Below, piece after piece: positions 1-64,000 of a stretch of DNA of 64,000 nucleotides. Source of the stretch: Parachryseolinea silvisoli (GTDB taxonomy: Bacteria; Bacteroidota; Bacteroidia; Cytophagales; Cyclobacteriaceae); contig NZ_JAIOAO010000009.1 in the NCBI RefSeq assembly GCF_021190955.1, positions 62,001 through 126,000 on the forward strand, given 5' to 3'. Within the stretch, counting starts at the first letter, position 1, and every line of letters starts with the position of its first letter. Under the pieces are notes generated by a model that was not told the DNA's origin, did no database searches, and saw only the letters and a list, made by a program, of their open reading frames with translations. The position numbers were made by a program, and so were the translations under genes.

Positions 1-469
1 CCTCTTCTGCGAGCCGGTATTCTTGTAAAATGATGTAATCGGCTTCTTTCCATAACGCAATGGCGCGCTTCATAAACGAGATATTTCCGAAGTTCTTAAA
101 AAGCCAGATCATGTCGCTGTGGTCGTCGGGGTGATTGCGACCCGCGGTAAGGCCCGCACGGACAATCGACTCGTCGGCGCCGGTAGTGAGACCCACGCGC
201 ACAATGCTGTCGCCGATGTTCACACTTAACTCCTTGCGGAAACGGTTGAAGTAAAGTGTATCGTGTGTGTCGAGGTAGAGTAACAAATTGCGGGATGCAT
301 CTTTTTGTCCTTTGGAGTATTGCGACTCACCATTAATGTACGCGCGAACACCCGACGTGATCAGGATGGTGTAGTAGTTGATCACGATCAGGACAGCTGA
401 CGCGAGGAAAATGATCCCGATCAACACAATCACGTTGCGCGGGGTAATGGAGGATATTTTTGGATGCAT
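1..469 (-). CDS. N-terminal part of a membrane sensor protein, probably a histidine kinase (runs off the window)
   Basis: The reading frame is open from an ATG at 469 down to base 1, giving about 156 residues of the N-terminus. It starts MHPKISSITPRNVIVL and has one clear membrane segment at about residues 13-33. A soluble stretch follows that looks like an extracytoplasmic sensing region rather than a catalytic domain; the catalytic end lies outside the window. This layout, one N-terminal membrane helix followed by a helical sensor region, is common in Cytophagales sensor histidine kinases, but no kinase motif is visible here. A TACCTTAA element on the minus strand at 522-529 could be its -7 promoter box. 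The kinase identity is inference. Confidence 0.5.
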   Translation of the reverse strand, partial: MHPKISSITPRNVIVLIGIIFLASAVLIVINYYTILITSGVRAYINGESQYSKGQKDASRNLLLYLDTHDTLYFNRFRKELSVNIGDSIVRVGLTTGADESIVRAGLTAGRNHPDDHSDMIWLFKNFGNISFMKRAIALWKEADYIILQEYRLAEE

Positions 470-681
470 ATCGCCCGTAAGGCTTCAACGAATGTGATTT
501 CAACGAAAATTACTTGGTATATTAAGGTAGGGGAAAAATGTTAAATCGGCAAGTAAAACTCGTCGATACAGATGGCTATCAAGTCGACCGGATAACAGGA
601 CAACTCCCGGGCTGTCTTGCAAGAGTCTGGGATACACTCGCTTCGATGTTTTCGCGCGCCGCAACGAACATGAAGGATACG

Positions 682-1584
682 TCACGGCGGATCAAAAATG
701 CGCCCGAAATGTTCGACGAGACTTGCGGTGATGTGTCCATCGGAGTCGAGGGCGGGATTGAAAATCGAGACACTTATGCCGACAATTTTACCGGTGGTGA
801 GCAGGCTTCGTACCAATAGTTCGACTTCATCGTAGTATAGACCTCCGGGTAGCCGGTAATCTACAGCGGGGTTTAGATCGTCTGCCAGCACGTCGGTGTC
901 GTAGTGAAGCCAGCAACCCGCGATGGTCAGTGATTGCAAATGATTCGCCACCCATGCGCTCTGCCGGGCGACGCCGTGTTGCCGGAGCGTTGCCAGGTCC
1001 ATGCAGGTAATGGCCGTTTGACGAATGTCTCGTGAGCCGTAGTGTTGTGTTTCTGTCCAGTCGCGTTGCCCTATGTGTATAGTGTGTTGGTCTTGTACAT
1101 AGGGTTTGAGATTGTCGATGTTGGTTAGCAGGTCGGGGCCTCTGCCGCTGATAATGGCCATGTCCATGTCGGCAACTTCGCCGGTGGTAGACTTCTCTGG
1201 TTCATAGAAATCAGCGTGCGCATCGAGCGAAACGATGCCATAGGTGCCGAGCCGTTTTAATGCCGACATAATACCCAACAGTATGCTACAGTCACCCCCT
1301 AAGACAATGGGGAAATTTTCGGGAACGCATCGCCGGACGGCGGAACCCAGTGTTTTCGAAAATTCCCGTAAGGGGAGCGGATTGAGGCAATGCGTTTGCG
1401 GATCGCGCTGCTGGCTATACTGATCGTTTTGTGTGGGTACGAATTGCAGCGGTTGTTTTATTCCAAGACGTTCTGCTAAGCCGGCCTGCAGCAATTGTTC
1501 GGCTAGTCGCTCGACACCCGACGGGCGAAGGCCCAGAATCGACGGCGCCGCGAGGATTGTCATATTGTTGTGCTGTGGCCTCAT
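682..1584 (-). CDS. Arginase/ureohydrolase-family protein with altered active-site residues
   Basis: 300 residues, the usual length of ureohydrolases (arginase, agmatinase, formiminoglutamase). Metal-binding motifs are visible: GGDCS at 96-100, DAHADF at 121-126 and HYDTDVLADD at 227-236. In classical arginase the first motif is GGDHS, whose His binds manganese; here it is Cys98. The C-terminal GISVSIFNP (269-277) lies where arginases normally carry a Glu that holds the guanidinium group, and here that position is Ile. The fold and at least part of the metal site are therefore kept, but the substrate may not be arginine. It is transcribed away from the DinB gene at 1664, with start codons only 79 bp apart. 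The family is secure; the reaction is not. Confidence 0.85.
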   Translation of the reverse strand: MRPQHNNMTILAAPSILGLRPSGVERLAEQLLQAGLAERLGIKQPLQFVPTQNDQYSQQRDPQTHCLNPLPLREFSKTLGSAVRRCVPENFPIVLGGDCSILLGIMSALKRLGTYGIVSLDAHADFYEPEKSTTGEVADMDMAIISGRGPDLLTNIDNLKPYVQDQHTIHIGQRDWTETQHYGSRDIRQTAITCMDLATLRQHGVARQSAWVANHLQSLTIAGCWLHYDTDVLADDLNPAVDYRLPGGLYYDEVELLVRSLLTTGKIVGISVSIFNPALDSDGHITASLVEHFGRIFDPP

Positions 1585-1638
1585 ATTGCAACAGCAACGT
1601 AAAAGGCTGTGCCTGGTGGTAATCGTTCATAAACAGCC

Positions 1639-1646
1639 TACCTTTG
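1639..1646 (+). promoter_or_regulatory. Bacteroidota -7 promoter element (TACCTTTG) for the DinB gene
   Basis: TACCTTTG matches the Bacteroidota consensus TAnnTTTG exactly and ends 17 bases before the ATG at 1664. I see no good TTG at the -33 position. It supports the ATG at 1664 over upstream in-frame starts, which would lie before the promoter. Confidence 0.55.
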
Positions 1647-1663
1647 TTGCGTACGACACGCTC

Positions 1664-2191
1664 ATGAATCACAATATATTGGAAGTCTGGCTGCGGGGTC
1701 CGATTGACGGCATTCCGCCACATCTTCAACCTGTGGCACATGCTTTGTTGCAAGCGCGCGAAGAAGTGGAGTCATGGATGACTGATTTTCCGGATGACGC
1801 CCTGTGGCTTCAGCCTGCATCGGTGGCTTCGGTCGGGTTTCATTTGCAACATTTAAGTGGCGTACTCAGCCGGCTTTTTACCTATGCGCGGGGCGAGGTA
1901 CTTTCCGACAAACAATTGCAAGCGTTGGAAGGCGAAGGCCGGCCGTTTGAAGGATGCACCGTGGCCGTGCTACTCACAAGATTTCGGGAGCAGGTGGATG
2001 CTTGTCTGAAGCAGTTGCGCCAGACCGACGAGCGCACGTTGCTGGAAAGCCGTGGGGTGGGGCGTAAACAAATACCGTCGACGGTGCTCGGCCTGCTCGT
2101 ACATGCCGCGGAGCATACACAGCGTCATGCCGGGCAGTTACATGTTACGATGCGGGTGGTGAAAGATGCGCGGGCGTCGGGCAGGTTGTAA
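1664..2191 (+). CDS. DinB-family protein
   Basis: 175 residues from ATG 1664. The frame is open upstream to 1433, but that stretch overlaps the arginase gene and precedes the TACCTTTG promoter box, so 1664 is preferred. The protein has the four-helix DinB/YfiT look, with the metal-type histidines of the family: one in FHLQHLSGVL and a C-terminal HAAEHTQRHAGQL, the HxxEHxxxHxxQ pattern of DinB-like proteins. Members are metal-binding; some are thiol transferases or DNA-damage-induced, and many have no assigned reaction. It converges on the lipoprotein gene at 2195 with only three bases between stops. Specific function unknown. Confidence 0.8.
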   Translation: MNHNILEVWLRGPIDGIPPHLQPVAHALLQAREEVESWMTDFPDDALWLQPASVASVGFHLQHLSGVLSRLFTYARGEVLSDKQLQALEGEGRPFEGCTVAVLLTRFREQVDACLKQLRQTDERTLLESRGVGRKQIPSTVLGLLVHAAEHTQRHAGQLHVTMRVVKDARASGRL

Positions 2192-2194
2192 TTT

Positions 2195-2554
2195 CTAGGG
2201 GTGCACCTGTGTGGCGACGGAGTCTCGCTTGTTTTCGGGGGCATTGATCTTCTTCATATTCTTCCGGATATTCTGCCGGATGGATCGCGGCATATATTTT
2301 TTCCGGCCGGGTTGCGGACAATCCCATTCTTCGACCGACACACTGCTGATCACGCGTACGGAGCTTTTGTTTCCACCCCGCGCCGCGCGCGTTTTGGTAT
2401 CATCGGCCTTGGCAGAAAGTGTTTGATCGGAATCCAGAAAGCGTTTGTGAATTACAGAGCGTTTGACCTTGACGGCCTTGGGCTCGGGACAAGGAATCCT
2501 TCCCGATTGACAGGCAGTAAGCAGGACCAGCCATAAGCATAGTAGCGCGCGCAT
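2195..2554 (-). CDS. Small basic lipoprotein of unknown function
   Basis: 119 residues from ATG 2554, chosen because it begins a textbook lipoprotein signal (MRALLCLWLVLLTAC, lipobox LTAC at about residues 12-15). An in-frame start exists 12 codons upstream at 2590 but would put a poor charged stretch before the signal. The mature protein is rich in Lys and Arg, with RSIRQNIRKNMKKINAPENK near the end, and has no recognisable domain. It probably sits in a membrane facing the periplasm. I do not recognise the family. Confidence 0.6.
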   Translation of the reverse strand: MRALLCLWLVLLTACQSGRIPCPEPKAVKVKRSVIHKRFLDSDQTLSAKADDTKTRAARGGNKSSVRVISSVSVEEWDCPQPGRKKYMPRSIRQNIRKNMKKINAPENKRDSVATQVHP

Positions 2555-2705
2555 ATACCCTGGAAATTTTAACAGTGATCTAAACGACAAAGATCAGGGA
2601 ATATACGCAACGAACGGCTCACTTCCAATATTCTATACCGGAGTTAGCGATTGATGCGAATTTACAGGGTAAATTGCCGCTTTATCGGTGTATAAAATCC
2701 TTTGA

Positions 2706-3941
2706 ATGCGGAAGTTTTGGAAAAGTATAAGTATTGTCCTGGCCGGATTAGTGGTTGTACTCATTATACATTGGAACGTTGCGCTGTACTACCAGCCGGT
2801 TTTCAGTATCCGGAATGGACATGTGCAATACGATGATTTGCTGCTGGAGCTTCGGGGTTTAAAGCATGCTATGGATAATGGTGCGGCGGAAGACATGCAG
2901 GGCTTATACCCGGAAGGATATGTTTTTATGAATGCCTTGTACGGACTCGCGTGGGCAGATGTAGCCAGGCAAACGGATGCGGGCGACGCCCTATACCGCG
3001 AAGCATTTCAGGAAGTTGAAAGATCGTGTGACCGTCTTGGCTCGGAGACAGCACGCGAGATCTTTGACGAGTTTCTTCCGCTATCGTACGGAGCCTTCTA
3101 CCAGGGATGGTATAACTATGTTGTTGGCCGAAAACTATTGTTGCAGGCTCCATCGAAGCGGTCGGCCAGCGAGGTAGCGGCCTTTCGGGCGCGATGTCAG
3201 GATATTGCACAGGCCATTGAATCCGATAAGACACCGTACCCACCGTCGTATAGATTTGGTGCCTGGCCGGCCGATGCCGTCGTGGGAGTAGCCTCGTTGT
3301 CGCTGCATGACAAGCTCTTCAAACCACATTATCGAAAAGCCATGGATGCATGGATCACGCGGGTGCGCGGCCAACTGGATACTCATGGACTGATCCCGCA
3401 TGAAGTTGACCCCGTAACGGGCGTGACGAAAGAAGAAGCACGAGGTTCGTCGCAAAGTTTGATGCTTTCCTTTCTGCCGGAGATCCATTCCACCTTTGCC
3501 CGTGAGCAGTTCGAGCGTTACCGCGCGCTCTTCATCGCGCATCGATTTGGTTTGCCCTGCATACGCGAGTATCCGGCCGGGACAGTGGGTTTCGGCGACA
3601 TTGACTCGGGGCCGGTAATCTTGCAAGCGGGAGCAGCAGCTTCGTTGGCGGGCCTGCGCACGTTGGCACTTTATCAGGAGCAGCAAGAATATGTTGGTTT
3701 GCGAAACAGCATCGAAGCTTTCGGTGTACCGGTGACCCATGATGGAAAGAAACAGTATCTTTTTGGACAGTTGCCAGTGGCCGATGCGTTCATTGCGTGG
3801 GGACATGCCGCCGCTGAGCCTTCTGTGAAAGCGTCTGGCGTATGGAAATTAAAATTTCATATCTACAGCGGATTGCTCGTGTTACTGGTGGCCGGAACGT
3901 GGATGTACTTTCGGAAGCGACGCGTAAAAACACCTGAATAG
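2706..3941 (+). CDS. Membrane-anchored protein of unknown function with an extracytoplasmic helical domain
   Basis: 411 residues with an N-terminal membrane helix at about 8-27 and a second at about 380-400 followed by FRKRRVK, so the roughly 350-residue middle part should lie outside the cytoplasm. That part is rich in Trp, Tyr and helical segments, with phrases such as YPEGYVFMNALYGLAWAD and FGDIDSGPVILQAGAAA. These resemble alpha/alpha-toroid proteins such as the linalool dehydratase type, but I cannot assign a family with confidence. A downstream hydrolase starts 36 bases after its stop, so the two may share a transcript. Bases 2555-2705 hold only the start regions. Confidence 0.65.
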   Translation: MRKFWKSISIVLAGLVVVLIIHWNVALYYQPVFSIRNGHVQYDDLLLELRGLKHAMDNGAAEDMQGLYPEGYVFMNALYGLAWADVARQTDAGDALYREAFQEVERSCDRLGSETAREIFDEFLPLSYGAFYQGWYNYVVGRKLLLQAPSKRSASEVAAFRARCQDIAQAIESDKTPYPPSYRFGAWPADAVVGVASLSLHDKLFKPHYRKAMDAWITRVRGQLDTHGLIPHEVDPVTGVTKEEARGSSQSLMLSFLPEIHSTFAREQFERYRALFIAHRFGLPCIREYPAGTVGFGDIDSGPVILQAGAAASLAGLRTLALYQEQQEYVGLRNSIEAFGVPVTHDGKKQYLFGQLPVADAFIAWGHAAAEPSVKASGVWKLKFHIYSGLLVLLVAGTWMYFRKRRVKTPE

Positions 3942-3977
3942 GCATGCTTTTTTAACTTTTGGCTGTTCACAATCCCC

Positions 3978-4820
3978 ATGCTTATGGTAGTTTACAGAGA
4001 TGGTCTTCCGATTGATTACATCGACACCAGTGCCGGTGAGGTTACTTTATTCTTCGTGCACGGTTCCTGCATTGACAAGTTGTACTGGGAGGAACAGATC
4101 ACGCATTTTAAACAACATTATCGCGTGATCGCGATCGACCTGCCGGGACATGGGCAGTCGGGAAAAGATCGTCAGGAATGGACGATAGAAGCCTTTGCTG
4201 CCGATGTGAACGCAGTCATCCAGGAGTTAAACCTTAGCAAGGTCATCTTGATTGGCCATTCGATGGGCTCGGATATTATCCTGGAAGCTTCCGCGCTCAA
4301 TCCCGCGGCGGTATTGGGGCTTGTTGTCATTGATTCGCTGAAGCATGCCGGTACCGAAATGCCGGAAGAGGTATTGCAGCAAGTCAGCAGCATTCTGCAA
4401 AATCTCGAAGCCGACTTTGGTAATACGGTAGAGTCGTATGCCAAACAAGGTTTGTTAACCCACCATACGGATATCGGCATTGTCGACATGGTTACTAACG
4501 ACTATCGGACGGCATACCCGCCGATGGTGATTGGCTCATTACCGTCCATCTTCGGCTTTGCTGCACGCGAGCGGGAGCTGTTGGAACAGCTGCGGTGGAA
4601 GTTGTACCTGATCAACGTAGACTACATTCCTACCGACGAAAGCCTGTTAAGCAAACATGCCAACGCTGGCTATGAGCTGTTCGTACTCCAGGGCACCTGT
4701 CATTTTCCGATGTTAGAGCTTCCGGTAGCGCTCAACCAGGCGTTAGAGAAAGTGTTTCATAAGATCGAAAACCCCGAAAAGTTCGAGGGATTGTCGGTCG
4801 AACGGTTCCTGAACAGTTAG
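3978..4820 (+). CDS. Alpha/beta hydrolase
   Basis: 280 residues. The canonical alpha/beta hydrolase landmarks are present in order: the oxyanion-hole motif VHGS near residue 28, IAIDLPGHGQSG near 54-65, the nucleophile elbow GHSMGS at about 93-98 and the catalytic His in GTCHFPMLELP near 243. No signal peptide is visible, so it should be cytoplasmic. Family members include esterases, lipases and haloperoxidase-like enzymes; the substrate cannot be read from the sequence. A start two codons later (ATG 3984) is equally possible. TAACTTTT around 3952 may be its -7 element. Confidence 0.85.
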   Translation: MLMVVYRDGLPIDYIDTSAGEVTLFFVHGSCIDKLYWEEQITHFKQHYRVIAIDLPGHGQSGKDRQEWTIEAFAADVNAVIQELNLSKVILIGHSMGSDIILEASALNPAAVLGLVVIDSLKHAGTEMPEEVLQQVSSILQNLEADFGNTVESYAKQGLLTHHTDIGIVDMVTNDYRTAYPPMVIGSLPSIFGFAARERELLEQLRWKLYLINVDYIPTDESLLSKHANAGYELFVLQGTCHFPMLELPVALNQALEKVFHKIENPEKFEGLSVERFLNS

Positions 4821-4875
4821 GGAACAACGGACCGGATGTCCTCCAGTCAGCCGTTTACGCAGGTTGTGAACGGTA

Positions 4876-4962
4876 TCAATACAGCATAATGGCGACCAAT
4901 GCTGTCCAGGTAATCACTTCGATGATCAGCTCGTGGCGGTTGATGTTGTTCTCGGTTTCCAT
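4876..4962 (-). CDS. Candidate 28-residue membrane peptide
   Basis: A short open frame in an otherwise empty interval, starting METENNINRHELIIEV and ending in the hydrophobic segment WTALVAIMLY before TGA. A polar N-terminus plus a C-terminal hydrophobic half is typical of small tail-anchored membrane peptides. A TACATTTA element lies about 30 bases upstream on the same strand. No homologue is known to me and the frame is short enough to arise by chance. The rest of 4821-5205 shows no other gene that I can support. Confidence 0.3.
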   Translation of the reverse strand: METENNINRHELIIEVITWTALVAIMLY

Positions 4963-5205
4963 AGCTTCAAACTTTGTCTTATACCACCGTCCTTAGTAAA
5001 TGTATGCCTGCATCGGACAGGTATTTAACGCGTATTTGAGGCCGTGTATGGGCTTATTGGGGATATTTCTGTGTAAATGTATGGACAGGAGGAAAGCGCT
5101 ACGCAAGCGTCGCGTACATGCGTTACTGGAGATTGGTGATCAGGAAAACAAAGGTGGAGGAGGAGGAAGAGAGAACGGAGGATGATGGGTAACGTATTAA
5201 ATAGC

Positions 5206-5235
5206 GAAGGCAGCATAGTTGTCTATGCTGCCTTC
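5206..5235 (-). terminator. Perfect 13-bp hairpin downstream of the H1-like gene
   Basis: GAAGGCAGCATAG (5206-5218) and its exact complement (5223-5235) are separated by TTGT. It begins 8 bases after the stop of the H1-like gene. The T-tract that follows on the minus strand is weak, so it could be a terminator or a 3'-end stabilising structure. Confidence 0.6.
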
Positions 5236-5242
5236 AACTGAA

Positions 5243-5377
5243 TTACTTGCTGCTTTTTTTAGCGGCTTTCTTCGCAGTTTTCTTAGCGGCCTTCTTAGGA
5301 GCGGCTTTCTTAGCGGCTTTCTTAGGAGCAGCTTTCTTCGCTACTTTCTTTGCTGTTTTTTTAGCTGATTTTGCCAT
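5243..5377 (-). CDS. Histone H1-like, lysine/alanine-rich DNA-binding protein (44 residues)
   Basis: The frame from ATG 5377 to TAA 5243 encodes 44 residues made almost entirely of Lys, Ala and a few Pro: it starts MAKSAKKTAKKVAKKAAPKK and repeats KKAAPKKAAKK units. This composition matches the C-terminal tails of eukaryotic histone H1 and the small H1-like proteins found in many bacteria, which bind nucleic acid without sequence specificity. It uses both AAA and AAG for Lys, so it is not a simple DNA repeat artefact. A perfect hairpin follows the stop. It is the sort of gene that length cut-offs miss. DNA or RNA binding is inferred from composition. Confidence 0.8.
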   Translation of the reverse strand: MAKSAKKTAKKVAKKAAPKKAAKKAAPKKAAKKTAKKAAKKSSK

Positions 5378-5505
5378 AGCTATAAAATTTAATTTGTTTG
5401 AGCCGCTAAAATATAATTACAAATTATTATTTCCAATTTATCACGACAAAAACAACTCAATTCGCTTGCATAAATCAGGCTTAGGCATGTATTGTTTACG
5501 ATCGA

Positions 5506-7923
5506 TTATTCATATTTCAATGAGTCCACCGGGTTTGTACGCGCTGTCTTCCAGGAATGAAACGCAACCGTAAGGAACGAGAAGGCTATGGCAAAGATGG
5601 TCACGACAACAAACAGTGCATAGTCCGGCGGCATCTGATACGCGAAGTTGCCCAGCCACTGCGTAACGACATACCAGGCGACAGGTATGATCAACACCGA
5701 CGCCAGCAAGACAAGATACATCACGTCTTTGTACAGCATGTAGATGATATGCGGTACCGACGCGCCATGCACTTTGCGTATGCCGATCTCTTTTGTGCGT
5801 TGCGCGGCCGTGAATGCCGACAGACCCAGCAGCCCGAGCAGGGAGATGAAAATACAGATGTAAGATAAAGTGGATACTAGCTTGTACTGAATCTCGTCCG
5901 CGCGGTACTGTTCGTTGAAACGTTGATCGAGAAAGAAGTATTCATAGGGGTGATTGGGATCAATCTGCGACCACTTTTGCCGGATATAGTCCATGGTCCC
6001 GGGCAAATCTTCACCCCGCACACGCAGGTGTAAGAAGCCACCATTGTCCCGTCCGCGTGCTATCAAAAGCGGCTCTACGGCATTGTGCAGCGAGTTATAG
6101 TTAAAGTCTTTGACGACGCCGATCACTTGTTTGTCCTCATTGTCGTGGAAGAACTTGACCTTTTTACCGACCGCGTTGTTACCCCAGCCCATCAGTTTGG
6201 CGGCGGCTTCGTTCACTAAGAAGGAGTGATCCACATCGGCCAGGCCCGCTTGGAAATCGCGGCCGTCGACCAACGTCAATCCCATGGTCTTGAGATAATC
6301 GTCGCCCACAAACATCAGCGTGAAGGCCTGTTGCTTCATGCCGCTTTCGCTTTCGGCCCACATCACGGGCTGTCCATCGACATTCATACCCAATACATGG
6401 TACGCCGTAGTAGCCTGCGTGATCGTCGGTCGTTGCAGGAATTCATGTTTGATGCCTTCGATCTGGTGTTGGACCAGTGTGTCGTTGATCGGCAGCACCA
6501 CGACGTTGTCTTTTGTAAAGCCCAGCTCTTTGTTGCGCACATACCGAATCTGTCGTTGCATGAAGAGTGTGCACACCACCACGAAGATGGAGATGCCGAA
6601 TTGTGTTGTGATTAACACTTTTCGCAGCACTAAGCTTGATTTGCGGTGTTTGTAGGCGCCCTTTAGCGCTTGCAATGTGGGAATGGCGGGCAGGTAGAAG
6701 GCCGGATATAGGCCCGAGACGACGCCGATCAATACTGTTAGCCCTACCGTTCCGAACAGCAAGAGCGGGTTGTGCACAAAGTCGAGCGCAAGGTTTTTGC
6801 CAATCAAGCTGTTGAAGGAGGTGGCGTAAATGACCATGGCAGCTATGGCCAGTGCCAGGATCGAAGCAACGACGGATAGAAAAACAGATTCACCCAGGAA
6901 GGCTGCTACCAATTGCAGCTTGCCCGAGCCCAGCGTCTTCTTCATGGCGATCTCCGCGGCCCGGTTCACCGATTTGGCGGTAGACAGGTTCATATAATTA
7001 ATGCAGGCGAGCAGAATAATGAAAATGCCGATGCCGCTGAAGGCATAGAGATAGGCCATGTTGCCTTGCGGCTCGTCAGACGTCAGGCCGGAATGAAAAT
7101 GAATTTGGTCGAGGCGTTCCAGGATCGGTTCGTATTTACCGCCCACCTGGTCGCCAAAGGATTTGAAGTATTTATCGAAGATGGCGGGAAACTTACTATA
7201 AAATGCTTGCGGTTCGTAGTCTTCGGGCATGAGCAGGTACAGGTACACATCCGGATTCCAGAATGCTTCCGATTTGATCTGGCCATTCTCACGCACCCAT
7301 TCTCGGTCGGCAAGTTGTGAGAGAAGTATATCGAACGACAGGTGTGTGTTCGACGGCAGGTCCCGGATGACGCCGGTTACCTTATACGACGTGTTGTCGA
7401 TTAGTAATGTTTTGTCCAGTGCGGGCTCGTCGCCGAAATATCGTTTCGCGGTGGACTCCGTTAGTACGAGTGTATTCAGGTCGACCAGGCAGGTCTTGGG
7501 GTCGCCGGCCAGAAATGTATGTGAGAACACCTGGAAGTAGTTAGAGTCAGTACGTACGATGTTCTCTTCATAAAAAGCACGCTCTTCACCGGCGCGCGGT
7601 TCATATTTTACCAGGGTGTGGTCCCAACTGTTAGCCCGCACGGCCGCTTGCACTTCGGGTAGTTCCGTTTGTAATACATTTCCCAGCTCACGCGCAGAAC
7701 GGGCCACGCGAATGTCAATGCCGGTGGCGCTTAAGTGACCACCCAGCCGGTAGATGCGTTTGTGGTGTATATGGTACTGATCGTAGGTAAGATCATTCTG
7801 TAAGATTAGCAGCAGTATAATACTGACCGCAATGCCCAGCGCCAGGCCGAGGATGTTGAGCGTAGCAAAGAATTTGTCTTTGAGAAAGACGCGCGTGGAA
7901 AATCGCAGGTAATTTTTAAACAT
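5506..7923 (-). CDS. MacB/FtsX-type ABC transporter permease
   Basis: 805 residues in the eight-helix two-repeat layout of Bacteroidota MacB-like permeases: a membrane helix at about 18-41, a large periplasmic MacB core region, three helices between about 290 and 405, a further helix and second periplasmic region, and three C-terminal helices. FtsX signatures include NYMNLSTAKSVNRAAEIAMKK and QRTKEIGIRKVHGAS. Such proteins work with a separate ATPase to transmit mechanical force across the inner membrane for export or lipoprotein/antimicrobial handling. No ATPase gene is adjacent, so it must pair with a distant one. Transcribed alone; substrate unknown. Confidence 0.9.
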   Translation of the reverse strand: MFKNYLRFSTRVFLKDKFFATLNILGLALGIAVSIILLLILQNDLTYDQYHIHHKRIYRLGGHLSATGIDIRVARSARELGNVLQTELPEVQAAVRANSWDHTLVKYEPRAGEERAFYEENIVRTDSNYFQVFSHTFLAGDPKTCLVDLNTLVLTESTAKRYFGDEPALDKTLLIDNTSYKVTGVIRDLPSNTHLSFDILLSQLADREWVRENGQIKSEAFWNPDVYLYLLMPEDYEPQAFYSKFPAIFDKYFKSFGDQVGGKYEPILERLDQIHFHSGLTSDEPQGNMAYLYAFSGIGIFIILLACINYMNLSTAKSVNRAAEIAMKKTLGSGKLQLVAAFLGESVFLSVVASILALAIAAMVIYATSFNSLIGKNLALDFVHNPLLLFGTVGLTVLIGVVSGLYPAFYLPAIPTLQALKGAYKHRKSSLVLRKVLITTQFGISIFVVVCTLFMQRQIRYVRNKELGFTKDNVVVLPINDTLVQHQIEGIKHEFLQRPTITQATTAYHVLGMNVDGQPVMWAESESGMKQQAFTLMFVGDDYLKTMGLTLVDGRDFQAGLADVDHSFLVNEAAAKLMGWGNNAVGKKVKFFHDNEDKQVIGVVKDFNYNSLHNAVEPLLIARGRDNGGFLHLRVRGEDLPGTMDYIRQKWSQIDPNHPYEYFFLDQRFNEQYRADEIQYKLVSTLSYICIFISLLGLLGLSAFTAAQRTKEIGIRKVHGASVPHIIYMLYKDVMYLVLLASVLIIPVAWYVVTQWLGNFAYQMPPDYALFVVVTIFAIAFSFLTVAFHSWKTARTNPVDSLKYE

Positions 7924-8080
7924 AGGATAAAGGGTTAATATAAAAGGCCCCTAACCCTGCTCAAGCAGCGTGCCGGATGTATAAAGATGCGATTTTTACG
8001 CTGTAAGCCCGTTTTTTTCAAGGCTGTCGCTGGCGTATTGATCATTTTCGAACACGTTACCGTGCGAAAGAGCGAAGATT

Positions 8081-8986
8081 TTAGGAGTGCTGCACCACGC
8101 GCTTTTCGTATTCGTCAGCATAACGGCCGGCCTGTATCGGCTGATGAATGGCTTCGGCGTATACGTGGGTAAAGGCGGCGCCGTAATACATCATCAAGGC
8201 GGAATAGAAGATGAATAATAATAAGAGTGCAATGGAGGCGGAGGCGCCGAAGAGCGTCTGTAAATTACTTTCCACCAACAGTTTTCCCAGGATGATCTTG
8301 CCGATACTGAATAGTACGGCGGTAAGCAGACCACCCGCCAGCGCCGCTTTCCATTTTACGCGCGCTTCGGGTAAGATTTTAAAGACGCCCGTAAACCACG
8401 CGGTGACAACCAACAACGAGAACAGGATATTCATAAATCGTATCCAGGCGGTATTGACATCGGGAAAATGTTCGCGGATTACGGCGACCGAAGCGTCTAA
8501 CAGCAGGGCCACCAGAAACAACAGTCCCAGGAAGAGCAGCATGCCGATGCCAATCATTCGCTCTTTGATACCATATTGAATCCGCACTGACGATTTCCGG
8601 CGGATATACCATAGCTGATGGATCGCCTTGCGGATAATGCCGAGCAAGGTTGTGGCAACAAACAGCAAAAAGACAAACCCCGCGATGGTAATCCAGGCGC
8701 TCTCCGTCACGGCCATAAAGTTGTGCACGATCTTTTCAATCTCTTCGGTGGCATAAGGGCCGACGGTGGTTTGTAGCTTTTCAAAAAGCTGTTTCCGGAT
8801 CTGCTCTGATTTAAAGTAGAGGCCAAAGACGTTCACCAGGATTACGATGATCGGCGAAAGCGAGAAGGTAGCGAAGAACGCCGTGGAAGAAGCCAGGATG
8901 AGCGGGTCATTGCGGCGCAGCAGGACATAAGCCTTGCGCAGCGAAGTTATGAATGAACGGAAAGACGATGTTCGGTTCTTCTCCAC
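8081..8986 (-). CDS. YihY/BrkB-family inner membrane protein
   Basis: 301 residues with about six membrane helices and the family pattern of an N-terminal FFATFSLSPIIVILV segment, a central WYIRRK loop and C-terminal ASASIALLLLFIFYSALMMYYGAAFTHVYAE. Family members were once annotated as ribonuclease BN, which is now considered wrong; they are polytopic membrane proteins, likely transport related, with no settled function. The gene stands alone, with 94 bases to the permease start region upstream of 7924 and 41 bases to the small membrane gene at 9028 on the same strand. Confidence 0.88.
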   Translation of the reverse strand: MEKNRTSSFRSFITSLRKAYVLLRRNDPLILASSTAFFATFSLSPIIVILVNVFGLYFKSEQIRKQLFEKLQTTVGPYATEEIEKIVHNFMAVTESAWITIAGFVFLLFVATTLLGIIRKAIHQLWYIRRKSSVRIQYGIKERMIGIGMLLFLGLLFLVALLLDASVAVIREHFPDVNTAWIRFMNILFSLLVVTAWFTGVFKILPEARVKWKAALAGGLLTAVLFSIGKIILGKLLVESNLQTLFGASASIALLLLFIFYSALMMYYGAAFTHVYAEAIHQPIQAGRYADEYEKRVVQHS

Positions 8987-9027
8987 CGCAGCAAGATACT
9001 ACATCCGTCGCACACGCGGGCCTTTTT

Positions 9028-9285
9028 CTACAGCGACTTAACGAGTTTGAAAGGGAAGAGCAGGATTGCGCCGATGAGCTTAAACACCAGATCGATGCTT
9101 AGGCCGACGATCTTAAACGGCAAGAGCAACAACCAGACGATCGGAAACAATACGATCATAACCAGGGCCAGCGGCCAGCACAGTACAAAGAGTATGCACC
9201 ATAAGATGAGGGCGAGGAGTGTTTTCACGGCAGTAGTCGTTTGCAGACGGTTAAACAAAATAGTGGCCAGATTTAAAAAGGCCAT
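9028..9285 (-). CDS. Small hydrophobic membrane protein, unknown function
   Basis: 85 residues from ATG 9285 (MAFLNLATILFNRLQ). The frame stays open further upstream to 9576, but that part has basic, low-complexity content unlike a real protein, so the shorter start is chosen; an ATG at 9303 is an alternative. Residues about 20-80 form two closely spaced hydrophobic segments broken by Pro, with repeated LLPFKIVG and LLFPFKLVKSL ends. It could share a transcript with the YihY-family gene. No family recognised. Confidence 0.6.
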   Translation of the reverse strand: MAFLNLATILFNRLQTTTAVKTLLALILWCILFVLCWPLALVMIVLFPIVWLLLLPFKIVGLSIDLVFKLIGAILLFPFKLVKSL

Positions 9286-9790
9286 TTTGTGGCCTCTGGC
9301 CATGTCAGAAGGGGGATGTATATCCGAAAATGTACAACGCGCTGAACGGTTTTGATCATAGCCATGGTGAGATGATCGATCAACTCGTAGGGGGCGAAAG
9401 ACCTCTTTGAAGGGTTGAATAAAGTTTGAAGGCGGTGTTTGTTCGGTTCGGAACTTTGGCCGCGATGTATTATCTTTTCTCCTGGCGGGCAAATTCCAGG
9501 AGAAATGTAGCGGTGTGTGTCGTGTGCAGGTGGTTTGTATATGACGTGTAGATGAAGAAAAGTGTAGTTCGCGCACGGTCGCGACAGCGGGCTGTACGGC
9601 TGTGCACGGCCAGTACGTTGTTTCCGCTTGATGCTGTTATTACGTATTGAAAGGGCCCTATTTTCAGACAGCGGGCGTTTCTGAGTTCTTGCCCTTGTAA
9701 GTTTTTGGGTAGTTGCGCTGCATTTAGTTGGCTGCAGTTGACAAACTTCGCACCTCATGATTCCTGTTGGAAACTGGGTTGATATAGCTT
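9286..9790. other. 505-base non-coding interval with one perfect inverted repeat
   Basis: No frame here has protein-like composition. The only structure I can support is a perfect 10-bp inverted repeat, TTTCTCCTGG at 9476-9485 and CCAGGAGAAA at 9496-9505, with a 10-base spacer. It is too symmetric to ignore and could be an operator or an RNA hairpin. It lies 286 bases upstream of the TPR-phosphatase gene and 191 bases upstream of the small membrane gene on the other strand. Confidence 0.45.
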
Positions 9791-11596
9791 ATGAAAGAAA
9801 CCTTTGTCGTAGTTCGTTGCATTCTCCTCTTCGTTGTAGTATCATTTGCCTTCATCCCATCGGGGATGGCACAGGATGCTGCTAAGCTTGCCGAGCACGA
9901 GCAGCAGTTGACCATTGCTGCGAAGGGCAACAAGCCAGCCGAAGCCGCCGGGCAAGCGTATGCCATTGCGGCATTGTACGAAGACGCCGGCAAGCTTGAC
10001 AAAGCGGCCGCCTACCTGGGACAAAGCCTGAGCTATAGCAAGAAGGCATCCAGCGGTGAAGGACAATACCGTGCCTACCACCAGCTTGGGCGCATATACA
10101 GCACGTTAAGGAGCTACAGCAAGGCAGCGGACAATTTTCAGAGCGCTGCCAAAGCTGCGCGTACGCTGCAGAACAAAGCATTCGAGACCGAGAGTCTGAT
10201 ACAATATGCCATGGCGCAGGCAGCCCTCGACAGGCCGAAGCGTTCCATCGAGCCACTCACGGAAGCACTCGCGTTGGCACTTGAGCAGAGCGACATCGAA
10301 GCGCAGGCCAAATGTTACTCGCTGCTGGCGACATACTATAAAGCTCTTGGCGACGAAAAGAAGGCTACCGAATACCTGGCGCACTACAACGCCATCATTC
10401 TCGGGCAGAAGAATGCGAAAGAAATTCGTGAGCTGACGCGCGAGGGTAAAAAAAGCCAACAGCTCAATGCACGCAAGATGGAAGAGCTGAAGGCGCAGAT
10501 CGACCAGGTAGAGTCGGAAAAGAAGCTCACCGAGTCCGAGCTGCTGGAGCAGCGCATGAAGCTGCAGCAAACAGAAGATTCGCTGCGCATCGTAGAAGAG
10601 ATCAGCCTGAAGCGGCAGCTGGAGATTGACCTATTAAATAAAGACAAGGAACTGGCGAGTGCCAAGATCCGCGAGCAAAACGCGCTGATCGAGAAGGAAG
10701 CCTTGTTTCGCAGCTCGGTCATCGTCGGTATTTTGCTGGTGGGTGCATTGGCGATCGTGCTGATCGTTGGCTATCGCCGCAAGATTCGTGTGAATAAGCG
10801 GCTGCATCAGCAGAACGAGAACATTAAGAGCAGTATCAATTACGCCAAGCGCATTCAGGAAGCCATGTTACCCCGCAAGGATCAGCAAAGCAGGATCGGC
10901 GACTCCTTTGTACTGTTCAAGCCACGCGATGTGGTTAGCGGCGACTTCTATTGGTTTTCCGATGTGCCCAATGGGCATGACGACCCCTCCCATAATGATA
11001 TAGCATTTGCCGCGGTAGATTGTACCGGTCACGGTGTACCGGGCGCCTTCATGTCGATGATCGGCATCAACGCTCTGAATGGCATCGTCAACCGGGGTGT
11101 GACGGAAACCAATGCCATACTCGATGCGCTGCACAAAGAGATTCGTACGGCACTGCGCCAGGAGGTAACAGGGAACAACGACGGTATGGATGCCGCCTTG
11201 TGCATCTATCGCCGGGAGAAAAAGATACTGGAATTCTCGGGCGCCAAGAACCCGTTGATCTATATTCAGAACAATACCTTGCACCAGGTAAAGGGCGATA
11301 TTCACCCCATCGGCGGTAGTAAGACGAAGCCCACCTTGTCGTTTAAGAAACAGGAGATTCTGGTCGATGTACCCACCACGGTATACCTTTTCTCCGACGG
11401 CTATCGCGACCAGTTTGGCGGCAAGGAAAATATGAAGTTTATGTCGAAGCGCTTTAGCAAGCTGTTGTTGGACATTCATGCATTACCGATGACGGAGCAG
11501 CACGCCATTCTGGACAAGACCATTGAAGCGTGGATGAACGGCCGGGGTCAGACCGATGACATCCTGGTCATGGCCATCCGGTTGGGCGGCGCATAA
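9791..11596 (+). CDS. TPR-containing membrane PP2C/SpoIIE-type serine phosphatase
   Basis: 601 residues. A signal peptide (about 1-27) is followed by TPR-like repeats at about 30-200 outside the cytoplasm, a coiled coil at about 205-305, a membrane helix at 309-328, and a cytoplasmic SpoIIE/PP2C phosphatase domain from about 348 onward. The linker SINYAKRIQEAMLP (348-361) and the metal-binding DCTGHGVPGAF (410-420) and SDGYRDQFGG near 535 are typical. Such proteins dephosphorylate anti-sigma-factor antagonists or similar partners in response to an external signal. The histidine kinase gene that follows at 11747 may be functionally linked, though 150 bases separate them. Confidence 0.9.
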   Translation: MKETFVVVRCILLFVVVSFAFIPSGMAQDAAKLAEHEQQLTIAAKGNKPAEAAGQAYAIAALYEDAGKLDKAAAYLGQSLSYSKKASSGEGQYRAYHQLGRIYSTLRSYSKAADNFQSAAKAARTLQNKAFETESLIQYAMAQAALDRPKRSIEPLTEALALALEQSDIEAQAKCYSLLATYYKALGDEKKATEYLAHYNAIILGQKNAKEIRELTREGKKSQQLNARKMEELKAQIDQVESEKKLTESELLEQRMKLQQTEDSLRIVEEISLKRQLEIDLLNKDKELASAKIREQNALIEKEALFRSSVIVGILLVGALAIVLIVGYRRKIRVNKRLHQQNENIKSSINYAKRIQEAMLPRKDQQSRIGDSFVLFKPRDVVSGDFYWFSDVPNGHDDPSHNDIAFAAVDCTGHGVPGAFMSMIGINALNGIVNRGVTETNAILDALHKEIRTALRQEVTGNNDGMDAALCIYRREKKILEFSGAKNPLIYIQNNTLHQVKGDIHPIGGSKTKPTLSFKKQEILVDVPTTVYLFSDGYRDQFGGKENMKFMSKRFSKLLLDIHALPMTEQHAILDKTIEAWMNGRGQTDDILVMAIRLGGA

Positions 11597-11746
11597 CGCC
11601 CGATACATACTACCCGAAAGGGGTATACACCAGCAACTCTACACCTGCTAACGGGGTGGCAACTGTAAAAAGACGCGTTGTGGTGTGGAGGGAGTAGGAA
11701 TTATCGCGGGGAGTTGTTTATATTTCGTTCCCTAGACCCTCTATAT

Positions 11747-12907
11747 GTGAAGACCCGCCTGACCCTGGTTCTGTGCTTCTTGTGCCTGCTGGCAATAGTG
11801 CGCGTTAACACGGCCTCGCCATACGACTCCGTTCCTTCTTCCAGTGGTCAGTCCAACGTCTTTATTCCCTTCGTACAAGATTCCACCCGGCAGCTTTCGC
11901 GCTTCCTGGAAAAGAGCCGGGCCGAAACCCGCGAGCAACAGACATTGCTGGACCGGCAACGGTATTTTACTGTGCTGGCAGGTGTCATCACCTTGCTCAT
12001 GGCTGTGCTGGCCGCGATAAATTACCGGTCTTTCAAACGCGAGAAGCGGCTGAATCAGGCTGTCGCAGAGCAGAAAGAAGAAATCAGAATACAGGCAGAA
12101 GAGCTTACGGCGAACAATGCCATGCTTACCCGCCTCAACGACGAAATTGCCGAACAGAAGGAAGAGATCACACAGATCAATCAGCAACAAGAGGAGACCA
12201 TACAACTGCGTACAGCTGAGCTGACACAAGCCTATAAAGAGCTCGATACTTTCTTTTATCGCGCCTCGCACGACTTTCGTCGTCCGGTGACGACCTTTCT
12301 GGGGCTGGTGCAGGTAGCCCGCATCACTGTAAAAGACCCCTCCGTGCTTGAGCTGTTTGAACGCGTGCAGCAGACGGCGCACCACCTCGATCGCATGCTG
12401 GTGAAGCTGCAATCCATCAGCGACGTAGGCCTGCAACGGCTGCAGTTTACCGAGATCGACGTGCATGATCTGCTGCATGGCGTATTCAAAACCTTTAAGG
12501 ATGACCTGGCGCAGGCAGAGATTGACTTTCGCGTAACGGTAGGGGTAATGTCATTTTATTCCTACCCGTCGTTGGTAACGGTCATCCTGGGTAACCTGAT
12601 TGAAAACTGCATCAATTTCCGCCGTCCCGACCGGCCCCACATACACGTGCGCGTGTACCGGCAGGCAGATGATATTGTATTGGAGGTGGGTGACAACGGA
12701 CAGGGCATACACCCGCGCTACCACGACGGCATATTCGACATGTATTTTCGCAGCAATGAAAACTCCAAGGGCAACGGCCTGGGGTTGTACATCGTGAAAA
12801 AAGCCGTGCAGAAGCTGCATGGCACCATCACCTTTACCAGTGTACTGTATGAGGGTTCGGTCTTTTATGTCAAACTACCCGACTTGCCGCCGGGAGAAGA
12901 AGTCTAG
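11747..12907 (+). CDS. Sensor histidine kinase
   Basis: 386 residues from a GTG at 11747, chosen because it starts a signal-like stretch (KTRLTLVLCFLCLLAIV); an ATG 23 codons earlier at 11678 gives an unconvincing extension. After a short extracytoplasmic part comes a membrane helix at about 75-93 and a coiled coil rich in EQKEEI repeats. The phospho-acceptor region YRASHDFRRPV has its His at about 175. The ATPase domain shows NLIENCINF, VGDNGQGI and KGNGLGLYIVKKAV (N, G1, G2 boxes). No receiver domain or regulator gene is adjacent, so it is an orphan kinase in this window. Confidence 0.88.
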   Translation: MKTRLTLVLCFLCLLAIVRVNTASPYDSVPSSSGQSNVFIPFVQDSTRQLSRFLEKSRAETREQQTLLDRQRYFTVLAGVITLLMAVLAAINYRSFKREKRLNQAVAEQKEEIRIQAEELTANNAMLTRLNDEIAEQKEEITQINQQQEETIQLRTAELTQAYKELDTFFYRASHDFRRPVTTFLGLVQVARITVKDPSVLELFERVQQTAHHLDRMLVKLQSISDVGLQRLQFTEIDVHDLLHGVFKTFKDDLAQAEIDFRVTVGVMSFYSYPSLVTVILGNLIENCINFRRPDRPHIHVRVYRQADDIVLEVGDNGQGIHPRYHDGIFDMYFRSNENSKGNGLGLYIVKKAVQKLHGTITFTSVLYEGSVFYVKLPDLPPGEEV

Positions 12908-12962
12908 GCCTTCCACGGCCGTTTGCTTTTTGTTATCTTTATCCCCCATTGACGCTGACATC

Positions 12963-13349
12963 ATGAAATCATTCAAAAAATACTACACGCTTGGCGCTCC
13001 TCCGGAAGACGTTTACCTGGCGTTGACCAACCCCCTCACCATTCACCTGTGGTCGGGCGAGGAAGCCGAAATGTCTACCGAGCCCGGCAGCGAGTTTTCG
13101 CTGTGGGAGGGAAGCATTGTGGGCAAGAACATCTCTTTCGAAGAGAATAAAATGATCGTGCAGCAATGGTACTTCGGCGAGGACCATACGGAAGAAGAGT
13201 CGATCGTCACGATCAAACTCCACGCTTCCGGCAGCGGCACCTCTGTAGAGCTACGCCACACCAACATTCCTGATGCAGACTATGACGACATCGTCGATGG
13301 GTGGAACAATGTCTATTTTGGAGCCCTACAGGATTTTTACGACGAATAA
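12963..13349 (+). CDS. SRPBCC (AHSA1/START-like) domain protein
   Basis: 128 residues from ATG 12963; the longer open frame before it overlaps the kinase gene and is rejected. The domain pattern FKKYYTLGAPPEDVYLALTN at the N-terminus, WSGEEAEMSTEPGSEFSLWE in the middle and GWNNVYFGALQDFYDE at the C-terminus is characteristic of AHSA1-type START folds, which bind hydrophobic ligands or act as Hsp90 co-chaperone-like modules. A TATCTTTA element at 12934-12941 is a plausible -7 box. Ligand and role are unknown. Confidence 0.88.
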   Translation: MKSFKKYYTLGAPPEDVYLALTNPLTIHLWSGEEAEMSTEPGSEFSLWEGSIVGKNISFEENKMIVQQWYFGEDHTEEESIVTIKLHASGSGTSVELRHTNIPDADYDDIVDGWNNVYFGALQDFYDE

Positions 13350-13373
13350 TGGCCTACGCCAATTACTATTGTA

Positions 13374-14414
13374 TTATTTGCCGTAGCGTATATCACTACG
13401 CCCCTCCGTCACTTTCGTCCGCTTGCCATTTTCTGTAGGCGGATACACTACGAAAAAGTAATCCCACCAATTCTGCGTGGCAGCATCTAAATCGGCACTT
13501 GTATAATACCGGTCTTTTCCTTTAAACGTATTATCCCGGTATCGCTGCCCGCCCAGATCAGGATCGTAAGCTTCATAGTACATCGTACCGTCCACTTCCT
13601 TGTATCCCTTGATAACAATGAAGTGCCCCACACCCGGACTCGTGTGCTGGTATATTTTTCCGAAGTGCTGCTCCTCTTCGGGGTTATAGGTCACATAATA
13701 CATATCCAGGCAAAGGATAATGATATTGCCCTCATCCAGGGTGGCCTTCATCCGGTCCGGGGCACTCATTTGAAAGGAGTTATGCGTTACACCGTTTTCC
13801 TCCAGGTATCGGAAGATATCATCTGTCGACCACCAGCCGGTCTGGTTGAATTTTTCGATATAGTCGGCGCGAGCCTGTTCGGGCGTGCGGCCAAAGCTTC
13901 GATTATACCATTTGATGCCCATGGTAGACGATGTAGGACCGCAATTGATGGACGAGTATTGACCCGTAAAGTTTTGCTCCATATACCACTCGTACGGAAC
14001 GTTGTTGCTGTGCTCTTGCGACACTACGCGCCCTAAACCATACGCCCGGGCTTTGGTCATGGGCGGTACGGTGATGTTGATGTCTTTGGTCTGTTCGGAC
14101 TTGCCGTCGCTCACGGTAAGGCTAATGGCAATGGCCTCTTCCTTCGTTGCCGAAGGGAGTTTGAAGAAGGCTTTGGCCTCGCGGGCGTTGTTGATGGTAA
14201 TGTTGGCAGAAGACGTTTTCCACTGATAGGTGATGACTTTGCCCTCGGGATCGTACGAGTCGCCGGCATTTAATGCGATGCGGTCAAGCTGCTCGGTGAA
14301 GCGGGCTTCGGGTACAGGTGGTTGATCGATGATCTTTACTTCGTCGCCATCGTCCGAACAAGCGATAGCAAAGGCGGCAAGTACGGCCCAGACCTGGTGG
14401 GTTTTGATATACAT
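13374..14414 (-). CDS. Surface lipoprotein with Ig/PKD-like domain and C39-type cysteine peptidase domain
   Basis: 346 residues. Lipobox AIAC puts the lipidated Cys at 19. Residues about 35-117 form a PKD/Ig-like domain (ALNAGDSYDPEGKVITYQW). The C-terminal part is a papain-like C39-type peptidase: catalytic Cys158 in INCGPTSSTMG, His264 in GVGHFIVIKGY and Asp284/286 in YDPDLGG. A role in cutting protein substrates outside the cell, or in the periplasm, fits. It is divergent from the sigma factor gene of the glycan locus and shares the CATTTAGGGAT motif with fecR, 49 bases from its start in both cases, so it may belong to the same regulon. Peptidase assignment is from motifs; activity is inferred. 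Confidence 0.82.
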   Translation of the reverse strand: MYIKTHQVWAVLAAFAIACSDDGDEVKIIDQPPVPEARFTEQLDRIALNAGDSYDPEGKVITYQWKTSSANITINNAREAKAFFKLPSATKEEAIAISLTVSDGKSEQTKDINITVPPMTKARAYGLGRVVSQEHSNNVPYEWYMEQNFTGQYSSINCGPTSSTMGIKWYNRSFGRTPEQARADYIEKFNQTGWWSTDDIFRYLEENGVTHNSFQMSAPDRMKATLDEGNIIILCLDMYYVTYNPEEEQHFGKIYQHTSPGVGHFIVIKGYKEVDGTMYYEAYDPDLGGQRYRDNTFKGKDRYYTSADLDAATQNWWDYFFVVYPPTENGKRTKVTEGRSDIRYGK

Positions 14415-14462
14415 GGGGGATTAGGTTATTGACTTATACGCACAGTAAGCCAAACGGGTGGT

Positions 14463-14473
14463 ATCCCTAAATG
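14463..14473 (-). promoter_or_regulatory. CATTTAGGGAT motif upstream of the C39 peptidase gene
   Basis: On the minus strand these 11 bases read CATTTAGGGAT, identical to 15322-15332 on the plus strand. In both places 48 bases separate the motif from the ATG. It is a candidate binding element of the neighbouring ECF sigma factor (a -35 type element). Confidence 0.5.
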
Positions 14474-14656
14474 CCCTTTTTTTTAGGATTTTGGAATTGG
14501 AATTTTATTTTAAAAAATTCGATTGCATTAGAATATCGTAAACGTTTTAGTAGCGTTTTTAGAATAAATCCCGGTCGTTGACCTTGAACCCGTTTTTTTA
14601 TATGCCTGCTTTTTGTTTACCTTTAATTTCGCGTTCAGATTTCTCACGACCCGATC

Positions 14657-15235
14657 ATGAACTATTCTCTTCTCCCGGACGAAGCCTTGGTAGGCCTCAT
14701 GAAACATGAGGATAAGGGAGCATTCCGCGTGCTGTACGAGCGCTACTGGAAGGAGATTCTACTGGTGGCCTATCGCAAGACCGGAACCAAAGAGATCGCC
14801 GAGGAGCTTACACAAAATCTGTTTCTGAACTTATGGGAGCGGCGTGCCACGGTAGAAATTCAGCATGTACGTGCCTGGCTTTTTACGGCGATTAAGTTCA
14901 GTATCATCAATCATTATAAGTCGCAGATCGTTCACGAGAAATTCGTGAGCTATGTGCAGCATACGGCGACCGACTATGCGCACACGACCGAACAAACAAC
15001 GATACACCACGACCTCTCACAGGCCATCGACAAAGGTATTGCCCTGCTGCCGGAAAAAACCCAGCAGGTCTTTAGGCTGAGCCGTTTTGAGAATCGTTCG
15101 ATCAAGGAGATTGCCCGCGATCTGAACATTTCGGAAAAGGCTGTCGAATATCACATCACCCAGTCACTGAAACGTATGCGTGTCCACCTGAAGGACTATT
15201 TGATATACGGTTTTCTGCTGATCTATCTTCTATAA
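14657..15235 (+). CDS. ECF sigma factor of the FecI type (glycan locus)
   Basis: 192 residues with sigma region 2 (FRVLYERYWKEILLVAYRKTGTKEIAEELTQNLF, about 23-60) and region 4 (LPEKTQQVFRLSRFENRSIKEIARDLNISEKAVEYHI, about 133-170), the standard two-domain ECF form. The C-terminus is a short hydrophobic tail (YGFLLIYLL). It is followed by fecR and a SusC gene with an STN domain, the arrangement in which an outer-membrane receptor signals through FecR to free the sigma factor. A TACCTTTA element at 14618-14625 suggests housekeeping transcription of the sigma gene itself. Confidence 0.93.
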   Translation: MNYSLLPDEALVGLMKHEDKGAFRVLYERYWKEILLVAYRKTGTKEIAEELTQNLFLNLWERRATVEIQHVRAWLFTAIKFSIINHYKSQIVHEKFVSYVQHTATDYAHTTEQTTIHHDLSQAIDKGIALLPEKTQQVFRLSRFENRSIKEIARDLNISEKAVEYHITQSLKRMRVHLKDYLIYGFLLIYLL

Positions 15236-15321
15236 CCCCCCATTAGTACGGTGCATGGTGCCTGCTGCCGGGCAATTGATCACTGGATCTTGTTAAAAAA
15301 TTGTTAAAAAAAATAACTACC

Positions 15322-15332
15322 CATTTAGGGAT
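15322..15332 (+). promoter_or_regulatory. CATTTAGGGAT motif upstream of fecR
   Basis: Identical to the inverted copy at 14463-14473 and at the same distance from its start codon (ATG 15381). It lies in the 145-base gap between sigma factor and fecR, so fecR and the genes after it probably have their own promoter here. The upstream bases are A-rich, with two TTGTTAAAAA-type stretches. Confidence 0.5.
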
Positions 15333-15380
15333 GATAGTCTTCTACATTGACTTAATGACAGGCAAAACAAATTCCGTTGC

Positions 15381-16427
15381 ATGAGCAAAGAAGTATTCCA
15401 CAGTTTATTAAAGCGCTACCTGGAAGGTCGCTGTACCGAGGAGGAGAAAAAGATCGTCGAGCAATGGTACAACGTGCTGGACCAGGAAGGGGTGCCTGCT
15501 TATCAGGAGGGCGAGTTACAGGCGATGGACGATCGCCTGTGGGCGACGCTCAGCAAGAAGCTGGACGATACCAGCGAGCCGCGCCGGGTGAGCTTTTTTG
15601 GGCGGCGTAGTACGCAGTTGGGCATAGCGGCGTCGCTGATTGCCGGATTGTTGCTGACGGGGTATTTCGTCCGCACCGACCACGCTACGCCGGACGCCAT
15701 TGCCCGCGAAGCAGGCGTGACGTTGCAGATGCGTCAGAACATGACCGTGCTGCCGGTACCGGTGCAATTGGAGGATGGCACCCGGGTAACGTTAGCGCCA
15801 GGCGCCGTGCTGCAATATCCGGATCGGTTTGCGGCCAACAAGCGCGAAGTGTTCCTCACGGGAGAAGCCTTTTTTGAAGTGAGCAAGGATAAGCAACGGC
15901 CGTTCCTGGTGTTCAGCGAAGACCTGATCACGCAAGTGGTCGGCACGAGCTTTACCGTGAAAGCGCAAGGCGCGGGGCACCCCAGCGAGGTAGCCGTCGT
16001 GACAGGCAAAGTGATGGTGTCGCGCAATACCGAAGGTGCGATTCTGCGTGGTTTGCTGATGGAAGAGCGCCAGGTATACCTTACGCCCAACCAACGGGCT
16101 GTGCTGGACCTGGAAACGGAAGAGCTGGCGGTTTCGCTGGTGACAGAGCCGGTACCGCTGTCGGCAGAAGATGCTCCGGCAGAACGCATTGTTTTTGAAT
16201 TCGAGGAAGCACCGCTGAAAACAGTATTGCACAACCTCGAGCGGGCGTATGGCATTACGATCCAACCGGAAGATGTAAATCTGTATAACTGTACGTTTAC
16301 AGGCGACCTGTCCGGCGAAGATCTGGAAACACGACTGGAGTTTATCTGCAGTTCCGTGGGCGCGGGGCATACGATCGAGGGCACAACGATCCGGATTACC
16401 GGAAAAGGCTGCCCGGGAGGTCAGTAG
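15381..16427 (+). CDS. FecR-family anti-sigma factor/signal transducer (glycan locus)
   Basis: 348 residues. A cytoplasmic N-terminal part (about 1-70, starting MSKEVFHSLLKRYLEGRCTE) should hold the sigma factor; one membrane helix follows at about 75-92 (LGIAASLIAGLLLTGYF). The periplasmic part holds the FecR domain (VQLEDGTRVTLAPGAVLQYP, FLTGEAFFEVSKDKQRPF, VVGTSFTVKA) and a C-terminal DUF4974 domain (FEEAPLKTVLHNLERAYGI...), which is STN-like and contacts the receptor. It sits between its sigma factor and the STN-bearing SusC, as expected for trans-envelope control. Confidence 0.93.
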   Translation: MSKEVFHSLLKRYLEGRCTEEEKKIVEQWYNVLDQEGVPAYQEGELQAMDDRLWATLSKKLDDTSEPRRVSFFGRRSTQLGIAASLIAGLLLTGYFVRTDHATPDAIAREAGVTLQMRQNMTVLPVPVQLEDGTRVTLAPGAVLQYPDRFAANKREVFLTGEAFFEVSKDKQRPFLVFSEDLITQVVGTSFTVKAQGAGHPSEVAVVTGKVMVSRNTEGAILRGLLMEERQVYLTPNQRAVLDLETEELAVSLVTEPVPLSAEDAPAERIVFEFEEAPLKTVLHNLERAYGITIQPEDVNLYNCTFTGDLSGEDLETRLEFICSSVGAGHTIEGTTIRITGKGCPGGQ

Positions 16428-16484
16428 TATACATAAGAAGTACCTAACCTATAATACATAACCTAAACCTAATCAACGAACACT

Positions 16485-16593
16485 ATGCAACAACGATTCT
16501 ACAGCATCCTTTAATTGCAAAACAAAAAAAGCTGACAATGTGGGGCATTGCCAGCTTAGAAAAGCTATCCGTTTTGAGGGGGTAGCGTTTTGC
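16485..16593 (+). promoter_or_regulatory. Structured leader between fecR and susC, with a possible 9-codon leader peptide
   Basis: A mini-ORF ATG 16485 to TAA 16514 (MQQRFYSIL) is followed by a 13-bp near-perfect hairpin at 16529-16557 (one mismatch, loop GGG). GCAAAAC at 16517-16523 can pair with GTTTTGC at 16587-16593, enclosing the hairpin. The A-run before the hairpin makes it look like a terminator on the minus strand, but no minus gene ends here; on the plus strand it could attenuate or stabilise the susC message. Confidence 0.4.
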
Positions 16594-16629
16594 CCGAAGT
16601 ATCATTTTCAGAACAAAACATTTAAAGGT

Positions 16630-19600
16630 ATGAAAAAAAAGCGACTTACCGCCTGTCTTCAGGCGGTTTGGAAAGTCACTGTTATATCCGCGCTGTCCGT
16701 TTTTCTTGCCCAACCGTTGTTTGCTACTCCATTCCTGCAAGAACTGACTGATAAGCACGTTTCCCTTTCCGTAGACCAAAAAGAAATCCGAGAGGTGCTG
16801 ACACGCATCCAGGAACAAACCGGGATCAAGTTTGTGTACAGCTCCACGGCGGTGCCGGTAGATCAAAAAGTGTCGGTACATGTTACCGACAAGCCGGTAG
16901 CCGACGTATTGCGTGACATGCTGGCTTCGCAGCAGATACAGTATAAAATTATGGACGACCGCATCCTGCTGTTTAAAGGGCAGGAGTCTATGGTTGTGCA
17001 AAATGCGAAACCGAATGCCGAGCGTTGGCTGGCACAGACCGTTACCGGTCGCGTGACGGATGCCGATAACATGGCGTTGCCGGGTGTGAGTATTCTGGTA
17101 AAAGGCTCCACCAAGGGTACCACCACCGATAACAACGGGGTATATGCGCTGGCGGTTGGCGAAGACGACATCCTGGTATTTTCTTTCATTGGTTTTAAGA
17201 CGCAAGAGCAGCCGGTGCATGGCCGTACGCAAGTGAATGTGGTGCTGGAGTCGGATGCTTCGGAACTTGACGAAGTTGTGATCCAGGACGGTTACGGTGA
17301 GCGTCGCAAGGAGAGCTTTACCGGCGGACCGATCACGGTGTCAGGTGAAGAGCTGCGGCGTGTCAACCCGATGAACCTGCTGCAAAGCATTCAATCGTTC
17401 GACCCTTCGTTCCGCGTACAGCAGGATAACTCTTTTGGTTCCAACCCGAACAAGCTGCCCGACATTCAGGTGCGTGGCGCCACCGGGTTGCCGTCCAATG
17501 CGACGGCTACAGATCAGACCAACGGCCTGGTAAACCGGGCGGAGATGAATAATCCGAACCTGCCTACGTTTATTTTGAACGGCTTCCAGGTAAGCATTCA
17601 AACCATCTATGACCTGGACATGAATCGCATCGAGTCGATCACGTTGTTGAAGGATGCAGCGGCGGCGGCGATCTACGGTTCGCGCGCTGCGAACGGCGTG
17701 GTAGTTATTACATTAAAAAAGCCCGAAGAAGGAGCGCTGCAAGTAACGTTCAACTACGACATGCAGGTAACAGGGCCTGACCTGTCGGTATACGATGTCT
17801 TGAATGCCAAGGATAAGTTGGAATATGAGCGCCTGGCCGGTGTCTATTCAAACGAATCCGGACGTTCTACGTGGACGCAGTTGGACCTGGATCGATTATA
17901 TAACCATCGTGCGCAAGCGGTAGAAGAAGGGGTAGACTCTTACTGGCTGTCAGAGCCGATCCAAACGGAGCTGGGTCATAAAGCATCTCTGGCGATAGAG
18001 GGCGGCTCAAACTCGCTGACGTACCGGCTTACGGGCCGGTATCAAACGCTGGCGGGTGTTATGAAAGGCTCGAAACGCGATCGCTCCGGCCTGGAAGCAT
18101 TTCTGCAATACAACAAAGAAAAGTTTAACATCAGCAACAGCCTGCAGATAAGCCAGGTGAGCGCGCACGAGTCGCCATACGGTAGTTTTGAGCAATACGT
18201 GAAAACGAATCCCTATTACCGCAAGACGGACGAGAACGGCAATGTGATCCAGGTGCTCGACCAATTCAGTGCACATGATAACAATGACATTGTAAAGTAT
18301 ATGAACCCGGTATACGATGCGACCCTGCACAGCTTTGAGAAAAACGTCTATACGCAGATCATCAACCAGACAGGCTTCTACTGGCGCATGACGCCCCGGT
18401 TAGAGCTGCGCGGTCAGCTGAACCTGGACAAAAAGTTGACGCAGGAGGATATGTTTAAATCACCTTTCCGGAATGAGTATGCCAATTATACCGGTGATGA
18501 CTTGAAAAAACGGGGTGAATACCAGTATAAGACCAACGACGAAATCACCTATGATGGTAACGTGGTGTTGAACTATAACAAGAGTATCGGCAGACATGTC
18601 ATCGCTGCTAACCTCGGCGCCAACATTCGTAACTATACATCCGATTTCAAAGCGTTCCGCGCCATTGGTTTTGTGAACGACCGTTTTGATCAGGTCGGGT
18701 TTGCCACGCGTTACAAAGAAGACGATATGCCGGGCGGTTGGTACTCGCAAGAACGCTTGCTGGGGTATTTCGCCAGCGCTAACTATTCCTACAAAGATCG
18801 TTACCTGGCCGATTTGTCCGTGCGTATGGACGGGTCGTCCAAATTCGGGAACGACAATAAATTTGCACCCTTCTGGGCGGCTGGTGTGGGTTGGAACCTG
18901 CACAAGGAAAAATTCCTGCAAGGCAATCCCAATATTAACCAGTTGAAGCTGCGTGCGACGACCGGTGTAACGGGTGAAGTATCATTCGAATCGTACCTGG
19001 CGGAGACTACCTATAAGTATTTTAACGACTGGTATTCGAGTGGCGTAGGGGCTTCCTTTATGGGGTATGGTAACAATGACCTGCGCTGGCAGCGCACGCG
19101 TCAGTATGACCTGGGTCTCGAGTCTATCTTCTTTAAGAACCGGTTGAGTTTTACGCTACGGGGGTATTACAAGTTGACGGACGACCTCGTGGCCGATATT
19201 GTGGTGCCGCCGTCGCTGGGCTTCACGTCGTACAAGTCGAACCTGGGCAAGATGGAGAACAAAGGGCTCGAGCTCTACATGCGCGGTACGGTCTATCGCA
19301 CCAATCACTGGAATGTGTCGCTGTGGGCCAACGCTTCGCGAAATGTCAATACGATCAAGAAGATCTCCGAGTCGCTGAAGAAGTACAACGAGCAAATCGA
19401 TGATCAGCAGGACGAGCAAGATAACCGCACGACGCCCCTGCTGCGCTATTATGAAGGCGAGTCACTGAATACTATCTATGCTATTCGCTCGCTGGGCATC
19501 GACCCCGAAAATGGCAAGGAGATCTTTGTAAAAAAAGATGGTACGCTGACGTATGAGTATAGTGTAAAAGACTTTGTCGCCGTGGGCAACAAAGCGCCTA

Positions 19601-20046
19601 AAGTAGATGGTTCATTTGGCACGGATGTTAGCTACCGGAACTTTACGGTCAGCCTGAACTTCTACGGCAGATTTGGTGGCGACATGTATAACCAGACGCT
19701 CATCGACCGGGTAGAGAATGCCAGCCCGTATGATAACGTAGACCAGCGTGTATTTGAAGGGCGCTGGAAAAAGCCTGGCGACCATGCAGCCTTTAAGGAC
19801 GTTGCCGACCTGACGGAGACACGCGCGTCGTCGCGCTTTGTGCAGCGTGAAAATACCATCGAGCTGCGCAGTGCCAACATCTTTTATGAAGTGCCTTCGG
19901 TCATCGCACGTCGCTGGAAAATGCGCACGATGCGGTTAGGCGCAACGGCCAACGACATCACCCGTTGGTCTACGATCAAGATGGAGCGCGGCATCGACTA
20001 CCCGTTTGCACGGACGGTAACATTCTCTCTTTTCTCAACATTCTAA
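16630..20046 (+). CDS. SusC/RagA-type TonB-dependent outer membrane receptor with STN domain
   Basis: 1138 residues from ATG 16630, the first start that gives a signal peptide (MKKKRLTACLQAVWK...); the frame is open 30 codons further up without one. Order of parts: signal peptide, STN domain (about 45-115, HVSLSVDQKEIREVLTRIQ), carboxypeptidase-D-like barrel domain (VTGRVTDADNMALPGVSI), TonB box region (LDEVVIQDGYGERRKES), plug, and a long 22-strand barrel ending in TFSLFSTF. It imports glycan fragments together with SusD. The STN domain marks it as a signalling receptor for the adjacent FecR and sigma factor. SusD follows after 4 bases. Confidence 0.95.
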   Translation: MKKKRLTACLQAVWKVTVISALSVFLAQPLFATPFLQELTDKHVSLSVDQKEIREVLTRIQEQTGIKFVYSSTAVPVDQKVSVHVTDKPVADVLRDMLASQQIQYKIMDDRILLFKGQESMVVQNAKPNAERWLAQTVTGRVTDADNMALPGVSILVKGSTKGTTTDNNGVYALAVGEDDILVFSFIGFKTQEQPVHGRTQVNVVLESDASELDEVVIQDGYGERRKESFTGGPITVSGEELRRVNPMNLLQSIQSFDPSFRVQQDNSFGSNPNKLPDIQVRGATGLPSNATATDQTNGLVNRAEMNNPNLPTFILNGFQVSIQTIYDLDMNRIESITLLKDAAAAAIYGSRAANGVVVITLKKPEEGALQVTFNYDMQVTGPDLSVYDVLNAKDKLEYERLAGVYSNESGRSTWTQLDLDRLYNHRAQAVEEGVDSYWLSEPIQTELGHKASLAIEGGSNSLTYRLTGRYQTLAGVMKGSKRDRSGLEAFLQYNKEKFNISNSLQISQVSAHESPYGSFEQYVKTNPYYRKTDENGNVIQVLDQFSAHDNNDIVKYMNPVYDATLHSFEKNVYTQIINQTGFYWRMTPRLELRGQLNLDKKLTQEDMFKSPFRNEYANYTGDDLKKRGEYQYKTNDEITYDGNVVLNYNKSIGRHVIAANLGANIRNYTSDFKAFRAIGFVNDRFDQVGFATRYKEDDMPGGWYSQERLLGYFASANYSYKDRYLADLSVRMDGSSKFGNDNKFAPFWAAGVGWNLHKEKFLQGNPNINQLKLRATTGVTGEVSFESYLAETTYKYFNDWYSSGVGASFMGYGNNDLRWQRTRQYDLGLESIFFKNRLSFTLRGYYKLTDDLVADIVVPPSLGFTSYKSNLGKMENKGLELYMRGTVYRTNHWNVSLWANASRNVNTIKKISESLKKYNEQIDDQQDEQDNRTTPLLRYYEGESLNTIYAIRSLGIDPENGKEIFVKKDGTLTYEYSVKDFVAVGNKAPKVDGSFGTDVSYRNFTVSLNFYGRFGGDMYNQTLIDRVENASPYDNVDQRVFEGRWKKPGDHAAFKDVADLTETRASSRFVQRENTIELRSANIFYEVPSVIARRWKMRTMRLGATANDITRWSTIKMERGIDYPFARTVTFSLFSTF

Positions 20047-20050
20047 GCCT

Positions 20051-21535
20051 ATGAAAAAGCATATATTCTGTTGGTTAATGGTGGCTTGTTTGATGGTATC
20101 CTGTTCGGACTACCTGGACGTGAAGCCCAAGTCACAGGTAGAGGTAGAAACCCTCTTCAGCACACAGGAAGGATTCATGGAAGCGTTAGTAGGTGTGTAC
20201 CTGGGCTGTGTAACGAAAGAGCTTTACGGATATGAGCTGCTGGCCGGTACACCGGACGTGCTCGCCCAGGATTATTACGCTCCGGCCAATACAAACGTAG
20301 AATGGGACAAGCAATACTTGCAGACCCGGACATTTAACTATTCGCACGAATATTTCCGGGAGCGGCGTGACGATATCTGGGAAGGATTGTACAAAGCCAT
20401 CGCGAATGCGAACATTATCCTGGAGCATATCGATGATAAGAAAACGATCTTCCAAAACGAGGGGGATTATTATATCATCAAAGGGGAGGCATTGGCGTTG
20501 CGCGCCTACCTGCACTTCGATCTTTACCGCATGTTTGCGCCTTCGTATCTCAGTGATCCGGGTGCACCGGCGATACCGTATGTCACGGCTTTTTCGAATG
20601 CCGTTACGCCGCAGTCGACTGGGGCCGAGCTGGTAGAGAAAGTGGTTGCGGACTTGCAGCAAGCCAAAGATTTGCTGGAAGCGTGGGATCCTATTGTAAA
20701 AGACACCTACGTCGTGGGGTATCCGGACGATGCCAAGGAAACAGAAACAGCCGATCGGATGTTTCTTCAGAACCGCCGTCATCGTCTGAACTATTATGCG
20801 GTATGCGGTGCGTTGGCACGTGTATATCTGTATAAAAACGATAAGGTGGCTGCGATGACGCATGCACGTCTTGTTATCGACGCGGCTAAATTCCCCTGGA
20901 CGGCGAAGGAAGATTTTAACGCCGACGCAGATGAAGATAAGGACCGCATTGCGTATAAAGAAGTGTTGTTTGGCTGGGATATTGATAAGCGTGGTGGAGA
21001 TCTGAATAATCATTTTTACGAGAATCCTACGTCCTTGAGTACGTTGGTGGATGACGGTACGCTGATCTATGAGACCGGTAGCGTCGGCTCATCAGACTAT
21101 CGGTTTAAACAATGGTTGAATCAGGGCACTACAAGCGGATTTACAGCGCTGTTCTTGCAAAAGTACCGGCGCGATGGCGACGGCAATCGTCACCCGCTTA
21201 TTGCCCCCATGCTGCGCCTGAGCGAAATGTATTACATCGCTGCGGAGTGTTCATTTGATGCTGATCCGGAGACGGCCTGGAATTACTTCAACCTGGTTCG
21301 CTACAATCGCGGCATTGGTACCGAGATTCATGGCGAAACGTCCAGGGAAGTCTTTTTAAGCGAGCTGGTGAAAGAGTATCGCAAAGAGTTCTTTGCTGAG
21401 GGCCAGCTATTCTACGCGTATAAGCGTTTGAACCGCGACATACTCGGGGCGCAGCAAATAGCGATTCCGGCTTCCGACAAGATCTTCGTGCTGCCGATGC
21501 CGGACGATGAGATTGCTTTTGGCCAACGTAATTAA
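20051..21535 (+). CDS. SusD/RagB-type glycan-binding lipoprotein
   Basis: 494 residues with a lipoprotein signal (lipobox MVSC) followed by the classic SusD opening SDYLDVKPKSQVEVETLFST. Helical TPR-like segments such as GEALALRAYLHFDLYRMFAPSY and the C-terminal LVKEYRKEFFAEGQLFYAYKR motif are typical. It forms the lid of the SusC barrel at the cell surface and captures the glycan. It starts 4 bases after SusC and is followed by two more lipoproteins on the same transcript. Confidence 0.95.
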   Translation: MKKHIFCWLMVACLMVSCSDYLDVKPKSQVEVETLFSTQEGFMEALVGVYLGCVTKELYGYELLAGTPDVLAQDYYAPANTNVEWDKQYLQTRTFNYSHEYFRERRDDIWEGLYKAIANANIILEHIDDKKTIFQNEGDYYIIKGEALALRAYLHFDLYRMFAPSYLSDPGAPAIPYVTAFSNAVTPQSTGAELVEKVVADLQQAKDLLEAWDPIVKDTYVVGYPDDAKETETADRMFLQNRRHRLNYYAVCGALARVYLYKNDKVAAMTHARLVIDAAKFPWTAKEDFNADADEDKDRIAYKEVLFGWDIDKRGGDLNNHFYENPTSLSTLVDDGTLIYETGSVGSSDYRFKQWLNQGTTSGFTALFLQKYRRDGDGNRHPLIAPMLRLSEMYYIAAECSFDADPETAWNYFNLVRYNRGIGTEIHGETSREVFLSELVKEYRKEFFAEGQLFYAYKRLNRDILGAQQIAIPASDKIFVLPMPDDEIAFGQRN

Positions 21536-21558
21536 TTCAACCACTAACGTCTTTTCGT

Positions 21559-22386
21559 ATGAAACAAACCATATTATTCTTGTTGGTGGCAAGTGCCTTG
21601 TTCTCCTGCGGCGAAGTGGAGATCGATCGGTACGAGACCTCCGACAATATCTATTTCGACTTTGATGACGAAGAAACAACAAACCGAGACAGTGTTGTCT
21701 TCTCGTTTGCCTATACGCCCGAGAAAACGTCGGATACGGTATATCTTCCTATTCGTATCTCGGGGCTGCGGGTAGGCCACGACCGGCGCTTTAAAGTGAT
21801 TGTGTTGGACGACTCCATTAGCACGGCTACGCCGGTGCTACACTACAAACCGCTGGAGGAATTTTATATTATTTCGGCGGACTCCGGTACCCTGCAGGTG
21901 CCAGTGGTGCTGTACAATCAGGACACACTTTTACAGGATAAGAGCGTCTCCTTACACTTTATGCTGGTGCCAACCGAAGATTTCGGTACGGCCTTGCCGT
22001 ATGGTGTGTATGCCAAGCTGGTGTTTTCCAGCCGGCTGGAGAAACCAGACTGGTGGGCTGGGGTAGAGTCGGTGTTTATGGACTACTCCCGTACAAAACA
22101 TCAGCTATACCTGATTTCTATTGGCAACATCCCCTTGATTATGGAAGGCGCCAACATTCCCTACAACCTGTTCATTATGGACAAGTTCCGTCGCTTTTTG
22201 ATAGACCCTTTTACGTGGGTGCAATCCAACCCGGATTACCAAATCGACACCATCGCGGAGGATCAGGAGTATGTTTTGTTCAGCAAAGCCAATCCTACCA
22301 CCCTCCGGTTTAAGATCCGATGGGATAACGACGCGCAGCGGTATTATTTTATCGATGAGAACAACAGTAAAGTGTTATTCAATTAA
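21559..22386 (+). CDS. DUF4843-type surface lipoprotein of the glycan locus
   Basis: 275 residues. Signal with lipobox LFSC, then EVEIDRYETSDNIYFDF, and a beta-rich body with SVVFSFAYTPEKTSDTVYLPIRISG. This matches DUF4843 lipoproteins, which regularly follow SusD in Bacteroidota loci. Its place suggests a surface glycan- or protein-binding accessory. It starts 23 bases after susD and is followed after 11 bases by the next lipoprotein. The molecular role is not established. Confidence 0.8.
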   Translation: MKQTILFLLVASALFSCGEVEIDRYETSDNIYFDFDDEETTNRDSVVFSFAYTPEKTSDTVYLPIRISGLRVGHDRRFKVIVLDDSISTATPVLHYKPLEEFYIISADSGTLQVPVVLYNQDTLLQDKSVSLHFMLVPTEDFGTALPYGVYAKLVFSSRLEKPDWWAGVESVFMDYSRTKHQLYLISIGNIPLIMEGANIPYNLFIMDKFRRFLIDPFTWVQSNPDYQIDTIAEDQEYVLFSKANPTTLRFKIRWDNDAQRYYFIDENNSKVLFN

Positions 22387-22397
22387 ACGGCTTTCCC

Positions 22398-23831
22398 ATG
22401 CGTACAAGAATATATTTTTCCATTATCGTCCTTTTATTTGTAACCGCTGCCTGCTATGAAGATCAGGGGAGTTACGATTATACAACGGTAGAGATTCCCG
22501 TCGTGAAAGACCTCGTTGACTCTACCTTCGATGCCATCGTGGGCGACACCCTGGAAATTACACCGACGGTCGTCCATAGCCTTGCCAATACCGACCAGCT
22601 GAGCTATAAATGGCAGTTCATGTTTCCGTACGAGCCGTTCTTTCAATATTTCGAAGGACGGACGCTGAAGACGCTGTTCTCGCTCGTGCCCGGTACGTAC
22701 GATGCTACCCTGACGATTACGGACAATTCGAACAACCTGAAGTACTATTACGATTTCAAGATCAGCGCCAAGACCGAGTTTAGCGTAGGTACAGTTGTAC
22801 TAACGGATGTCGGGGGCGCAGCACAGCTGGCCTTTGTGAAGCCGGATGGTACCATCATGCCCAATCTGTACGAAGGTCTGAATGGGGAGCCGCTGCCGTC
22901 GCAGCCCAAACAATTGCTGGCCCGGAACCTGGCGTTCCAACCGACAAACATCATTGACTACTGGGTTGTGAGCGGCGATCCGCAAAACGCCGGTGTGATT
23001 ATCGACGCCAGTACGATGAAGAAGGCCTCGCTGATCCGTGATAACTTTTTTGATCCGCCGGCGTCGTTCTCGGTCAACAACCTTCAAGCAGGAAACTTCT
23101 ATGGCGTGACGACGGGTGTAATCGATCATAAATTGTATCGCGGTACTTCCAATACATTCTATGGATTTCCTACCTATGGTAAATATGGCCTGCCTGCTGC
23201 GGGAGACTACGCGCTGGCCGACGACTACATTCTGGCGGGGGCAGACACTCCCGGTCCGCAATACTATATAACGTTTGATACGAAGAAGAAACGTATGGTG
23301 ACGTTTGATATGGCGACCGTGTATAAGGATACCACCTACGACGTGATTCCCACGGGTCCCGGTTTTGATCCCAAGAATATCGGCATCGACATGTTTGCGA
23401 TGGAACACCTGAATAACTCCGTAGCCCTGGCCTTTGCGCGCGACGGCGGGGGAAAGATCTATGAATATAACTTCTCGCACGACCCTGTCACCATTCGTCC
23501 CAAATATCGCAGGGAGTTTAAAGGCGCGAGCCTGGTGCGGGAGAATACGAACTTTATCGGCACGATCTATGAAGACTTGTATTTCAACTCTGACGATAAG
23601 ATCTACAAGTTCAGTCACGTAAACCAGGATCTTGTTGCACTGGATGCCGACTTTGGTGGCAAGATCGTCACGATGCTCAAGCTGGATAAGATCAATGGCA
23701 AAGATGTTCTGCTGGCCGGCACGGAAGGCGCTTTGTATTACCTGGATATTGATACTGGTAAGAATGGGAATATTACGTATACGCTGGACGGACTGGACGG
23801 TGACGTGATCGATGTGGCTATACGGAAATAG
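22398..23831 (+). CDS. PKD-like surface lipoprotein of the glycan locus
   Basis: 477 residues, lipobox TAAC, starting YEDQGSYDYTTVEIPVV. The N-terminal half has an Ig/PKD-like segment (EITPTVVHSLANTDQLSYKWQF) and the remainder a beta-propeller-like run with repeated short strands ending in ALYYLDIDTGKNGNITYTLDG. Such PKD-like lipoproteins often close susCD operons and are assumed to bind substrate at the surface. A strong terminator follows 18 bases after the stop, so it ends the fecR/susC/susD transcript. Confidence 0.8.
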   Translation: MRTRIYFSIIVLLFVTAACYEDQGSYDYTTVEIPVVKDLVDSTFDAIVGDTLEITPTVVHSLANTDQLSYKWQFMFPYEPFFQYFEGRTLKTLFSLVPGTYDATLTITDNSNNLKYYYDFKISAKTEFSVGTVVLTDVGGAAQLAFVKPDGTIMPNLYEGLNGEPLPSQPKQLLARNLAFQPTNIIDYWVVSGDPQNAGVIIDASTMKKASLIRDNFFDPPASFSVNNLQAGNFYGVTTGVIDHKLYRGTSNTFYGFPTYGKYGLPAAGDYALADDYILAGADTPGPQYYITFDTKKKRMVTFDMATVYKDTTYDVIPTGPGFDPKNIGIDMFAMEHLNNSVALAFARDGGGKIYEYNFSHDPVTIRPKYRREFKGASLVRENTNFIGTIYEDLYFNSDDKIYKFSHVNQDLVALDADFGGKIVTMLKLDKINGKDVLLAGTEGALYYLDIDTGKNGNITYTLDGLDGDVIDVAIRK

Positions 23832-23848
23832 TTTGTTTGCCTGGAAAG

Positions 23849-23884
23849 AACTAACGCTGTGCCTTAGTACAGCGTTAGTTTTTT
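23849..23884 (+). terminator. Rho-independent terminator after the susCD operon
   Basis: A perfect 12-bp stem AACTAACGCTGT / ACAGCGTTAGTT with an 8-base loop, followed directly by a T-run. A smaller GCCGGC/GCCGGC hairpin lies further down at 23945-23964. Confidence 0.9.
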
Positions 23885-24044
23885 ACCTGTAGCGGTTTAT
23901 TCCTTCGGTTGTGCAAATGTTTCCGGTGGTAGGGAAAAGCGATTGCCGGCTTAGGGATGCCGGCCGGTTGGGTGACTAATGATCATGGCGCGGAGATCGC
24001 CCGAGGGGATCTCTGTTGTGGATATTGAAATAGAAGTGAAGAAG

Positions 24045-24917
24045 ATGAAAGTTTACAGACGCATTACCCTTTTGATTTTTGTGATGGTGCTCGTAATTCC
24101 GGCCAGCCGGATTGTACGCGCGCAAGGTACGGTCGAGACGGCCGGTGGTCTCGTGATTGACGACGAATCTGTCTATGGCAGCCTGGAGCGCGGCGCACGC
24201 CGGCTCGTGGACGAAGGCAAAACAACACCCTTCGTTACGCTGGCCGAAGAGTTGGGCCGGACACGGTGTACGGTGACCTTGCCGAAGCCTCAGGCGAAAG
24301 CCATGCCCGATACACGCATTTATGCACAAAGCCGGAAAGGCGTGCTGGTGGTGGGTACGTTGTATAAATGCTCTCACTGTCCGAACGATCACCTGCGCGC
24401 GGCCTCGGGGTTTGTGATTGCCGAAGAAGGTGTTGCTGTGACGAGCTATCACATTTTTCGCGGCGATGCAACGGACGAGAAGACGGACCTGACGGTGGTA
24501 GTGATGGATACAGATGGCACGGTATATGCCGTGACGGAAGTGCTGGCGGCAAGCCTGGCCGACGATATCGCTGTTTTTAAGATCGACACGCAGGGCAAGA
24601 AGCTGCCCGTGTTGCCGGTGGGGCCTGATGCCGCGCCTGGCGATGATGCCAACGTCATTGGTCATCCGCACAACATGTTTTACTCTTTTACGCAAGGTAC
24701 CGTTTCGCGCCTGTATCGCCGCAACGGCGGTGATAAGATGAGCGTCACGGCCGACTTCTCGCAAGGCTCCAGTGGCGGGCCTGTGCTGGATGACAAAGGC
24801 AACGTGATTGGCATAGTGTCGGCGACACGATCGTTGTACAACGGCGATAACCACGTGCAGATGGTATCGCGGGAAGCGATCCCTGTACGTGCACTCCGTG
24901 CGTTGATTGCAAAATGA
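24045..24917 (+). CDS. Secreted trypsin-like serine protease
   Basis: 290 residues from ATG 24045, which begins a signal peptide (MKVYRRITLLIFVMVLVIP, cleavage near RAQG); the in-frame ATG at 23979 would place 22 charged residues before it. The catalytic triad of chymotrypsin-fold proteases is visible: His136 in TSYHIFRG, Asp174 in ADDIAVFKID and Ser243 in GSSGGPVLDD. No PDZ domain is present, so it is not a full DegP. It lies between the susCD operon and the glycosidase genes, so it may help degrade the protein part of glycoprotein substrates. A separate transcript is likely because a terminator precedes it. Confidence 0.88.
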   Translation: MKVYRRITLLIFVMVLVIPASRIVRAQGTVETAGGLVIDDESVYGSLERGARRLVDEGKTTPFVTLAEELGRTRCTVTLPKPQAKAMPDTRIYAQSRKGVLVVGTLYKCSHCPNDHLRAASGFVIAEEGVAVTSYHIFRGDATDEKTDLTVVVMDTDGTVYAVTEVLAASLADDIAVFKIDTQGKKLPVLPVGPDAAPGDDANVIGHPHNMFYSFTQGTVSRLYRRNGGDKMSVTADFSQGSSGGPVLDDKGNVIGIVSATRSLYNGDNHVQMVSREAIPVRALRALIAK

Positions 24918-25043
24918 CACCCGGCTGGACCGGTGCCAGGTGAATGGATAATTTATATAACCGGTTTTACACTGTAACCTGTCCTTGCGATATTCGCATG
25001 GAAAGTGCTTACAGATCCTAAATACTGTAACCCTACTTAAAAC

Positions 25044-26141
25044 ATGAAGAACAAGTTTATTGTCGTTACAATGCTGGTGCTGCTGGGCGTGGGCGCCTAT
25101 GCGCAAAGCCCCCGCGGCTACGTTATCACTGGCAAGATCGAAGGCCTGAAAGGCAACGTTATCATGCGCCACATGGAAAACGGTGTAGACATTGCCGACA
25201 CGGTAAATGTTACCGATGGCTCGTTTGTATTTCGCGGCCGGATCCAGGAACCGGCCGATATGACCATCATTTTTTCTCCGGAGGCACGTTTTCAGAAAGT
25301 ATTCTATGTACAGAACATGGACCTGCAACTGGTGGGTAAAGCCGACGCCCTGGACAAACTGGAGGTAAAAGGCTCGCCGGTACAAGATGACTACGCACAG
25401 CTGGAAGCGCAGATCGCGGTATACCGCGCCAAGGTTATGGAGGTCTATAACAAGGCTGAGCAGGCGCGCACCGCGGGTGATACCGTGCAAGCGGCTGCCC
25501 TCCAGAAGGATGCCGACAAAATGTACCGCGGCGAAATGAGCGTACGCAAACAATTTGTGCTGGACCACCTGAACAGCTTTGCGAGCTTGAATGAGCTGAT
25601 GAATTGTATAAGTGCGGAGAACCTGGACGAGTCGCAAGCGATCTTCAATAAACTGGCCGAGCCGTTGAAGAAGACGACCAAGGCGAAGGAGATCACCGAG
25701 CGTATCGCCAACCTGCGCGCGACACAAGTGGGTAAGGGGTATATCGATTTTGTGATGAACGATGTTGACGGTAAGCCGGTGAAACTTTCGTCCTACAAGG
25801 GTAAGTATGTACTGCTCGAGTTCTGGGCCAGCTGGTGCGGACCGTGCCGTGCCGAGAACCCCAACCTGCGCGAGCAATATAAAAAGTATAATGCCAAAGG
25901 CTTTAACATCCTGGGTGTATCGCTCGACAGTAAGGCCGAGCCGTGGAAGAAAGCCATCGAAAAAGATGAACTGCCGTGGGTACACATCAGCGATTTGAAA
26001 GGCTGGCAAAACCAGGCGGCCGTGCAGTATGGTGTCCGGGCGGTGCCGGCGAACTTCCTGATCGGCCCGGATGGCAAGATTATTGCGAGAGATTTGCGAG
26101 CCGAAACCTTAAATGCCAAGCTGGAAGAGCTTTTTCACTAG
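25044..26141 (+). CDS. TlpA-like thioredoxin-fold protein with DUF4369 domain
   Basis: 365 residues with a signal peptide ending near AYAQ. Residues about 25-110 form a DUF4369 domain (ITGKIEGLKGNVIMRHME...), then a helical linker, then an AhpC/TSA-thioredoxin domain from about 235 with the redox pair Cys265-Cys268 in WASWCGPCR. Periplasmic proteins of this build are abundant in Bacteroidota and are taken to be thiol-disulfide oxidoreductases, perhaps for secreted enzymes. It lies between the protease and fucosidase genes. Partner proteins are unknown. Confidence 0.9.
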   Translation: MKNKFIVVTMLVLLGVGAYAQSPRGYVITGKIEGLKGNVIMRHMENGVDIADTVNVTDGSFVFRGRIQEPADMTIIFSPEARFQKVFYVQNMDLQLVGKADALDKLEVKGSPVQDDYAQLEAQIAVYRAKVMEVYNKAEQARTAGDTVQAAALQKDADKMYRGEMSVRKQFVLDHLNSFASLNELMNCISAENLDESQAIFNKLAEPLKKTTKAKEITERIANLRATQVGKGYIDFVMNDVDGKPVKLSSYKGKYVLLEFWASWCGPCRAENPNLREQYKKYNAKGFNILGVSLDSKAEPWKKAIEKDELPWVHISDLKGWQNQAAVQYGVRAVPANFLIGPDGKIIARDLRAETLNAKLEELFH

Positions 26142-26158
26142 GAAAAAAATATAGATAC

Positions 26159-26190
26159 GGAGGGCGTTGGTGCCCTCTGTTCATTTTTAT
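26159..26190 (+). terminator. Weak hairpin terminator after the TlpA-like gene
   Basis: GAGGGC at 26160-26165 pairs with GCCCTC at 26172-26177, followed by TGTTCATTTTTA. The short stem and broken T-run make it a moderate candidate; read-through into the fucosidase gene is possible. Confidence 0.5.
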
Positions 26191-26212
26191 ACTTTACGTC
26201 TAACCTATAACC

Positions 26213-27634
26213 ATGAATCGTCACTCCCTACAAACCTTTGTATCTATTTGTATGCTGTGTTTGCTGCCCGGCGTAGCCTTGCAGGCGCAACAGACCGCCC
26301 GGAAGAGCGCACCTGCCAGGAGCCTGGCGCAACTGCAACAGGAGTTTGTCGACCTTCGCTTTGGCATGTTCATACACTATAACATCCCGACGTATATGGA
26401 TCAGGACTGGGCTGACCCCGATGCGTCGCCCGCCCTCTTTAACCCGTCAAAATTAAATTGCGATTCGTGGGCCAAGGCAGCCAAATCGGCGAACATGACG
26501 TATGGCTGTTTGACCACCAAGCATCATAGCGGCTTTGCCATCTGGAACACCAAGACGACGTCATATAACGTCATGAACAGCCCGTTGAAGCGTGACGTGG
26601 TAAAAGAATATGCCGACGCATTTCGCGCTAACGGACTGAAGGTAATGCTGTATTACTCCATCCTGGACACGCACCACAAGCTGCGCCCGGGCCACATTAC
26701 CAAAACACATATCGAGATGGTGAAGGCTCAGCTCACCGAGCTCCTGACCAACTATGGCGACATCACGGCGCTGATCATCGATGGCTGGGATGCTCCCTGG
26801 TCACGTATTTCGTATGACGACATTCCGTTCGAAGAGATCTATACCCTCATCAAGACGTTGCAGCCCAACTGCCTGGTGATGGACCTGAATGCTGCCAAGT
26901 ATCCGGCCGAAGCGTTGTATTACACCGATATCAAGTCGTACGAGCAAGGTGCGGGCCAGCATATTTCTAAAGAGGCCAACAAGCTGCCGGCGCTGTCGTG
27001 TCTGCCGTTGCAGGCATCGTGGTTTTGGAAGAGCCGCTTTCCGACGGAAGCAATCAAAGATGTAAATGTCCTGGTGAAGGACAACCTGGTGCCCTTCAAC
27101 CAGGCGCATTGCAACTTCATTCTGAACGTTGCGCCTAACCGCGACGGTTTGATCGACGACAACGCCCTGGCCGGCCTGAAAGAGATTGGCAAGTTGTGGA
27201 AATACGAAGGCCCCTTGTCACCGCTGCCGCCAAACGATGCGCCGATCATCTCTTCCAACATCGCCAAAGGCCAGCCCGGCAATGCCAGCTGGAGCAACGA
27301 TATGTGGATCATGGACTTTGCGAATGACGATGACTTCAGCACAGGCTGGACTTCGAACAGCACCGTGAAGACGCCGTGGTACGAAGTGGTATTGGACAAG
27401 GACCGTCCTTTTAATATGGTAGTTATCGCCGAAAATCAGCCGAACATCCGTCAGTATAAACTGGAATACGAGCTCAATGGTGTCTGGAGAACAATCTTCG
27501 CGGGTGAAAATGCCAGCAAGATTAAGATTCACCGCTTTGATCGTGTCTGGGGCGGTAAAGTTCGTATTTCGGTGGACCGTTTTAGCAACGCGCCCGTAAT
27601 TATGGAATTTGGCGTATACGACGAGCGCAGGTAA
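26213..27634 (+). CDS. GH29 alpha-L-fucosidase
   Basis: 473 residues with a signal peptide (MNRHSLQTFVSICMLCLLPG, cleavage near LQAQ). The GH29 landmarks are present: DLRFGMFIHYNIPTYMDQDW near 45, TTKHHSGFAIWNT near 103, and the nucleophile region ALIIDGWDAPW near 185. A C-terminal domain of about 110 residues after residue 360 looks like an F5/8-type carbohydrate-binding module. It releases alpha-linked L-fucose from glycans, here most likely in the periplasm. It is the first of four hydrolase genes in a row at 11-28 base spacing. Confidence 0.93.
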   Translation: MNRHSLQTFVSICMLCLLPGVALQAQQTARKSAPARSLAQLQQEFVDLRFGMFIHYNIPTYMDQDWADPDASPALFNPSKLNCDSWAKAAKSANMTYGCLTTKHHSGFAIWNTKTTSYNVMNSPLKRDVVKEYADAFRANGLKVMLYYSILDTHHKLRPGHITKTHIEMVKAQLTELLTNYGDITALIIDGWDAPWSRISYDDIPFEEIYTLIKTLQPNCLVMDLNAAKYPAEALYYTDIKSYEQGAGQHISKEANKLPALSCLPLQASWFWKSRFPTEAIKDVNVLVKDNLVPFNQAHCNFILNVAPNRDGLIDDNALAGLKEIGKLWKYEGPLSPLPPNDAPIISSNIAKGQPGNASWSNDMWIMDFANDDDFSTGWTSNSTVKTPWYEVVLDKDRPFNMVVIAENQPNIRQYKLEYELNGVWRTIFAGENASKIKIHRFDRVWGGKVRISVDRFSNAPVIMEFGVYDERR

Positions 27635-27661
27635 TCGTTTCCCGAGACAATCACCACCACC

Positions 27662-28363
27662 ATGCCATCGTTTTGTAACATGCTGAAAGGCTTCCTGGCC
27701 GGAGTCTGCCTGGGAGCCAGTGTTTGCGGATTTTCCCAGGAACACCCCGATGTGTATCATCGCAATGGTTTTACACTTATATTTGAATGCGAAGACAGTA
27801 CCTTGGATGTGAAGGTAAAAGATCGTATGATCGAGACCTTTTTCCAGGTGTATGCTGTGCTGACGGCGCAGTACAACCCCCTGGCGGAGCGCCAGGTTAA
27901 TTTTCACATTGACACGGCGTACACGGGCGTGGCCGAAGCAGGCGGTGCCCACGTGCGGTTCAGCTCGCGCTGGCTGCACGCGTATCCCGAAGATATCGAC
28001 GTGGTGACGCATGAAGTCATGCATGTCGCCCAGGCCTATCCGTGGGAACGGTGCCCGGCCTGGCTGACAGAAGGCATTGCCGACTACGCGCGTTATAAAT
28101 ATGGGGTTGACAACAGCGGCGCGGGGTGGTCCTTACCGTCCTACCGCATCGGCCAGCACTACATGCAAGGGTACCGGGTGGCGGCGCGCTTCCTCGTATG
28201 GATGGAAGAACGCATTCAACCGGGAATTGTCTACGTACTGCACCGGAAGCTGCAGATGGGCATCTACCAGGATGCCCTGTGGCAAGAGCAAACCGGCTAT
28301 ACGCTGGATGAGCTCTGGGGCCGCTACACCGGTGAGGCCGCTGAAATGAGTGTTCAACGATAA
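27662..28363 (+). CDS. Basic-secretory-protein-type zinc metallopeptidase
   Basis: 233 residues with a signal-like N-terminus. The core shows the zinc site of the plant basic secretory protein family: HEVMH at 117-121 followed by PAWLTEGIADYARYKYG, where Glu137 and Asp141 are candidate further ligands. It also has YPWERCPAWLTEG and YRVAARFLVWMEE, which recur in this family. Secreted peptidases of this kind are found beside N-glycan-degrading enzymes in Bacteroidota. It sits 28 bases after the fucosidase and 14 bases before the first GH92 gene, in the same operon. Proteolytic activity on glycoproteins is inferred. Confidence 0.85.
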   Translation: MPSFCNMLKGFLAGVCLGASVCGFSQEHPDVYHRNGFTLIFECEDSTLDVKVKDRMIETFFQVYAVLTAQYNPLAERQVNFHIDTAYTGVAEAGGAHVRFSSRWLHAYPEDIDVVTHEVMHVAQAYPWERCPAWLTEGIADYARYKYGVDNSGAGWSLPSYRIGQHYMQGYRVAARFLVWMEERIQPGIVYVLHRKLQMGIYQDALWQEQTGYTLDELWGRYTGEAAEMSVQR

Positions 28364-28377
28364 CCAATTTTTATATC

Positions 28378-30699
28378 ATGATGAGATCTCTTTGTTTCCT
28401 GATTCTAGTGTACCTGGGAAGTATGCCGTTGCGAGCGCAGGAAGTAAGCAACCCTATTGCCGATCCCGAAGAGTGGGCTAATCCGCTTATCGGTACCGCG
28501 TCCAATCACGCGTTGTCTAACGGTAATACCTATCCTGCCATCGCATTACCCTGGGGTATGAATTTTTGGATGCCGCAGACGGGTAAGATGGGAGACGGAT
28601 GGGCTTACACCTATGACGCTATTAAAATCAGAGGATTCAAACAGACTCACCAGCCTTCACCATGGATGAACGACTACGGTCAGTTCTCCATCATGCCCGT
28701 CACCGGCAAGCGGGAACTGAACGAAGAAAAGCGCGCCAGCTGGTTTTCGCATAAGGCAGAGGTTGCCAAGCCATACTACTATAGTGTGTACCTGGCCGAC
28801 TATGACGTGACCACCGAGCTCGCTCCCACCGAGCGGGCTTCTATCTTCCGGTTTACGTTTCCTGAAACAGACCAGGCCTACATCATTCTCGATGCTTTTG
28901 ATAAAGGCTCGTATGTGAAGATCATTCCGAACGAGCAAAAGATTATCGGCTACACGACACGCAACAGCGGCGGTGTTCCTGAAAATTTCAAGAACTACTT
29001 CGTATTGAAATTCGACAAGCCCTTTACACTTGCGAAAGGTTGGGATAAATACAACGAGACAGATCAACTGGAGGTAAAAGCAGAGCATGCCGGTGCTGTA
29101 GTAGGATTTAAAACCCGCCGCGGCGAGCAAGTGACTGTGCGTGTAGCATCTTCGTTTATCAGCGCCGAGCAAGCCGAGTTGAACCTGAACGAACTGGGCA
29201 GCGACAGCTTTGAAACAGTAAAACAAAAAGGCAAAGCCGCCTGGAATAAAGAGCTGACGCGCGTTGCCGTAACGGGTGGGAGCATCGATCAGCTACGCAC
29301 GTTCTATTCATGCCTGTACCGCTCACTGCTTTTCCCGCGCAAATTCTTTGAATTTGATGCGCAAGGTAAGGTTGTACACTACAGCCCTTACAACGGTCAG
29401 GTGCTGCCGGGTTATATGTTTACCGACACCGGGTTCTGGGATACCTTCCGCGCCATGTTCCCTTTCCTGAACCTGATGTATCCTACGCTGAATGCGCAAA
29501 TGCAGGAAGGTCTGGCAAACGCCTACAAAGAAGGCGGGTGGTTGCCCGAGTGGGCCAGCCCGGGTTATCGCAACGTGATGGTAGGTAACAACTCTGCTTC
29601 GGTTGTAGCCGACGCATACCTGAAGGGCGGACGTGGCTACGATATCAACACCCTGTATGAAGCTGTGTTGAAAGATGCCAACAACGAGGGTCCGCTGACG
29701 GCGGTTGGCCGCGCCGGTGTGAAATACTACAACGAGCTTGGCTATGTGCCGTATGATGTCAACATCAATGAGAACGCTGCCCGCACACTGGAGTATGCCT
29801 ATGACGACTTCGCCATTTACCAGTTGGCAAAAGCCCTGAAACGTCCACAGAAAGAAATTGATCTGTTTGCAAAACGCTGCCAGAACTACCGGAACCTATT
29901 TGATAAAGAGTCTGGCTGGATGCGCGGTAAAAACAAGGATGGCAAATTTCAGGCTCCGTTCAACCCTGTGAAATGGGGCGATGCCTTTACCGAAGGCAAC
30001 AGCATGCACTACACCTGGTCAGTATTTCACGATATTCAAGGTCTCATCGAACTCATGGGCGGAAAAGATAACTTTAACGCCAAGCTCGACGAAGTGTTTA
30101 CTATGGCGCCCACGTTCGATGAAAGCTACTATCGCGCCGTGATCCACGAGATCCGCGAGATGCAGATCGCCAATATGGGTCAATACGCACACGGCAACCA
30201 GCCGATCCAGCACATGATCTACCTGTACAATTTCTCAGGCCAGCCTTGGAAAACACAGTACTGGGTACGCGAAACGATGAACCGCATGTACCTGCCCACA
30301 CCCGACGGTTACTGCGGTGACGAAGACAATGGTCAGACTTCAGCCTGGTATGTATTCTCGGCCATGGGCTTCTACCCGGTATGTCCGGCAACCGATCAGT
30401 ACGTTGTAGGCGCGCCGTTGTTCAAGAAGACGGTCGTGATGCTGGAAAACGGCAAGAAGATCACATTGAACGCACCGAAGAACAGCGCCGAGAATCGCTA
30501 CATTTCTTCGCTGCAAGTTGACGGCAAACCGTATACAAAAAATTGGTTGAGCCATACAGCTCTGCTGCAAGGTGCTACCCTGGACTTTGATATGGCTGCA
30601 GAGCCGCAGAAACAACGTGGTATCGCTAAAGAAGATGCGCCGTATTCATTTTCGAATGAGAACGCTACCCCTACGACTAGCAAGAAAAAGAAGAAATGA
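28378..30699 (+). CDS. GH92 alpha-mannosidase (variant active-site motif)
   Basis: 773 residues, signal peptide ending near PLRAQ. N-terminal beta domain with NPLIGTASNHALSNGNTYPA; the large (alpha/alpha)6 domain follows. In the catalytic region the motif is GDEDNGQTSAWYVF (about 648-661), where the more usual GH92 form is GNDDxGQMSAWY; the general-base Asp is kept but the neighbours differ. GH92 enzymes are calcium-dependent exo-alpha-mannosidases acting on N-glycans. The different motif compared with the next gene suggests a different linkage or sugar. It ends in a run of Lys. The stop overlaps the next start (ATGA). Confidence 0.93.
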   Translation: MMRSLCFLILVYLGSMPLRAQEVSNPIADPEEWANPLIGTASNHALSNGNTYPAIALPWGMNFWMPQTGKMGDGWAYTYDAIKIRGFKQTHQPSPWMNDYGQFSIMPVTGKRELNEEKRASWFSHKAEVAKPYYYSVYLADYDVTTELAPTERASIFRFTFPETDQAYIILDAFDKGSYVKIIPNEQKIIGYTTRNSGGVPENFKNYFVLKFDKPFTLAKGWDKYNETDQLEVKAEHAGAVVGFKTRRGEQVTVRVASSFISAEQAELNLNELGSDSFETVKQKGKAAWNKELTRVAVTGGSIDQLRTFYSCLYRSLLFPRKFFEFDAQGKVVHYSPYNGQVLPGYMFTDTGFWDTFRAMFPFLNLMYPTLNAQMQEGLANAYKEGGWLPEWASPGYRNVMVGNNSASVVADAYLKGGRGYDINTLYEAVLKDANNEGPLTAVGRAGVKYYNELGYVPYDVNINENAARTLEYAYDDFAIYQLAKALKRPQKEIDLFAKRCQNYRNLFDKESGWMRGKNKDGKFQAPFNPVKWGDAFTEGNSMHYTWSVFHDIQGLIELMGGKDNFNAKLDEVFTMAPTFDESYYRAVIHEIREMQIANMGQYAHGNQPIQHMIYLYNFSGQPWKTQYWVRETMNRMYLPTPDGYCGDEDNGQTSAWYVFSAMGFYPVCPATDQYVVGAPLFKKTVVMLENGKKITLNAPKNSAENRYISSLQVDGKPYTKNWLSHTALLQGATLDFDMAAEPQKQRGIAKEDAPYSFSNENATPTTSKKKKK

Positions 30700-33008
30700 T
30701 CATTCACAAGCTATTCCTAAAACAAGTTCTGACAGCGCTATTAGCGCTGTCAGTGCTTTCAGCCGTTGCACAGCAAGAGAAGCTGGTGCCCTATGTCAAC
30801 CCGATGATCGGCACGTATAAGATGGGTCATACGTATCCGGGTGCGACCGTGCCGTTTGGCATGGTGCAGCTTAGCCCCGATACCGACACGATACCGTATG
30901 AAGCCGATGGTAAATACAATCCGCTGGTGTATAAATACTGTGCAGGGTACCAATACGATGACAAGACCATTGTGGGTTTTAGTCATACGCACTTTAGTGG
31001 CACCGGTCACTCCGACCTTGGTGATTTCCTGGTAATGCCTACCACGGGGCCCCTGCAGCTGAATCCCGGTACGGAAGAGCACCCTGAGAAAGGCTACCGC
31101 TCTACCTTCTCGCACGAAGAAGAGCATGCCGAAGCTAACTATTACCGCGTGAAGCTAACGGAGCCCGGCATTGTAGCGGAGCTCACCACGAGCACCCGCG
31201 TGGGATTTCATCAGTACACATTCCCGAAGTCTGATCAGGCTCACATCATCCTGGACCTGATGCACGGCATTTACAACTATGCCGACAAGAACGTGTGGAC
31301 CTTTGTGCGTGTCGAGAACGATACGCTCATTACCGGCTATCGCCAGACGGCGGGCTGGGCGCGTACCCGTACCGTATACTTTGCCATGAGCTTTTCGAAG
31401 CCGTTTGTGCAGTATGGCGCCAAGGATTTCTCCAAACCCGATGTATACAAAGGCTTCTGGCGAAAGTTTGACCAGGAGCACAACTTTCCCGACTTAGCCG
31501 GCGAACAGCTGCGGATGTATTTCGACTTCAAGACCACCGAAGGCGAAAAGGTCAAGATCAAATTTGCGTTGTCCCCGGTCAGCACGGCCGGCGCACTGGC
31601 CAACCTGCGGCAGGAAATTCCCCACTGGGATTTTGAGAAAGCCAAGGCCGACGGCCAGCAGCGTTGGGAGCAGGAGCTGCAGAAGATTCGCGTAAAGGCT
31701 GCTACCCGCGGTGACCTCGTGAATTTCTACACAGCCCTGTACCACACATTCCTTGGTCCGACTGTATACAATGACAACGACGGACAATATCGCGGCCTGG
31801 ATCAGAACAACCATACGGCTCAAGGTTTTACAAATTATACCACTTTCTCGCTGTGGGACACATACCGTGCGTTGCACCCGCTCTTTAATATCATTCAGCC
31901 CAAGCGCAACGGCGATATGGTAAAATCCATGCTGGCGCACTACGACCAAAGCGTGCACAAAATGTTGCCGGTCTGGTCGCATTATGCGAATGAGAACTGG
32001 TGTATGATCGGTTACCACAGCGTGTCGGTTATATGCGACGCAATCATCAAGGGCAACTTCACGGGCGACGCCAACCGCGCGCTGGATGCCTGCGTGGCCA
32101 CCGCCCGCTATCGCAAGTTTGATGGCATTGGTTATTACATCGACCTGGGTTATGTGCCGGAGGACAAGAACTCATCGTCTGTTTCGAAGACGCTGGAGTA
32201 TGCGTATGACGACTGGTGTATTGCGCAGGTCGCCAGGAAGCTGAACCGTCAGGATGTGTATGCGGAGTTTCAGAAGCGCTCGACCAACTGGCGGAATGTT
32301 TATGATGCCGGCACCGGGTATATGCGTCCGAAGCTGAGCAACGGCAAGTTCCGGAAAGAGTTTGATGTGCTGAGCACACATGGACAGGGATATATTGAAG
32401 GCAACGCATGGAACTACAGCCTGTATGTTCCACATGAGCCTGATCAGATGATTGCCGGCATGGGTGGCAAGAAACGCTTTGTGCAACACCTTGATTCGCT
32501 GTTTACGATGCACCTGCCGGATGAGTTCTTTGCGGACACCGAGGACATTACCCGCGAAGGTATCATTGGAAATTACGTACACGGCAACGAGCCGGCACAC
32601 CATGCTGCGTACCTGTATCATTGGACAGATCAACCGTGGAAGACACAAGAGCGTACCCGGATGATCTTGAAGAAGCAATATCAGCCTGCGCCCGATGGGC
32701 TTGGTGGGAATGATGACTGTGGGCAGATGAGTGCGTGGTATATTTTCACGACGCTTGGGTTCTATCCGGTGGCACCAGCGTCAGATCAGTATATTGTGGG
32801 TAGTCCTGCGATTCAGTCGGCCACGCTGACGTTGGAGAATGGGAAGACGTTTGCGATTGAAGCGAAGAACCAGAGCGACAAGAATGTGTATGTGCAGAAG
32901 CTGGTGTTGAATGGGAAGATGTTGGACCGGCTGTATTTGACGCATGCGGAGATTACGCAGGGCGGGCAGCTTACGTTCTTTATGGGAGCGAAGCCGGTTA
33001 AGAAGTAA
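30696..33008 (+). CDS. GH92 alpha-1,2-mannosidase
   Basis: 770 residues with a signal peptide (cleavage near AVAQ). It carries the typical GH92 features: MIGTYKMGHTYPGATVPFGM near 32-50, FSHTHFSGTGHSD near 94-105, and GGNDDCGQMSAWYIF near 671, with the calcium/catalytic Asp residues in the standard form. It should release alpha-mannose from high-mannose N-glycans, probably alpha-1,2 links, though exact linkage cannot be read from sequence. It overlaps the first GH92 gene by 4 bases, so translation is coupled. A strong terminator follows. Confidence 0.94.
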   Translation: MIIHKLFLKQVLTALLALSVLSAVAQQEKLVPYVNPMIGTYKMGHTYPGATVPFGMVQLSPDTDTIPYEADGKYNPLVYKYCAGYQYDDKTIVGFSHTHFSGTGHSDLGDFLVMPTTGPLQLNPGTEEHPEKGYRSTFSHEEEHAEANYYRVKLTEPGIVAELTTSTRVGFHQYTFPKSDQAHIILDLMHGIYNYADKNVWTFVRVENDTLITGYRQTAGWARTRTVYFAMSFSKPFVQYGAKDFSKPDVYKGFWRKFDQEHNFPDLAGEQLRMYFDFKTTEGEKVKIKFALSPVSTAGALANLRQEIPHWDFEKAKADGQQRWEQELQKIRVKAATRGDLVNFYTALYHTFLGPTVYNDNDGQYRGLDQNNHTAQGFTNYTTFSLWDTYRALHPLFNIIQPKRNGDMVKSMLAHYDQSVHKMLPVWSHYANENWCMIGYHSVSVICDAIIKGNFTGDANRALDACVATARYRKFDGIGYYIDLGYVPEDKNSSSVSKTLEYAYDDWCIAQVARKLNRQDVYAEFQKRSTNWRNVYDAGTGYMRPKLSNGKFRKEFDVLSTHGQGYIEGNAWNYSLYVPHEPDQMIAGMGGKKRFVQHLDSLFTMHLPDEFFADTEDITREGIIGNYVHGNEPAHHAAYLYHWTDQPWKTQERTRMILKKQYQPAPDGLGGNDDCGQMSAWYIFTTLGFYPVAPASDQYIVGSPAIQSATLTLENGKTFAIEAKNQSDKNVYVQKLVLNGKMLDRLYLTHAEITQGGQLTFFMGAKPVKK

Positions 33009-33026
33009 AGTGATAGACATGTTATA

Positions 33027-33056
33027 AAAAAAAGGGCTTGGTTAAGCCCTTTTTTT
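33027..33056. terminator. Bidirectional terminator between the mannosidase and heme oxygenase genes
   Basis: A 13-bp stem AAAAAAAGGGCTT / AAGCCCTTTTTTT with loop GGTT. T-runs on both strands let it end the plus-strand glycan operon and the minus-strand heme operon. Confidence 0.9.
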
Positions 33057-33104
33057 ATGTTGTAGTGCCGGGTTTCGGCAGTCTTCTGGATGTTACTATT
33101 CCCA

Positions 33105-33686
33105 TTAGGACTGGACCACTGGCACCTGTTCAAATACTTTAGAGAAATGCGAGAAGGTCTCGTTTGCTGCTTGTATCATGTCAGTTTGCTGTGCGTCAGA
33201 GATGGCTTCACGATTCATGACGGCTACAAATTTTTGCCACATAGGGCCGGTGGCCTCTCCGTAGCCTGAGAAGAATGATACGCCGTCGGTAATGCCGCCT
33301 TTCTCCAGCATCTTGACGATAATGCTTCCACCCATAATGGAGCCCTCCATCACGTACAACGCACCCAGCGCTTTCACATGATTATCAATTACCGGCACTG
33401 TGGTGGCCGGTAGATCTCCCATTTTACTGCCCAGGGCAAGAATGTCGTTCTTAATATAGCTCGAGTTCCGCCGCTCTTTATAATCGGGTAGCAGGCTTTC
33501 GGTGATGTAAGGCGCGATGGCCTTTTCTACGTGGTTGAAATACGCATAGAAATATTTTAATAGCGCGGCATAGTCAGCGTTGGAGCGTATGCTTTTAAGG
33601 CGCTGTACTACTTGTTTTTCCAGGGCAACGTGCGCGTCTTTTGTGGATTCTTTGATGTTGGTGCTTGCGTTGGTTTTTGCTTCCAT
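33105..33686 (-). CDS. Biliverdin-producing heme oxygenase
   Basis: 193 residues from ATG 33686 (MEAKTNASTNIKES). A TTG at 33722 overlapping the S41 stop could extend it by 12 codons but is less likely. The heme oxygenase fold is clear: proximal His19 in TKDAHVALE, and the distal-helix region ALGALYVMEGSIMGGSIIVKM with its glycines, followed by FFSGYGEATGPMWQKF. It would open imported heme to biliverdin, CO and Fe2+ in the cytoplasm. It is the last gene of the minus-strand heme uptake operon, which explains where the iron from imported heme goes. No dedicated reductase is adjacent. Confidence 0.9.
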   Translation of the reverse strand: MEAKTNASTNIKESTKDAHVALEKQVVQRLKSIRSNADYAALLKYFYAYFNHVEKAIAPYITESLLPDYKERRNSSYIKNDILALGSKMGDLPATTVPVIDNHVKALGALYVMEGSIMGGSIIVKMLEKGGITDGVSFFSGYGEATGPMWQKFVAVMNREAISDAQQTDMIQAANETFSHFSKVFEQVPVVQS

Positions 33687-33718
33687 ATGGTGTTTATATA
33701 TTTTTTCAAATAGGGTTA

Positions 33719-35230
33719 TCAATTCCCGGTTAGCATTTTCCTAGTTTCGATCAGACCGGTGTGTCGGGGTGTGGTGTTGATGGTTTGTGGGCGTTGCAAC
33801 GTTGTGCCCGCAGGCAACCGGCTACTGCCCGTGTGTGATAAGGCTGTTGCCAGGCTGGCTTCCTGCGGGTCGCCGAAGTCGTGGGTGACATCGTCGGATG
33901 CTACGATGTCGGGAGGCAGCCCGTTGTAGTAGTCGCCGTCGCCGGTGGCGTTGGTGATGTTAAAGGTAGGCATCCAAAGCACATATTGGTCGATCGTGAC
34001 CGGGAAAAAACCAACGGGCTTTCCGTATGACGTAGTGCCCACCTGGCGCACGCGCAGGTGCGGACGGAGCGCGTGAATGACGAGCTCGCTGGCAGATGCA
34101 GTTTCTGGAGTGGTGATGAAGGTTATGTCGGTAATGGTTTCGAGCGAGCCGTGTTTGGTAAGGGTACGGGTATTGGCTTCGGGTGAGTAGTCGACATCGG
34201 CGTACGTCGCGTACCGGCCTTTGTAGGGGATGGCGTTGCCGTTTGCATCCAGCAGTCGCTGTCGCGTGAGGATAGGAGCCTGCTGTTGTTGTAGAAGCGC
34301 GTTGTAGTGCTCGGCGTAGAGTATGGCGCCTTGCAGGTGTGTCGGAGCCAGGAGGCCCAGCAGGTATTCGGCTGTTTCTATATAACCACCGGCATTGTAA
34401 CGCAGGTCGATGATCAGGTGCGTGATGCCGGCCTTCGCGAAGACAGCAAAAGCATTGTCCAGCGATGCTTGCGCGGCGGCCAGTGGTGGGAAGGAGTTTA
34501 GCACAAGGTAGCCGGCAGTACCCTCCGGCGTGTCCAGTAGCATGTGTATTGATACGGGGTCAGCGGTGTAGCCAGCTTGTGATAGTATTATTTCTTGTTC
34601 TTGTCCGTGGACGGTAATCGTTAAAGAAGGACTAATCCAGGCCTTCCGGATCTTTTCGAGGTCTTCGTTCGATTGAATGTCGATTGCTTCTCCATTAACA
34701 GCGGTAATGTGTTGGCCGCGGTGCAGGCCGGCCGTTGCAGCCGGAGAACCTGGCAGTATTTGACGAATGTATAGTTCCCCGGTGCTGCGTGCAGCGGTTT
34801 CGAGGCCAAATCCGTATACGGATTTGCTCGGCGGCATGGCACTTGCGCGACCTGTGGAAGTGGCATCGGGGACGTATTGTAGAAATGAATATTTCGGTTG
34901 GCCGGGTAGGGCTGATGTTTCGTAGGGCTGGCCCGTAGCAGGATTGATAGCATACTGCGTAAGGGTGAAAAGCTCCTCCTGCAGGTTTTCGATGTTGCCA
35001 CCTCCGGCCACGTATTGACGGGGATTGACGGTTGTATAATCCGGAAGGGCGTCATACCACCGGTATAGTTCACGCGCGTAGAGAAAGATGGAGTCTGCCG
35101 TTTGTTCCGCGCGTGTGCCCGGTGGAATTTGCAGACTGTTATCGTTATCATCGTGACATGCGCCTGCCACGAGCAGCACAATGCTGAACAGAATGGCGAG
35201 CGGACAGAAGCGATGAGACGGTGACTTCAT
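33719..35230 (-). CDS. S41-family (C-terminal processing type) peptidase lipoprotein in the heme operon
   Basis: 503 residues. Lipobox VAGAC puts the lipidated Cys at 25. A PDZ domain lies at about 150-235 (GLHRGQHITAVNGEAIDIQ), followed by the S41 catalytic core (ITHLIIDLRYNAGGYIETAEYL). The Ser-Lys pair is in ETASASELVIHALR (Ser) and SYGKPVGFFP (Lys). Lipidation suggests it works at a membrane surface rather than in the cytoplasm. Its position between hemophore-like lipoproteins and heme oxygenase is unusual; it could process heme-bearing host proteins or the hemophores themselves. That role is inference. Confidence 0.88.
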   Translation of the reverse strand: MKSPSHRFCPLAILFSIVLLVAGACHDDNDNSLQIPPGTRAEQTADSIFLYARELYRWYDALPDYTTVNPRQYVAGGGNIENLQEELFTLTQYAINPATGQPYETSALPGQPKYSFLQYVPDATSTGRASAMPPSKSVYGFGLETAARSTGELYIRQILPGSPAATAGLHRGQHITAVNGEAIDIQSNEDLEKIRKAWISPSLTITVHGQEQEIILSQAGYTADPVSIHMLLDTPEGTAGYLVLNSFPPLAAAQASLDNAFAVFAKAGITHLIIDLRYNAGGYIETAEYLLGLLAPTHLQGAILYAEHYNALLQQQQAPILTRQRLLDANGNAIPYKGRYATYADVDYSPEANTRTLTKHGSLETITDITFITTPETASASELVIHALRPHLRVRQVGTTSYGKPVGFFPVTIDQYVLWMPTFNITNATGDGDYYNGLPPDIVASDDVTHDFGDPQEASLATALSHTGSSRLPAGTTLQRPQTINTTPRHTGLIETRKMLTGN

Positions 35231-35251
35231 GTGTGTTCTTTTTTAGTAAGA

Positions 35252-35281
35252 GAACGTTCCGACCCTGGGGCCAGAACGTTC
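35252..35281. promoter_or_regulatory. Two GAACGTTC palindromes 22 bp apart upstream of the S41 gene
   Basis: GAACGTTC occurs at 35252-35259 and 35274-35281, two helical turns apart, 22 bases upstream of the S41 start. They could be paired operators, or, since each is self-complementary, an 8-bp RNA stem in the message. Confidence 0.4.
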
Positions 35282-35296
35282 ATAAACCAGCAACCA

Positions 35297-35318
35297 GCTT
35301 CAGGGAGCCGCCTGAAGC
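35297..35318 (-). terminator. Hairpin downstream of the HmuY-like gene
   Basis: GCTTCAGG / CCTGAAGC with a 6-base loop, 7 bases after the stop at 35325 on the minus strand. There is no T-run after it, so it may only slow transcription or protect the 3' end. Confidence 0.4.
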
Positions 35319-35324
35319 CCTTGA

Positions 35325-36029
35325 TTAGAGTTGTTTGTAACGGAATTTCAGATAAGGATAGTTGTTCGGAGGGGTAGCCGAGTTGGGGATACCACCCTGA
35401 TAAATATCCTGGGGTTCGACTTTATATTTCACACCGGTGCTGGTGTTGGTGATCACCAGTGTTACACTCCCACCGTTGTCTGCCAGCGGGTATACTATGT
35501 GGTTCACGATGTTGTAGTTGTACCAACCTGGGTGCAACGGGTTTACCGTAAAGGAAGTCGGCGTGCCCATGGTAATGTTGTTATACCCAAAGGCGCCGGT
35601 TACGGCCGTCGTTGTTGTGCTGCTGGTAACGGAATTGAAGTTGGTGCTGGTATACGCCAGGGTATAGCCCGACGCTACTGTGATGTCGCCATTGGCGGTA
35701 CCAGAAAAGCGCAGTACGTAGTTCGAAGATGTGCCACCATCGACAAGATCAAACCGGTAATAATACGTGGCGTTGGGTACGTGCGGATCAGTGCCGGTGC
35801 CCGGTGTGCCCTGGAAAAAATCCTCTACGTAGTATACGCCGGCATTGTCGAGGCGGACGGTACCAAAAGTGGAGGCCGAGGTAAAGCTTACGGCGGAGCC
35901 GCCCGCGATCGGGCTCGCCGCCACGGTTTGGTGCTTCAGGGAGGGATCGGTGGGAGCGATCTCATCTTCCTGACATGCGGTGAAAATTACGGCCAATGCT
36001 ACTGCGCATACGCGTGCAAAGCTGTTCAT
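35325..36029 (-). CDS. Divergent HmuY-like lipoprotein (third copy)
   Basis: 234 residues from ATG 36029, which starts a lipoprotein signal (MNSFARVCAVALAVIFTAC); an ATG 18 codons upstream at 36083 has an equally good A-rich ribosome site and may be used. The C-terminal half aligns by eye with the two HmuY proteins of this operon: GWYNYNIVNHIVYPL against GWYFYSLQSHIMSAI at 39.0 kb, then TxVI...TGxKYKVEPQDIYQGG against TIVIRTGTGKFAKLEMKTLY, and both end in FRY. An earlier match is NYVLRFSGTANGDI against SWDVCFSGIYNSYI. The conserved His in NHIV lies where the others have SHIM and AHIC. A hemophore role is inferred. Confidence 0.65.
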   Translation of the reverse strand: MNSFARVCAVALAVIFTACQEDEIAPTDPSLKHQTVAASPIAGGSAVSFTSASTFGTVRLDNAGVYYVEDFFQGTPGTGTDPHVPNATYYYRFDLVDGGTSSNYVLRFSGTANGDITVASGYTLAYTSTNFNSVTSSTTTTAVTGAFGYNNITMGTPTSFTVNPLHPGWYNYNIVNHIVYPLADNGGSVTLVITNTSTGVKYKVEPQDIYQGGIPNSATPPNNYPYLKFRYKQL

Positions 36030-36135
36030 GCTTTTTACTAAATTACGTCCGGTTTCCGGAGCGGGAGTTGTTGTTGTTTTCATTGTCTTTTAACGGTTCA
36101 ATGTTTACGATTTATTTTGCTTCGGAGATCGGAAG

Positions 36136-36160
36136 AGCCGGGCAGTCGCAATGCCCGGCT
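36136..36160. repeat. 9-bp inverted repeat in the gap between lipoprotein genes
   Basis: AGCCGGGCA / TGCCCGGCT with a 7-base loop, extended by GAAG/CTTC with a bulge. It lies downstream of the gene ending at 36252 and is the only structure in 36084-36251. It may be an internal partial terminator that lowers expression of the distal genes. Confidence 0.5.
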
Positions 36161-36251
36161 TCTTCGTTTTCTTCGAAGATTGCGGCTACGATAGACAGTT
36201 GCTGGTTTTATCTTTCGCTACCCCGTGTTTATGGGTGACGGCTGTTTCATA

Positions 36252-37253
36252 TTAGTTTTCCTGTTGTTCAGTGACGATGAGTTGCGGATGTACATTGGGG
36301 TATACATTCAACTGATAGGAGTAGTCCACAGTGCCGGAGAAAATATCAACGATACCCGGTAAGATCGTGTAGTACTCCCTTGCAGGCATATCGTCGGGCA
36401 CACGGTAGATCACTTCGGTAGGCGTGGAGCTGACCTTTGCGAGAGAGTGATATTCCTCCGAGCCGTCTTGTACCAGGACGCGGGCATCGCCCAATTGTCG
36501 TAGATACTTTCCCGTCAGGCTAAAGGTCTCGCCGGGGTGTACGGTAATGGCATGGGTAATAAATTCAAAGGCCGGATAGCGGTATCGGATAGACAGCACG
36601 GCGTTGGAGGTGGTGGCCGTTCGTACGCCGCTAACGACTTTGATTTTGTACCAGCCCGTGTCCAACGCGGTGGTGCCGTCTTCCGGGAGTTGGATCAATA
36701 TATTGGAGCCGAAGCCAGTGCCGAGCCCGTCGACAATGGTGTCGATTTCCATCTGTGTCTCTTCACCATTGGCAGCAATAAGCGAGATCGTTGTACGACT
36801 GGCGTCGAGCAGGATGTTTGTGCCGCGGATATCGGCCGGCTGTCCAAACGATACTACCACGGGATTGTCGTCATCGAGGGAAAGCGGAGGCTGGTTCACG
36901 ACCACTTTTACGGTATACGTTGCCGTGCTGCCATCTTCGGCGGTAACGGTATAGATAATATCGTCCTGCAAGGGTATCGGCGTGCCGGACGCGGGCGTAA
37001 TGATGGCTTTTTCAGAAACCGAAAGCTGCGGTGTGATCGTAGTGGGAAGCGCGATCGCGTGTGGCCAGTACAGCAGAATTTCTCCTTCGGCGATGGCTGC
37101 TTCGACAGCCGTACCATTGGCTGTAAAGGAGAAAGTCAATAGTTCTTTATAAGGGTAAGGAGCATTTTCATATTCGGTATCGCAGGCGGCGGCCAGGAGC
37201 AAAGCCATGGTCAGCCAGGCGCTGTAAAAAGTTTCGTGCAGGGGGAATCGCAT
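36252..37253 (-). CDS. Lipoprotein with DUF5018-like and IPT/TIG-like domains
   Basis: 333 residues, lipobox AAAC at about 24. Residues about 35-115 form the DUF5018-type Ig-like domain with the telltale ITPASGTPIPLQDDIIYTVT followed by AEDGSTATYTVKV. A second beta domain (VVVSFGQPADIRGTNILLDA) and a third (VHPGETFSLTGKYLRQLGDA) resemble IPT/TIG folds. Such chains of Ig-like domains usually act as surface spacers or binding modules. It follows its shorter relative (37277) by 23 bases in the heme operon. The binding partner is unknown. Confidence 0.75.
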   Translation of the reverse strand: MRFPLHETFYSAWLTMALLLAAACDTEYENAPYPYKELLTFSFTANGTAVEAAIAEGEILLYWPHAIALPTTITPQLSVSEKAIITPASGTPIPLQDDIIYTVTAEDGSTATYTVKVVVNQPPLSLDDDNPVVVSFGQPADIRGTNILLDASRTTISLIAANGEETQMEIDTIVDGLGTGFGSNILIQLPEDGTTALDTGWYKIKVVSGVRTATTSNAVLSIRYRYPAFEFITHAITVHPGETFSLTGKYLRQLGDARVLVQDGSEEYHSLAKVSSTPTEVIYRVPDDMPAREYYTILPGIVDIFSGTVDYSYQLNVYPNVHPQLIVTEQQEN

Positions 37254-37276
37254 ACTATATTCTATTTTCGTTTCGG

Positions 37277-38011
37277 TTAGAACGGTGAAGTGATTTGAAT
37301 AGGGTTTTTAAGCGTGATCGTTTGGCTGTAACAATCGACCCGGATTTTATACAGACCGTTAGGCATATCGGTGTTAAGTGGCAGCGTCACGATCAACGAG
37401 ATGGACTCGTTGGAGCCGGCATCGGCGGCGGGTATTTCGGTGCCGTCTTCGGCGATAAATGTGACTTTGGCGAGCCGGGTGCCTTGTGCGGTGTTGAAAA
37501 TGTGCTTGCCGGTTAGCATCAGACTCGAGTATATGGGGAAGTCTTTATACATCACGGAGCTGTAGAAAGCTGCCGGTGTCTCCGGATCGGTGGTAAGCTC
37601 ATCCACGATCAGTTCGGGTTGGCGCGTGTCCAACAGTAACGTATACCGCCTGGAGCTTCCGTCGGCTGCCGTCACGGTGTAGTATACAGTCGTATCACCC
37701 TTGGCAATGGCAGGCACGTTTTTCAGCAGGGTTCCGCTGGCTGGGTTTACGGTCGCACCATCCGATACGGTCACGTTACCTTCCAGTGTGGAGAGGTAAT
37801 AAAAATACGGCAGGTATACTGTGATGGTAGAATCCTGGTCGTTTACGGCGCCATAGAGCGGCTCCGCGGTGTTGGCGACTTCGTAGGTAAGTACGCGGTT
37901 GGCGCGTAGCGCCGGGGGTTCGACAGTTTCCGTGTCGGTACAGGCGGCCAGCGCCAGCCAGGCAAAAGCAAAGGTGTTGCGAATATGGTTCATAGAAGTT
38001 GATCGCTTCAT
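37277..38011 (-). CDS. Lipoprotein with DUF5018-like domain, related to the next gene
   Basis: 244 residues from ATG 38011, 3 bases after the HmuY stop, so translation is probably coupled; ATG 37993 gives a shorter signal. Lipobox LAAC. The Ig-like domain again has the pattern VNPASGTLLKNVPAIAKGDT then YTVTAADGSSRRYTLLLD, followed by one IPT-like domain (SLMLTGKHIFNTAQGTRLAKVTF). It looks like a two-domain version of the 333-residue neighbour, suggesting duplication. Likely a surface protein of the heme system; function otherwise unknown. Confidence 0.75.
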   Translation of the reverse strand: MKRSTSMNHIRNTFAFAWLALAACTDTETVEPPALRANRVLTYEVANTAEPLYGAVNDQDSTITVYLPYFYYLSTLEGNVTVSDGATVNPASGTLLKNVPAIAKGDTTVYYTVTAADGSSRRYTLLLDTRQPELIVDELTTDPETPAAFYSSVMYKDFPIYSSLMLTGKHIFNTAQGTRLAKVTFIAEDGTEIPAADAGSNESISLIVTLPLNTDMPNGLYKIRVDCYSQTITLKNPIQITSPF

Positions 38012-38014
38012 CAA

Positions 38015-38824
38015 TTAATTAGCTTCGGTAATGTTGAGATTTTTAGTGCCGTCCTTTTGGATAGCGTACTTGAAGGTGAGGAATCCGGCTTTGTGTGAGC
38101 GGTCTGGGTCTGCCGGTGCATCTTTATACATGCTATAAAGAATTACCTTTGCGTAGTTGCCTTTGGCCGTGCGCACGAGAATGGGCCGTGGCATGGCGTA
38201 ACAGATGTGCGCCTTTTCGTTAGAAGGACGGTCGGGGTACATTTGGCCGTAGAAGTCGTAGTAGGCCCAGCCGCTCTTTGTGCCACCGAAGTAGTCGAGA
38301 TCGATGCGCTTGCCGGTTAGAAATTTGTCGTCAGCAATCGTGACAGTAGTTGTGCGGTTGAAGGCATCTTCAAAGAGGCTGCGCGCTGGCAACGCTTTGA
38401 GGGGTTTGCCGCCGTCATCGTAATACTGGTTGTCAATGTCTTCGTACTGCAACAGGTAGATGCCGCCTTTGCCCGGGCCGCCGTATCCGGGAGAGGTAGT
38501 GGCAGCGCCGTTGTTCGCAGCGATGCTGCTGTTGTAAATACTCAGGAAAGCGAGGTCCCAGTTGCCCGTTTGCGCTTCTGACGCAGGAATGACCTTATTT
38601 TGCTCCAGGCTATAGTACAGGGGAGTAGCGTCGCCGGCAGAGGTCGCGAGTGTGTCCGCTGCGAGGTTGGCGACGGTGTAGATGCCGGAAACGGGTTCTC
38701 CGTCGGGATCCTCTGTGTCGTCAGTAGGAGCAGGATCGTCGGAGGAACAGGCCGTCAACGCCGCAACTGCGAAGAGTGCATATAATAAGCGATGGTGTAT
38801 ATCGCGCAGGAATGGATATCGCAT
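38015..38824 (-). CDS. HmuY-family heme-binding lipoprotein (copy 1)
   Basis: 269 residues, lipobox LTAC followed by SSDDPAPTDD, an acidic linker typical of surface-exposed lipoproteins. The HmuY domain shows NWDLAFLSIYNSSIAANN, the glycine-rich SPGYGGPGKGG, SGWAYYDFYGQMYPDRP, AHICYAMPRPILVRTAKGNYAKV and FLTFKYAIQKDG. HmuY proteins are hemophores that take heme from host or environmental proteins and pass it to a TonB receptor; the best-studied one uses two His ligands. It lies directly after copy 2 and the receptor in the same operon. Confidence 0.88.
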   Translation of the reverse strand: MRYPFLRDIHHRLLYALFAVAALTACSSDDPAPTDDTEDPDGEPVSGIYTVANLAADTLATSAGDATPLYYSLEQNKVIPASEAQTGNWDLAFLSIYNSSIAANNGAATTSPGYGGPGKGGIYLLQYEDIDNQYYDDGGKPLKALPARSLFEDAFNRTTTVTIADDKFLTGKRIDLDYFGGTKSGWAYYDFYGQMYPDRPSNEKAHICYAMPRPILVRTAKGNYAKVILYSMYKDAPADPDRSHKAGFLTFKYAIQKDGTKNLNITEAN

Positions 38825-38854
38825 AGTGTTAAGATACAGCGTGAGTATATAGAT

Positions 38855-39604
38855 TTAGCGTGTAGAGATATTTCGGCTGCCGTCCTCTTGCAGGAAGTAC
38901 CGGAAAGTGAAGTATGGCGTAGGTGTATTGACCGTTGGGCTCTCGGGGTTGCCCAGGTAGAGGGTCTTCATTTCCAGCTTGGCAAACTTGCCGGTGCCGG
39001 TGCGGATGACAATGGTCACGCCGCTGATGGCCGACATGATATGGCTTTGCAGGCTATAGAAGTACCAGCCTTTATGGCCTACCGGCCAGTCGTGCCAGCC
39101 GGAGGACGTTTGCTCGGCCATGAAGGCGTCGAAGGCTTCGTCGGAAGGGGCTTCGTCAAGCTCGTCAAACAAGGCGTCGAGTACCACCATGCCACCCTTG
39201 CCGGTGCCTCCATACCCCGGCGTGTCTTTGATGTCGCCGTTGTTGAAGGTGATGTACGAGTTATAGATGCCACTGAAACAGACATCCCAGCTGTTGTCTT
39301 GCGCTTTTGCTTCGGGCAAGGTAAGCCACGCTCCTTCGGTATCGTGCGCGTTGGTGACGGTGTGGTCTTGCAGATTGAAGAAGATGGGAATGTGCCCTGA
39401 TTCAAACGTATTACCAACGGAGCCCGGCAGGTCTTTGACGTACAGGATACTGGTACGCTCGTCTATGCTGGTGTATGTATCGATGGGTGTGAGTACTACG
39501 GGAGGCGTGCCGGTCTCGTCGTCGGAGCATGCCGTCAGGAGTACGATGAGCAGGCACCAGGACGTATAGCGGGAGAGTTTTTGAAAGGGAGAGTTATGAC
39601 GCAT
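38855..39604 (-). CDS. HmuY-family heme-binding lipoprotein (copy 2)
   Basis: 249 residues from ATG 39604; an upstream in-frame start overlaps the receptor stop and is less likely. Lipobox LLTAC, then SDDETG. HmuY features: SWDVCFSGIYNSYITFNNGD, TPGYGGTGKGG, GWYFYSLQSHIMSAISG, VIRTGTGKFAKLEMKTLYLGN and FTFRYFLQEDGSR. It is similar in order and motifs to copy 1 but clearly diverged, as expected of an old duplication with possible division of heme sources. It follows the receptor by 20 bases. Confidence 0.88.
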   Translation of the reverse strand: MRHNSPFQKLSRYTSWCLLIVLLTACSDDETGTPPVVLTPIDTYTSIDERTSILYVKDLPGSVGNTFESGHIPIFFNLQDHTVTNAHDTEGAWLTLPEAKAQDNSWDVCFSGIYNSYITFNNGDIKDTPGYGGTGKGGMVVLDALFDELDEAPSDEAFDAFMAEQTSSGWHDWPVGHKGWYFYSLQSHIMSAISGVTIVIRTGTGKFAKLEMKTLYLGNPESPTVNTPTPYFTFRYFLQEDGSRNISTR

Positions 39605-39624
39605 AGTTTCCGTTCTACAGGTGA

Positions 39625-42276
39625 TCAATCATTTTTATTAAAACGCCAGGACAATGCCGTAATAAATTGCCGGCCGAGCAGGTTGGGGATAAGGCTGTCG
39701 TTGTAGTCGGTAATGTTATCGCAGATAAGCTGGATGCCCAGCTGTTTTTGAAACAGTCGTTTTTCTAGGGTTGCGTTTAGTAATACATAGCCGTCGGCGT
39801 ACAGATCATAAGGATCTATAAACAAGTTGGGCACGTTACGGTCGCCGATGCCATACTTGCCGCGGTATGTTGCGCGGAGGCTGGCACTGATGCCCCGCGC
39901 CGTGTGCTCATAAAAGATCTTGGCGTTGGCCATGTGGCGCGAGCGGCTGACCAGGTTGAAATAGTCGGAAGGTTTTGCTGTGCGGATGCGGCCTTCCGGA
40001 GTACGTACCTGTTCTTCGCCCCTCTTGATTTTGTCTACGATACTCTGATCTTTCGCGTAGAGCAGCTGGTAGCCGATCGCGAACTGCAAGCCCGGTGTGA
40101 TGGTCCATCGGAGGTTTGTCTCGAGGCCTTGGGTAAAAGCCCGTTCAATGTTGCGGTAGGAATATAATTGTGTCCCGAGTCGCTTCACGCCGACAGGATC
40201 TTCCAGGATCATGTTGTCGATGTTGTTACGGAACGCATTTATTTCAAACGAGACATCCTCCGTGGGTTGTAATACAAAGCCAGCGTTAAAGGAGAGCGAG
40301 TGCTCGGCTTTCAGGCTGCCGACCTTTTCGGCTACGGGGAATAGCTCGAGAATTTCACCGTTCGCTTGCAGACGTGCCACTTCCTGGTCGAAAATCGCGG
40401 CACCGAGTACAGTGTATCCAGCCGAGGGATTGGTGAAGGAGAGATAAAGCTGCTGGAAGCTGGGCGCTTTAAAGCCGGTGCCGGCCGTTGCTTTGAGTAC
40501 GAGCCATTCGTTAACGGCATATCGCATGCCGAAGCGCGGGCTTACCTGCTGGCCGTAGAGGTTATGTACGTCGTACCGTACGCCGGCCAGGATGCCTATC
40601 TTGTCGTTGGGTGTGTAGTGCGTTTGCAAATAGACAAAGCCGGTTTGCATATCGCGGCGATCACCGTAACGGGAGGCCTGCAGTATTTCGGCGTTGCCAC
40701 CGATACCGACGGTAGTTTTTAGCGTACGCCAGGGGTTATAGCTGACAAACGATTCCACGCGGTGGAAGTATTGTTGGAATTTATTTTCATTTACGCGTAT
40801 GTCGTTGTCGAGATCGGTCGATGTAGCCCGGGCTGTGTATTGCGTGAAGTAGTACTGCGTTTGTAAATCGACCTTCTCGCGGAACGTATTCTGCAACATA
40901 ACAGTAGCATTAACATCTTGTTCCACATTCTTGTCTTCACGGCGACCAAGGCGATCCATGTCGTACTGATTGTGCTGTTGGCGTGACGCAAACCGCGCAG
41001 AGCCGGTCAGGAGTGTCGTAGGTGCCAGGCGATATTGTGTTTTACTCTGTAAGGAATAGCTGTTGAATGGCGGTAATGTTTTGCCCGGTGTGTCGGGTGC
41101 AGCATCAAAGCCGTCGGTACGATAAAAATTGGTCGAGATGGAAGTGATCGCGCGTTGGTCCAACCAGGGCATGCTGCCGTCGAATGTGGCATCGAGTGTT
41201 TGATTGCTGCCATAGCGTAGAGCCGCTGTTCCGTGAGGGTGATCAGCAGGTTGTTTGCGCGTAATGATGTTGACGACACCGGCCAGCGCGTCGCTTCCAT
41301 AGATGGCAGAAGAAGTGCCTTTAATGATCTCGATGCGTTCGATGTTGGCAATGGTGATACGGGAGAGGTCGAGTATACCCACCGAGTTGCGGCCGATGAG
41401 CGGCTGGCCGTCGATCATGATCATGGTATACGAGGCATCAAACCCCTGTACTTGTAATCCCAGCGCACTGGAGGCGCCGCTCGGGTCCGTTGTCAGGGCG
41501 AGGCCGGTTTGCTCTTGCAACACTTCGTGCAGGCGACGGCTCCCCATCATTTCCAGCTGCCGGCCTTCGATGATCATAACCGGCATTGGCAGATCGCCTA
41601 CAGGCACTGCTGTGCGGGTGGCAGTAGACGTAAGCGTGCGGTCAGCGGTGACGAGCACTTCGTTCATTTGTACCGTGGCCTCCTGCAGGGTAAAGGAGAG
41701 CTGTAGTGTTTGCCCGGGAGAAATGGTTAATGTTTTCTTCAATGGCTCATATCCAACGGCGGTGGCGCTCAATACGCACTGTCCGGCATCGGGTACGCGA
41801 AGTGTAAAGGCGCCATCTTCGCTGGAAGTCGTGCCGTACGGTTTACCTTCCACGCGCACCGTGCCATACGGTATCGGATCGCCTTCGGCTGTCGTCAGCT
41901 TCCCGTCAATGTGGGCAGAAGCCGCAACCAATAACACTTTACTGCCATGTACTTGTATGCTACCCAGCGTATCGCGTAGCAGGTCGGCGAGCACATCCCG
42001 TAAGGGTGTGTCGGTATAGTGCACTGTAACGCGACGGTTTCCGCCCAACAAGGTGCTGCTATACGAAAAGGAACAGCCTGCCTGACCGGCGATAACATCG
42101 AGTGCATCGCTCAGCGCCGTGTCGTTCAGCCGCACGGTAATCTTCTTATCGAGAATACTATACACCGGTATGTTCGCTGCCGCGGTCTGCAAGCTCATTA
42201 TAATAATGAGGCAAGCGCAGACCGCGGTGGACCATACCGGCGGGTATTTCAGAAAACGTGTTGTTACCGCTATCAT
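39625..42276 (-). CDS. TonB-dependent heme receptor with N-terminal STN signalling domain
   Basis: 883 residues: signal peptide (about 1-34), STN domain (about 42-115, KKITVRLNDTALSDALDVI), carboxypeptidase-D-like domain (IDGKLTTAEGDPIPYGTVRVEG), plug with MNEVLVTADRTLTS and IKGTSSAIYGSDALAGVVNIIT, then a 22-strand barrel. The length and plug class fit small-molecule receptors rather than SusC. Linkage to HmuY genes and heme oxygenase points to heme as substrate. The STN domain plus the FecR and sigma genes just upstream indicate that ligand binding switches on its own operon. Confidence 0.9.
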   Translation of the reverse strand: MIAVTTRFLKYPPVWSTAVCACLIIIMSLQTAAANIPVYSILDKKITVRLNDTALSDALDVIAGQAGCSFSYSSTLLGGNRRVTVHYTDTPLRDVLADLLRDTLGSIQVHGSKVLLVAASAHIDGKLTTAEGDPIPYGTVRVEGKPYGTTSSEDGAFTLRVPDAGQCVLSATAVGYEPLKKTLTISPGQTLQLSFTLQEATVQMNEVLVTADRTLTSTATRTAVPVGDLPMPVMIIEGRQLEMMGSRRLHEVLQEQTGLALTTDPSGASSALGLQVQGFDASYTMIMIDGQPLIGRNSVGILDLSRITIANIERIEIIKGTSSAIYGSDALAGVVNIITRKQPADHPHGTAALRYGSNQTLDATFDGSMPWLDQRAITSISTNFYRTDGFDAAPDTPGKTLPPFNSYSLQSKTQYRLAPTTLLTGSARFASRQQHNQYDMDRLGRREDKNVEQDVNATVMLQNTFREKVDLQTQYYFTQYTARATSTDLDNDIRVNENKFQQYFHRVESFVSYNPWRTLKTTVGIGGNAEILQASRYGDRRDMQTGFVYLQTHYTPNDKIGILAGVRYDVHNLYGQQVSPRFGMRYAVNEWLVLKATAGTGFKAPSFQQLYLSFTNPSAGYTVLGAAIFDQEVARLQANGEILELFPVAEKVGSLKAEHSLSFNAGFVLQPTEDVSFEINAFRNNIDNMILEDPVGVKRLGTQLYSYRNIERAFTQGLETNLRWTITPGLQFAIGYQLLYAKDQSIVDKIKRGEEQVRTPEGRIRTAKPSDYFNLVSRSRHMANAKIFYEHTARGISASLRATYRGKYGIGDRNVPNLFIDPYDLYADGYVLLNATLEKRLFQKQLGIQLICDNITDYNDSLIPNLLGRQFITALSWRFNKND

Positions 42277-42289
42277 GGATAAATCTTCC

Positions 42290-43258
42290 TTAGTATAGGA
42301 TCAGTCGTTTATCGTTCAGATCATATTGACATTGCATCACCGTGCTAAGCTCGTTCAGCACAGCCGCCAGGGTGGGGCTGTTGTTGAACCGGCCCGTAAA
42401 ACGATGTGTAGCCAGTTTTTTGTTCTGGATATGTACCGGCACGTTGTACCAGCGCGCAAGCGTTGTGGCCACTTCGGATAGCGGTTGATCTTTAAAGACG
42501 AGTGTGCCGTGTCGCCAGGCCGTATAGTTTGCGGCGTATACACTTTGCGCTGAGAGCGGCTTGCCGTTCGGTACACAGACAACACCCTGGTCGCGCATAA
42601 GCAGTATGTGATACCCGCCAGCGTCCGATACTCGTACGCTGCCTTCCTCTACTGTAACGATCGTGCTGGTATCGTCCGGGTAAGCCTTTACGTTAAAGAC
42701 AGTGCCCAGTACACGTACGGTTGTTCTGGAAGTCAATACAGAAAAGGGACGTGTGGCGTCTTTGGCCACTTCCAGGTAGGCTTCGCCGGAGAGATGAACA
42801 ATACGCGCGGTGTCGGTGAATTTTTCTGGTATGGTAAGCGTGCTCCCCGAGTTTAAGTGCACAATAGTACCGTCGGGCAATGTCATGCGGATCTTTTCAC
42901 CACGGGCGGCCTGTATTACGCGGCTGGCGGCTGGTGTAGGTTGCGTATCCGTAGCGACAAGCGTGGCACGATATTGATAGAGGATGCCCACAGTAGCGGC
43001 AAGGAGCAGGAGAGACGCTGCGATTTGCAATGGCAGCCACCGGTGTATAGATTTTTTGGCTTGCGTTGGCGGCTGCACCTGTTTCCAGAGTTCATCGTGC
43101 AACGCACGTTTGTCCATGCCATGAAAGACTTCTTTGTCGTCGGGTAGAGGTGGTGGAGCATTCTTGCCGGTGAGGGCCCGGATAACAAGCGCCTCTTCTT
43201 CCGGCGTGCAGAGCCCTTTGAAATATTTTTCCAGCAGTTCTGGTGTAATGTTTTCCAT
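42290..43258 (-). CDS. FecR-family anti-sigma factor/signal transducer (heme locus)
   Basis: 322 residues: cytoplasmic N-terminal part starting MENITPELLEKYFKGLCTPEE, membrane helix at about 85-105 (LQIAASLLLLAATVGILYQY), FecR domain (GEKIRMTLPDGTIVHLNSGSTLTIPE, HLSGEAYLEVAKDATRPFSV) and a C-terminal STN-like DUF4974 domain (FKDQPLSEVATTLARWYNVPV...FTGRF). It should hold the adjacent sigma factor and release it when the receptor reports heme. It starts 166 bases after the sigma gene; the gap holds no gene and no clear promoter that I can support. Confidence 0.92.
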   Translation of the reverse strand: MENITPELLEKYFKGLCTPEEEALVIRALTGKNAPPPLPDDKEVFHGMDKRALHDELWKQVQPPTQAKKSIHRWLPLQIAASLLLLAATVGILYQYRATLVATDTQPTPAASRVIQAARGEKIRMTLPDGTIVHLNSGSTLTIPEKFTDTARIVHLSGEAYLEVAKDATRPFSVLTSRTTVRVLGTVFNVKAYPDDTSTIVTVEEGSVRVSDAGGYHILLMRDQGVVCVPNGKPLSAQSVYAANYTAWRHGTLVFKDQPLSEVATTLARWYNVPVHIQNKKLATHRFTGRFNNSPTLAAVLNELSTVMQCQYDLNDKRLILY

Positions 43259-43424
43259 ACGCGGCGGGTAATGCCTACGTATGACTATACCTTCGAACGA
43301 CTATGACCACAGTGTAGTTTTTGAGGAAATTGAGGTTTTTCTAAAAAATACCTTTGATAGGGGAGGTGGGGTACCCTGTGGATGTGTCGCTGCCGCGATC
43401 AGGTAACGCTAGAAGTCCTTGCAA

Positions 43425-43976
43425 TTAAGATTCCTGCAGCTCCTTCGCCAGATACCGTAACGCGTTGCCGATATGATATTCCACTGTGCTGGTCGAAATA
43501 TTCAGCCGTTCGCTGATCTGTTTGTGCGTGAGGTTTTCGGTCCGGCTTAATAAAAACACTTTTTTACACTGGCAGGGCAGTTTGTCGACCAATTGGTCCA
43601 GGCGGTCTTCGAGCTGTTGGTATAGCACCTGGTTTTCGGTGCAGTTTTCCTCGCCGCAATAGTCGAGGAAGAAACAGTCGAGATGGCGCTTTTTGGTTTG
43701 CTGGTTGCGGTAATAATTGTAGGTCTGGTAGCGGGCGGCTTTGCCGAAATAGTCACTAAGGGTGGAGGCAACGTGTAATGTTTCGCGACGTTCCCAGAGG
43801 GACTTAAAAATGTCTTGCGTCATTTCGCGCGATTCTTCGCGGGCGCGGGTGCCGCGATAGCAGGCGGTATATACCTGGTCCCAATAGCGATCGAAGATGA
43901 TCTTAAATGCCCGCTCATCGCCGGCTTGCAGCAGGCGTAGGAGGCGTTCGTCGCTATAGAGGTTTAGTAATGACAA
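43425..43976 (-). CDS. ECF sigma factor of the FecI type (heme locus)
   Basis: 183 residues with region 2 (FKIIFDRYWDQVYTACYRGTRAREESREMTQDIFKSLWE) and region 4 (LPCQCKKVFLLSRTENLTHKQISERLNISTSTVEYHIGNAL). It heads the minus-strand heme operon. By analogy with FecI it would direct transcription of fecR and the genes after it. The middle contains DCFFLDYCGEENCTEN, unusually Cys-rich for this family, which could be chance or a redox/metal-sensing addition. Confidence 0.92.
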   Translation of the reverse strand: MSLLNLYSDERLLRLLQAGDERAFKIIFDRYWDQVYTACYRGTRAREESREMTQDIFKSLWERRETLHVASTLSDYFGKAARYQTYNYYRNQQTKKRHLDCFFLDYCGEENCTENQVLYQQLEDRLDQLVDKLPCQCKKVFLLSRTENLTHKQISERLNISTSTVEYHIGNALRYLAKELQES

Positions 43977-44130
43977 GGGTGACCGGTCTTAGTTCAGGCC
44001 GGCAATATATCATTATTTGGAAGCGGTTTAAATTAGGTGCTGTAAAATGACCTTTAGAGAGTAGAGGGTCTACCCGATATATAGTAAAGAAAGGACGAGA
44101 TGTTACCGCTCGCCGTGTAGGCATACGCCA

Positions 44131-44553
44131 TTAGGCGGCATTGCGGCCTCGGAACTTCTTGCGGGCTTTGGCAATCTCGGCTTCATGTTTCGCGGCCCAT
44201 TCACCCAGGCCCATCATCACGTCCAGCAGACTCTTGCCGAGCGGAGTGAGCTGGTATTCTACGCGAGGCGGAATCTCGGGGTATAATTGACGGGCTACGA
44301 GGCCATCTTCTTCCAGGGAGCGGAGGGTGACCGTCAGCATGCGTTGGGAGATGCCCGACACCCGCGCTTTGAGCTCGTTAAAGCGGGGACTGCCGGCGTA
44401 GCCCAGGTTGAGGACGACGAGCATAGACCACTTATTCGCGAAGTGAATCAGGAAATCGTGTACCGGACATAGACCGTTAGCCTTCTCCTCGAGAATTTTT
44501 GCAATTTTTTTTCTGCGCTCAACTGGTTGATTATCAGCAATAGTTACCCCCAT
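44131..44553 (-). CDS. HxlR-family transcriptional regulator
   Basis: 140 residues with the HxlR winged helix: FANKWSMLVVLNLGYAGSPRFNELKARVSGISQRMLTVTLRSLEEDGLV and the wing PPRVEYQLTPLG. A Cys at 29 in GLCPVHD sits at the place where several HxlR members have a redox- or electrophile-sensing Cys. It is divergent from the YceI-like gene with 92 bases between starts, and two palindromes in that gap, one near each start, are likely operators. Repression of the YceI-like gene is inferred. Confidence 0.92.
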   Translation of the reverse strand: MGVTIADNQPVERRKKIAKILEEKANGLCPVHDFLIHFANKWSMLVVLNLGYAGSPRFNELKARVSGISQRMLTVTLRSLEEDGLVARQLYPEIPPRVEYQLTPLGKSLLDVMMGLGEWAAKHEAEIAKARKKFRGRNAA

Positions 44554-44557
44554 GTAC

Positions 44558-44567
44558 CTTACGTAAG
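44558..44567. promoter_or_regulatory. Palindrome CTTACGTAAG next to the hxlR-type gene start
   Basis: A perfect 10-bp palindrome 5 bases upstream of the regulator's start; a candidate autoregulatory operator. The gap also holds two direct copies of TAGTTACC, at 44541-44548 and 44593-44600. Confidence 0.45.
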
Positions 44568-44612
44568 TGTTTGTCGCTGCTTGTACCGCTGGTAGTTACC
44601 AAATAGTTTTGA

Positions 44613-44627
44613 GTTACTTTAAGTAAC
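44613..44627. promoter_or_regulatory. Palindrome GTTACTTTAAGTAAC upstream of the YceI-like gene
   Basis: A perfect 7-1-7 inverted repeat that ends 18 bases before the ATG at 44646, where a bound repressor would block the promoter. The GTTAC half-site recurs in both TAGTTACC copies of the same gap. It is the likely binding site of the divergent HxlR regulator. Confidence 0.6.
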
Positions 44628-44645
44628 CAACTTATATACAAATCT

Positions 44646-45215
44646 ATGAAAAAAAGCGTATTGGTCACCTTTTTGCTGTTGTCAGGTGTAGTAGTCTTCG
44701 GACAAACCTGGACCCTGGACAAGGCACACTCTAAGCTGGGCTTCAGCGTTACTCACTTGTTAGTTTCTACTGTAGATGGTAGCTTCAAATCAGTGGACGC
44801 GAAGATCACTTCCAGCAAAGCCGATTTTACAGATGCTGTGTTTGAACTGACAGCTGACGTAAACACCATCGACACGGACAACGAACAGCGTGACGGTCAC
44901 TTGAAAAATCCTGACTTCTTTGATGCAGCGAAATTTCCTTCGCTGACATTCAAAAGCACTTCGATCAAGAAGGTAGCTGAAAAGAAGTACAAACTGGTTG
45001 GTGACCTGACCCTGCACGGCGTTACCAAGTCTGTTACATTAGACCTGACCCTCGGTGGTACAGGCGTACACCCGTACTCGAAGAAGACCATCGCCGGCTT
45101 CAAGGCTACCGGCACGCTGAAGCGTTCTGACTTCGGTATTGGCGCAGGCACTCCGAGCTCAGCTGTAAGCGACGAAGTAGAGCTTATCGCTAACGGCGAA
45201 TTCGCGAAAGACTAA
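44646..45215 (+). CDS. YceI-family periplasmic protein
   Basis: 189 residues with a signal peptide (MKKSVLVTFLLLSGVVVFGQ). The YceI lipocalin-like barrel is recognised by WTLDKAHSKLGFSVTHLLVS, FELTADVNTIDTDNEQRDGHLKNPDFFDAAKFPSLTFKS and the FGIGAG end. These proteins bind long isoprenoid molecules such as polyprenyl or quinone-like lipids. Together with an HxlR-type repressor the pair resembles stress-inducible quinone- or electrophile-response units. A hairpin terminator follows. Confidence 0.95.
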   Translation: MKKSVLVTFLLLSGVVVFGQTWTLDKAHSKLGFSVTHLLVSTVDGSFKSVDAKITSSKADFTDAVFELTADVNTIDTDNEQRDGHLKNPDFFDAAKFPSLTFKSTSIKKVAEKKYKLVGDLTLHGVTKSVTLDLTLGGTGVHPYSKKTIAGFKATGTLKRSDFGIGAGTPSSAVSDEVELIANGEFAKD

Positions 45216-45235
45216 TCTCGAGATTTCGTCTTATG

Positions 45236-45270
45236 AGAAGAGCCATTCCTCAGGGATGGCTTTTCTTTTT
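45236..45270 (+). terminator. Terminator of the YceI-like gene
   Basis: AGCCATTCC (45241-45249) pairs with GGGATGGCT (45253-45261), extended outward by AGAAG/TTTTCT pairs, followed by a T-rich tail. Confidence 0.85.
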
Positions 45271-45389
45271 TTATCTGCCGTAAGAAAGATTGCATCGGAG
45301 GATATTCTACAAACTGTTGAAAAAGTGTGTAACAGATAACCCACAATCGCACACTTAATATTTAAGCGTTTTGACCCCGTTAAATACAA

Positions 45390-45413
45390 AAAGGCTGCTT
45401 TACAGCAGCCTTT
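45390..45413 (-). terminator. Orphan terminator-like hairpin on the minus strand
   Basis: AAAGGCTGC / GCAGCCTTT with a 6-base loop; on the minus strand it is followed by TTTGT (TTTTT with the stem end), while the plus strand lacks a good T-run. No minus-strand gene is annotated upstream, so a short transcript may start between here and 45650. The rest of 45271-45636 holds no gene I can support; a CGCTGT/ACAGCG pair brackets 45478-45503. Confidence 0.5.
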
Positions 45414-45636
45414 AAGTCACCTAACCTAACCATTATTTATCCTTATTCTCTATTCTAAGGCTTCTTTAAATGGAAATCGCTGTTATTGTTTGTTTTACAG
45501 CGACCTTCCTTTCGTGAACGCTTTGTGAGCGTGTCACGCCCGTTATTACTAAAATTCTGTGCCAACCTGTTTTTACAACGTCTGCTGTTTGCGGTCTATT
45601 GCATTGGAAATAAAAAAATGGTTCTGTTTTAACCTG

Positions 45637-45644
45637 TACCTTTG
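45637..45644 (+). promoter_or_regulatory. -7 promoter element (TACCTTTG) of the DUF763 gene
   Basis: Exact match to TAnnTTTG, ending 5 bases before the ATG at 45650. Transcription would start at or next to the first base of the start codon, so the mRNA is probably leaderless. Confidence 0.6.
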
Positions 45645-45649
45645 AGCGC

Positions 45650-46861
45650 ATGTCAACGCTTAAACGATCGGGATCGGCGGATCTTCCGCTGCATTATGGG
45701 GCCGTGCCACCGTGGCTTGCCGCGCGTATGAGCAAGCTGGGGCTGGCCATCACCGAGGCAATCCTGGCAGAATACGGTAAGGCGGAAGTGCTGCGACGCC
45801 TGAGCGACCCGTTCTGGTTTCAAAGCCTGGGGTGCGTGCTGGGTATGGACTGGCATTCATCGGGCATTACCACCGCCGTCATGAGCGCGTTAAAACGGTC
45901 TATCAACCCGCACGCAAAAGAGCTTGGCATTTACATCTGTGGAGGGAAAGGCAAACAGTCGCGCGAGACTCCCGCGGAGCTGCTGCAAGTAGCCGAACGC
46001 ACCGGGCTGCCGGGCGACTACCTCGTACGCTGCAGCAAACTGAGCGCAAAAGTTGACAACACGGCCGTGCAAGACGGCTTTCAATTATACCTGCACTCGT
46101 TCATTGTCAGTGACGAAGGACAGTGGGCGGTTGTGCAGCAAGGCATGAGCCCTGCAAGTGCTACCGCGCGTCGTTATCATTGGCATTCGGCGTCGCTTCA
46201 ATCTTTTGTCGATGAGCCACATGCCTCTATCTGTGGTGAAAGCCAGGGACAGATCTTAAATATGGTGGCGCACGATGCCGGCGGTGCCCGCACGTCTATT
46301 CTCGGGATGACACAAGAGTCGCCTGCAGCCATGATGCGTGAGATCCAGCAACTGGTGATGCCGTCGCACCACGATGTGCGAACAGAAGATGTTGACTTGA
46401 AGCGCCTGGGCGCCATGCTCTGGCTGGCTCACGAGAAAACCCCGAAAGATTTTGAAGAGCTGTTATTGCTGGAAGGACTCGGACCGCGAACATTACAGTC
46501 GCTCGCATTGGTAAGCGAAGTGATTTACGGTACGCCGTCGCGCTTTACGGACCCTGCGCGTTTTTCATTTGCACACGGTGGCAAGGATGGGCATCCGTTT
46601 CCCGTGCCGCTAAAGGTATACGACGAAACGATCTCCACGCTGAAGGTAGCGGTGGAGCGGGCGAAGATCGGAGAGACCGATCGCCAGCAGGCCATTCGCA
46701 GCTTGTCGGAGCTGTCCTATCGCGCAGAGAAAGATTTTATACCGAATACCAATTTAGACGCGGTGATCGAGCAGGAGCGGAACGAATCATGGAAACACGA
46801 CGGGCGCACCGTGTTTGGTCGTGCCAGGCCGCCGCGGGGCGGACAGTTGAAGTTGTTTTAA
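45650..46861 (+). CDS. DUF763 protein
   Basis: 403 residues covering the whole DUF763 family length, from MSTLKRSGSADLPLHYGAVPPWL to the RARPPRGGQLKLF end. Recognisable conserved phrases are LGCVLGMDWHSSGITTAV, LGIYICGGKGKQSRETP and GLGPRTLQSLALVSEVIYG; the last resembles a helix-hairpin-helix DNA-binding turn. The family has no established function; its DNA-binding-like motif hints at nucleic acid work. It is transcribed alone, from a promoter box that abuts the start codon, and ends at a bidirectional terminator. Confidence 0.92.
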   Translation: MSTLKRSGSADLPLHYGAVPPWLAARMSKLGLAITEAILAEYGKAEVLRRLSDPFWFQSLGCVLGMDWHSSGITTAVMSALKRSINPHAKELGIYICGGKGKQSRETPAELLQVAERTGLPGDYLVRCSKLSAKVDNTAVQDGFQLYLHSFIVSDEGQWAVVQQGMSPASATARRYHWHSASLQSFVDEPHASICGESQGQILNMVAHDAGGARTSILGMTQESPAAMMREIQQLVMPSHHDVRTEDVDLKRLGAMLWLAHEKTPKDFEELLLLEGLGPRTLQSLALVSEVIYGTPSRFTDPARFSFAHGGKDGHPFPVPLKVYDETISTLKVAVERAKIGETDRQQAIRSLSELSYRAEKDFIPNTNLDAVIEQERNESWKHDGRTVFGRARPPRGGQLKLF

Positions 46862-46870
46862 GAGGGCAAT

Positions 46871-46910
46871 AAAAAAGCCGTCTCGACGTGAGAGACGGCT
46901 TCTTCTTTTT
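46871..46910. terminator. Bidirectional terminator between convergent genes
   Basis: A perfect 10-bp stem AAGCCGTCTC / GAGACGGCTT with a 7-base loop, an A-run on the left and a T-rich right side, placed between the DUF763 stop and the stop at 46926 on the other strand. Confidence 0.9.
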
Positions 46911-46925
46911 AACAGGTTGTAGCTG

Positions 46926-47264
46926 TTAATAGATAAACCTTTTCAGCATGTTCTCGATCTCTTTGTAGAACAGCTTTTCGTTTCCTTCAGAAAGGGCAGC
47001 GCTGCCGGTCGCCTGGAAGTCGTCGAGGATAGGTTTGTACCACTCCACATCTACGGGCGCAATCAGCATCTTCTTCAATTCTCCCTTGATAAACTCCACC
47101 TTCACCGGCGAAAGGTCGGTGATCTTGTAATGATCCGCTACATATGCCGCGAGGCTTCGTTCATCCAGAAAATCTTTGATCAGGTCGTTGCGTAACTTAC
47201 GAATGACGTCGACAATGTCGGTCGCTTCGTTTTCAGTCGTTGAAAAAGTCTTGGGGTTGCTCAT
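46926..47264 (-). CDS. Hypothetical protein, acidic and helical
   Basis: 112 residues from ATG 47264 (MSNPKTFSTTENEATD); a start four codons earlier at 47276 is possible. It is predicted to be mostly helical, with VDVIRKLRNDLIKDFLDERSLAAYVADHY and KVEFIKGELKKMLIAPVDVEWYKPILDDF. No signal peptide or membrane segment is seen and I do not recognise a family. It shares a terminator with the DUF763 gene on the opposite strand. Confidence 0.65.
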   Translation of the reverse strand: MSNPKTFSTTENEATDIVDVIRKLRNDLIKDFLDERSLAAYVADHYKITDLSPVKVEFIKGELKKMLIAPVDVEWYKPILDDFQATGSAALSEGNEKLFYKEIENMLKRFIY

Positions 47265-47543
47265 ATCTGGAGGCATAATTAGAAAAATGATATAAAATCG
47301 AGGAGTACTATTTTAAAATGTATTTTAATATATTGCTGAAAGGGGCGCATTTTTATCGAAGGCCAAATTGCTCATTGACAATCATTTCGCGAGCACGTCG
47401 CACGACCAGAAAACTTTGTGCCATGCCGTGTGCGATGAACCACGCAGCTTTTTTTAGCTTTGGCGATGTAGCTTGCACAGCGATGACTACGTTCGGGGGT
47501 GTTATGTTCCCAATTTCAGATATTTCTACTAAAGAATTATTTA

Positions 47544-48530
47544 ATGGCTTACATGAAGAATATTGTTTTGTTTCTTTTCTGCTCGTGTGTGGCATGCCCG
47601 GTAGCGGCACAATCATCCAATCCTGCACCCGGCAATCCCGTGTTTCCTGGCTGGTATGCTGACCCCGAAGGAATTATTTTCGGCAAAGAGTATTGGATCT
47701 ATCCTACATACTCGGCGCTATACGAACAACAAGTATTCTTCGATGCCTTTTCGTCACGCGACCTCGTGCATTGGAAAAAGCACCCCCATGTACTCGATAC
47801 CGCCAACGTAAAATGGGCGCGCCGCGCGGTGTGGGCGCCGTCGATCATAGCCAAAGACGGTAAATATTATATGTTTTTTGGCGCCAACGACATTCAGAAT
47901 GATCAGGAGCATGGTGGTATCGGCGTAGCAGTAGCCAATCGCCCCGAAGGCCCTTTTAAAGACCTGCTGGGTAAACCCCTGATTGATAAATTTCACCACG
48001 GCGCACAGCCCATCGATCAGTTTGCCTTTAAGGATAAAGATGGTTCTTATTATCTCTTCTACGGCGGCTGGCGTCATTGCAACGTCGCCCGGTTGAAAGA
48101 CGACTTCACCGGCTTCAAACCCTTTGACGATGGCGAGGTGTTTAAGTCGATCACCCCCGAAGGATACGTGGAAGGACCTTTCATGTTTATTCGCAACAAT
48201 AAATATTATTTTATGTGGTCGGAAGGAGGGTGGGGAGGCCCCGACTATTCAGTGGCCTATGCCATTGCCGACTCGCCCTTCGGACCTTTCAAACGTATCG
48301 GTAAGATTCTGCAGCAGGATCCTGCCGTGGCCACGGGTGCAGGGCACCACTCGGTTATGCACGACGAGAAAAAAGATCAGTGGTATATTGTCTATCACCG
48401 TCGTCCGCTGGGCGATACCGGTCGCGACCACCGGGTTACATGCATCGACCGCATGTATTTTGACGAGCAAGGCATGATAAAGCCTGTAAAGATCACACAC
48501 GAAGGTGTGGGCGTTTCGCCGCTGAAGTAA
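47544..48530 (+). CDS. GH43-type beta-xylosidase/arabinofuranosidase
   Basis: 328 residues from ATG 47544; ATG 47553 is an equally good start for the same signal peptide (cleavage near VAAQ). The five-bladed propeller has the three GH43 acids: the base Asp in WYADPEGIIF near 35, the middle Asp in AQPIDQFAF near 150 and the acid Glu in GYVEGPFMF near 205. Also seen are WAPSIIAKDGKYYMFFGAND and GAGHHSVMHDEKKDQWYIVYHRR. It should cut arabinose- or xylose-type linkages in plant glycans. It stands alone, outside the glycan locus. TAGCTTTG at 47455-47462 is a possible -7 element. Confidence 0.88.
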   Translation: MAYMKNIVLFLFCSCVACPVAAQSSNPAPGNPVFPGWYADPEGIIFGKEYWIYPTYSALYEQQVFFDAFSSRDLVHWKKHPHVLDTANVKWARRAVWAPSIIAKDGKYYMFFGANDIQNDQEHGGIGVAVANRPEGPFKDLLGKPLIDKFHHGAQPIDQFAFKDKDGSYYLFYGGWRHCNVARLKDDFTGFKPFDDGEVFKSITPEGYVEGPFMFIRNNKYYFMWSEGGWGGPDYSVAYAIADSPFGPFKRIGKILQQDPAVATGAGHHSVMHDEKKDQWYIVYHRRPLGDTGRDHRVTCIDRMYFDEQGMIKPVKITHEGVGVSPLK

Positions 48531-48539
48531 TCGGCGCGA

Positions 48540-48986
48540 CTAGGGCACCAATACCAGCGGGATGGAAAGACGGCCTACCAGGTCGTCGAACATTTCTTTG
48601 TTTACGACGTGCATGCTTTTATCCATGACAAGAAACGAGATGTGATTGTGGCGCAGCTGGTCCGTGATGCGGTCGGCCATAAAGCCAATCTCCATCTGAA
48701 AGTCGTACGACAACAACGGGTCTGCCAGGTATTCTTTTTCGAGCAGCTTAAAGTGCTGCAGCGAGTCCTCTTCGATTTTCCTTTTCATCTCCAGGGCATG
48801 GCCGTGCGTGGGTTTGATGAGCCGGTAGGTGTAGAGAATGGTAAGGTGCTCGTCAAACTGACGGGCAAGACTGACGGCCCACCGAAGGGCGTGCAGCGAC
48901 GACTCCGAAAAGTCAATTGCGCACAGAATCCGGTTGCTGGTAAGGGGGATAGCGTCTGTAGGCGTTTTCACTCGAGGCTTATTCAC
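48540..48986 (-). CDS. Universal stress protein (UspA family)
   Basis: 148 residues from a GTG at 48986. The UspA fold is shown by NRILCAIDFSESSLHALRWAVSLARQFDEHLTILYTY at the N-terminus and the C-terminal MFDDLVGRLSIPLVLVP. The glycine-rich nucleotide loop (GxxGxxxxxxxxS) of ATP-binding members is not clear, so ATP binding is uncertain. A TAAGTTCG box at 48997-48990 ends 3 bases before the start, with a CRP-type site 51.5 bp further up. It is divergent from the kinase/regulator pair and may be controlled by it. Confidence 0.9.
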   Translation of the reverse strand: MNKPRVKTPTDAIPLTSNRILCAIDFSESSLHALRWAVSLARQFDEHLTILYTYRLIKPTHGHALEMKRKIEEDSLQHFKLLEKEYLADPLLSYDFQMEIGFMADRITDQLRHNHISFLVMDKSMHVVNKEMFDDLVGRLSIPLVLVP

Positions 48987-49041
48987 ATACGAACTTAGGT
49001 GTCTTTTAAAAGGTTAGAGCCGATTTAAGTCAATACTGAAG

Positions 49042-49055
49042 CTGATTTTTGTCAT
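49042..49055. promoter_or_regulatory. Degenerate CRP/FNR-type site between usp and the kinase gene
   Basis: CTGATTTTTGTCAT, 12 of 14 bases the same as the CTGAT-TTTT-ATCAG site upstream of ccoNO. Its centre (49048.5) is 51.5 bp upstream of a TAnnTTTG-like box (TAAGTTCG, 48997-48990, minus strand) for the universal stress protein gene, the same spacing as in both cco promoters. Confidence 0.5.
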
Positions 49056-49086
49056 ATTCGTGTCAGCCAGTAATTGCAATACTTGT

Positions 49087-50364
49087 ATGATGGAAAACGC
49101 ACTTCCCATATCCTTTGAATCGAATGATGCTTTCCGGGAGATTTTCCAAAGTATGTCCGAGGGTATCCTTATGGTGGATGAGACGGGTAAGATCATCACA
49201 GCCAACGTTGTGGCCGAACACCTCTTTGGCTATGAGAAGAACGAGATGAACGGCATGCAGCTCGAGCAGTTGTTGCCAGAGCGCTATCGGGGGCGGCATA
49301 TGTCATTCCGCCGCGAGTTTAATGAACACCCCGAGCCGCGCCGCATGGGCATAGGCCGCGACCTCACGGCGCTGCGAAAAGACAGCCGTGAGTTTCCCGT
49401 GGAAATCAGCTTGAGTTATACCCACCTGAAGGGCAAGCTGTACGTCATGGCCTTCATCAGCGACATCACCCTGCGCAAAAAATCCGAAGATGCCCTGCGC
49501 CGCAGCGAGGAGCAACTGATTGTCTATGCTGTTGAGCTTGAGAAAAAAGTCGAGAGCCGCACGCAGGCGCTGAACGGTATGGTGGAGGCATTGGAAAAAG
49601 AAGTGCAAGACCGCAAGCGTGCAGAAGAAGACGCGCACCATGCGTTGGGCAAAGAGCGGGAGCTGAACGAGCTCAAGTCAAAGTTTGTTTCGATAGCCTC
49701 GCACGAGTTTCGCACGCCGCTAAGCGCTATACTGAGCTCCGCGTCGCTCGTACAACAGTACAGTGAAAAGCAGGACCAGGAAAAAGTGCACAAGCACGTG
49801 CAACGCATTAAGACTTCCGTTAAGCACCTGACGTCTATTCTCGATGACCTGCTGTCGCTCGGTCGCCTGGAAGAAGGTAAGATCGAAATGTCGCGTGAGC
49901 GCATCGACCTCTCGCCGTTCGTGCAGGAGGTAAAAGAAGAGATCAGCTCGGTCTTGAAAGAACAACAGCAGATCCTGTTGCTCTGCCCGCCCGCCGCGGA
50001 GCCTATTTATTCCGATGCACGTATTCTGCGTCACATCCTCTTCAATTTGATCTCCAATGCCAGCAAATATTCCGATGTAGGCAAACGCATTTTTATCGAA
50101 TGCCAGCGCCATCCTGACCATGTCTCTTTTTCCGTGCGCGACGAAGGCATCGGTATACCCAAAGACGAGCAGAAACATTTGTTCGACCGGTTCTTCCGCG
50201 CGAGCAACGCCGGCCAGGTACAGGGCACAGGCCTGGGGCTCAACATCGTGAAACGCTATGCCGACCTGATCGGTGGCAGGATAAGCTTTACCAGTGAAGC
50301 CGGTACCGGCAGTATATTTACCCTTGTAATTCCAGATACGTATGAAGAAAATTCTCTTAATTGA
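49087..50364 (+). CDS. PAS-domain sensor histidine kinase (soluble)
   Basis: 425 residues from ATG 49087 (MMENALPISFESND); a GTG at 49060 gives nine more residues. No membrane helix is seen. A PAS domain covers about 15-130 (FREIFQSMSEGILMVDETGKIITANVVAEHLFGY), then a coiled coil, then HisKA with His206 in SIASHEFRTPLSAI and an ATPase domain with NLISNASKYS, VRDEGIGIP and GTGLGLNIVKRY. A cytoplasmic PAS kinase beside a terminal oxidase cluster suggests sensing of oxygen, redox state or a bound cofactor, but no heme- or flavin-binding residue can be assigned. It overlaps the regulator gene by 23 bases. Confidence 0.9.
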   Translation: MMENALPISFESNDAFREIFQSMSEGILMVDETGKIITANVVAEHLFGYEKNEMNGMQLEQLLPERYRGRHMSFRREFNEHPEPRRMGIGRDLTALRKDSREFPVEISLSYTHLKGKLYVMAFISDITLRKKSEDALRRSEEQLIVYAVELEKKVESRTQALNGMVEALEKEVQDRKRAEEDAHHALGKERELNELKSKFVSIASHEFRTPLSAILSSASLVQQYSEKQDQEKVHKHVQRIKTSVKHLTSILDDLLSLGRLEEGKIEMSRERIDLSPFVQEVKEEISSVLKEQQQILLLCPPAAEPIYSDARILRHILFNLISNASKYSDVGKRIFIECQRHPDHVSFSVRDEGIGIPKDEQKHLFDRFFRASNAGQVQGTGLGLNIVKRYADLIGGRISFTSEAGTGSIFTLVIPDTYEENSLN

Positions 50365-51403
50365 AGACAACGCCGACGTGCGTGAAAACACCGACGAGAT
50401 TTTATCGTTGGCAGGCTACAATGTCGTGACTGCACCGAATGGCAAGAACGGCGTAGAGCTGGCCATGCAGGAGAAACCCGACCTCATCATCTGCGACATC
50501 ATGATGCCCGAGCTGGACGGCTATGGTGTGCTGCACATTCTCAGCAAGAAGGATGAGACAGCCGGCATTCCCTTTATATTCCTGACGGCAAAGACCGAAA
50601 AGACCGACATACGTAAAGGCATGAACCTGGGGGCGGATGATTACCTGACCAAGCCCTTCGACGATACGGAACTGCTCAATGCTATTGAAGCCCGCCTGCG
50701 CAAAAGCGATCTGCAACGCAAGCTCTATGACACCACCGAGGAGGGTCTCGATAATTTTATTCGCGATGCCCGTCAGGTGCTGCACTTGGAGGATCTGTGT
50801 AAAGACAAGAAAGTAAAGCCGTTTAAAAAGAAAGCAGAGATTTTTGCGGAAGGCGATACGCCGCTGTATGTATTCTTTGTGCGGTCGGGTAGTGTGAAAG
50901 TCTTCAAGTCGCATCCCGACGGAAAGGAGTTAATCACCAATCTCTACAATGCCAACGACTTTTTTGGCTTTGAGGCGGTGCTATCGGGTAATGTATATCA
51001 CGAATCCGCGATTGCGATGACGGATTGCGAGTTGATTGTAATACCCCGCCATGACTTCCTCACGTTATTTCAGGCACACCCGGATGTATCCTCCAGCTTT
51101 ATTTCGATGCTCTGCAAAAAAGTAGCGGAGCAAGAAAATCAGTTATTACACCTGGCCTACAACTCCGTGCGGCAACGTACGGCCGAAGCCCTGCTCAAGG
51201 TCGACCAACTCCGCGATGCCAGACAGAACATTCAGATCTCGCGTGATGACCTGGCCAAGATCGTCGGCACGGCATCGGAATCTGTTATTCGGGTGTTGTC
51301 GGATTTTAAAGACGAGGGACTGATCGAAATAGAAGGCGGCAAGATCCGCATTGTGCAGGCTGCGAAGTTAGAGAAGGTAGTTCGTTGGAACGTGGCCCGC
51401 TAG
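50342..51403 (+). CDS. Response regulator fused to a CRP/FNR-type DNA-binding protein
   Basis: 353 residues. Residues 1-120 are a receiver domain with phospho-acceptor Asp52 (IICDIMMPELDG) and the conserved Lys in LTKPFD. A cyclic-nucleotide-binding-type domain follows at about 150-270 (FKKKAEIFAEGDTPLYVFFVRSGSVKVF), then a CRP-type helix-turn-helix (ISRDDLAKIVGTASESVIRVLSDFKDEGLIEIEGG). No N-terminal Cys cluster of the FNR kind is seen, so input comes through phosphorylation. Its start overlaps the kinase gene, so the two are translationally coupled. It is the best candidate to bind the CTGAT-N4-ATCAG sites at the cco promoters. Confidence 0.92.
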   Translation: MKKILLIEDNADVRENTDEILSLAGYNVVTAPNGKNGVELAMQEKPDLIICDIMMPELDGYGVLHILSKKDETAGIPFIFLTAKTEKTDIRKGMNLGADDYLTKPFDDTELLNAIEARLRKSDLQRKLYDTTEEGLDNFIRDARQVLHLEDLCKDKKVKPFKKKAEIFAEGDTPLYVFFVRSGSVKVFKSHPDGKELITNLYNANDFFGFEAVLSGNVYHESAIAMTDCELIVIPRHDFLTLFQAHPDVSSSFISMLCKKVAEQENQLLHLAYNSVRQRTAEALLKVDQLRDARQNIQISRDDLAKIVGTASESVIRVLSDFKDEGLIEIEGGKIRIVQAAKLEKVVRWNVAR

Positions 51404-52080
51404 CGACACAACATGATATCCGTTTCCGCATTCGTGGCCGCAGGCGCAGGATGTGTCAGCCATACGCGGGCAATGAGCAGAACGGCGGAGACCACGAGTA
51501 AACTTGTAGTTAAAACCCGGGTAGAGATATGAAAGGAACGGGCGACCCATAGGAATACCGAGGGAAGCCCGATCATCGCGGGCGCCGTGCCCAGGCCAAA
51601 CAGCAGCATAAAGTTAAAACCATCGAGCGGTCCCCGCAGCGTGATGCAATACGACCACGCTACCGCAGTGAGGCCACAAGGGAGCAGGCCGTTTAACATA
51701 CCCAGCCACGCCGTTGTCAGAAGCCCTTTCTGCTGCAGCAATACACCTAAATGTATTTTGAGGAATGACGCCAGCCGCATCCAGACGCCGGAGAGTATAG
51801 GTATTTTCCAGGCATAGGCACCGGTGACAGCCATGAGTAACAATACGAGGCCTGTTAGGAGGGAAGCAATGGTTTGAAAATTTCCAAGGGGCAACCATGC
51901 GCCGATACTGCTGATCGCCGCTCCGATTATCGCGTACGTGAGAATCCTGCCGCCGTTGTATAGCAAGCGGGCGCGCCACACGCGGGCGTTCCGTACGGTC
52001 GCGGCCATGGCGAGCGGGCTACACATGCCTGCGCAGTGGATGCTTCCCGCCAGGCCGATGATCAGCGCCGTGAGCCACAT
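51400..52080 (-). CDS. SafE/UreH-like membrane protein of the cbb3 cluster
   Basis: 226 residues with six membrane segments. The opening LIIGLAGSIHCAGMCSPLAMA, with the HCAGMC motif, is that of the TauE/SafE-related proteins regularly found after ccoGH, which are thought to help copper supply or oxidase maturation; the mechanism is not settled. Other family segments are GMLNGLLPCGLTAVAWSYCI and LFGLGTAPAMIGLPS. Its stop shares the bases CTAG with the stop of the convergent regulator gene. It closes the ccoNO-started transcript. Confidence 0.88.
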   Translation of the reverse strand: MWLTALIIGLAGSIHCAGMCSPLAMAATVRNARVWRARLLYNGGRILTYAIIGAAISSIGAWLPLGNFQTIASLLTGLVLLLMAVTGAYAWKIPILSGVWMRLASFLKIHLGVLLQQKGLLTTAWLGMLNGLLPCGLTAVAWSYCITLRGPLDGFNFMLLFGLGTAPAMIGLPSVFLWVARSFHISTRVLTTSLLVVSAVLLIARVWLTHPAPAATNAETDIMLCR

Positions 52081-52090
52081 AAGCGTATTG

Positions 52091-52519
52091 TTAGAGGTGA
52101 ATGATTTCTTCGTGGTAGAATTCGCGGCCTTGCATGCGCCACGTCATGCGAGCGCGATACATGCCTTGCGGCAGGTTGCTGCCGAATAGTTGCGTGGTCT
52201 CCGGCGTGGCTTTTAGTACAAAAGCTCTATCGGCGGCAGCATTCGCCGGACAGAATAACTTCAGCTCGCCGGATTCGATGTTGGGCAGTTGGTCAAACGA
52301 CAGTGTCAGCCCGTGTTGTGCCGAGGTGGAAATAACAGGCTTGTTCGCCAGTTGTGCCGTGTTGGCTATGCGGTCGATTTGGTCCTGGTATTTTAGCTCT
52401 TCCTGGTAATAGTTTTTGCTCACCAGGCTTACGTCTTGCCGTATGCAGACCGTTACCAGTACGGCAATGAATGCCGCAAACAGAATAAACGCCAGGATAA
52501 TACTTTTTCCCCAGTTCAT
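52091..52519 (-). CDS. ccoH: FixH/CcoH-family oxidase assembly protein
   Basis: 142 residues: an N-terminal membrane helix at about 5-25 followed by a periplasmic beta domain. The motif VSLVSKNYYQEELKYQDQIDR right after the helix is diagnostic for FixH. The protein is needed for assembly of cbb3 oxidase in other bacteria. It lies 11 bases after ccoG and 10 bases before the SafE-like gene. Confidence 0.92.
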   Translation of the reverse strand: MNWGKSIILAFILFAAFIAVLVTVCIRQDVSLVSKNYYQEELKYQDQIDRIANTAQLANKPVISTSAQHGLTLSFDQLPNIESGELKLFCPANAAADRAFVLKATPETTQLFGSNLPQGMYRARMTWRMQGREFYHEEIIHL

Positions 52520-52530
52520 GATTGTAGGTT

Positions 52531-53994
52531 TTAGTGTGACTGTTCGTCTTTCAGACGGCTGTTGACATCGGACGAAGACCGGACCGGACCAATGAATTTG
52601 ACTTTTGCACGGTCCAGCAGCTTGCCGGTCTCGCGATGGTATATTTCCAGGTGTACTATCGTGCGGGCGGTTTTTATATTCTCTTCCGGTATGCGTATAA
52701 AGAATACGGTTTTGAGCATGCCCTCGGCGGGCAGCAAGATATCTTCACCGTCTACTTTTTGAAGTTCGGCCGTGGCCGGGGATACTACCCGTACCGTTAT
52801 GGGCACAGCATCGAACGACTTATTGATGAACTCTACATTATATAGATTTGAGATATAGCCGTCACCCGGTTTTTGATACAACGTGCCCGATACCTTCAAT
52901 ACAGTCGTTTCAACGTCAGAGCGTGTGGCGAGTGTGAAGCCCAGCAATGCAACAATCGCCGCCAGCACTGCTGTGTAGGCCATCAAACGCGGCGTCAGGA
53001 TTTTGGAGCTACCTTTTTCAATCGCGGCGGCCGAAGCATAGCGGATCAGTCCAGTGGGTTTGTTGACCTTTAACATTACATCATCGCACGCATCGATGCA
53101 GGCCGTACAGTTTACACACTCCAGTTGTGTGCCGTTGCGAATATCAATACCGGTAGGGCAGACGTGAACACACAGCTTACAATCCACGCAGTCGCCTTTC
53201 GGCGCTTCCACCGTTTGTTTCTTGCGCAGCTGTCTGCGCGGCTCACCCCGCAGCCAGTCGTACGCCACGACAATCGACTCTTTGGTCAGAAGCACGCTTT
53301 GCAAGCGGCCGTAAGGACACACCGCTATACATGCCTGCTCGCGAAAGCGTGCATAAACCCCATAGAAGATTGCCGTGAAGGCCACGAGCCCAAGAAAGCC
53401 CGCCAGGTTGTTCATCGGCGACTGGCTCGCGATGGCCAGCGTTTGGTTCGTGCCGATCATGTACGCCAGGGCGGTATGCGCAATGATGACAGAAATGATA
53501 AGAAAGATCAGGTGCTTGGACGTCTTCTTCCATACCTTCTGGAAGCTGATCGGCGCCGCGTTTAACCGGCGTTGCGCCGGGGCGTCGCCCTCAATCCAGT
53601 ATTCTATCTTGCGGAAGACCATTTCCATAAACAACGTCTGCGGACACATCCATCCACACCATACACGCCCGAAGGCCAATGTAAAGACGATGATGAAGAT
53701 AAAGAATGCAATGAGAATGAGGGCCAGTAGCACAAAGTCTTGCGGCCAGAACGCCTGGCCGAGGATGACGAATTTCCGTTCGAATATATTAAATAGCAAG
53801 AACGGTTGACCACCAATGCGGAGAAACGGACCGGCGAAGAATATTGTCAGGAGGAGTATGGTGACGGCAATACGCCAACGGTGAAAGGTGCCGGCGGGTT
53901 TCTTGGGATAAATCCAGATACGTTTGCCTTGCCCGTCGACTGTGGCGATGGAATTCCGGAACTCTTCGTTGAATTGATATACTTCGTCGGTCAT
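52531..53994 (-). CDS. ccoG: CcoG/FixG/RdxA polyferredoxin, oxidase assembly
   Basis: 487 residues, four or five membrane helices and two 4Fe-4S sites with Cys at 269, 272, 275, 279 and 293, 296, 299, 303. The membrane part has WCGWMCPQTLFMEMVFRKIEYW and QACIAVCPYGRLQS, conserved in CcoG. A C-terminal Ig-like domain follows the last helix (about 340-355). CcoG reduces copper for insertion into cbb3 oxidase. It lies between ccoP and ccoH in the usual order. Confidence 0.96.
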   Translation of the reverse strand: MTDEVYQFNEEFRNSIATVDGQGKRIWIYPKKPAGTFHRWRIAVTILLLTIFFAGPFLRIGGQPFLLFNIFERKFVILGQAFWPQDFVLLALILIAFFIFIIVFTLAFGRVWCGWMCPQTLFMEMVFRKIEYWIEGDAPAQRRLNAAPISFQKVWKKTSKHLIFLIISVIIAHTALAYMIGTNQTLAIASQSPMNNLAGFLGLVAFTAIFYGVYARFREQACIAVCPYGRLQSVLLTKESIVVAYDWLRGEPRRQLRKKQTVEAPKGDCVDCKLCVHVCPTGIDIRNGTQLECVNCTACIDACDDVMLKVNKPTGLIRYASAAAIEKGSSKILTPRLMAYTAVLAAIVALLGFTLATRSDVETTVLKVSGTLYQKPGDGYISNLYNVEFINKSFDAVPITVRVVSPATAELQKVDGEDILLPAEGMLKTVFFIRIPEENIKTARTIVHLEIYHRETGKLLDRAKVKFIGPVRSSSDVNSRLKDEQSH

Positions 53995-54005
53995 AACATG
54001 ATGCT

Positions 54006-54953
54006 TTAGAGCGATGCTTGCGGCGCCGCCGCGGTGCTGTCAGTCGTCGCTTGTGTTTCCTGGAAGATCTCACCTTGTGGCGCCTTTCCGTTGGCAGGAT
54101 TGCTGCCCTGCAGGCTCATAACATAAAAGGTCACATCGCGTACATCCTGCGGGCTAAGCGTTTTACCCCAGGCCGGCATGCCTTTCTCGACAACACCCGC
54201 CTTGATGGTGTTGAATATGTTTTGGACGCCACCACCGTGCAGCCAGTAGGCGTCGGTCAGGTTCGGACCGATCGTGTTACCACCGCCGTCGGCCCGGTGA
54301 CACGATCCGCAGTTGTTATTGGCAAAAACGCCTTTACCTTTTTCCAGTGCCGCCGCGTCTGCGGTATATTTCAGTGTGTTGACGTCTATCTCTTCTACCG
54401 GCTGAGCGGCTTTGCGCGCACGCATTTGTTCGTCAGCAATCGCCACTTCCCGGTCATACTCTTCCTGCTGCAGTGGCAGGTTGCCATAGAGATGGTAGGC
54501 AACAAGGTAGGCCAGTGCCCAGACCACGGTACCGGCGAAGAGCCACTTCCACCATGGCGGCAAGTGGTTGTCCAACTCACGAATGCCGTCGAAGTCGTGT
54601 CCCAGGTCGATGTCCTGCTCTCGCGCGAGCGGTACCGAGGCATTTGCCTTCTGCACAACCCGTTGCCAGAAGCTGCTCGGGGGTACATACGTGATTCCCT
54701 GTTTTTCGGCGCGTTCTTTCGCGGTTAAGTTGATAAGTACATTCAACACGCGTAGCAGCGAGAAACATACTACCACGACCAGGATTGCCACAATGGCAGC
54801 AAAGAATGATAACGCGTAGAGGGGCATGAGGGGGTGATTGACGGGATCGTCCCAGAAGCCCGGTGCTGTAGCTGCGGGTGATGTATCTGCGGCCAGACCA
54901 GTGGTGGCCGCCAGCAGGCCTCCCGTGAGTAACGTAATAGATGAATATTTCAT
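54006..54953 (-). CDS. ccoP: cbb3 oxidase subunit III, single-heme CcoP
   Basis: 315 residues from ATG 54953, which gives a clean signal peptide (MKYSSITLLTGGLLAATTGLAADT). Two further membrane helices lie at about 45-75 and 138-156, with the CcoP N-terminal signature DLGHDFDGIRELDNHLPPWWKWLF before the second. One c-type heme site is present, CGSCH at 215-219, with a likely axial Met in KGMPAWGKTL near 259. Proteobacterial CcoP has two heme c sites; the one-heme form is usual in Bacteroidota. It carries electrons to the CcoNO core. Confidence 0.95.
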   Translation of the reverse strand: MKYSSITLLTGGLLAATTGLAADTSPAATAPGFWDDPVNHPLMPLYALSFFAAIVAILVVVVCFSLLRVLNVLINLTAKERAEKQGITYVPPSSFWQRVVQKANASVPLAREQDIDLGHDFDGIRELDNHLPPWWKWLFAGTVVWALAYLVAYHLYGNLPLQQEEYDREVAIADEQMRARKAAQPVEEIDVNTLKYTADAAALEKGKGVFANNNCGSCHRADGGGNTIGPNLTDAYWLHGGGVQNIFNTIKAGVVEKGMPAWGKTLSPQDVRDVTFYVMSLQGSNPANGKAPQGEIFQETQATTDSTAAAPQASL

Positions 54954-54957
54954 ACCG

Positions 54958-55152
54958 CTATACATTAGAAGTGTTGGAGATCGTGTCGTCGTCGGTGGCT
55001 TCCACAGGCAGGTTCTTCATCTTGTCGATGAACTTCCTGTCGGCGGTGAACACATACCACAGCAGGCACAGAAAGAAGAGGAAGAAGATAACGAATGACA
55101 CTACCGGCCAGATCGCTATGTTGTCGATGTTTTGCAATACGTTCTTATACAT
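54958..55152 (-). CDS. ccoQ: CcoQ-like small subunit
   Basis: 64 residues with one membrane helix at about 14-36 (WPVVSFVIFFLFFLCLLWYVF) followed by TADRKFIDKMKNLP, the position and build of CcoQ/FixQ. It lies 12 bases after ccoNO and ends 4 bases before ccoP. CcoQ stabilises the oxidase complex. Sequence similarity across this family is low, so the name rests mainly on size, topology and position. Confidence 0.8.
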   Translation of the reverse strand: MYKNVLQNIDNIAIWPVVSFVIFFLFFLCLLWYVFTADRKFIDKMKNLPVEATDDDTISNTSNV

Positions 55153-55164
55153 ATAGGGAGTCGG

Positions 55165-57309
55165 TTATTGGTTGGCGCCTAGGGCTGCTTCGTCGGCAGG
55201 AGCTGCTTTGATGTCCGTGCCCAGTCGTTGCAGGTAGGCAATGAGCGCGATGATCTCGGCGTCCGATGCTACTTCAATGCCGTCGGCCTTCAGCGATGCC
55301 GTGATAGACAGGGCTTGTTTTTCGAGGTCTTCGTTGGCGATCTCTTCAAACCCTTCTTCATACGGCACACCTACTTTGCGCAGCGCGGTGATCTTGCCGC
55401 GGGTTTCGGTTTTGTCGATGGTTTGCTCCGACAGCCACAGGTATGCCGGCATGATCGAACCTGTAGACACCGCGTCGGGCGCCAGCATGTGGTTGTAGTG
55501 CCAGCTGTTGGAGTACTTGCTGCCGATACGGTGCAGGTCGGGACCGGTGCGTTTCGAGCCCCACAGAAACGGGTGGTCGTACACGAATTCTCCGGCCTTG
55601 GAATACTCGCCATAGCGCTCGGTCTCCGAGCGGAAGGGGCGAACCATTTGCGTGTGACAGTTCACGCAGCCTTCACGAATGTAGATGTCGCGGCCGTGTA
55701 GCTCAAGCGGCGTATAAGGTTTGACGCTACTGATCGTAGGGACATTGGACTTCACCAGGAACGTAGGGATCATCTCCAATGCGCCCCCGATCAGAATAGC
55801 GATCAAGGTCAGTACTGTAAAGAGTACGGGCTTGTGTTCCAGCAAGCGATGGTGCCAGCCACCACTGGTGGACACATAGCCTTTTGTAAGCGGCATGGCT
55901 TCAGCGTCTTCGTTTGCCAGGAAGCTACCGGCATAAGCCGTCTTGATCAGGTTATAGGTCATCAGGATGGCACCGCTAAGGTAGAGGGCGCCACCGACCG
56001 CACGCAGGGCGTGCAGGGGCAGTATTTGCACCGTCGTTTCCAGGAAGTTTTTATACATCAGCATGCCTTCTGGATTAAATTCCTTCCACATCAGGCTTTG
56101 CACGACGCCCGATACATACATGGGCAGCGCATAGAAGATGATGCCGAGCGTACCCAACCAGAAGTGCACATTGGCCATCCGCGTCGAGTACAGTTTGGTG
56201 CGCCACATGCGGGGAACCATCCAGTACAGCATGGCAAAGGTCATGAAGCCGTTCCAGCCCAGCCCGCCCACGTGCACGTGTGCCACAATCCAGTCGGTAA
56301 AGTGGGCAATCGCGTTAACGTTCTTCAGCGACAGCAGGGGGCCTTCCAGCGTAGCCATGCCGTATGCTGTCACGGCTACTACCATGAATTTCAAAACCGG
56401 ATCTTCGCGTACCTTGTCCCACGCACCCCGCAGCGTCAGCAGACCGTTTAGCATACCACCCCAGGACGGAGCAATAAGCATCAGCGAAAACACAGTGCCG
56501 AGTGATTGTGCCCAGTCGGGCAGTGAAGTATATAGCAAGTGGTGCGGGCCCGCCCAGATGTAGATGAAAATGAGTGACCAGAAATGGATGATAGAGAGTC
56601 GGTAGGAGTACACGGGGCGATTTGCCGCCTTTGGCAGAAAGTAATACATCATGCCCAGGAAAGGTGTCGTGAGGAAGAACGCCACGGCATTGTGGCCGTA
56701 CCACCATTGCACGAGGGCATCCTGCACGCCGGCATAGACCGGGTAACTTTTAAAGAGGGTTACGGGTATCTCAAACGAATTGACCACGTGCAGTACCGCC
56801 ACCGTAATAAATGTCGCGATGTAGAACCAAATGGCTACATACATGTGCCGCTCGCGGCGTTTGATGATCGTGCCCAGCATGTTCCAACCGAATACTACCC
56901 AGATCACCGTAATGGCGATGTCGATGGGCCATTCCAGCTCGGCGTATTCCTTGGAAGAAGTGAACCCGAGCGGCAGTGTGACAGCTGCGGCGACAATGAT
57001 AAGCTGCCAGCCCCAGAAGTGGAGCCAGCTGAGGCGGTCGCTATACATGCGGGTCTTGAGCAGACGCTGCATGGAATAATAGACACCGGCAAACATCGCG
57101 TTGCCCACAAAGGCAAAGATGATGGCATTGGTGTGCAGAGGCCGTATGCGTCCAAAAGACGTATACTGCAGATCGAAGTTAAAGACCGGGTAGACCAGCT
57201 GAATAGCCGCCGTCAGGCCCACCAACATCCCCACCAGCCCAAAGACCACGGTGGCAATGATAAAGGCTTTGACGATCCGGTTGTCGTAACTGAATTTGTC
57301 AAGTTCCAT
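55165..57309 (-). CDS. ccoNO: cbb3 oxidase subunits I and II fused (CcoNO)
   Basis: 714 residues. The N-terminal part (about 1-480) is the 12-helix heme-copper subunit, with QDALVQWWYGHNAVAFFLTTPFLG and the His-rich FIYIWAGPHHLLYTSLPDW that bind CuB and hemes. The C-terminal part is CcoO: a membrane helix (about 490-512), LHGRDIYIREGCVNCHTQM with heme c site CVNCH at 548-552, and LWGSKRTGPDLHRIG. CcoN and CcoO fusion is common in Bacteroidota. The enzyme reduces oxygen with high affinity. The gene starts the transcript ccoNO-Q-P-G-H-safE, and has an upstream CRP-type site. Confidence 0.97.
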   Translation of the reverse strand: MELDKFSYDNRIVKAFIIATVVFGLVGMLVGLTAAIQLVYPVFNFDLQYTSFGRIRPLHTNAIIFAFVGNAMFAGVYYSMQRLLKTRMYSDRLSWLHFWGWQLIIVAAAVTLPLGFTSSKEYAELEWPIDIAITVIWVVFGWNMLGTIIKRRERHMYVAIWFYIATFITVAVLHVVNSFEIPVTLFKSYPVYAGVQDALVQWWYGHNAVAFFLTTPFLGMMYYFLPKAANRPVYSYRLSIIHFWSLIFIYIWAGPHHLLYTSLPDWAQSLGTVFSLMLIAPSWGGMLNGLLTLRGAWDKVREDPVLKFMVVAVTAYGMATLEGPLLSLKNVNAIAHFTDWIVAHVHVGGLGWNGFMTFAMLYWMVPRMWRTKLYSTRMANVHFWLGTLGIIFYALPMYVSGVVQSLMWKEFNPEGMLMYKNFLETTVQILPLHALRAVGGALYLSGAILMTYNLIKTAYAGSFLANEDAEAMPLTKGYVSTSGGWHHRLLEHKPVLFTVLTLIAILIGGALEMIPTFLVKSNVPTISSVKPYTPLELHGRDIYIREGCVNCHTQMVRPFRSETERYGEYSKAGEFVYDHPFLWGSKRTGPDLHRIGSKYSNSWHYNHMLAPDAVSTGSIMPAYLWLSEQTIDKTETRGKITALRKVGVPYEEGFEEIANEDLEKQALSITASLKADGIEVASDAEIIALIAYLQRLGTDIKAAPADEAALGANQ

Positions 57310-57345
57310 GCGCGTTAGCAGTTTGTTCTCTAATTTTTTGTGACC

Positions 57346-57353
57346 TAAAATTA
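57346..57353 (-). promoter_or_regulatory. -7 element (TAATTTTA) of the ccoNO promoter
   Basis: Seven of eight bases agree with TAnnTTTG. It lies 37 bases upstream of the ATG. No TTG stands at -33, which fits a promoter that needs an activator. Confidence 0.45.
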
Positions 57354-57397
57354 GAGTACCCCCTCACCACCCCGTATGACCCACGTTAGTGGCCTCC

Positions 57398-57411
57398 CTG
57401 ATTTTTATCAG
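57398..57411. promoter_or_regulatory. CRP/FNR-type site CTGATTTTTATCAG upstream of ccoNO
   Basis: Perfect inverted repeat CTGAT-N4-ATCAG, close to the FNR/CRP-type consensus TTGAT-N4-ATCAA. Its centre (57404.5) is 51.5 bp upstream of the -7 element, the class-I-like distance also found at ccoI. Confidence 0.7.
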
Positions 57412-57487
57412 TCCCTCTTTATATCGATTCTAAATGCGTGGATTTGGTGTCAGGTTTTGCTGGTTAGACGGCCGTTTCATGCACAAG

Positions 57488-57577
57488 GCAGCAACCATGC
57501 TGCGAATGTTTGCTGGCGCAAGAGTAAGCGCGAAGCGCGGCTCTTGTGACTACAACTGTTGCCAGTCTTAGACTGGC
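57488..57577. repeat. Cluster of three hairpins between hemN and ccoNO
   Basis: Within 90 bases lie GCAGC/GCTGC (57488-57503), a nested CAAGAG/CTCTTG with inner GCGC-GAA-GCGC (57519-57546), and GCCAGTC-TTA-GACTGGC (57561-57577). Neither strand shows a T-run, so simple termination is doubtful. It looks like an interspersed palindromic element or the folded 3' end of the hemN message. No gene is seen in 57412-57605. Confidence 0.5.
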
Positions 57578-57605
57578 GAAGCCTGCATTTTAAACTATTC
57601 CCAAC

Positions 57606-58976
57606 TCAAATAGCCCGACTAAAAACCGGTGTCATTCCGCTCTGCTGCCTTCTCATTCTCTTATCAAACACATAACAAACATTTCGTATAAACGCCCTTC
57701 CATTTTCAGTAACCCACAACTCATCTTCCCTGAACTCCACAATTCCATCCATCTCCAATTCCCGCAACCCCAGCGCTATCCCTTCATCCAAAGCCTGCGC
57801 TAATAATGCGCCACCAAGCTTCCCCTGACACGCAATTTCCAAAATACACCGCCGCAACAACCGATCTTCATCTGTTTGCAGGTGCCCCTTCAACAACGGC
57901 AGATGGTGCCCCGCCACGGCAGCTTCATACTCCTCCACGCTTTTACTATTCTGCGCGTAAGCATACCCCGCATCACTAATAGACGAAGCACCCAACCCCA
58001 CCAACAGTTGCGTATGGCTTGTGGTATATCCCATAAAATTCCGATGCAACGACCCTTCCTGCGCTGCCCTATACAGCGCGTCGGACTCCAGCGAAAAGTG
58101 ATCCATCCCGATGTCATGATACCCCGCCGCATGTAGCAAACGCCGGCCCGTCTCATAAAGCAGGCGCTTAGTAGCATCGTTCGGCAGGTTGGCATCCTCA
58201 TATCCCCGTTGTCCCGGCTTCAACCACGGCACGTGCGCGTAGCTATAAAAAGCAATGCGGTCCGGCCGCAGCTGAATCACCTGGCGGAACGTTTCAGCAA
58301 TCGTCTCCACCGTCTGGTAAGGCAAACCATAGATCAAATCAAAACCAATCGAATCATACCCAATCCCCCGGCTGTTCTGCACGGCCGTCTCGACATTTAC
58401 AAAAGGCTGTATACGATGTATCGCCGTTTGTACCGTAAGATCGAGATCTTGCACCCCATAGCTCACGCGGCGAAAGCCCAGGTTGTACAGTGTCTGCAAG
58501 TGCTCTGCCGTCGTGTTATTTGGGTGCCCTTCAAAGCTAAACTCCCGCTGCGGATGCAGTGTACACGAATCAAGGATCGTATGCAAAAGCGTATGCAGGT
58601 TCTGCGGGCTAAAGAACGTTGGCGTACCGCCGCCCAAATGCAGTTCCCGTAATTGCGGTTTTTTACCAAAGATATAACGATACAGCTCCCACTCTGTCAA
58701 TACACTGCGTAGATAACGTTCTTCCACTGCGTGGTTCTTTGTAATGCGCGTATTGCAAGCGCAATAGGTACACAGACTCTCGCAGAATGGTAGGTGTATA
58801 TACAGGCTGATGCCCTGGCTGTCGTTGGTTTCATCAAACACTTTTTCAACGGCCTGTATCCATGGTTTAGCAGAGAAATCATTCACGTTCCAGCACGGCA
58901 CGGTGGGGTAGCTGGTATACCGGGGCACCGGCACGTCGTATTTTTTGAGCAGCGAAGTTTCGGGAGCAGTGATCAT
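57606..58976 (-). CDS. hemN: Oxygen-independent coproporphyrinogen III oxidase (radical SAM)
   Basis: 456 residues, full HemN length. The radical-SAM cluster motif is YIHLPFCESLCTYCAC with Cys65, Cys69 and Cys72, plus Cys74. Other HemN signatures are LHLGGGTPTFFSPQNLH, FEGHPNNTTAEHL, SYGVQDLD and the C-terminal GKLGGALLAQAL. It turns coproporphyrinogen III into protoporphyrinogen IX without oxygen, a late step in heme synthesis. Its ATG overlaps the ccoS stop (ATGA, 58973-58976), so heme synthesis is translated together with oxidase maturation genes and should respond to the same CRP-type site. Confidence 0.96.
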   Translation of the reverse strand: MITAPETSLLKKYDVPVPRYTSYPTVPCWNVNDFSAKPWIQAVEKVFDETNDSQGISLYIHLPFCESLCTYCACNTRITKNHAVEERYLRSVLTEWELYRYIFGKKPQLRELHLGGGTPTFFSPQNLHTLLHTILDSCTLHPQREFSFEGHPNNTTAEHLQTLYNLGFRRVSYGVQDLDLTVQTAIHRIQPFVNVETAVQNSRGIGYDSIGFDLIYGLPYQTVETIAETFRQVIQLRPDRIAFYSYAHVPWLKPGQRGYEDANLPNDATKRLLYETGRRLLHAAGYHDIGMDHFSLESDALYRAAQEGSLHRNFMGYTTSHTQLLVGLGASSISDAGYAYAQNSKSVEEYEAAVAGHHLPLLKGHLQTDEDRLLRRCILEIACQGKLGGALLAQALDEGIALGLRELEMDGIVEFREDELWVTENGRAFIRNVCYVFDKRMRRQQSGMTPVFSRAI

Positions 58977-59137
58977 GACACAGGTTTATTGTCGTCTTTT
59001 TTCTGATCAAAGAGCATGCGGACCGAAGGCGTATACATGTCGTCGTATTGGCCGCTTTTGATATTCCAGAAGAACACCACCAGGAATGCTACCGCGATAG
59101 TGAGACTGATCGAAATGAGCAATATAATGATCATCAT
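58973..59137 (-). CDS. ccoS: CcoS, cbb3 oxidase maturation protein
   Basis: 54 residues from ATG 59137 (or ATG 59134). One membrane helix at the N-terminus (IIILLISISLTIAVAFLVVF) is followed by FWNIKSGQYDDMYTPSVRML, a conserved CcoS ending in which GQYDD and the TPSxRML motif are diagnostic. CcoS is needed to put cofactors into cbb3 oxidase. It lies 10 bases after ccoI, and its TGA overlaps the hemN ATG. At 54 codons it is easily missed by length filters. Confidence 0.93.
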   Translation of the reverse strand: MMIIILLISISLTIAVAFLVVFFWNIKSGQYDDMYTPSVRMLFDQKKDDNKPVS

Positions 59138-59147
59138 GACGAGGAGA

Positions 59148-61550
59148 TTAAATTGATTTGTTTTTTAAGATGCGCCGCGCGGCAATATTCACACCAATGG
59201 ATGAAAAACCTACCACGCTCACGCTACTTAGCGGCATGAGGATCGCGGCGACGAGCGGCGTAAGATGCCCTGTCACCGCAAAACTCAACGCCACGGCGTT
59301 ATACATAAACGATATGATAAAACCGGCCTTCAGGATTCGGGTAGAAACTTTTGATAACTGCATGAACCGGTCGAGTGACTGTATCTGGCTGCCGTGCAAA
59401 ATGCCATCACACGCAGGCGTAAAGATGCCGGTATCGTCCGTCACCGCGAGGCCCACGTCGGCTTGCTTCAGCGCACCGGAATCGTTCAGGCCGTCGCCCA
59501 CCATCAATACCTTTTTACCTTGCTGCTGCAGATTTCGTATATAGTCTAACTTGTCGTGTGGGGTTTGGTTGAAGTGCAGCTGCACGTGTTCGCCAAAAAG
59601 CGTTTGCATTTTATCCCGGTCGCCATCGGTATCACCCGACAGCAACGCCACGCAGCGACGGTCCAGGCGTCCAAGCATACCTTTCAGGTCTTTGCGCACC
59701 GAAGCTTGTACTGTCATGAGTCCGCGAAGCTCGCCGTTGATGGCTACGAACACCTGGCCCGACGGCGTCGGAATGAGACTGCGATTGTCCGTGGTAAATG
59801 ATGCCGATCCGATGCGTATTACGTTGCCGGCAATAACGCCTTCGATACCTTTACCGGGTATCTCTTTAAACCCGGTCACGATATCGTTCGTATGCTGGCG
59901 AATAGTCGCCGAAATGGATTTGCTAAGGGGGTGTGTCGAGTAGCTGGTCAGTAGTTTAATCCAGGCATACTCTTCACCCGTCAGGCTTCCCGTGTGCGAT
60001 ACATCCGGCTTATCGCCCAGTGTAATCGTGCCGGTCTTGTCAAAGACAACAGCATCGACTGCCGCCAGGCGTTCGATCACGTCGGCGTTCTTGAGGTATA
60101 ACGCATGGCGCCCCATCACACGCAACATGCTGCCATACGTAAACGGCGCCGCCAGTGCCAATGCACACGGGCACGCCACCATTAACACCGAGGTAATGAC
60201 CAGCCACATATTGGCCGGTGCGGTATAATACCAATAGAAGGCCGTCAGTACGGCGATACCCAGCACAATCCACGTAAAACGCCGGGCTGCACGATCAATA
60301 ATTTTCTGATAGTTGCGCTCGTCCGTTTTACGGAAAGCGTCGTTGTTCCAAAGGCTGGTGAGATGGCTTTGTGACGTGGGCTTTTCCACCAGAAATGTCG
60401 CCGGCGGCCCGATGACGCGTCCTCCTGCATACACCACGTCGTGCTGCCGCGCTTGCACGGGGCGCGCTTCGCCGGTCACAAAGCTATAGTCGATGTGTGC
60501 GGTCTCGTCCAGCAACAGACTGTCGGCAGGAATAATCTCCAGGTTGCGAATACGAATCGTGTCGCCTGGCGCCAGCTCGTAGATCACCACCGGTTTCCAC
60601 TGTCCGGCTACCTGCTTTTGCACAGCCAGGGGGAAGTATGAAGTAAAGTCACGATCAAAGGCCAGGCTCTCATACGTCTTGCTCTGGAACCACCGGCCGA
60701 TCAGGAGAAAGAAAACCAGTCCGGTAAAAGAGTCGAGGTAGCCCGGACCGGTGGCGGTAACAATGTCGTAGGTGCTGCGCAGAAACAATGCCAGCAGGCC
60801 CGCCGCGATTGGTACGTCAATGTTGACCTGTCGCTGTTGAAAGCTTTTCAATGATGCCTGAAAATATCCGGCTGCACTGTAGAAGAATACTGGTATGGAA
60901 AGTGCCAGGTTGAGCCAGGAGAAGACGCGCATCAGGCTGGCGTCGCTGGCATCGAGACCCAGGTATTCCGGAAAGCTGAAGAGCATAACATTACCAAAGC
61001 AAAAGCCGGCGAGTGCTAGTTTTAATACGGCCTGCTTGTTGGTGCCTGGCTTTTCACGCGTGGTATCCTCCAGGTTAACAGACGGCGCGTAGCCGATGTT
61101 GGCAAGCCATTGGCCGATACGACTGAGCGCGACCTTTTGTGGGTTGAAGTCGACCGATACAGTCTTACGTGCAAAGTTTACTTCCGAGCGCAGAATGCCG
61201 GCATCTACCTTTTGCAGATTTTCCAGCAGCCAGATGCAAGACACACAGTGAATGGCGGGAATATAGAATTGAACGCTGGCAAAATCGGGAGAGTCGAACT
61301 TCAGTAACTTCTTCCGGACGCTTTTCTCGTCGAGGTAAGCATACACATCATCGCCGACAACGTCGTGTTGATTGCCCGGCGTTTTGTCGAGACTATAATA
61401 TTCGCACAGGTCGTGGGTATTGAGAATTTCAAAAACGGTCTGGCATCCATAACAGCAAAAAGTCTTTTCTTCCAGGTGTAGCACCTCCTTTTCGCAGGCC
61501 TGTCCGCAGTGATAGCAGGTCGTAACAATCTGTTTTTCCGTAGCAACCAT
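59148..61550 (-). CDS. ccoI: CcoI/FixI copper-translocating P1B-type ATPase
   Basis: 800 residues from ATG 61550; an upstream ATG at 61592 lies before the promoter box and is rejected. The N-terminus carries a Cys-rich metal-binding region (CYHC at 12-15, CCYGC at 32-36) and an HMA-like domain with HCVSC at 101-105. The ATPase core has the intramembrane CPC at 460-462, the phosphorylation motif DKTGT at 504-508, the actuator VTGEA and the hinge VGDGLNDSGALK. It delivers copper for the CuB site of cbb3 oxidase. ccoS and hemN follow in the same operon. Confidence 0.96.
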   Translation of the reverse strand: MVATEKQIVTTCYHCGQACEKEVLHLEEKTFCCYGCQTVFEILNTHDLCEYYSLDKTPGNQHDVVGDDVYAYLDEKSVRKKLLKFDSPDFASVQFYIPAIHCVSCIWLLENLQKVDAGILRSEVNFARKTVSVDFNPQKVALSRIGQWLANIGYAPSVNLEDTTREKPGTNKQAVLKLALAGFCFGNVMLFSFPEYLGLDASDASLMRVFSWLNLALSIPVFFYSAAGYFQASLKSFQQRQVNIDVPIAAGLLALFLRSTYDIVTATGPGYLDSFTGLVFFLLIGRWFQSKTYESLAFDRDFTSYFPLAVQKQVAGQWKPVVIYELAPGDTIRIRNLEIIPADSLLLDETAHIDYSFVTGEARPVQARQHDVVYAGGRVIGPPATFLVEKPTSQSHLTSLWNNDAFRKTDERNYQKIIDRAARRFTWIVLGIAVLTAFYWYYTAPANMWLVITSVLMVACPCALALAAPFTYGSMLRVMGRHALYLKNADVIERLAAVDAVVFDKTGTITLGDKPDVSHTGSLTGEEYAWIKLLTSYSTHPLSKSISATIRQHTNDIVTGFKEIPGKGIEGVIAGNVIRIGSASFTTDNRSLIPTPSGQVFVAINGELRGLMTVQASVRKDLKGMLGRLDRRCVALLSGDTDGDRDKMQTLFGEHVQLHFNQTPHDKLDYIRNLQQQGKKVLMVGDGLNDSGALKQADVGLAVTDDTGIFTPACDGILHGSQIQSLDRFMQLSKVSTRILKAGFIISFMYNAVALSFAVTGHLTPLVAAILMPLSSVSVVGFSSIGVNIAARRILKNKSI

Positions 61551-61574
61551 AACCGGTGTGCTTTTTTGCACTGT

Positions 61575-61582
61575 CAAAAGTA
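61575..61582 (-). promoter_or_regulatory. -7 element (TACTTTTG) of the ccoI promoter
   Basis: Exact match to TAnnTTTG on the minus strand, 24 bases upstream of the ATG at 61550. No -33 TTG is present, as at ccoNO. Confidence 0.6.
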
Positions 61583-61626
61583 CCGGGCCCATCCTGTAAG
61601 CCCGGTGATGATACTCAACTGTGCGC

Positions 61627-61640
61627 CTGATCTTTATCAG
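61627..61640. promoter_or_regulatory. CRP/FNR-type site CTGATCTTTATCAG upstream of ccoI
   Basis: CTGAT-N4-ATCAG, extended to CCTGAT-N4-ATCAGG at 61626-61641. Its centre (61633.5) is 51.5 bp upstream of the TACTTTTG box, exactly the spacing of the ccoNO site. Confidence 0.7.
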
Positions 61641-61740
61641 GTTTTGGCCCGAAAGCCGTCAACCCCGGGATTTTTCCGTCCATCAACCAGGAAGTGTACC
61701 GGTTGACTCGCGTATAGCTAAGAAATGGAGGCATGTTTTT

Positions 61741-61755
61741 TTAGATAATATCTAA
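61741..61755. promoter_or_regulatory. Perfect 15-bp AT-rich palindrome
   Basis: TTAGATA-A-TATCTAA lies about 190 bases upstream of the next promoter box, in the gap between ccoI and the small gene at 62032. It could be a binding site for an unknown regulator; nothing in the context identifies it. Confidence 0.35.
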
Positions 61756-61791
61756 TGGTTTTATAATGGGCAGATTATGACAACAGCATGG

Positions 61792-61885
61792 CCTGCCTGC
61801 CGGTAGGTGGGCGGTTTTATACAACATTCTGGCGTTAAACGCTAAAAATGAGTGTTTGGTCTCCTATCCGCCTGCAGGCAGATAG
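61792..61885. repeat. Two related GC-rich extragenic palindromes
   Basis: CCTGCCTGCCGGTAGGTGGG (61792-61811) folds as a 20-base hairpin with three G-T pairs. The second, 61864-61885, has arms CTATC/GATAG around the core GCCTGCAGGC. Both share CCTGC/GCAGG cores and lie within 100 bases in non-coding DNA, the pattern of REP-like elements. The interval 61593-61931 contains no gene I can support. Confidence 0.5.
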
Positions 61886-61931
61886 GGCAGAACTTTCGAG
61901 GTCCAGTTTTCGTTTTATCCCTAACAACAGT

Positions 61932-61939
61932 TATCTTTG
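61932..61939 (+). promoter_or_regulatory. -7 promoter element (TATCTTTG) of the 62032 gene
   Basis: Exact match to TAnnTTTG. The start point predicted near 61946 leaves room for the short upstream frame at 61958. Confidence 0.5.
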
Positions 61940-61957
61940 TGGTTATAGGCCACCAGA

Positions 61958-62035
61958 ATGGCCCAATCCCCCATCTTACTGTATACCTTCTTCAAACAGA
62001 AACGCTATTTTTTTCCTAGTCACTTTATCGCATGA
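61958..62035 (+). CDS. Possible 25-residue leader peptide coupled to the next gene
   Basis: ATG 61958 opens a frame starting MAQSPILLYTFFKQKRYFF that ends in TGA 62033-62035, sharing ATGA with the start of the gene at 62032. It begins about 12 bases after the predicted transcription start. The composition is hydrophobic and basic. The ATGA overlap suggests translational coupling, but chance cannot be excluded for such a short frame. Confidence 0.3.
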   Translation: MAQSPILLYTFFKQKRYFFPSHFIA

Positions 62036-62454
62036 ATGATAATGTAATAACCGATACCCTATCGGATCTGAATCGCAAATTTTCGTTGCAAGAGTATAAG
62101 AACCTGAAGCCCGCCCTTCGTGTGGTGTTCAAGAACGATCTGAAGAAAGCGATGGAACGTCTCAAGAAAGGCTTTACCATCAAAATGCTCGAGGACGATT
62201 ACCTTTTTGCACTGACCGCTACGCGTGCTAGCTTTAGCATGATGCAGATGATCAACGAATACCGCGAGGTATCGCACCGCCTCGGCCACAGCTGGAACAG
62301 CGCCCAGGAGAATGCAGAAAACTCGCGCAGCAAACGCGAGATTCGCGACAGAGTGCTGGAAGGATTGTTCCAGTCACGCGGCCTCTTATTCAACCGGGTA
62401 GACGATCGCACGATTGCCGTCGATCCCGAGATCTTAAGCCAATTCACGACGTAG
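62032..62454 (+). CDS. Hypothetical helical protein
   Basis: 140 residues, highly charged and probably all-helical, for example LKPALRVVFKNDLKKAMERLKKG and SAQENAENSRSKREIRDRVLEG. There is no signal peptide or membrane segment. I do not recognise the family. It is 17 bases upstream of truA and probably in the same transcript, as part of a short housekeeping operon. Confidence 0.7.
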   Translation: MNDNVITDTLSDLNRKFSLQEYKNLKPALRVVFKNDLKKAMERLKKGFTIKMLEDDYLFALTATRASFSMMQMINEYREVSHRLGHSWNSAQENAENSRSKREIRDRVLEGLFQSRGLLFNRVDDRTIAVDPEILSQFTT

Positions 62455-62471
62455 CCACCCCGCGATTTTTC

Positions 62472-63284
62472 GTGCGCTACTTCTTTCACATCGGATATCA
62501 CGGTCAAGCCTACAGCGGGTGGCAAAAGCTGCCCGGTATCATTAGCATACAAGAAGTACTCGAGACTACGCTGAGCCGGGTGTTAAAAGCACCCATTGCC
62601 ATCAATGGCTGCGGCCGCACCGACGCCCAGGTACATGCCAGCCAGTTCTTTTTCCATGCAGACCTGACCGTACCCGAAGACGTCGACCTCTTATTCCGCC
62701 TTAACAAGGGACTGCCATCCGACATTGCCATCTTTGATATACTTCCTGTAGAGGGCACTCCGCATGCACGCCTCGATGCGGTACAACGGTCGTATGATTA
62801 CTTTATTCATACCTATAAAGACCCGTTCCTGCATTCCGGCAGCGCGCTATACCTCGGAAAGATGCTTGACCTGTCGTTGATGAAACGCGCCGCGGCTTTG
62901 CTTACGCAATACAACGACTACCGCGCCTTTTGCGTCAGCCCCGATAAATATCGCACCACGATCTGTACCGTATCACGAGCCCAGTTATTTACCAATGAAG
63001 CCGGTGATCGCGTCCGGTTTCATATCTCCGCCAACCGCTTCCTGGGCAAGATGATCCGCATTATCATGCACCGGTTGCTGCAGGTGGGCGATGGCAGCAT
63101 GAGCTTGCACGAGTTTGAACAATACCTGATCAATCGGGTGCCTCCCAAGACCATCCGGCCTGCGTATCCCCAGGGATTATACCTGTCACGAGTGGTGTAC
63201 CCTTTTCTGGATTTACCCCGCCGAACAGAATTTTCCACCGTTTTCGGCCCTTCTGAATCGTATTGGCGCGAGGTTTTGCTGTAA
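62472..63284 (+). CDS. truA: tRNA pseudouridine synthase A
   Basis: 270 residues from a GTG at 62472. TruA signatures: YFFHIGYHGQAYSGWQ at the N-terminus, the catalytic Asp51 in NGCGRTDAQVHA, and FHISANRFLGKMIRIIMHRLLQVGDG in the second half. It makes pseudouridine at positions 38-40 of the tRNA anticodon arm. The length is normal for the family. The next gene has its own promoter. Confidence 0.95.
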   Translation: MRYFFHIGYHGQAYSGWQKLPGIISIQEVLETTLSRVLKAPIAINGCGRTDAQVHASQFFFHADLTVPEDVDLLFRLNKGLPSDIAIFDILPVEGTPHARLDAVQRSYDYFIHTYKDPFLHSGSALYLGKMLDLSLMKRAAALLTQYNDYRAFCVSPDKYRTTICTVSRAQLFTNEAGDRVRFHISANRFLGKMIRIIMHRLLQVGDGSMSLHEFEQYLINRVPPKTIRPAYPQGLYLSRVVYPFLDLPRRTEFSTVFGPSESYWREVLL

Positions 63285-63301
63285 AAACAGATGCACGCGC
63301 G

Positions 63302-63330
63302 TTGCATTTGTTGGGATTGTGTTACCTTTG
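63302..63330 (+). promoter_or_regulatory. Complete Bacteroidota promoter TTG-N18-TACCTTTG
   Basis: TTG at 63302-63304 and TACCTTTG at 63323-63330 match both consensus boxes with an allowed spacing. The -7 box ends 4 bases before the GTG at 63335, so the message should have almost no leader. Confidence 0.65.
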
Positions 63331-63334
63331 AAAG

Positions 63335-63745
63335 GTGAAGCGGCGACACATCCATACAACAAACTCTGCACGACGGGCCAACAGCCTGCTCGCGTTACTG
63401 TTGTTGTTTCTCTATGTCGCCGGTAATATTCAACCCGAGGCGCTGCACCATCTCTCGCACAGTGACGAGGCCGAAGCACAACACACTGCGATCACGGAAA
63501 AAGATCCGTGCCACCGCACATTGTATCACGCCGCAGTAGGCGATGGTTGCGATCACGCTGCACACTACACGACTCAAAAGAAGTGTGCTGCCTGTCATCT
63601 GGTATTTCATGCTGCACACCTGGTGCCTGCACCGGATGATGCAGCCACTGCATACAACGTTGTACCCCATACTGTCGCCAATGCCACGGTACCATGCGCA
63701 GGCGATATCGATTTCTCATCTTCCCGGGCACCGCCGGTAGCCTAA
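63335..63745 (+). CDS. His/Cys-rich exported protein, probably metal-binding
   Basis: 136 residues from a GTG at 63335. A membrane/signal segment lies at about 15-32 (NSLLALLLLFLYVAGNIQP). The rest is unusually rich in His and Cys: LHHLSHSDE, DPCHRTLYHAA, GDGCDHAAHY and KKCAACHLVFHAAH. The CAACH run resembles a heme c site (CxxCH), but the protein has no cytochrome fold that I can see, so zinc, copper or iron binding is more likely. It directly precedes a TonB-dependent receptor gene, which suggests a role in metal uptake. Family not recognised. Confidence 0.65.
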   Translation: MKRRHIHTTNSARRANSLLALLLLFLYVAGNIQPEALHHLSHSDEAEAQHTAITEKDPCHRTLYHAAVGDGCDHAAHYTTQKKCAACHLVFHAAHLVPAPDDAATAYNVVPHTVANATVPCAGDIDFSSSRAPPVA

Positions 63746-63826
63746 AGCTCCTTTATCTTTTTAGCGCTTGGTGTCGGGAATATACTTCCCGCGCCGGGTA
63801 TATTCTTTTCCAACAGTTTACAGACT

Positions 63827-64000
63827 ATGACAAACAAAGTCGTAATGCTTTTCGTGGCATTACACCTGTGTGTGTCCGTGGTAGCACAGCCCTGTCGTGG
63901 TGTGCTGACGGGCCAGGTGCTCGATGAGACCGGTGCACTCATCGCGGGAGCTTCGCTTTCGCTGAAAGAGGTGTCGGGTGGACAATTGTCGGATGGCACA
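63827..64000 (+). CDS. Start of a TonB-dependent outer membrane receptor (runs off the window)
   Basis: 58 codons are visible from ATG 63827. A signal peptide (MTNKVVMLFVALHLCVSVVAQ) is followed by CRGVLTGQVLDETGALIAGASLSL, the carboxypeptidase-D-like domain that opens many Bacteroidota TonB receptors. No STN domain stands before it. It lies 81 bases after the His/Cys-rich gene, and a metal or metal-chelate substrate would fit that neighbour. The class of receptor cannot be settled from this fragment. Confidence 0.75.
   Translation, partial: MTNKVVMLFVALHLCVSVVAQPCRGVLTGQVLDETGALIAGASLSLKEVSGGQLSDGT

Follow-up and report, generated by a model that had tools for sequence, protein, structure and literature searches.

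The window analysed here is a stretch of 64,000 nucleotides from Parachryseolinea silvisoli, in which genes for a cbb3 oxidase and its assembly, for heme synthesis and for a universal stress protein flank a histidine kinase and a response regulator. The question this locus raises is whether a common CRP/FNR-type operator joins these genes in one regulon and, if so, which protein acts on it. A sequence-only reading had proposed that one regulator serves three promoters through a single palindrome, CTGAT-N4-ATCAG, centred 51.5 bp from a TAnnTTTG box.

Genes and promoters of the cco locus

The kinase (49060-50364; first in-frame ATG codons at 49087 and 49090) and the response regulator (50342-51403) are encoded on the forward strand, and all other genes of the locus are on the reverse strand. 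The ccoNO fusion (55165-57309; PRK14485 above cut-off) encodes cbb3 oxidase subunits I and II. It is accompanied by ccoP (54006-54965; FixP_N above cut-off, TIGR00782 below its cut-off), ccoG (52531-53994; TIGR02745 above cut-off), a small protein gene in the FixH/CcoH position (52091-52519; named by position only, with no NCBIfam match) and, also in the cco cluster, the gene for a membrane protein of the DsbD_2 family (51400-52080). A second cluster begins with ccoI, a copper-type P-type ATPase (59148-61592), continues with a ccoS-like 54-aa ORF named from its position and sequence look (58973-59137), and has as its third gene hemN, for the oxygen-independent coproporphyrinogen oxidase (57606-58976; TIGR00538 above cut-off). 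The stress protein gene, usp1, spans 48540-48986. Translation of ccoI probably starts at ATG 61550, because the -7 box falls inside the longer ORF, and that of usp1 probably starts at GTG 48971, because the box leaves no leader for a start at 48986.

The operator at the ccoNO, ccoI and usp1 promoters consists of two CRP/FNR-type palindromes, a distal one and a weaker proximal one, upstream of a TAnnTTTG box. The distal palindrome follows the pattern [AC]TGA[TC]-N4-ATCA, the proximal one follows TGA-N6-TCA exactly 22 bp downstream, and the gap from the distal palindrome to the box is exactly 44 bp at all three promoters, with the two palindromes centred at about -63.5 and -41.5. All of these elements are on the reverse strand. 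At the ccoI promoter the distal palindrome (61627-61640, CTGATCTTTATCAG, CTGAT-AAAG-ATCAG) is perfect, with no mismatch in the tandem design; the proximal one (61605-61618, TTGAGTATCATCAC) is centred at about -41.5, and the -7 box of ccoI-ccoS-hemN (61575-61582, TACTTTTG) matches TAnnTTTG perfectly. The ccoNO promoter also has a perfect distal palindrome (57398-57411, CTGATTTTTATCAG, CTGAT-AAAA-ATCAG), followed by a proximal one whose left half is TAA, not TGA (57376-57389, CTAACGTGGGTCAT), and by a -7 box with one mismatch (57346-57353, TAATTTTA). The usp1 promoter is the most degenerate, with a distal palindrome carrying two mismatches (49042-49055, CTGATTTTTGTCAT, ATGAC-AAAA-ATCAG), a proximal one at 49020-49033 (TTGACTTAAATCGG) and a -7 box with one mismatch (48990-48997, TAAGTTCG).

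The three palindromes of the sequence-only reading are therefore present, two perfect and one degenerate, and its 51.5 bp figure is right, since each of the gaps measures exactly 44 bp. The reported palindrome is, however, only the distal half of the operator, the proximal copies having been missed. The usual activator position, -41.5, is occupied by the missed palindrome and not by the one that had been reported. A conserved -33 box is absent from the three promoters, in agreement with the proposal that they are of the activator type.

Spacing controls and recurrence of the operator

The palindrome alone is an unspecific motif: the 7.95 Mb genome holds 13 perfect copies, eight of which overlap ORFs of at least 80 aa, and for this reason the single-palindrome scan was dropped as a test. 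The commonness at random places that would count against the original proposal thus applies to the palindrome by itself and not to the arrangement. When a box at 44 bp is added and no mismatch is allowed, only two matches are left in 7.95 Mb: one belongs to ccoI and the other to a second usp gene, which lies outside the window. Allowing one mismatch gains only ccoNO. At up to three mismatches the single palindrome plus box gives 84 matches against 26 for the reversed control, and usp1 is one of the 84, so that its site is weak on single-site evidence; this search was too noisy for judging usp1, and the tandem design was used instead. A looser half-pattern, scanned over gaps of 30-60 in the P. 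silvisoli genome, gave 14 matches against 1 reversed, but it blended the signal with matches at many gaps and was set aside.

The tandem design has exactly three matches in the window, and they are the ccoNO, ccoI and usp1 promoters, whereas 288 other spacing combinations gave nine matches in total (mean 0.031, maximum 2). The box spacing was also examined without bias over gaps of 34-54 in 146 genomes. Gap 44 accounts for 17 of the 51 matches and any other gap for at most three (binomial probability of the excess, about 1e-10). A second site at +22, scored as at least five of six bases, accompanies 12 of the 17 gap-44 matches, none of the three at gaps 43 and 45, and none of the 31 at other gaps.

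With up to three mismatches, the tandem design finds 20 sites in the P. silvisoli genome and none with the reversed pattern. A same-strand ORF starts within -150 to +250 nt of 19 of them, and four overlap a called ORF. The genes behind the sites include five Usp genes, ccoI, ccoNO, and genes for Hsp20, OsmC, a protein of the PPDK/PEP-synthase type and S30AE, a ribosome hibernation factor. The recurrence of the operator and the nature of these genes suggest a regulon for microoxic respiration and persistence. The counts in the genome, the window and the ccoN regions described below bear out the earlier proposal that a CRP/FNR-type regulon joins the cbb3 oxidase, the copper ATPase, hemN and usp genes.

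Across the 146 genomes the same search yields 1173 matches against 64 reversed. Among the best 30 ccoN regions of 119 genomes with a match, our own genome included, 26 carry the tandem pair at up to four mismatches (two controls, 0/30 each), and in these the box ends 26-45 nt upstream of the start of the ccoN match. The pair was not found in four of the 30 (G074, G048, G080 and G043). Counted by eye, 18 of these 26 have TAA in place of TGA as the left half of the proximal site, as in P. silvisoli ccoNO itself. Among the matches listed, TACTTTTA is the -7 box of ccoNO in eight of the ten closest relatives. Only 9 of 30 ccoI regions have the pair, and we read some of those without it as operon-internal. 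On the usp1 side the 12 closest loci were examined, and eight of them have the pair (up to four mismatches); the box in five related loci is TATGTTTG, TACGTTTG, TAAGTTTG or TATTTTTG. Divergent sharing of a single pair (27 cases, offset 31) was considered and is weak evidence, because the palindromic pair by itself matches in both directions.

The kinase, the receiver-CRP protein and rival explanations

The protein encoded at 50342-51403 had been proposed as a CRP/FNR-type regulator. It does have a CRP-type sensor and HTH module, but it is not a plain member of the family: the module is fused to a receiver domain, and its gene overlaps that of the kinase. A kinase homologue lies directly upstream of the receiver-CRP gene in 74 of 80 loci. 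The receiver residues D9, D52 and K104, including the phospho-Asp, are present in 82 of 82 receiver-CRP proteins and T82 in 81 (query included), and a recognition-helix Glu and Arg are present in all 82. The output part matches CRP families and shows no LuxR/GerE match. The sensor domain of cAMP-CRP has a cAMP-contacting Arg; at the position aligned to it by eye, 53 of the 82 proteins carry Glu and 24 carry Asp, so that this mark of cAMP-CRP is lacking. A structure prediction made without an alignment had a mean pLDDT of 42.9 and was set aside.

In FixL, the hallmark is a proximal heme His followed 20 residues later by Gly-x-Gly-Arg. The kinase PAS domain matches the FixL structures 1dp6 and 1drm (E 2e-15) with His 80 and Arg 100 (Gly-x-Gly-Arg) aligned, and its best match among solved structures is another kinase, 10jx. 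It thus carries the heme-PAS signature of FixL and may bind heme. Of the 79 kinases aligned, 39 have both residues, and at some loci a receiver domain replaces the PAS domain. The His is conserved in 74 of the 79, a figure that includes rows with a receiver at the N terminus, where the alignment is meaningless; the alignment took the best-scoring kinase per stretch, which need not always be the one paired with the regulator.

Around the 80 receiver-CRP loci the tandem design finds 92 sites at up to three mismatches against none reversed and 0-21 for other spacings. The sites are spread over the loci, many of which have none, and the pair is not general there. Autoregulation of the kinase-regulator operon in P. 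silvisoli is not claimed, because the box on the kinase side is poor (AATACTTG, four mismatches). Site density is 1.87 per Mb in genomes with a receiver-CRP protein versus 1.49 in genomes with partial matches only, in which a stand-alone CRP or just the receiver was matched (Mann-Whitney p 0.04, uncorrected). Genomes with a weak match or none still have 0.70 sites per Mb versus 0.10 reversed; the high counts in this class come from G062 (14), which has a weak FNR match, and G133 (6). Judged from these counts, the operator also occurs independently of the receiver-CRP protein.

The most likely regulator is nevertheless the 50342-51403 protein with its adjacent FixL-like kinase, and we put at roughly 70% the probability that the operator defines a microoxic respiration and persistence regulon activated by this protein after phosphorylation at low oxygen. 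The many copies of the bare palindrome and the degenerate usp1 site might suggest that common motifs have come together here by chance; the spacing controls and cross-genome counts contradict this view, and we regard it as refuted, its probability being negligible. It is more conceivable, though still unlikely, that another regulator drives the cco promoters from the same operator and that the kinase and receiver-CRP pair controls only part of the set. The genome encodes a second receiver-CRP protein (C5:1520333-1521379), located inside another cluster of sites, and a stand-alone CRP-type protein (C7:490425-491039) with a tandem pair in its upstream region. The latter has the recognition-helix Glu and Arg that are invariant in the receiver-CRP set, and because these are common to both, their site preferences are probably similar. 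Furthermore, G022, G060, G063 and G064 keep the tandem ccoN promoter with no full-length receiver-CRP match among the candidates scored, at most 14 per genome (G060 and G064 are 86-89% complete). However, neither rival protein is encoded near cco in this genome, and the pair upstream of the stand-alone gene reads TTGA-N6-TCAA, not CTGAT-N4-ATCAG. By contrast, of 80 loci with the kinase and receiver-CRP pair, 33 have cco or hemN and 23 have usp genes in the flanks that were fetched. The original claim of one regulator is weakened to this extent, with 50342-51403 as the best candidate.

A further possibility is that the pair acts both ways, the distal palindrome alone activating and the proximal one repressing or fine-tuning, as at the dual anaerobox of rhizobial fnrN. 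We consider this improbable. The proximal half-site is indeed weaker in most ccoN promoters, with TAA for TGA as counted above. The exact 22 bp spacing, however, is repeated in many different promoters, and the proximal palindrome sits at the usual activator position. At Rhizobium leguminosarum fnrN, activation is ascribed to the distal anaerobox and repression to the proximal one, and the repressing site is listed at -2, versus about -41.5 here (PMC7888657).

Relation to known low-oxygen systems and proposed function

Under the preferred reading, falling oxygen would lead the FixL-like kinase to phosphorylate the receiver-CRP protein, two CRP-type dimers of which would bind side by side on palindromes 22 bp, or two helical turns, apart. 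The proximal dimer would occupy the class II activator place and make up for the lack of a -33 element, while the distal dimer, the stronger of the two, would anchor it. The output would be the cbb3 oxidase and its copper loading, heme synthesis by the oxygen-independent route, universal stress proteins and functions of a dormancy type.

Such a regulon is of a known kind. The palindrome is of the type found in the FixK/FnrN/ANR anaerobox regulons of Proteobacteria (TTGAT-N4-ATCAA), with mostly C or A here in place of their outer T, and hemN and usp genes are targets of ANR-type regulators. According to the portion of PMC7888657 drawn on here, fixNOQP (cbb3) and fixGHIS (assembly) are core anaerobox targets, so that oxidase and assembly genes are common to both systems. 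The same portion describes the activating anaeroboxes of these operons as single and at -32 to -34 by the source's counting, whereas here two palindromes 22 bp apart precede a Bacteroidota -7 box. Operator and regulator both depart from the known form.

FixJ has a LuxR/GerE-type DNA-binding domain. The window regulator has the receiver Asp, Thr and Lys of a FixJ-type regulator without that domain. As in the FixL-FixJ-FixK cascade, a FixL-like PAS kinase, a receiver and a CRP-type DNA-binding module adjoin cco genes; the difference is that a single protein here contains both the receiver and the CRP module, so that the chain would lack the switching on of fixK by FixJ, and two proteins would do the work of three. 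FNR with its N-terminal cysteine cluster belongs to the same family, and some FNR-bearing genomes, such as G063, carry the same ccoN operator. The CxxC cluster is present in 30 of 30 fetched FNR matches from the 146 genomes (query included), and at least 20 of these genomes encode a stand-alone FNR-like protein next to cco. The cluster, which marks FNR proper as a [4Fe-4S] sensor, is absent from all five HTH_Crp proteins that score above cut-off in P. silvisoli, the window regulator included; ten further, weak HTH matches score below it.

A parallel of another regulator family is NmpRSTU of Myxococcus xanthus, a two-component system described in the consulted part of PMC11841059 as a proposed low-oxygen sensor acting on cbb3 genes, an associated P-type ATPase and hemN, with two regulator sites at the promoter studied, the proximal one being required for transcription. 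The targets and the paired sites resemble those here; the NtrC-type regulator, sigma-54 and the GCGCA-N5-TGCGC site do not. In the consulted part of PMC8510549, the Bacteroidota CRP proteins treated are MalR-like. An excerpt of PMC9723704 reports that F. psychrophilum strongly induces its cbb3 oxidase, and heme-synthesis enzymes too, under oxygen limitation. Our literature search, which covered titles and abstract openings and few subscription journals, yielded little on oxygen promoter logic in Bacteroidota and nothing we recognised on receiver-CRP fusions with FixL-like kinases or on a tandem operator in this phylum.

A broader proposal, on which our judgement is evenly balanced, is that Bacteroidia share an old tandem-operator code for microoxic life, a 22 bp pair placed 44 bp from the -7 box, and that lineages swap the sensor. 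In the Dawidia/Chryseolinea/Ohtaekwangia group, a FixL-like kinase and a receiver-CRP protein merging FixJ and FixK would have taken over from the cysteine-cluster FNR found beside cco in many relatives, and the operator would also drive genes of a dormancy type (five Usp proteins, Hsp20, OsmC, the PEP-synthase type and the hibernation factor). An operator that is exact and searchable gives immediate regulon predictions across many genomes, and it makes the activator position testable in Bacteroidota, where the sigma factor recognises a core promoter of another kind. If true, the sensor swap would be a clean case of regulator exchange with the cis code conserved, and the fusion of receiver and CRP module would be a compact oxygen switch.

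A two-site operator at fixed spacing

The sequence-only reading proposed a CRP/FNR-type regulon of three transcripts, each with the palindrome CTGAT-N4-ATCAG (in one case a degenerate copy) centred 51.5 bp from a TAnnTTTG-like box. The window sequence holds all three palindromes and boxes as described, at ccoI (61627-61640 and 61575-61582), ccoNO (57398-57411 and 57346-57353) and the universal stress protein gene usp1 (49042-49055 and 48990-48997), and the gap between palindrome and box is exactly 44 bp in each. The palindrome alone is poor evidence for a regulon: the 7.95 Mb genome carries 13 perfect copies, and 8 of these overlap open reading frames of at least 80 aa. Its arrangement with a box at gap 44 stands apart. 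With no mismatches allowed, the genome has two instances, one at ccoI and the other at a further usp gene on a separate contig (C8:245540-245605), and allowing one mismatch adds only ccoNO. The perfect site at this independent usp promoter backs the weakest of the three sites, that of usp1.

When the palindrome followed by TAnnTTTG was scanned at gaps of 34-54 bp in 146 genomes (our own and 145 relatives), gap 44 took 17 of the 51 matches and every other gap at most 3. In 12 of the 17 gap-44 matches the palindrome is followed, exactly 22 bp downstream, by another TGA-N6-TCA that agrees in at least 5 of its 6 bases; none of the 3 matches at gaps 43 and 45 has one, nor does any of the 31 at all other gaps (Fisher 9e-8). 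Each of the three window promoters has a recognisable second palindrome, at 61605-61618 (ccoI), 57376-57389 (ccoNO, left half TAA) and 49020-49033 (usp1, right half TCG).

The tandem design was searched as TGATN4ATCA-N10-TGAN6TCA-N23-TAnnTTTG with up to 3 mismatches, the reversed pattern serving as control. There were 20 matches versus 0 reversed in our genome and 1173 versus 64 in the 146 genomes. In the window the design picks out the three reported promoters and nothing else; 288 alternative combinations of spacings gave 9 matches there in total. The 80 fetched loci around receiver-CRP genes contain 92 matches and 0 reversed, and altering either spacing leaves 0-21. The consensus of the 92 is [AC]TGA[TC]AAAAATCA[TG], 8 bp, TGA[TC]-N4-GTCAT, 22 bp, TAnnTTTG, with no conserved -33 element. 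Class II activators usually sit at -41.5. A start-site study of F. psychrophilum reports TAnnTTTG at -12 to -5 (PMC9723704), which puts the two palindromes at -63.5 and -41.5.

Distribution and genes of the proposed regulon

Among the best 30 of 119 genomes with a ccoN match, our own included, 26 ccoN regions carry the tandem design (up to 4 mismatches), the box ending 26-45 nt upstream of the match start; the reversed pattern and the pattern shifted into the gene each gave 0 of 30. For ccoI the count is 9 of 30 (best 30 of 121), with both controls again 0 of 30, and from their upstream sequence part of the regions lacking the design appear to be operon-internal. Allowing up to 4 mismatches, 8 of the 12 closest loci show, in the direction of usp1, the pair located between the usp1 and kinase genes. 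In a phylum sample of 296 genomes, searched at up to 2 mismatches and split by class from the table, there is a match in 41 of 73 genomes of the same class (our own among them) and in 13 of the 223 from other classes; the reversed control matched twice overall. One genome from outside the class, G409, has 13 sites, and the other 222 have 0-2.

In observed counts, 19 of the 20 tandem matches in our genome have a same-strand reading frame whose start falls between -150 and +250 nt relative to the end of the box, and 4 of the 20 overlap a called reading frame. The families behind the sites are ccoI, ccoNO, five Usp proteins, Hsp20, OsmC, a PPDK/PEP-synthase-type enzyme, zinc alcohol dehydrogenase, YceI, MlaE permease, a ketohexokinase-type kinase, a lysine-decarboxylase-family protein, an S30AE hibernation-type factor and a stand-alone CRP protein; two further proteins have no Pfam match. 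In our reading this set combines respiration with survival. It includes hemN as part of the ccoI-ccoS-hemN cluster, in which ccoI and ccoS lie 10 bp apart and ccoS shares 4 bp with hemN. Nine of the 20 sites fall within 45 kb (C5:1504-1549 kb) around a second receiver-CRP gene, a stretch with the look of an island for hypoxia or dormancy; the genes behind these sites encode two Usp proteins, Hsp20, OsmC, the PEP-synthase-type enzyme, YceI and MlaE. At C7:491141-491236 a single tandem pair, a TTGA-N6-TCAA variant, is common to two divergent genes, the stand-alone CRP-type gene and an 87-aa reading frame with no Pfam match. At window positions 61550-61592 (ccoI) and 48971-48986 (usp1) the longest reading frames begin ahead of the point where transcription probably starts, so annotation from those frames would probably make both genes too long.

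Candidate regulators

The protein at 50342-51403 fuses a receiver domain, a CRP sensor and a helix-turn-helix, and its gene overlaps that of a PAS kinase (49060-50364). Across 82 aligned receiver-CRP proteins (query included), receiver residues D9, D52 and K104 never vary, nor do the Glu and Arg of the recognition helix, and T82 is present in 81. By eye, the cAMP-contacting Arg of the CRP sensor domain aligns with a position that is acidic in 77 of the 82. A structure model of the protein was set aside. A kinase homologue lies directly upstream of the receiver-CRP gene in 74 of the 80 loci; cco or hemN genes flank 33 of the 80 and usp genes 23. Among organisms with names, the nearest are Dawidia soli, Ohtaekwangia koreensis and Chryseolinea species.

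The PAS domain of the kinase hits FixL structures at E 2e-15, and the His and Gly-x-Gly-Arg line up with theirs; its best structure match is another kinase, 10jx. Both FixL residues are present in 39 of 79 aligned kinases, and most of the Saprospiraceae rows inspected look very similar to FixL. A Pontibacter kinase (L303) has, by Pfam, a receiver domain in place of PAS, and by eye six others (L301, L305, L309, L317, L323, L332) apparently have an N-terminal receiver there too, so in these seven loci the input would have been exchanged and the receiver-CRP protein retained. FixL likeness and the target genes suggest oxygen as the signal. In another member of the phylum, the start-site study reports, cbb3 oxidase is strongly induced under oxygen limitation, and heme enzymes are too (PMC9723704).

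In at least 20 of the 146 genomes (counted by eye from coordinates) the gene of a stand-alone FNR-like protein lies no more than 5 kb from ccoI or ccoN. Each of the 30 FNR matches fetched, the query among them, contains a CxxC cluster and further cysteines. That cluster is absent from all five HTH_Crp proteins above cut-off in our genome, and none of its three FNR-query matches spans the cysteine-cluster part of the query. Some relatives, such as G018 and G036, have both kinds. The pattern would fit, though it does not prove, a swap of sensors under a conserved operator.

Tandem sites number 1.87 per Mb in genomes with a full-length match to the fusion, 1.49 with a partial match only and 0.70 with a weak or no match; the reversed pattern gives 0.08-0.10 throughout. 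Two genomes, G062 and G133, match the receiver-CRP query weakly or not at all, yet have 14 and 6 sites. In our genome, three proteins are sequence-based candidates for serving the tandem promoters.

Neither the exact tandem operator with its recurrence in the class nor a receiver-CRP fusion paired with FixL-like kinases was found in the literature searched. In function the regulon corresponds to the FixK/FnrN/ANR regulons, of which it is the equivalent in Bacteroidota; for that side the anaerobox, fixNOQP and fixGHIS are described in PMC7888657. Since its sites also occur in genomes without a full-length match to the fusion, the tandem operator is a code that belongs to the CRP/FNR family of these bacteria and not a signature of the fusion.
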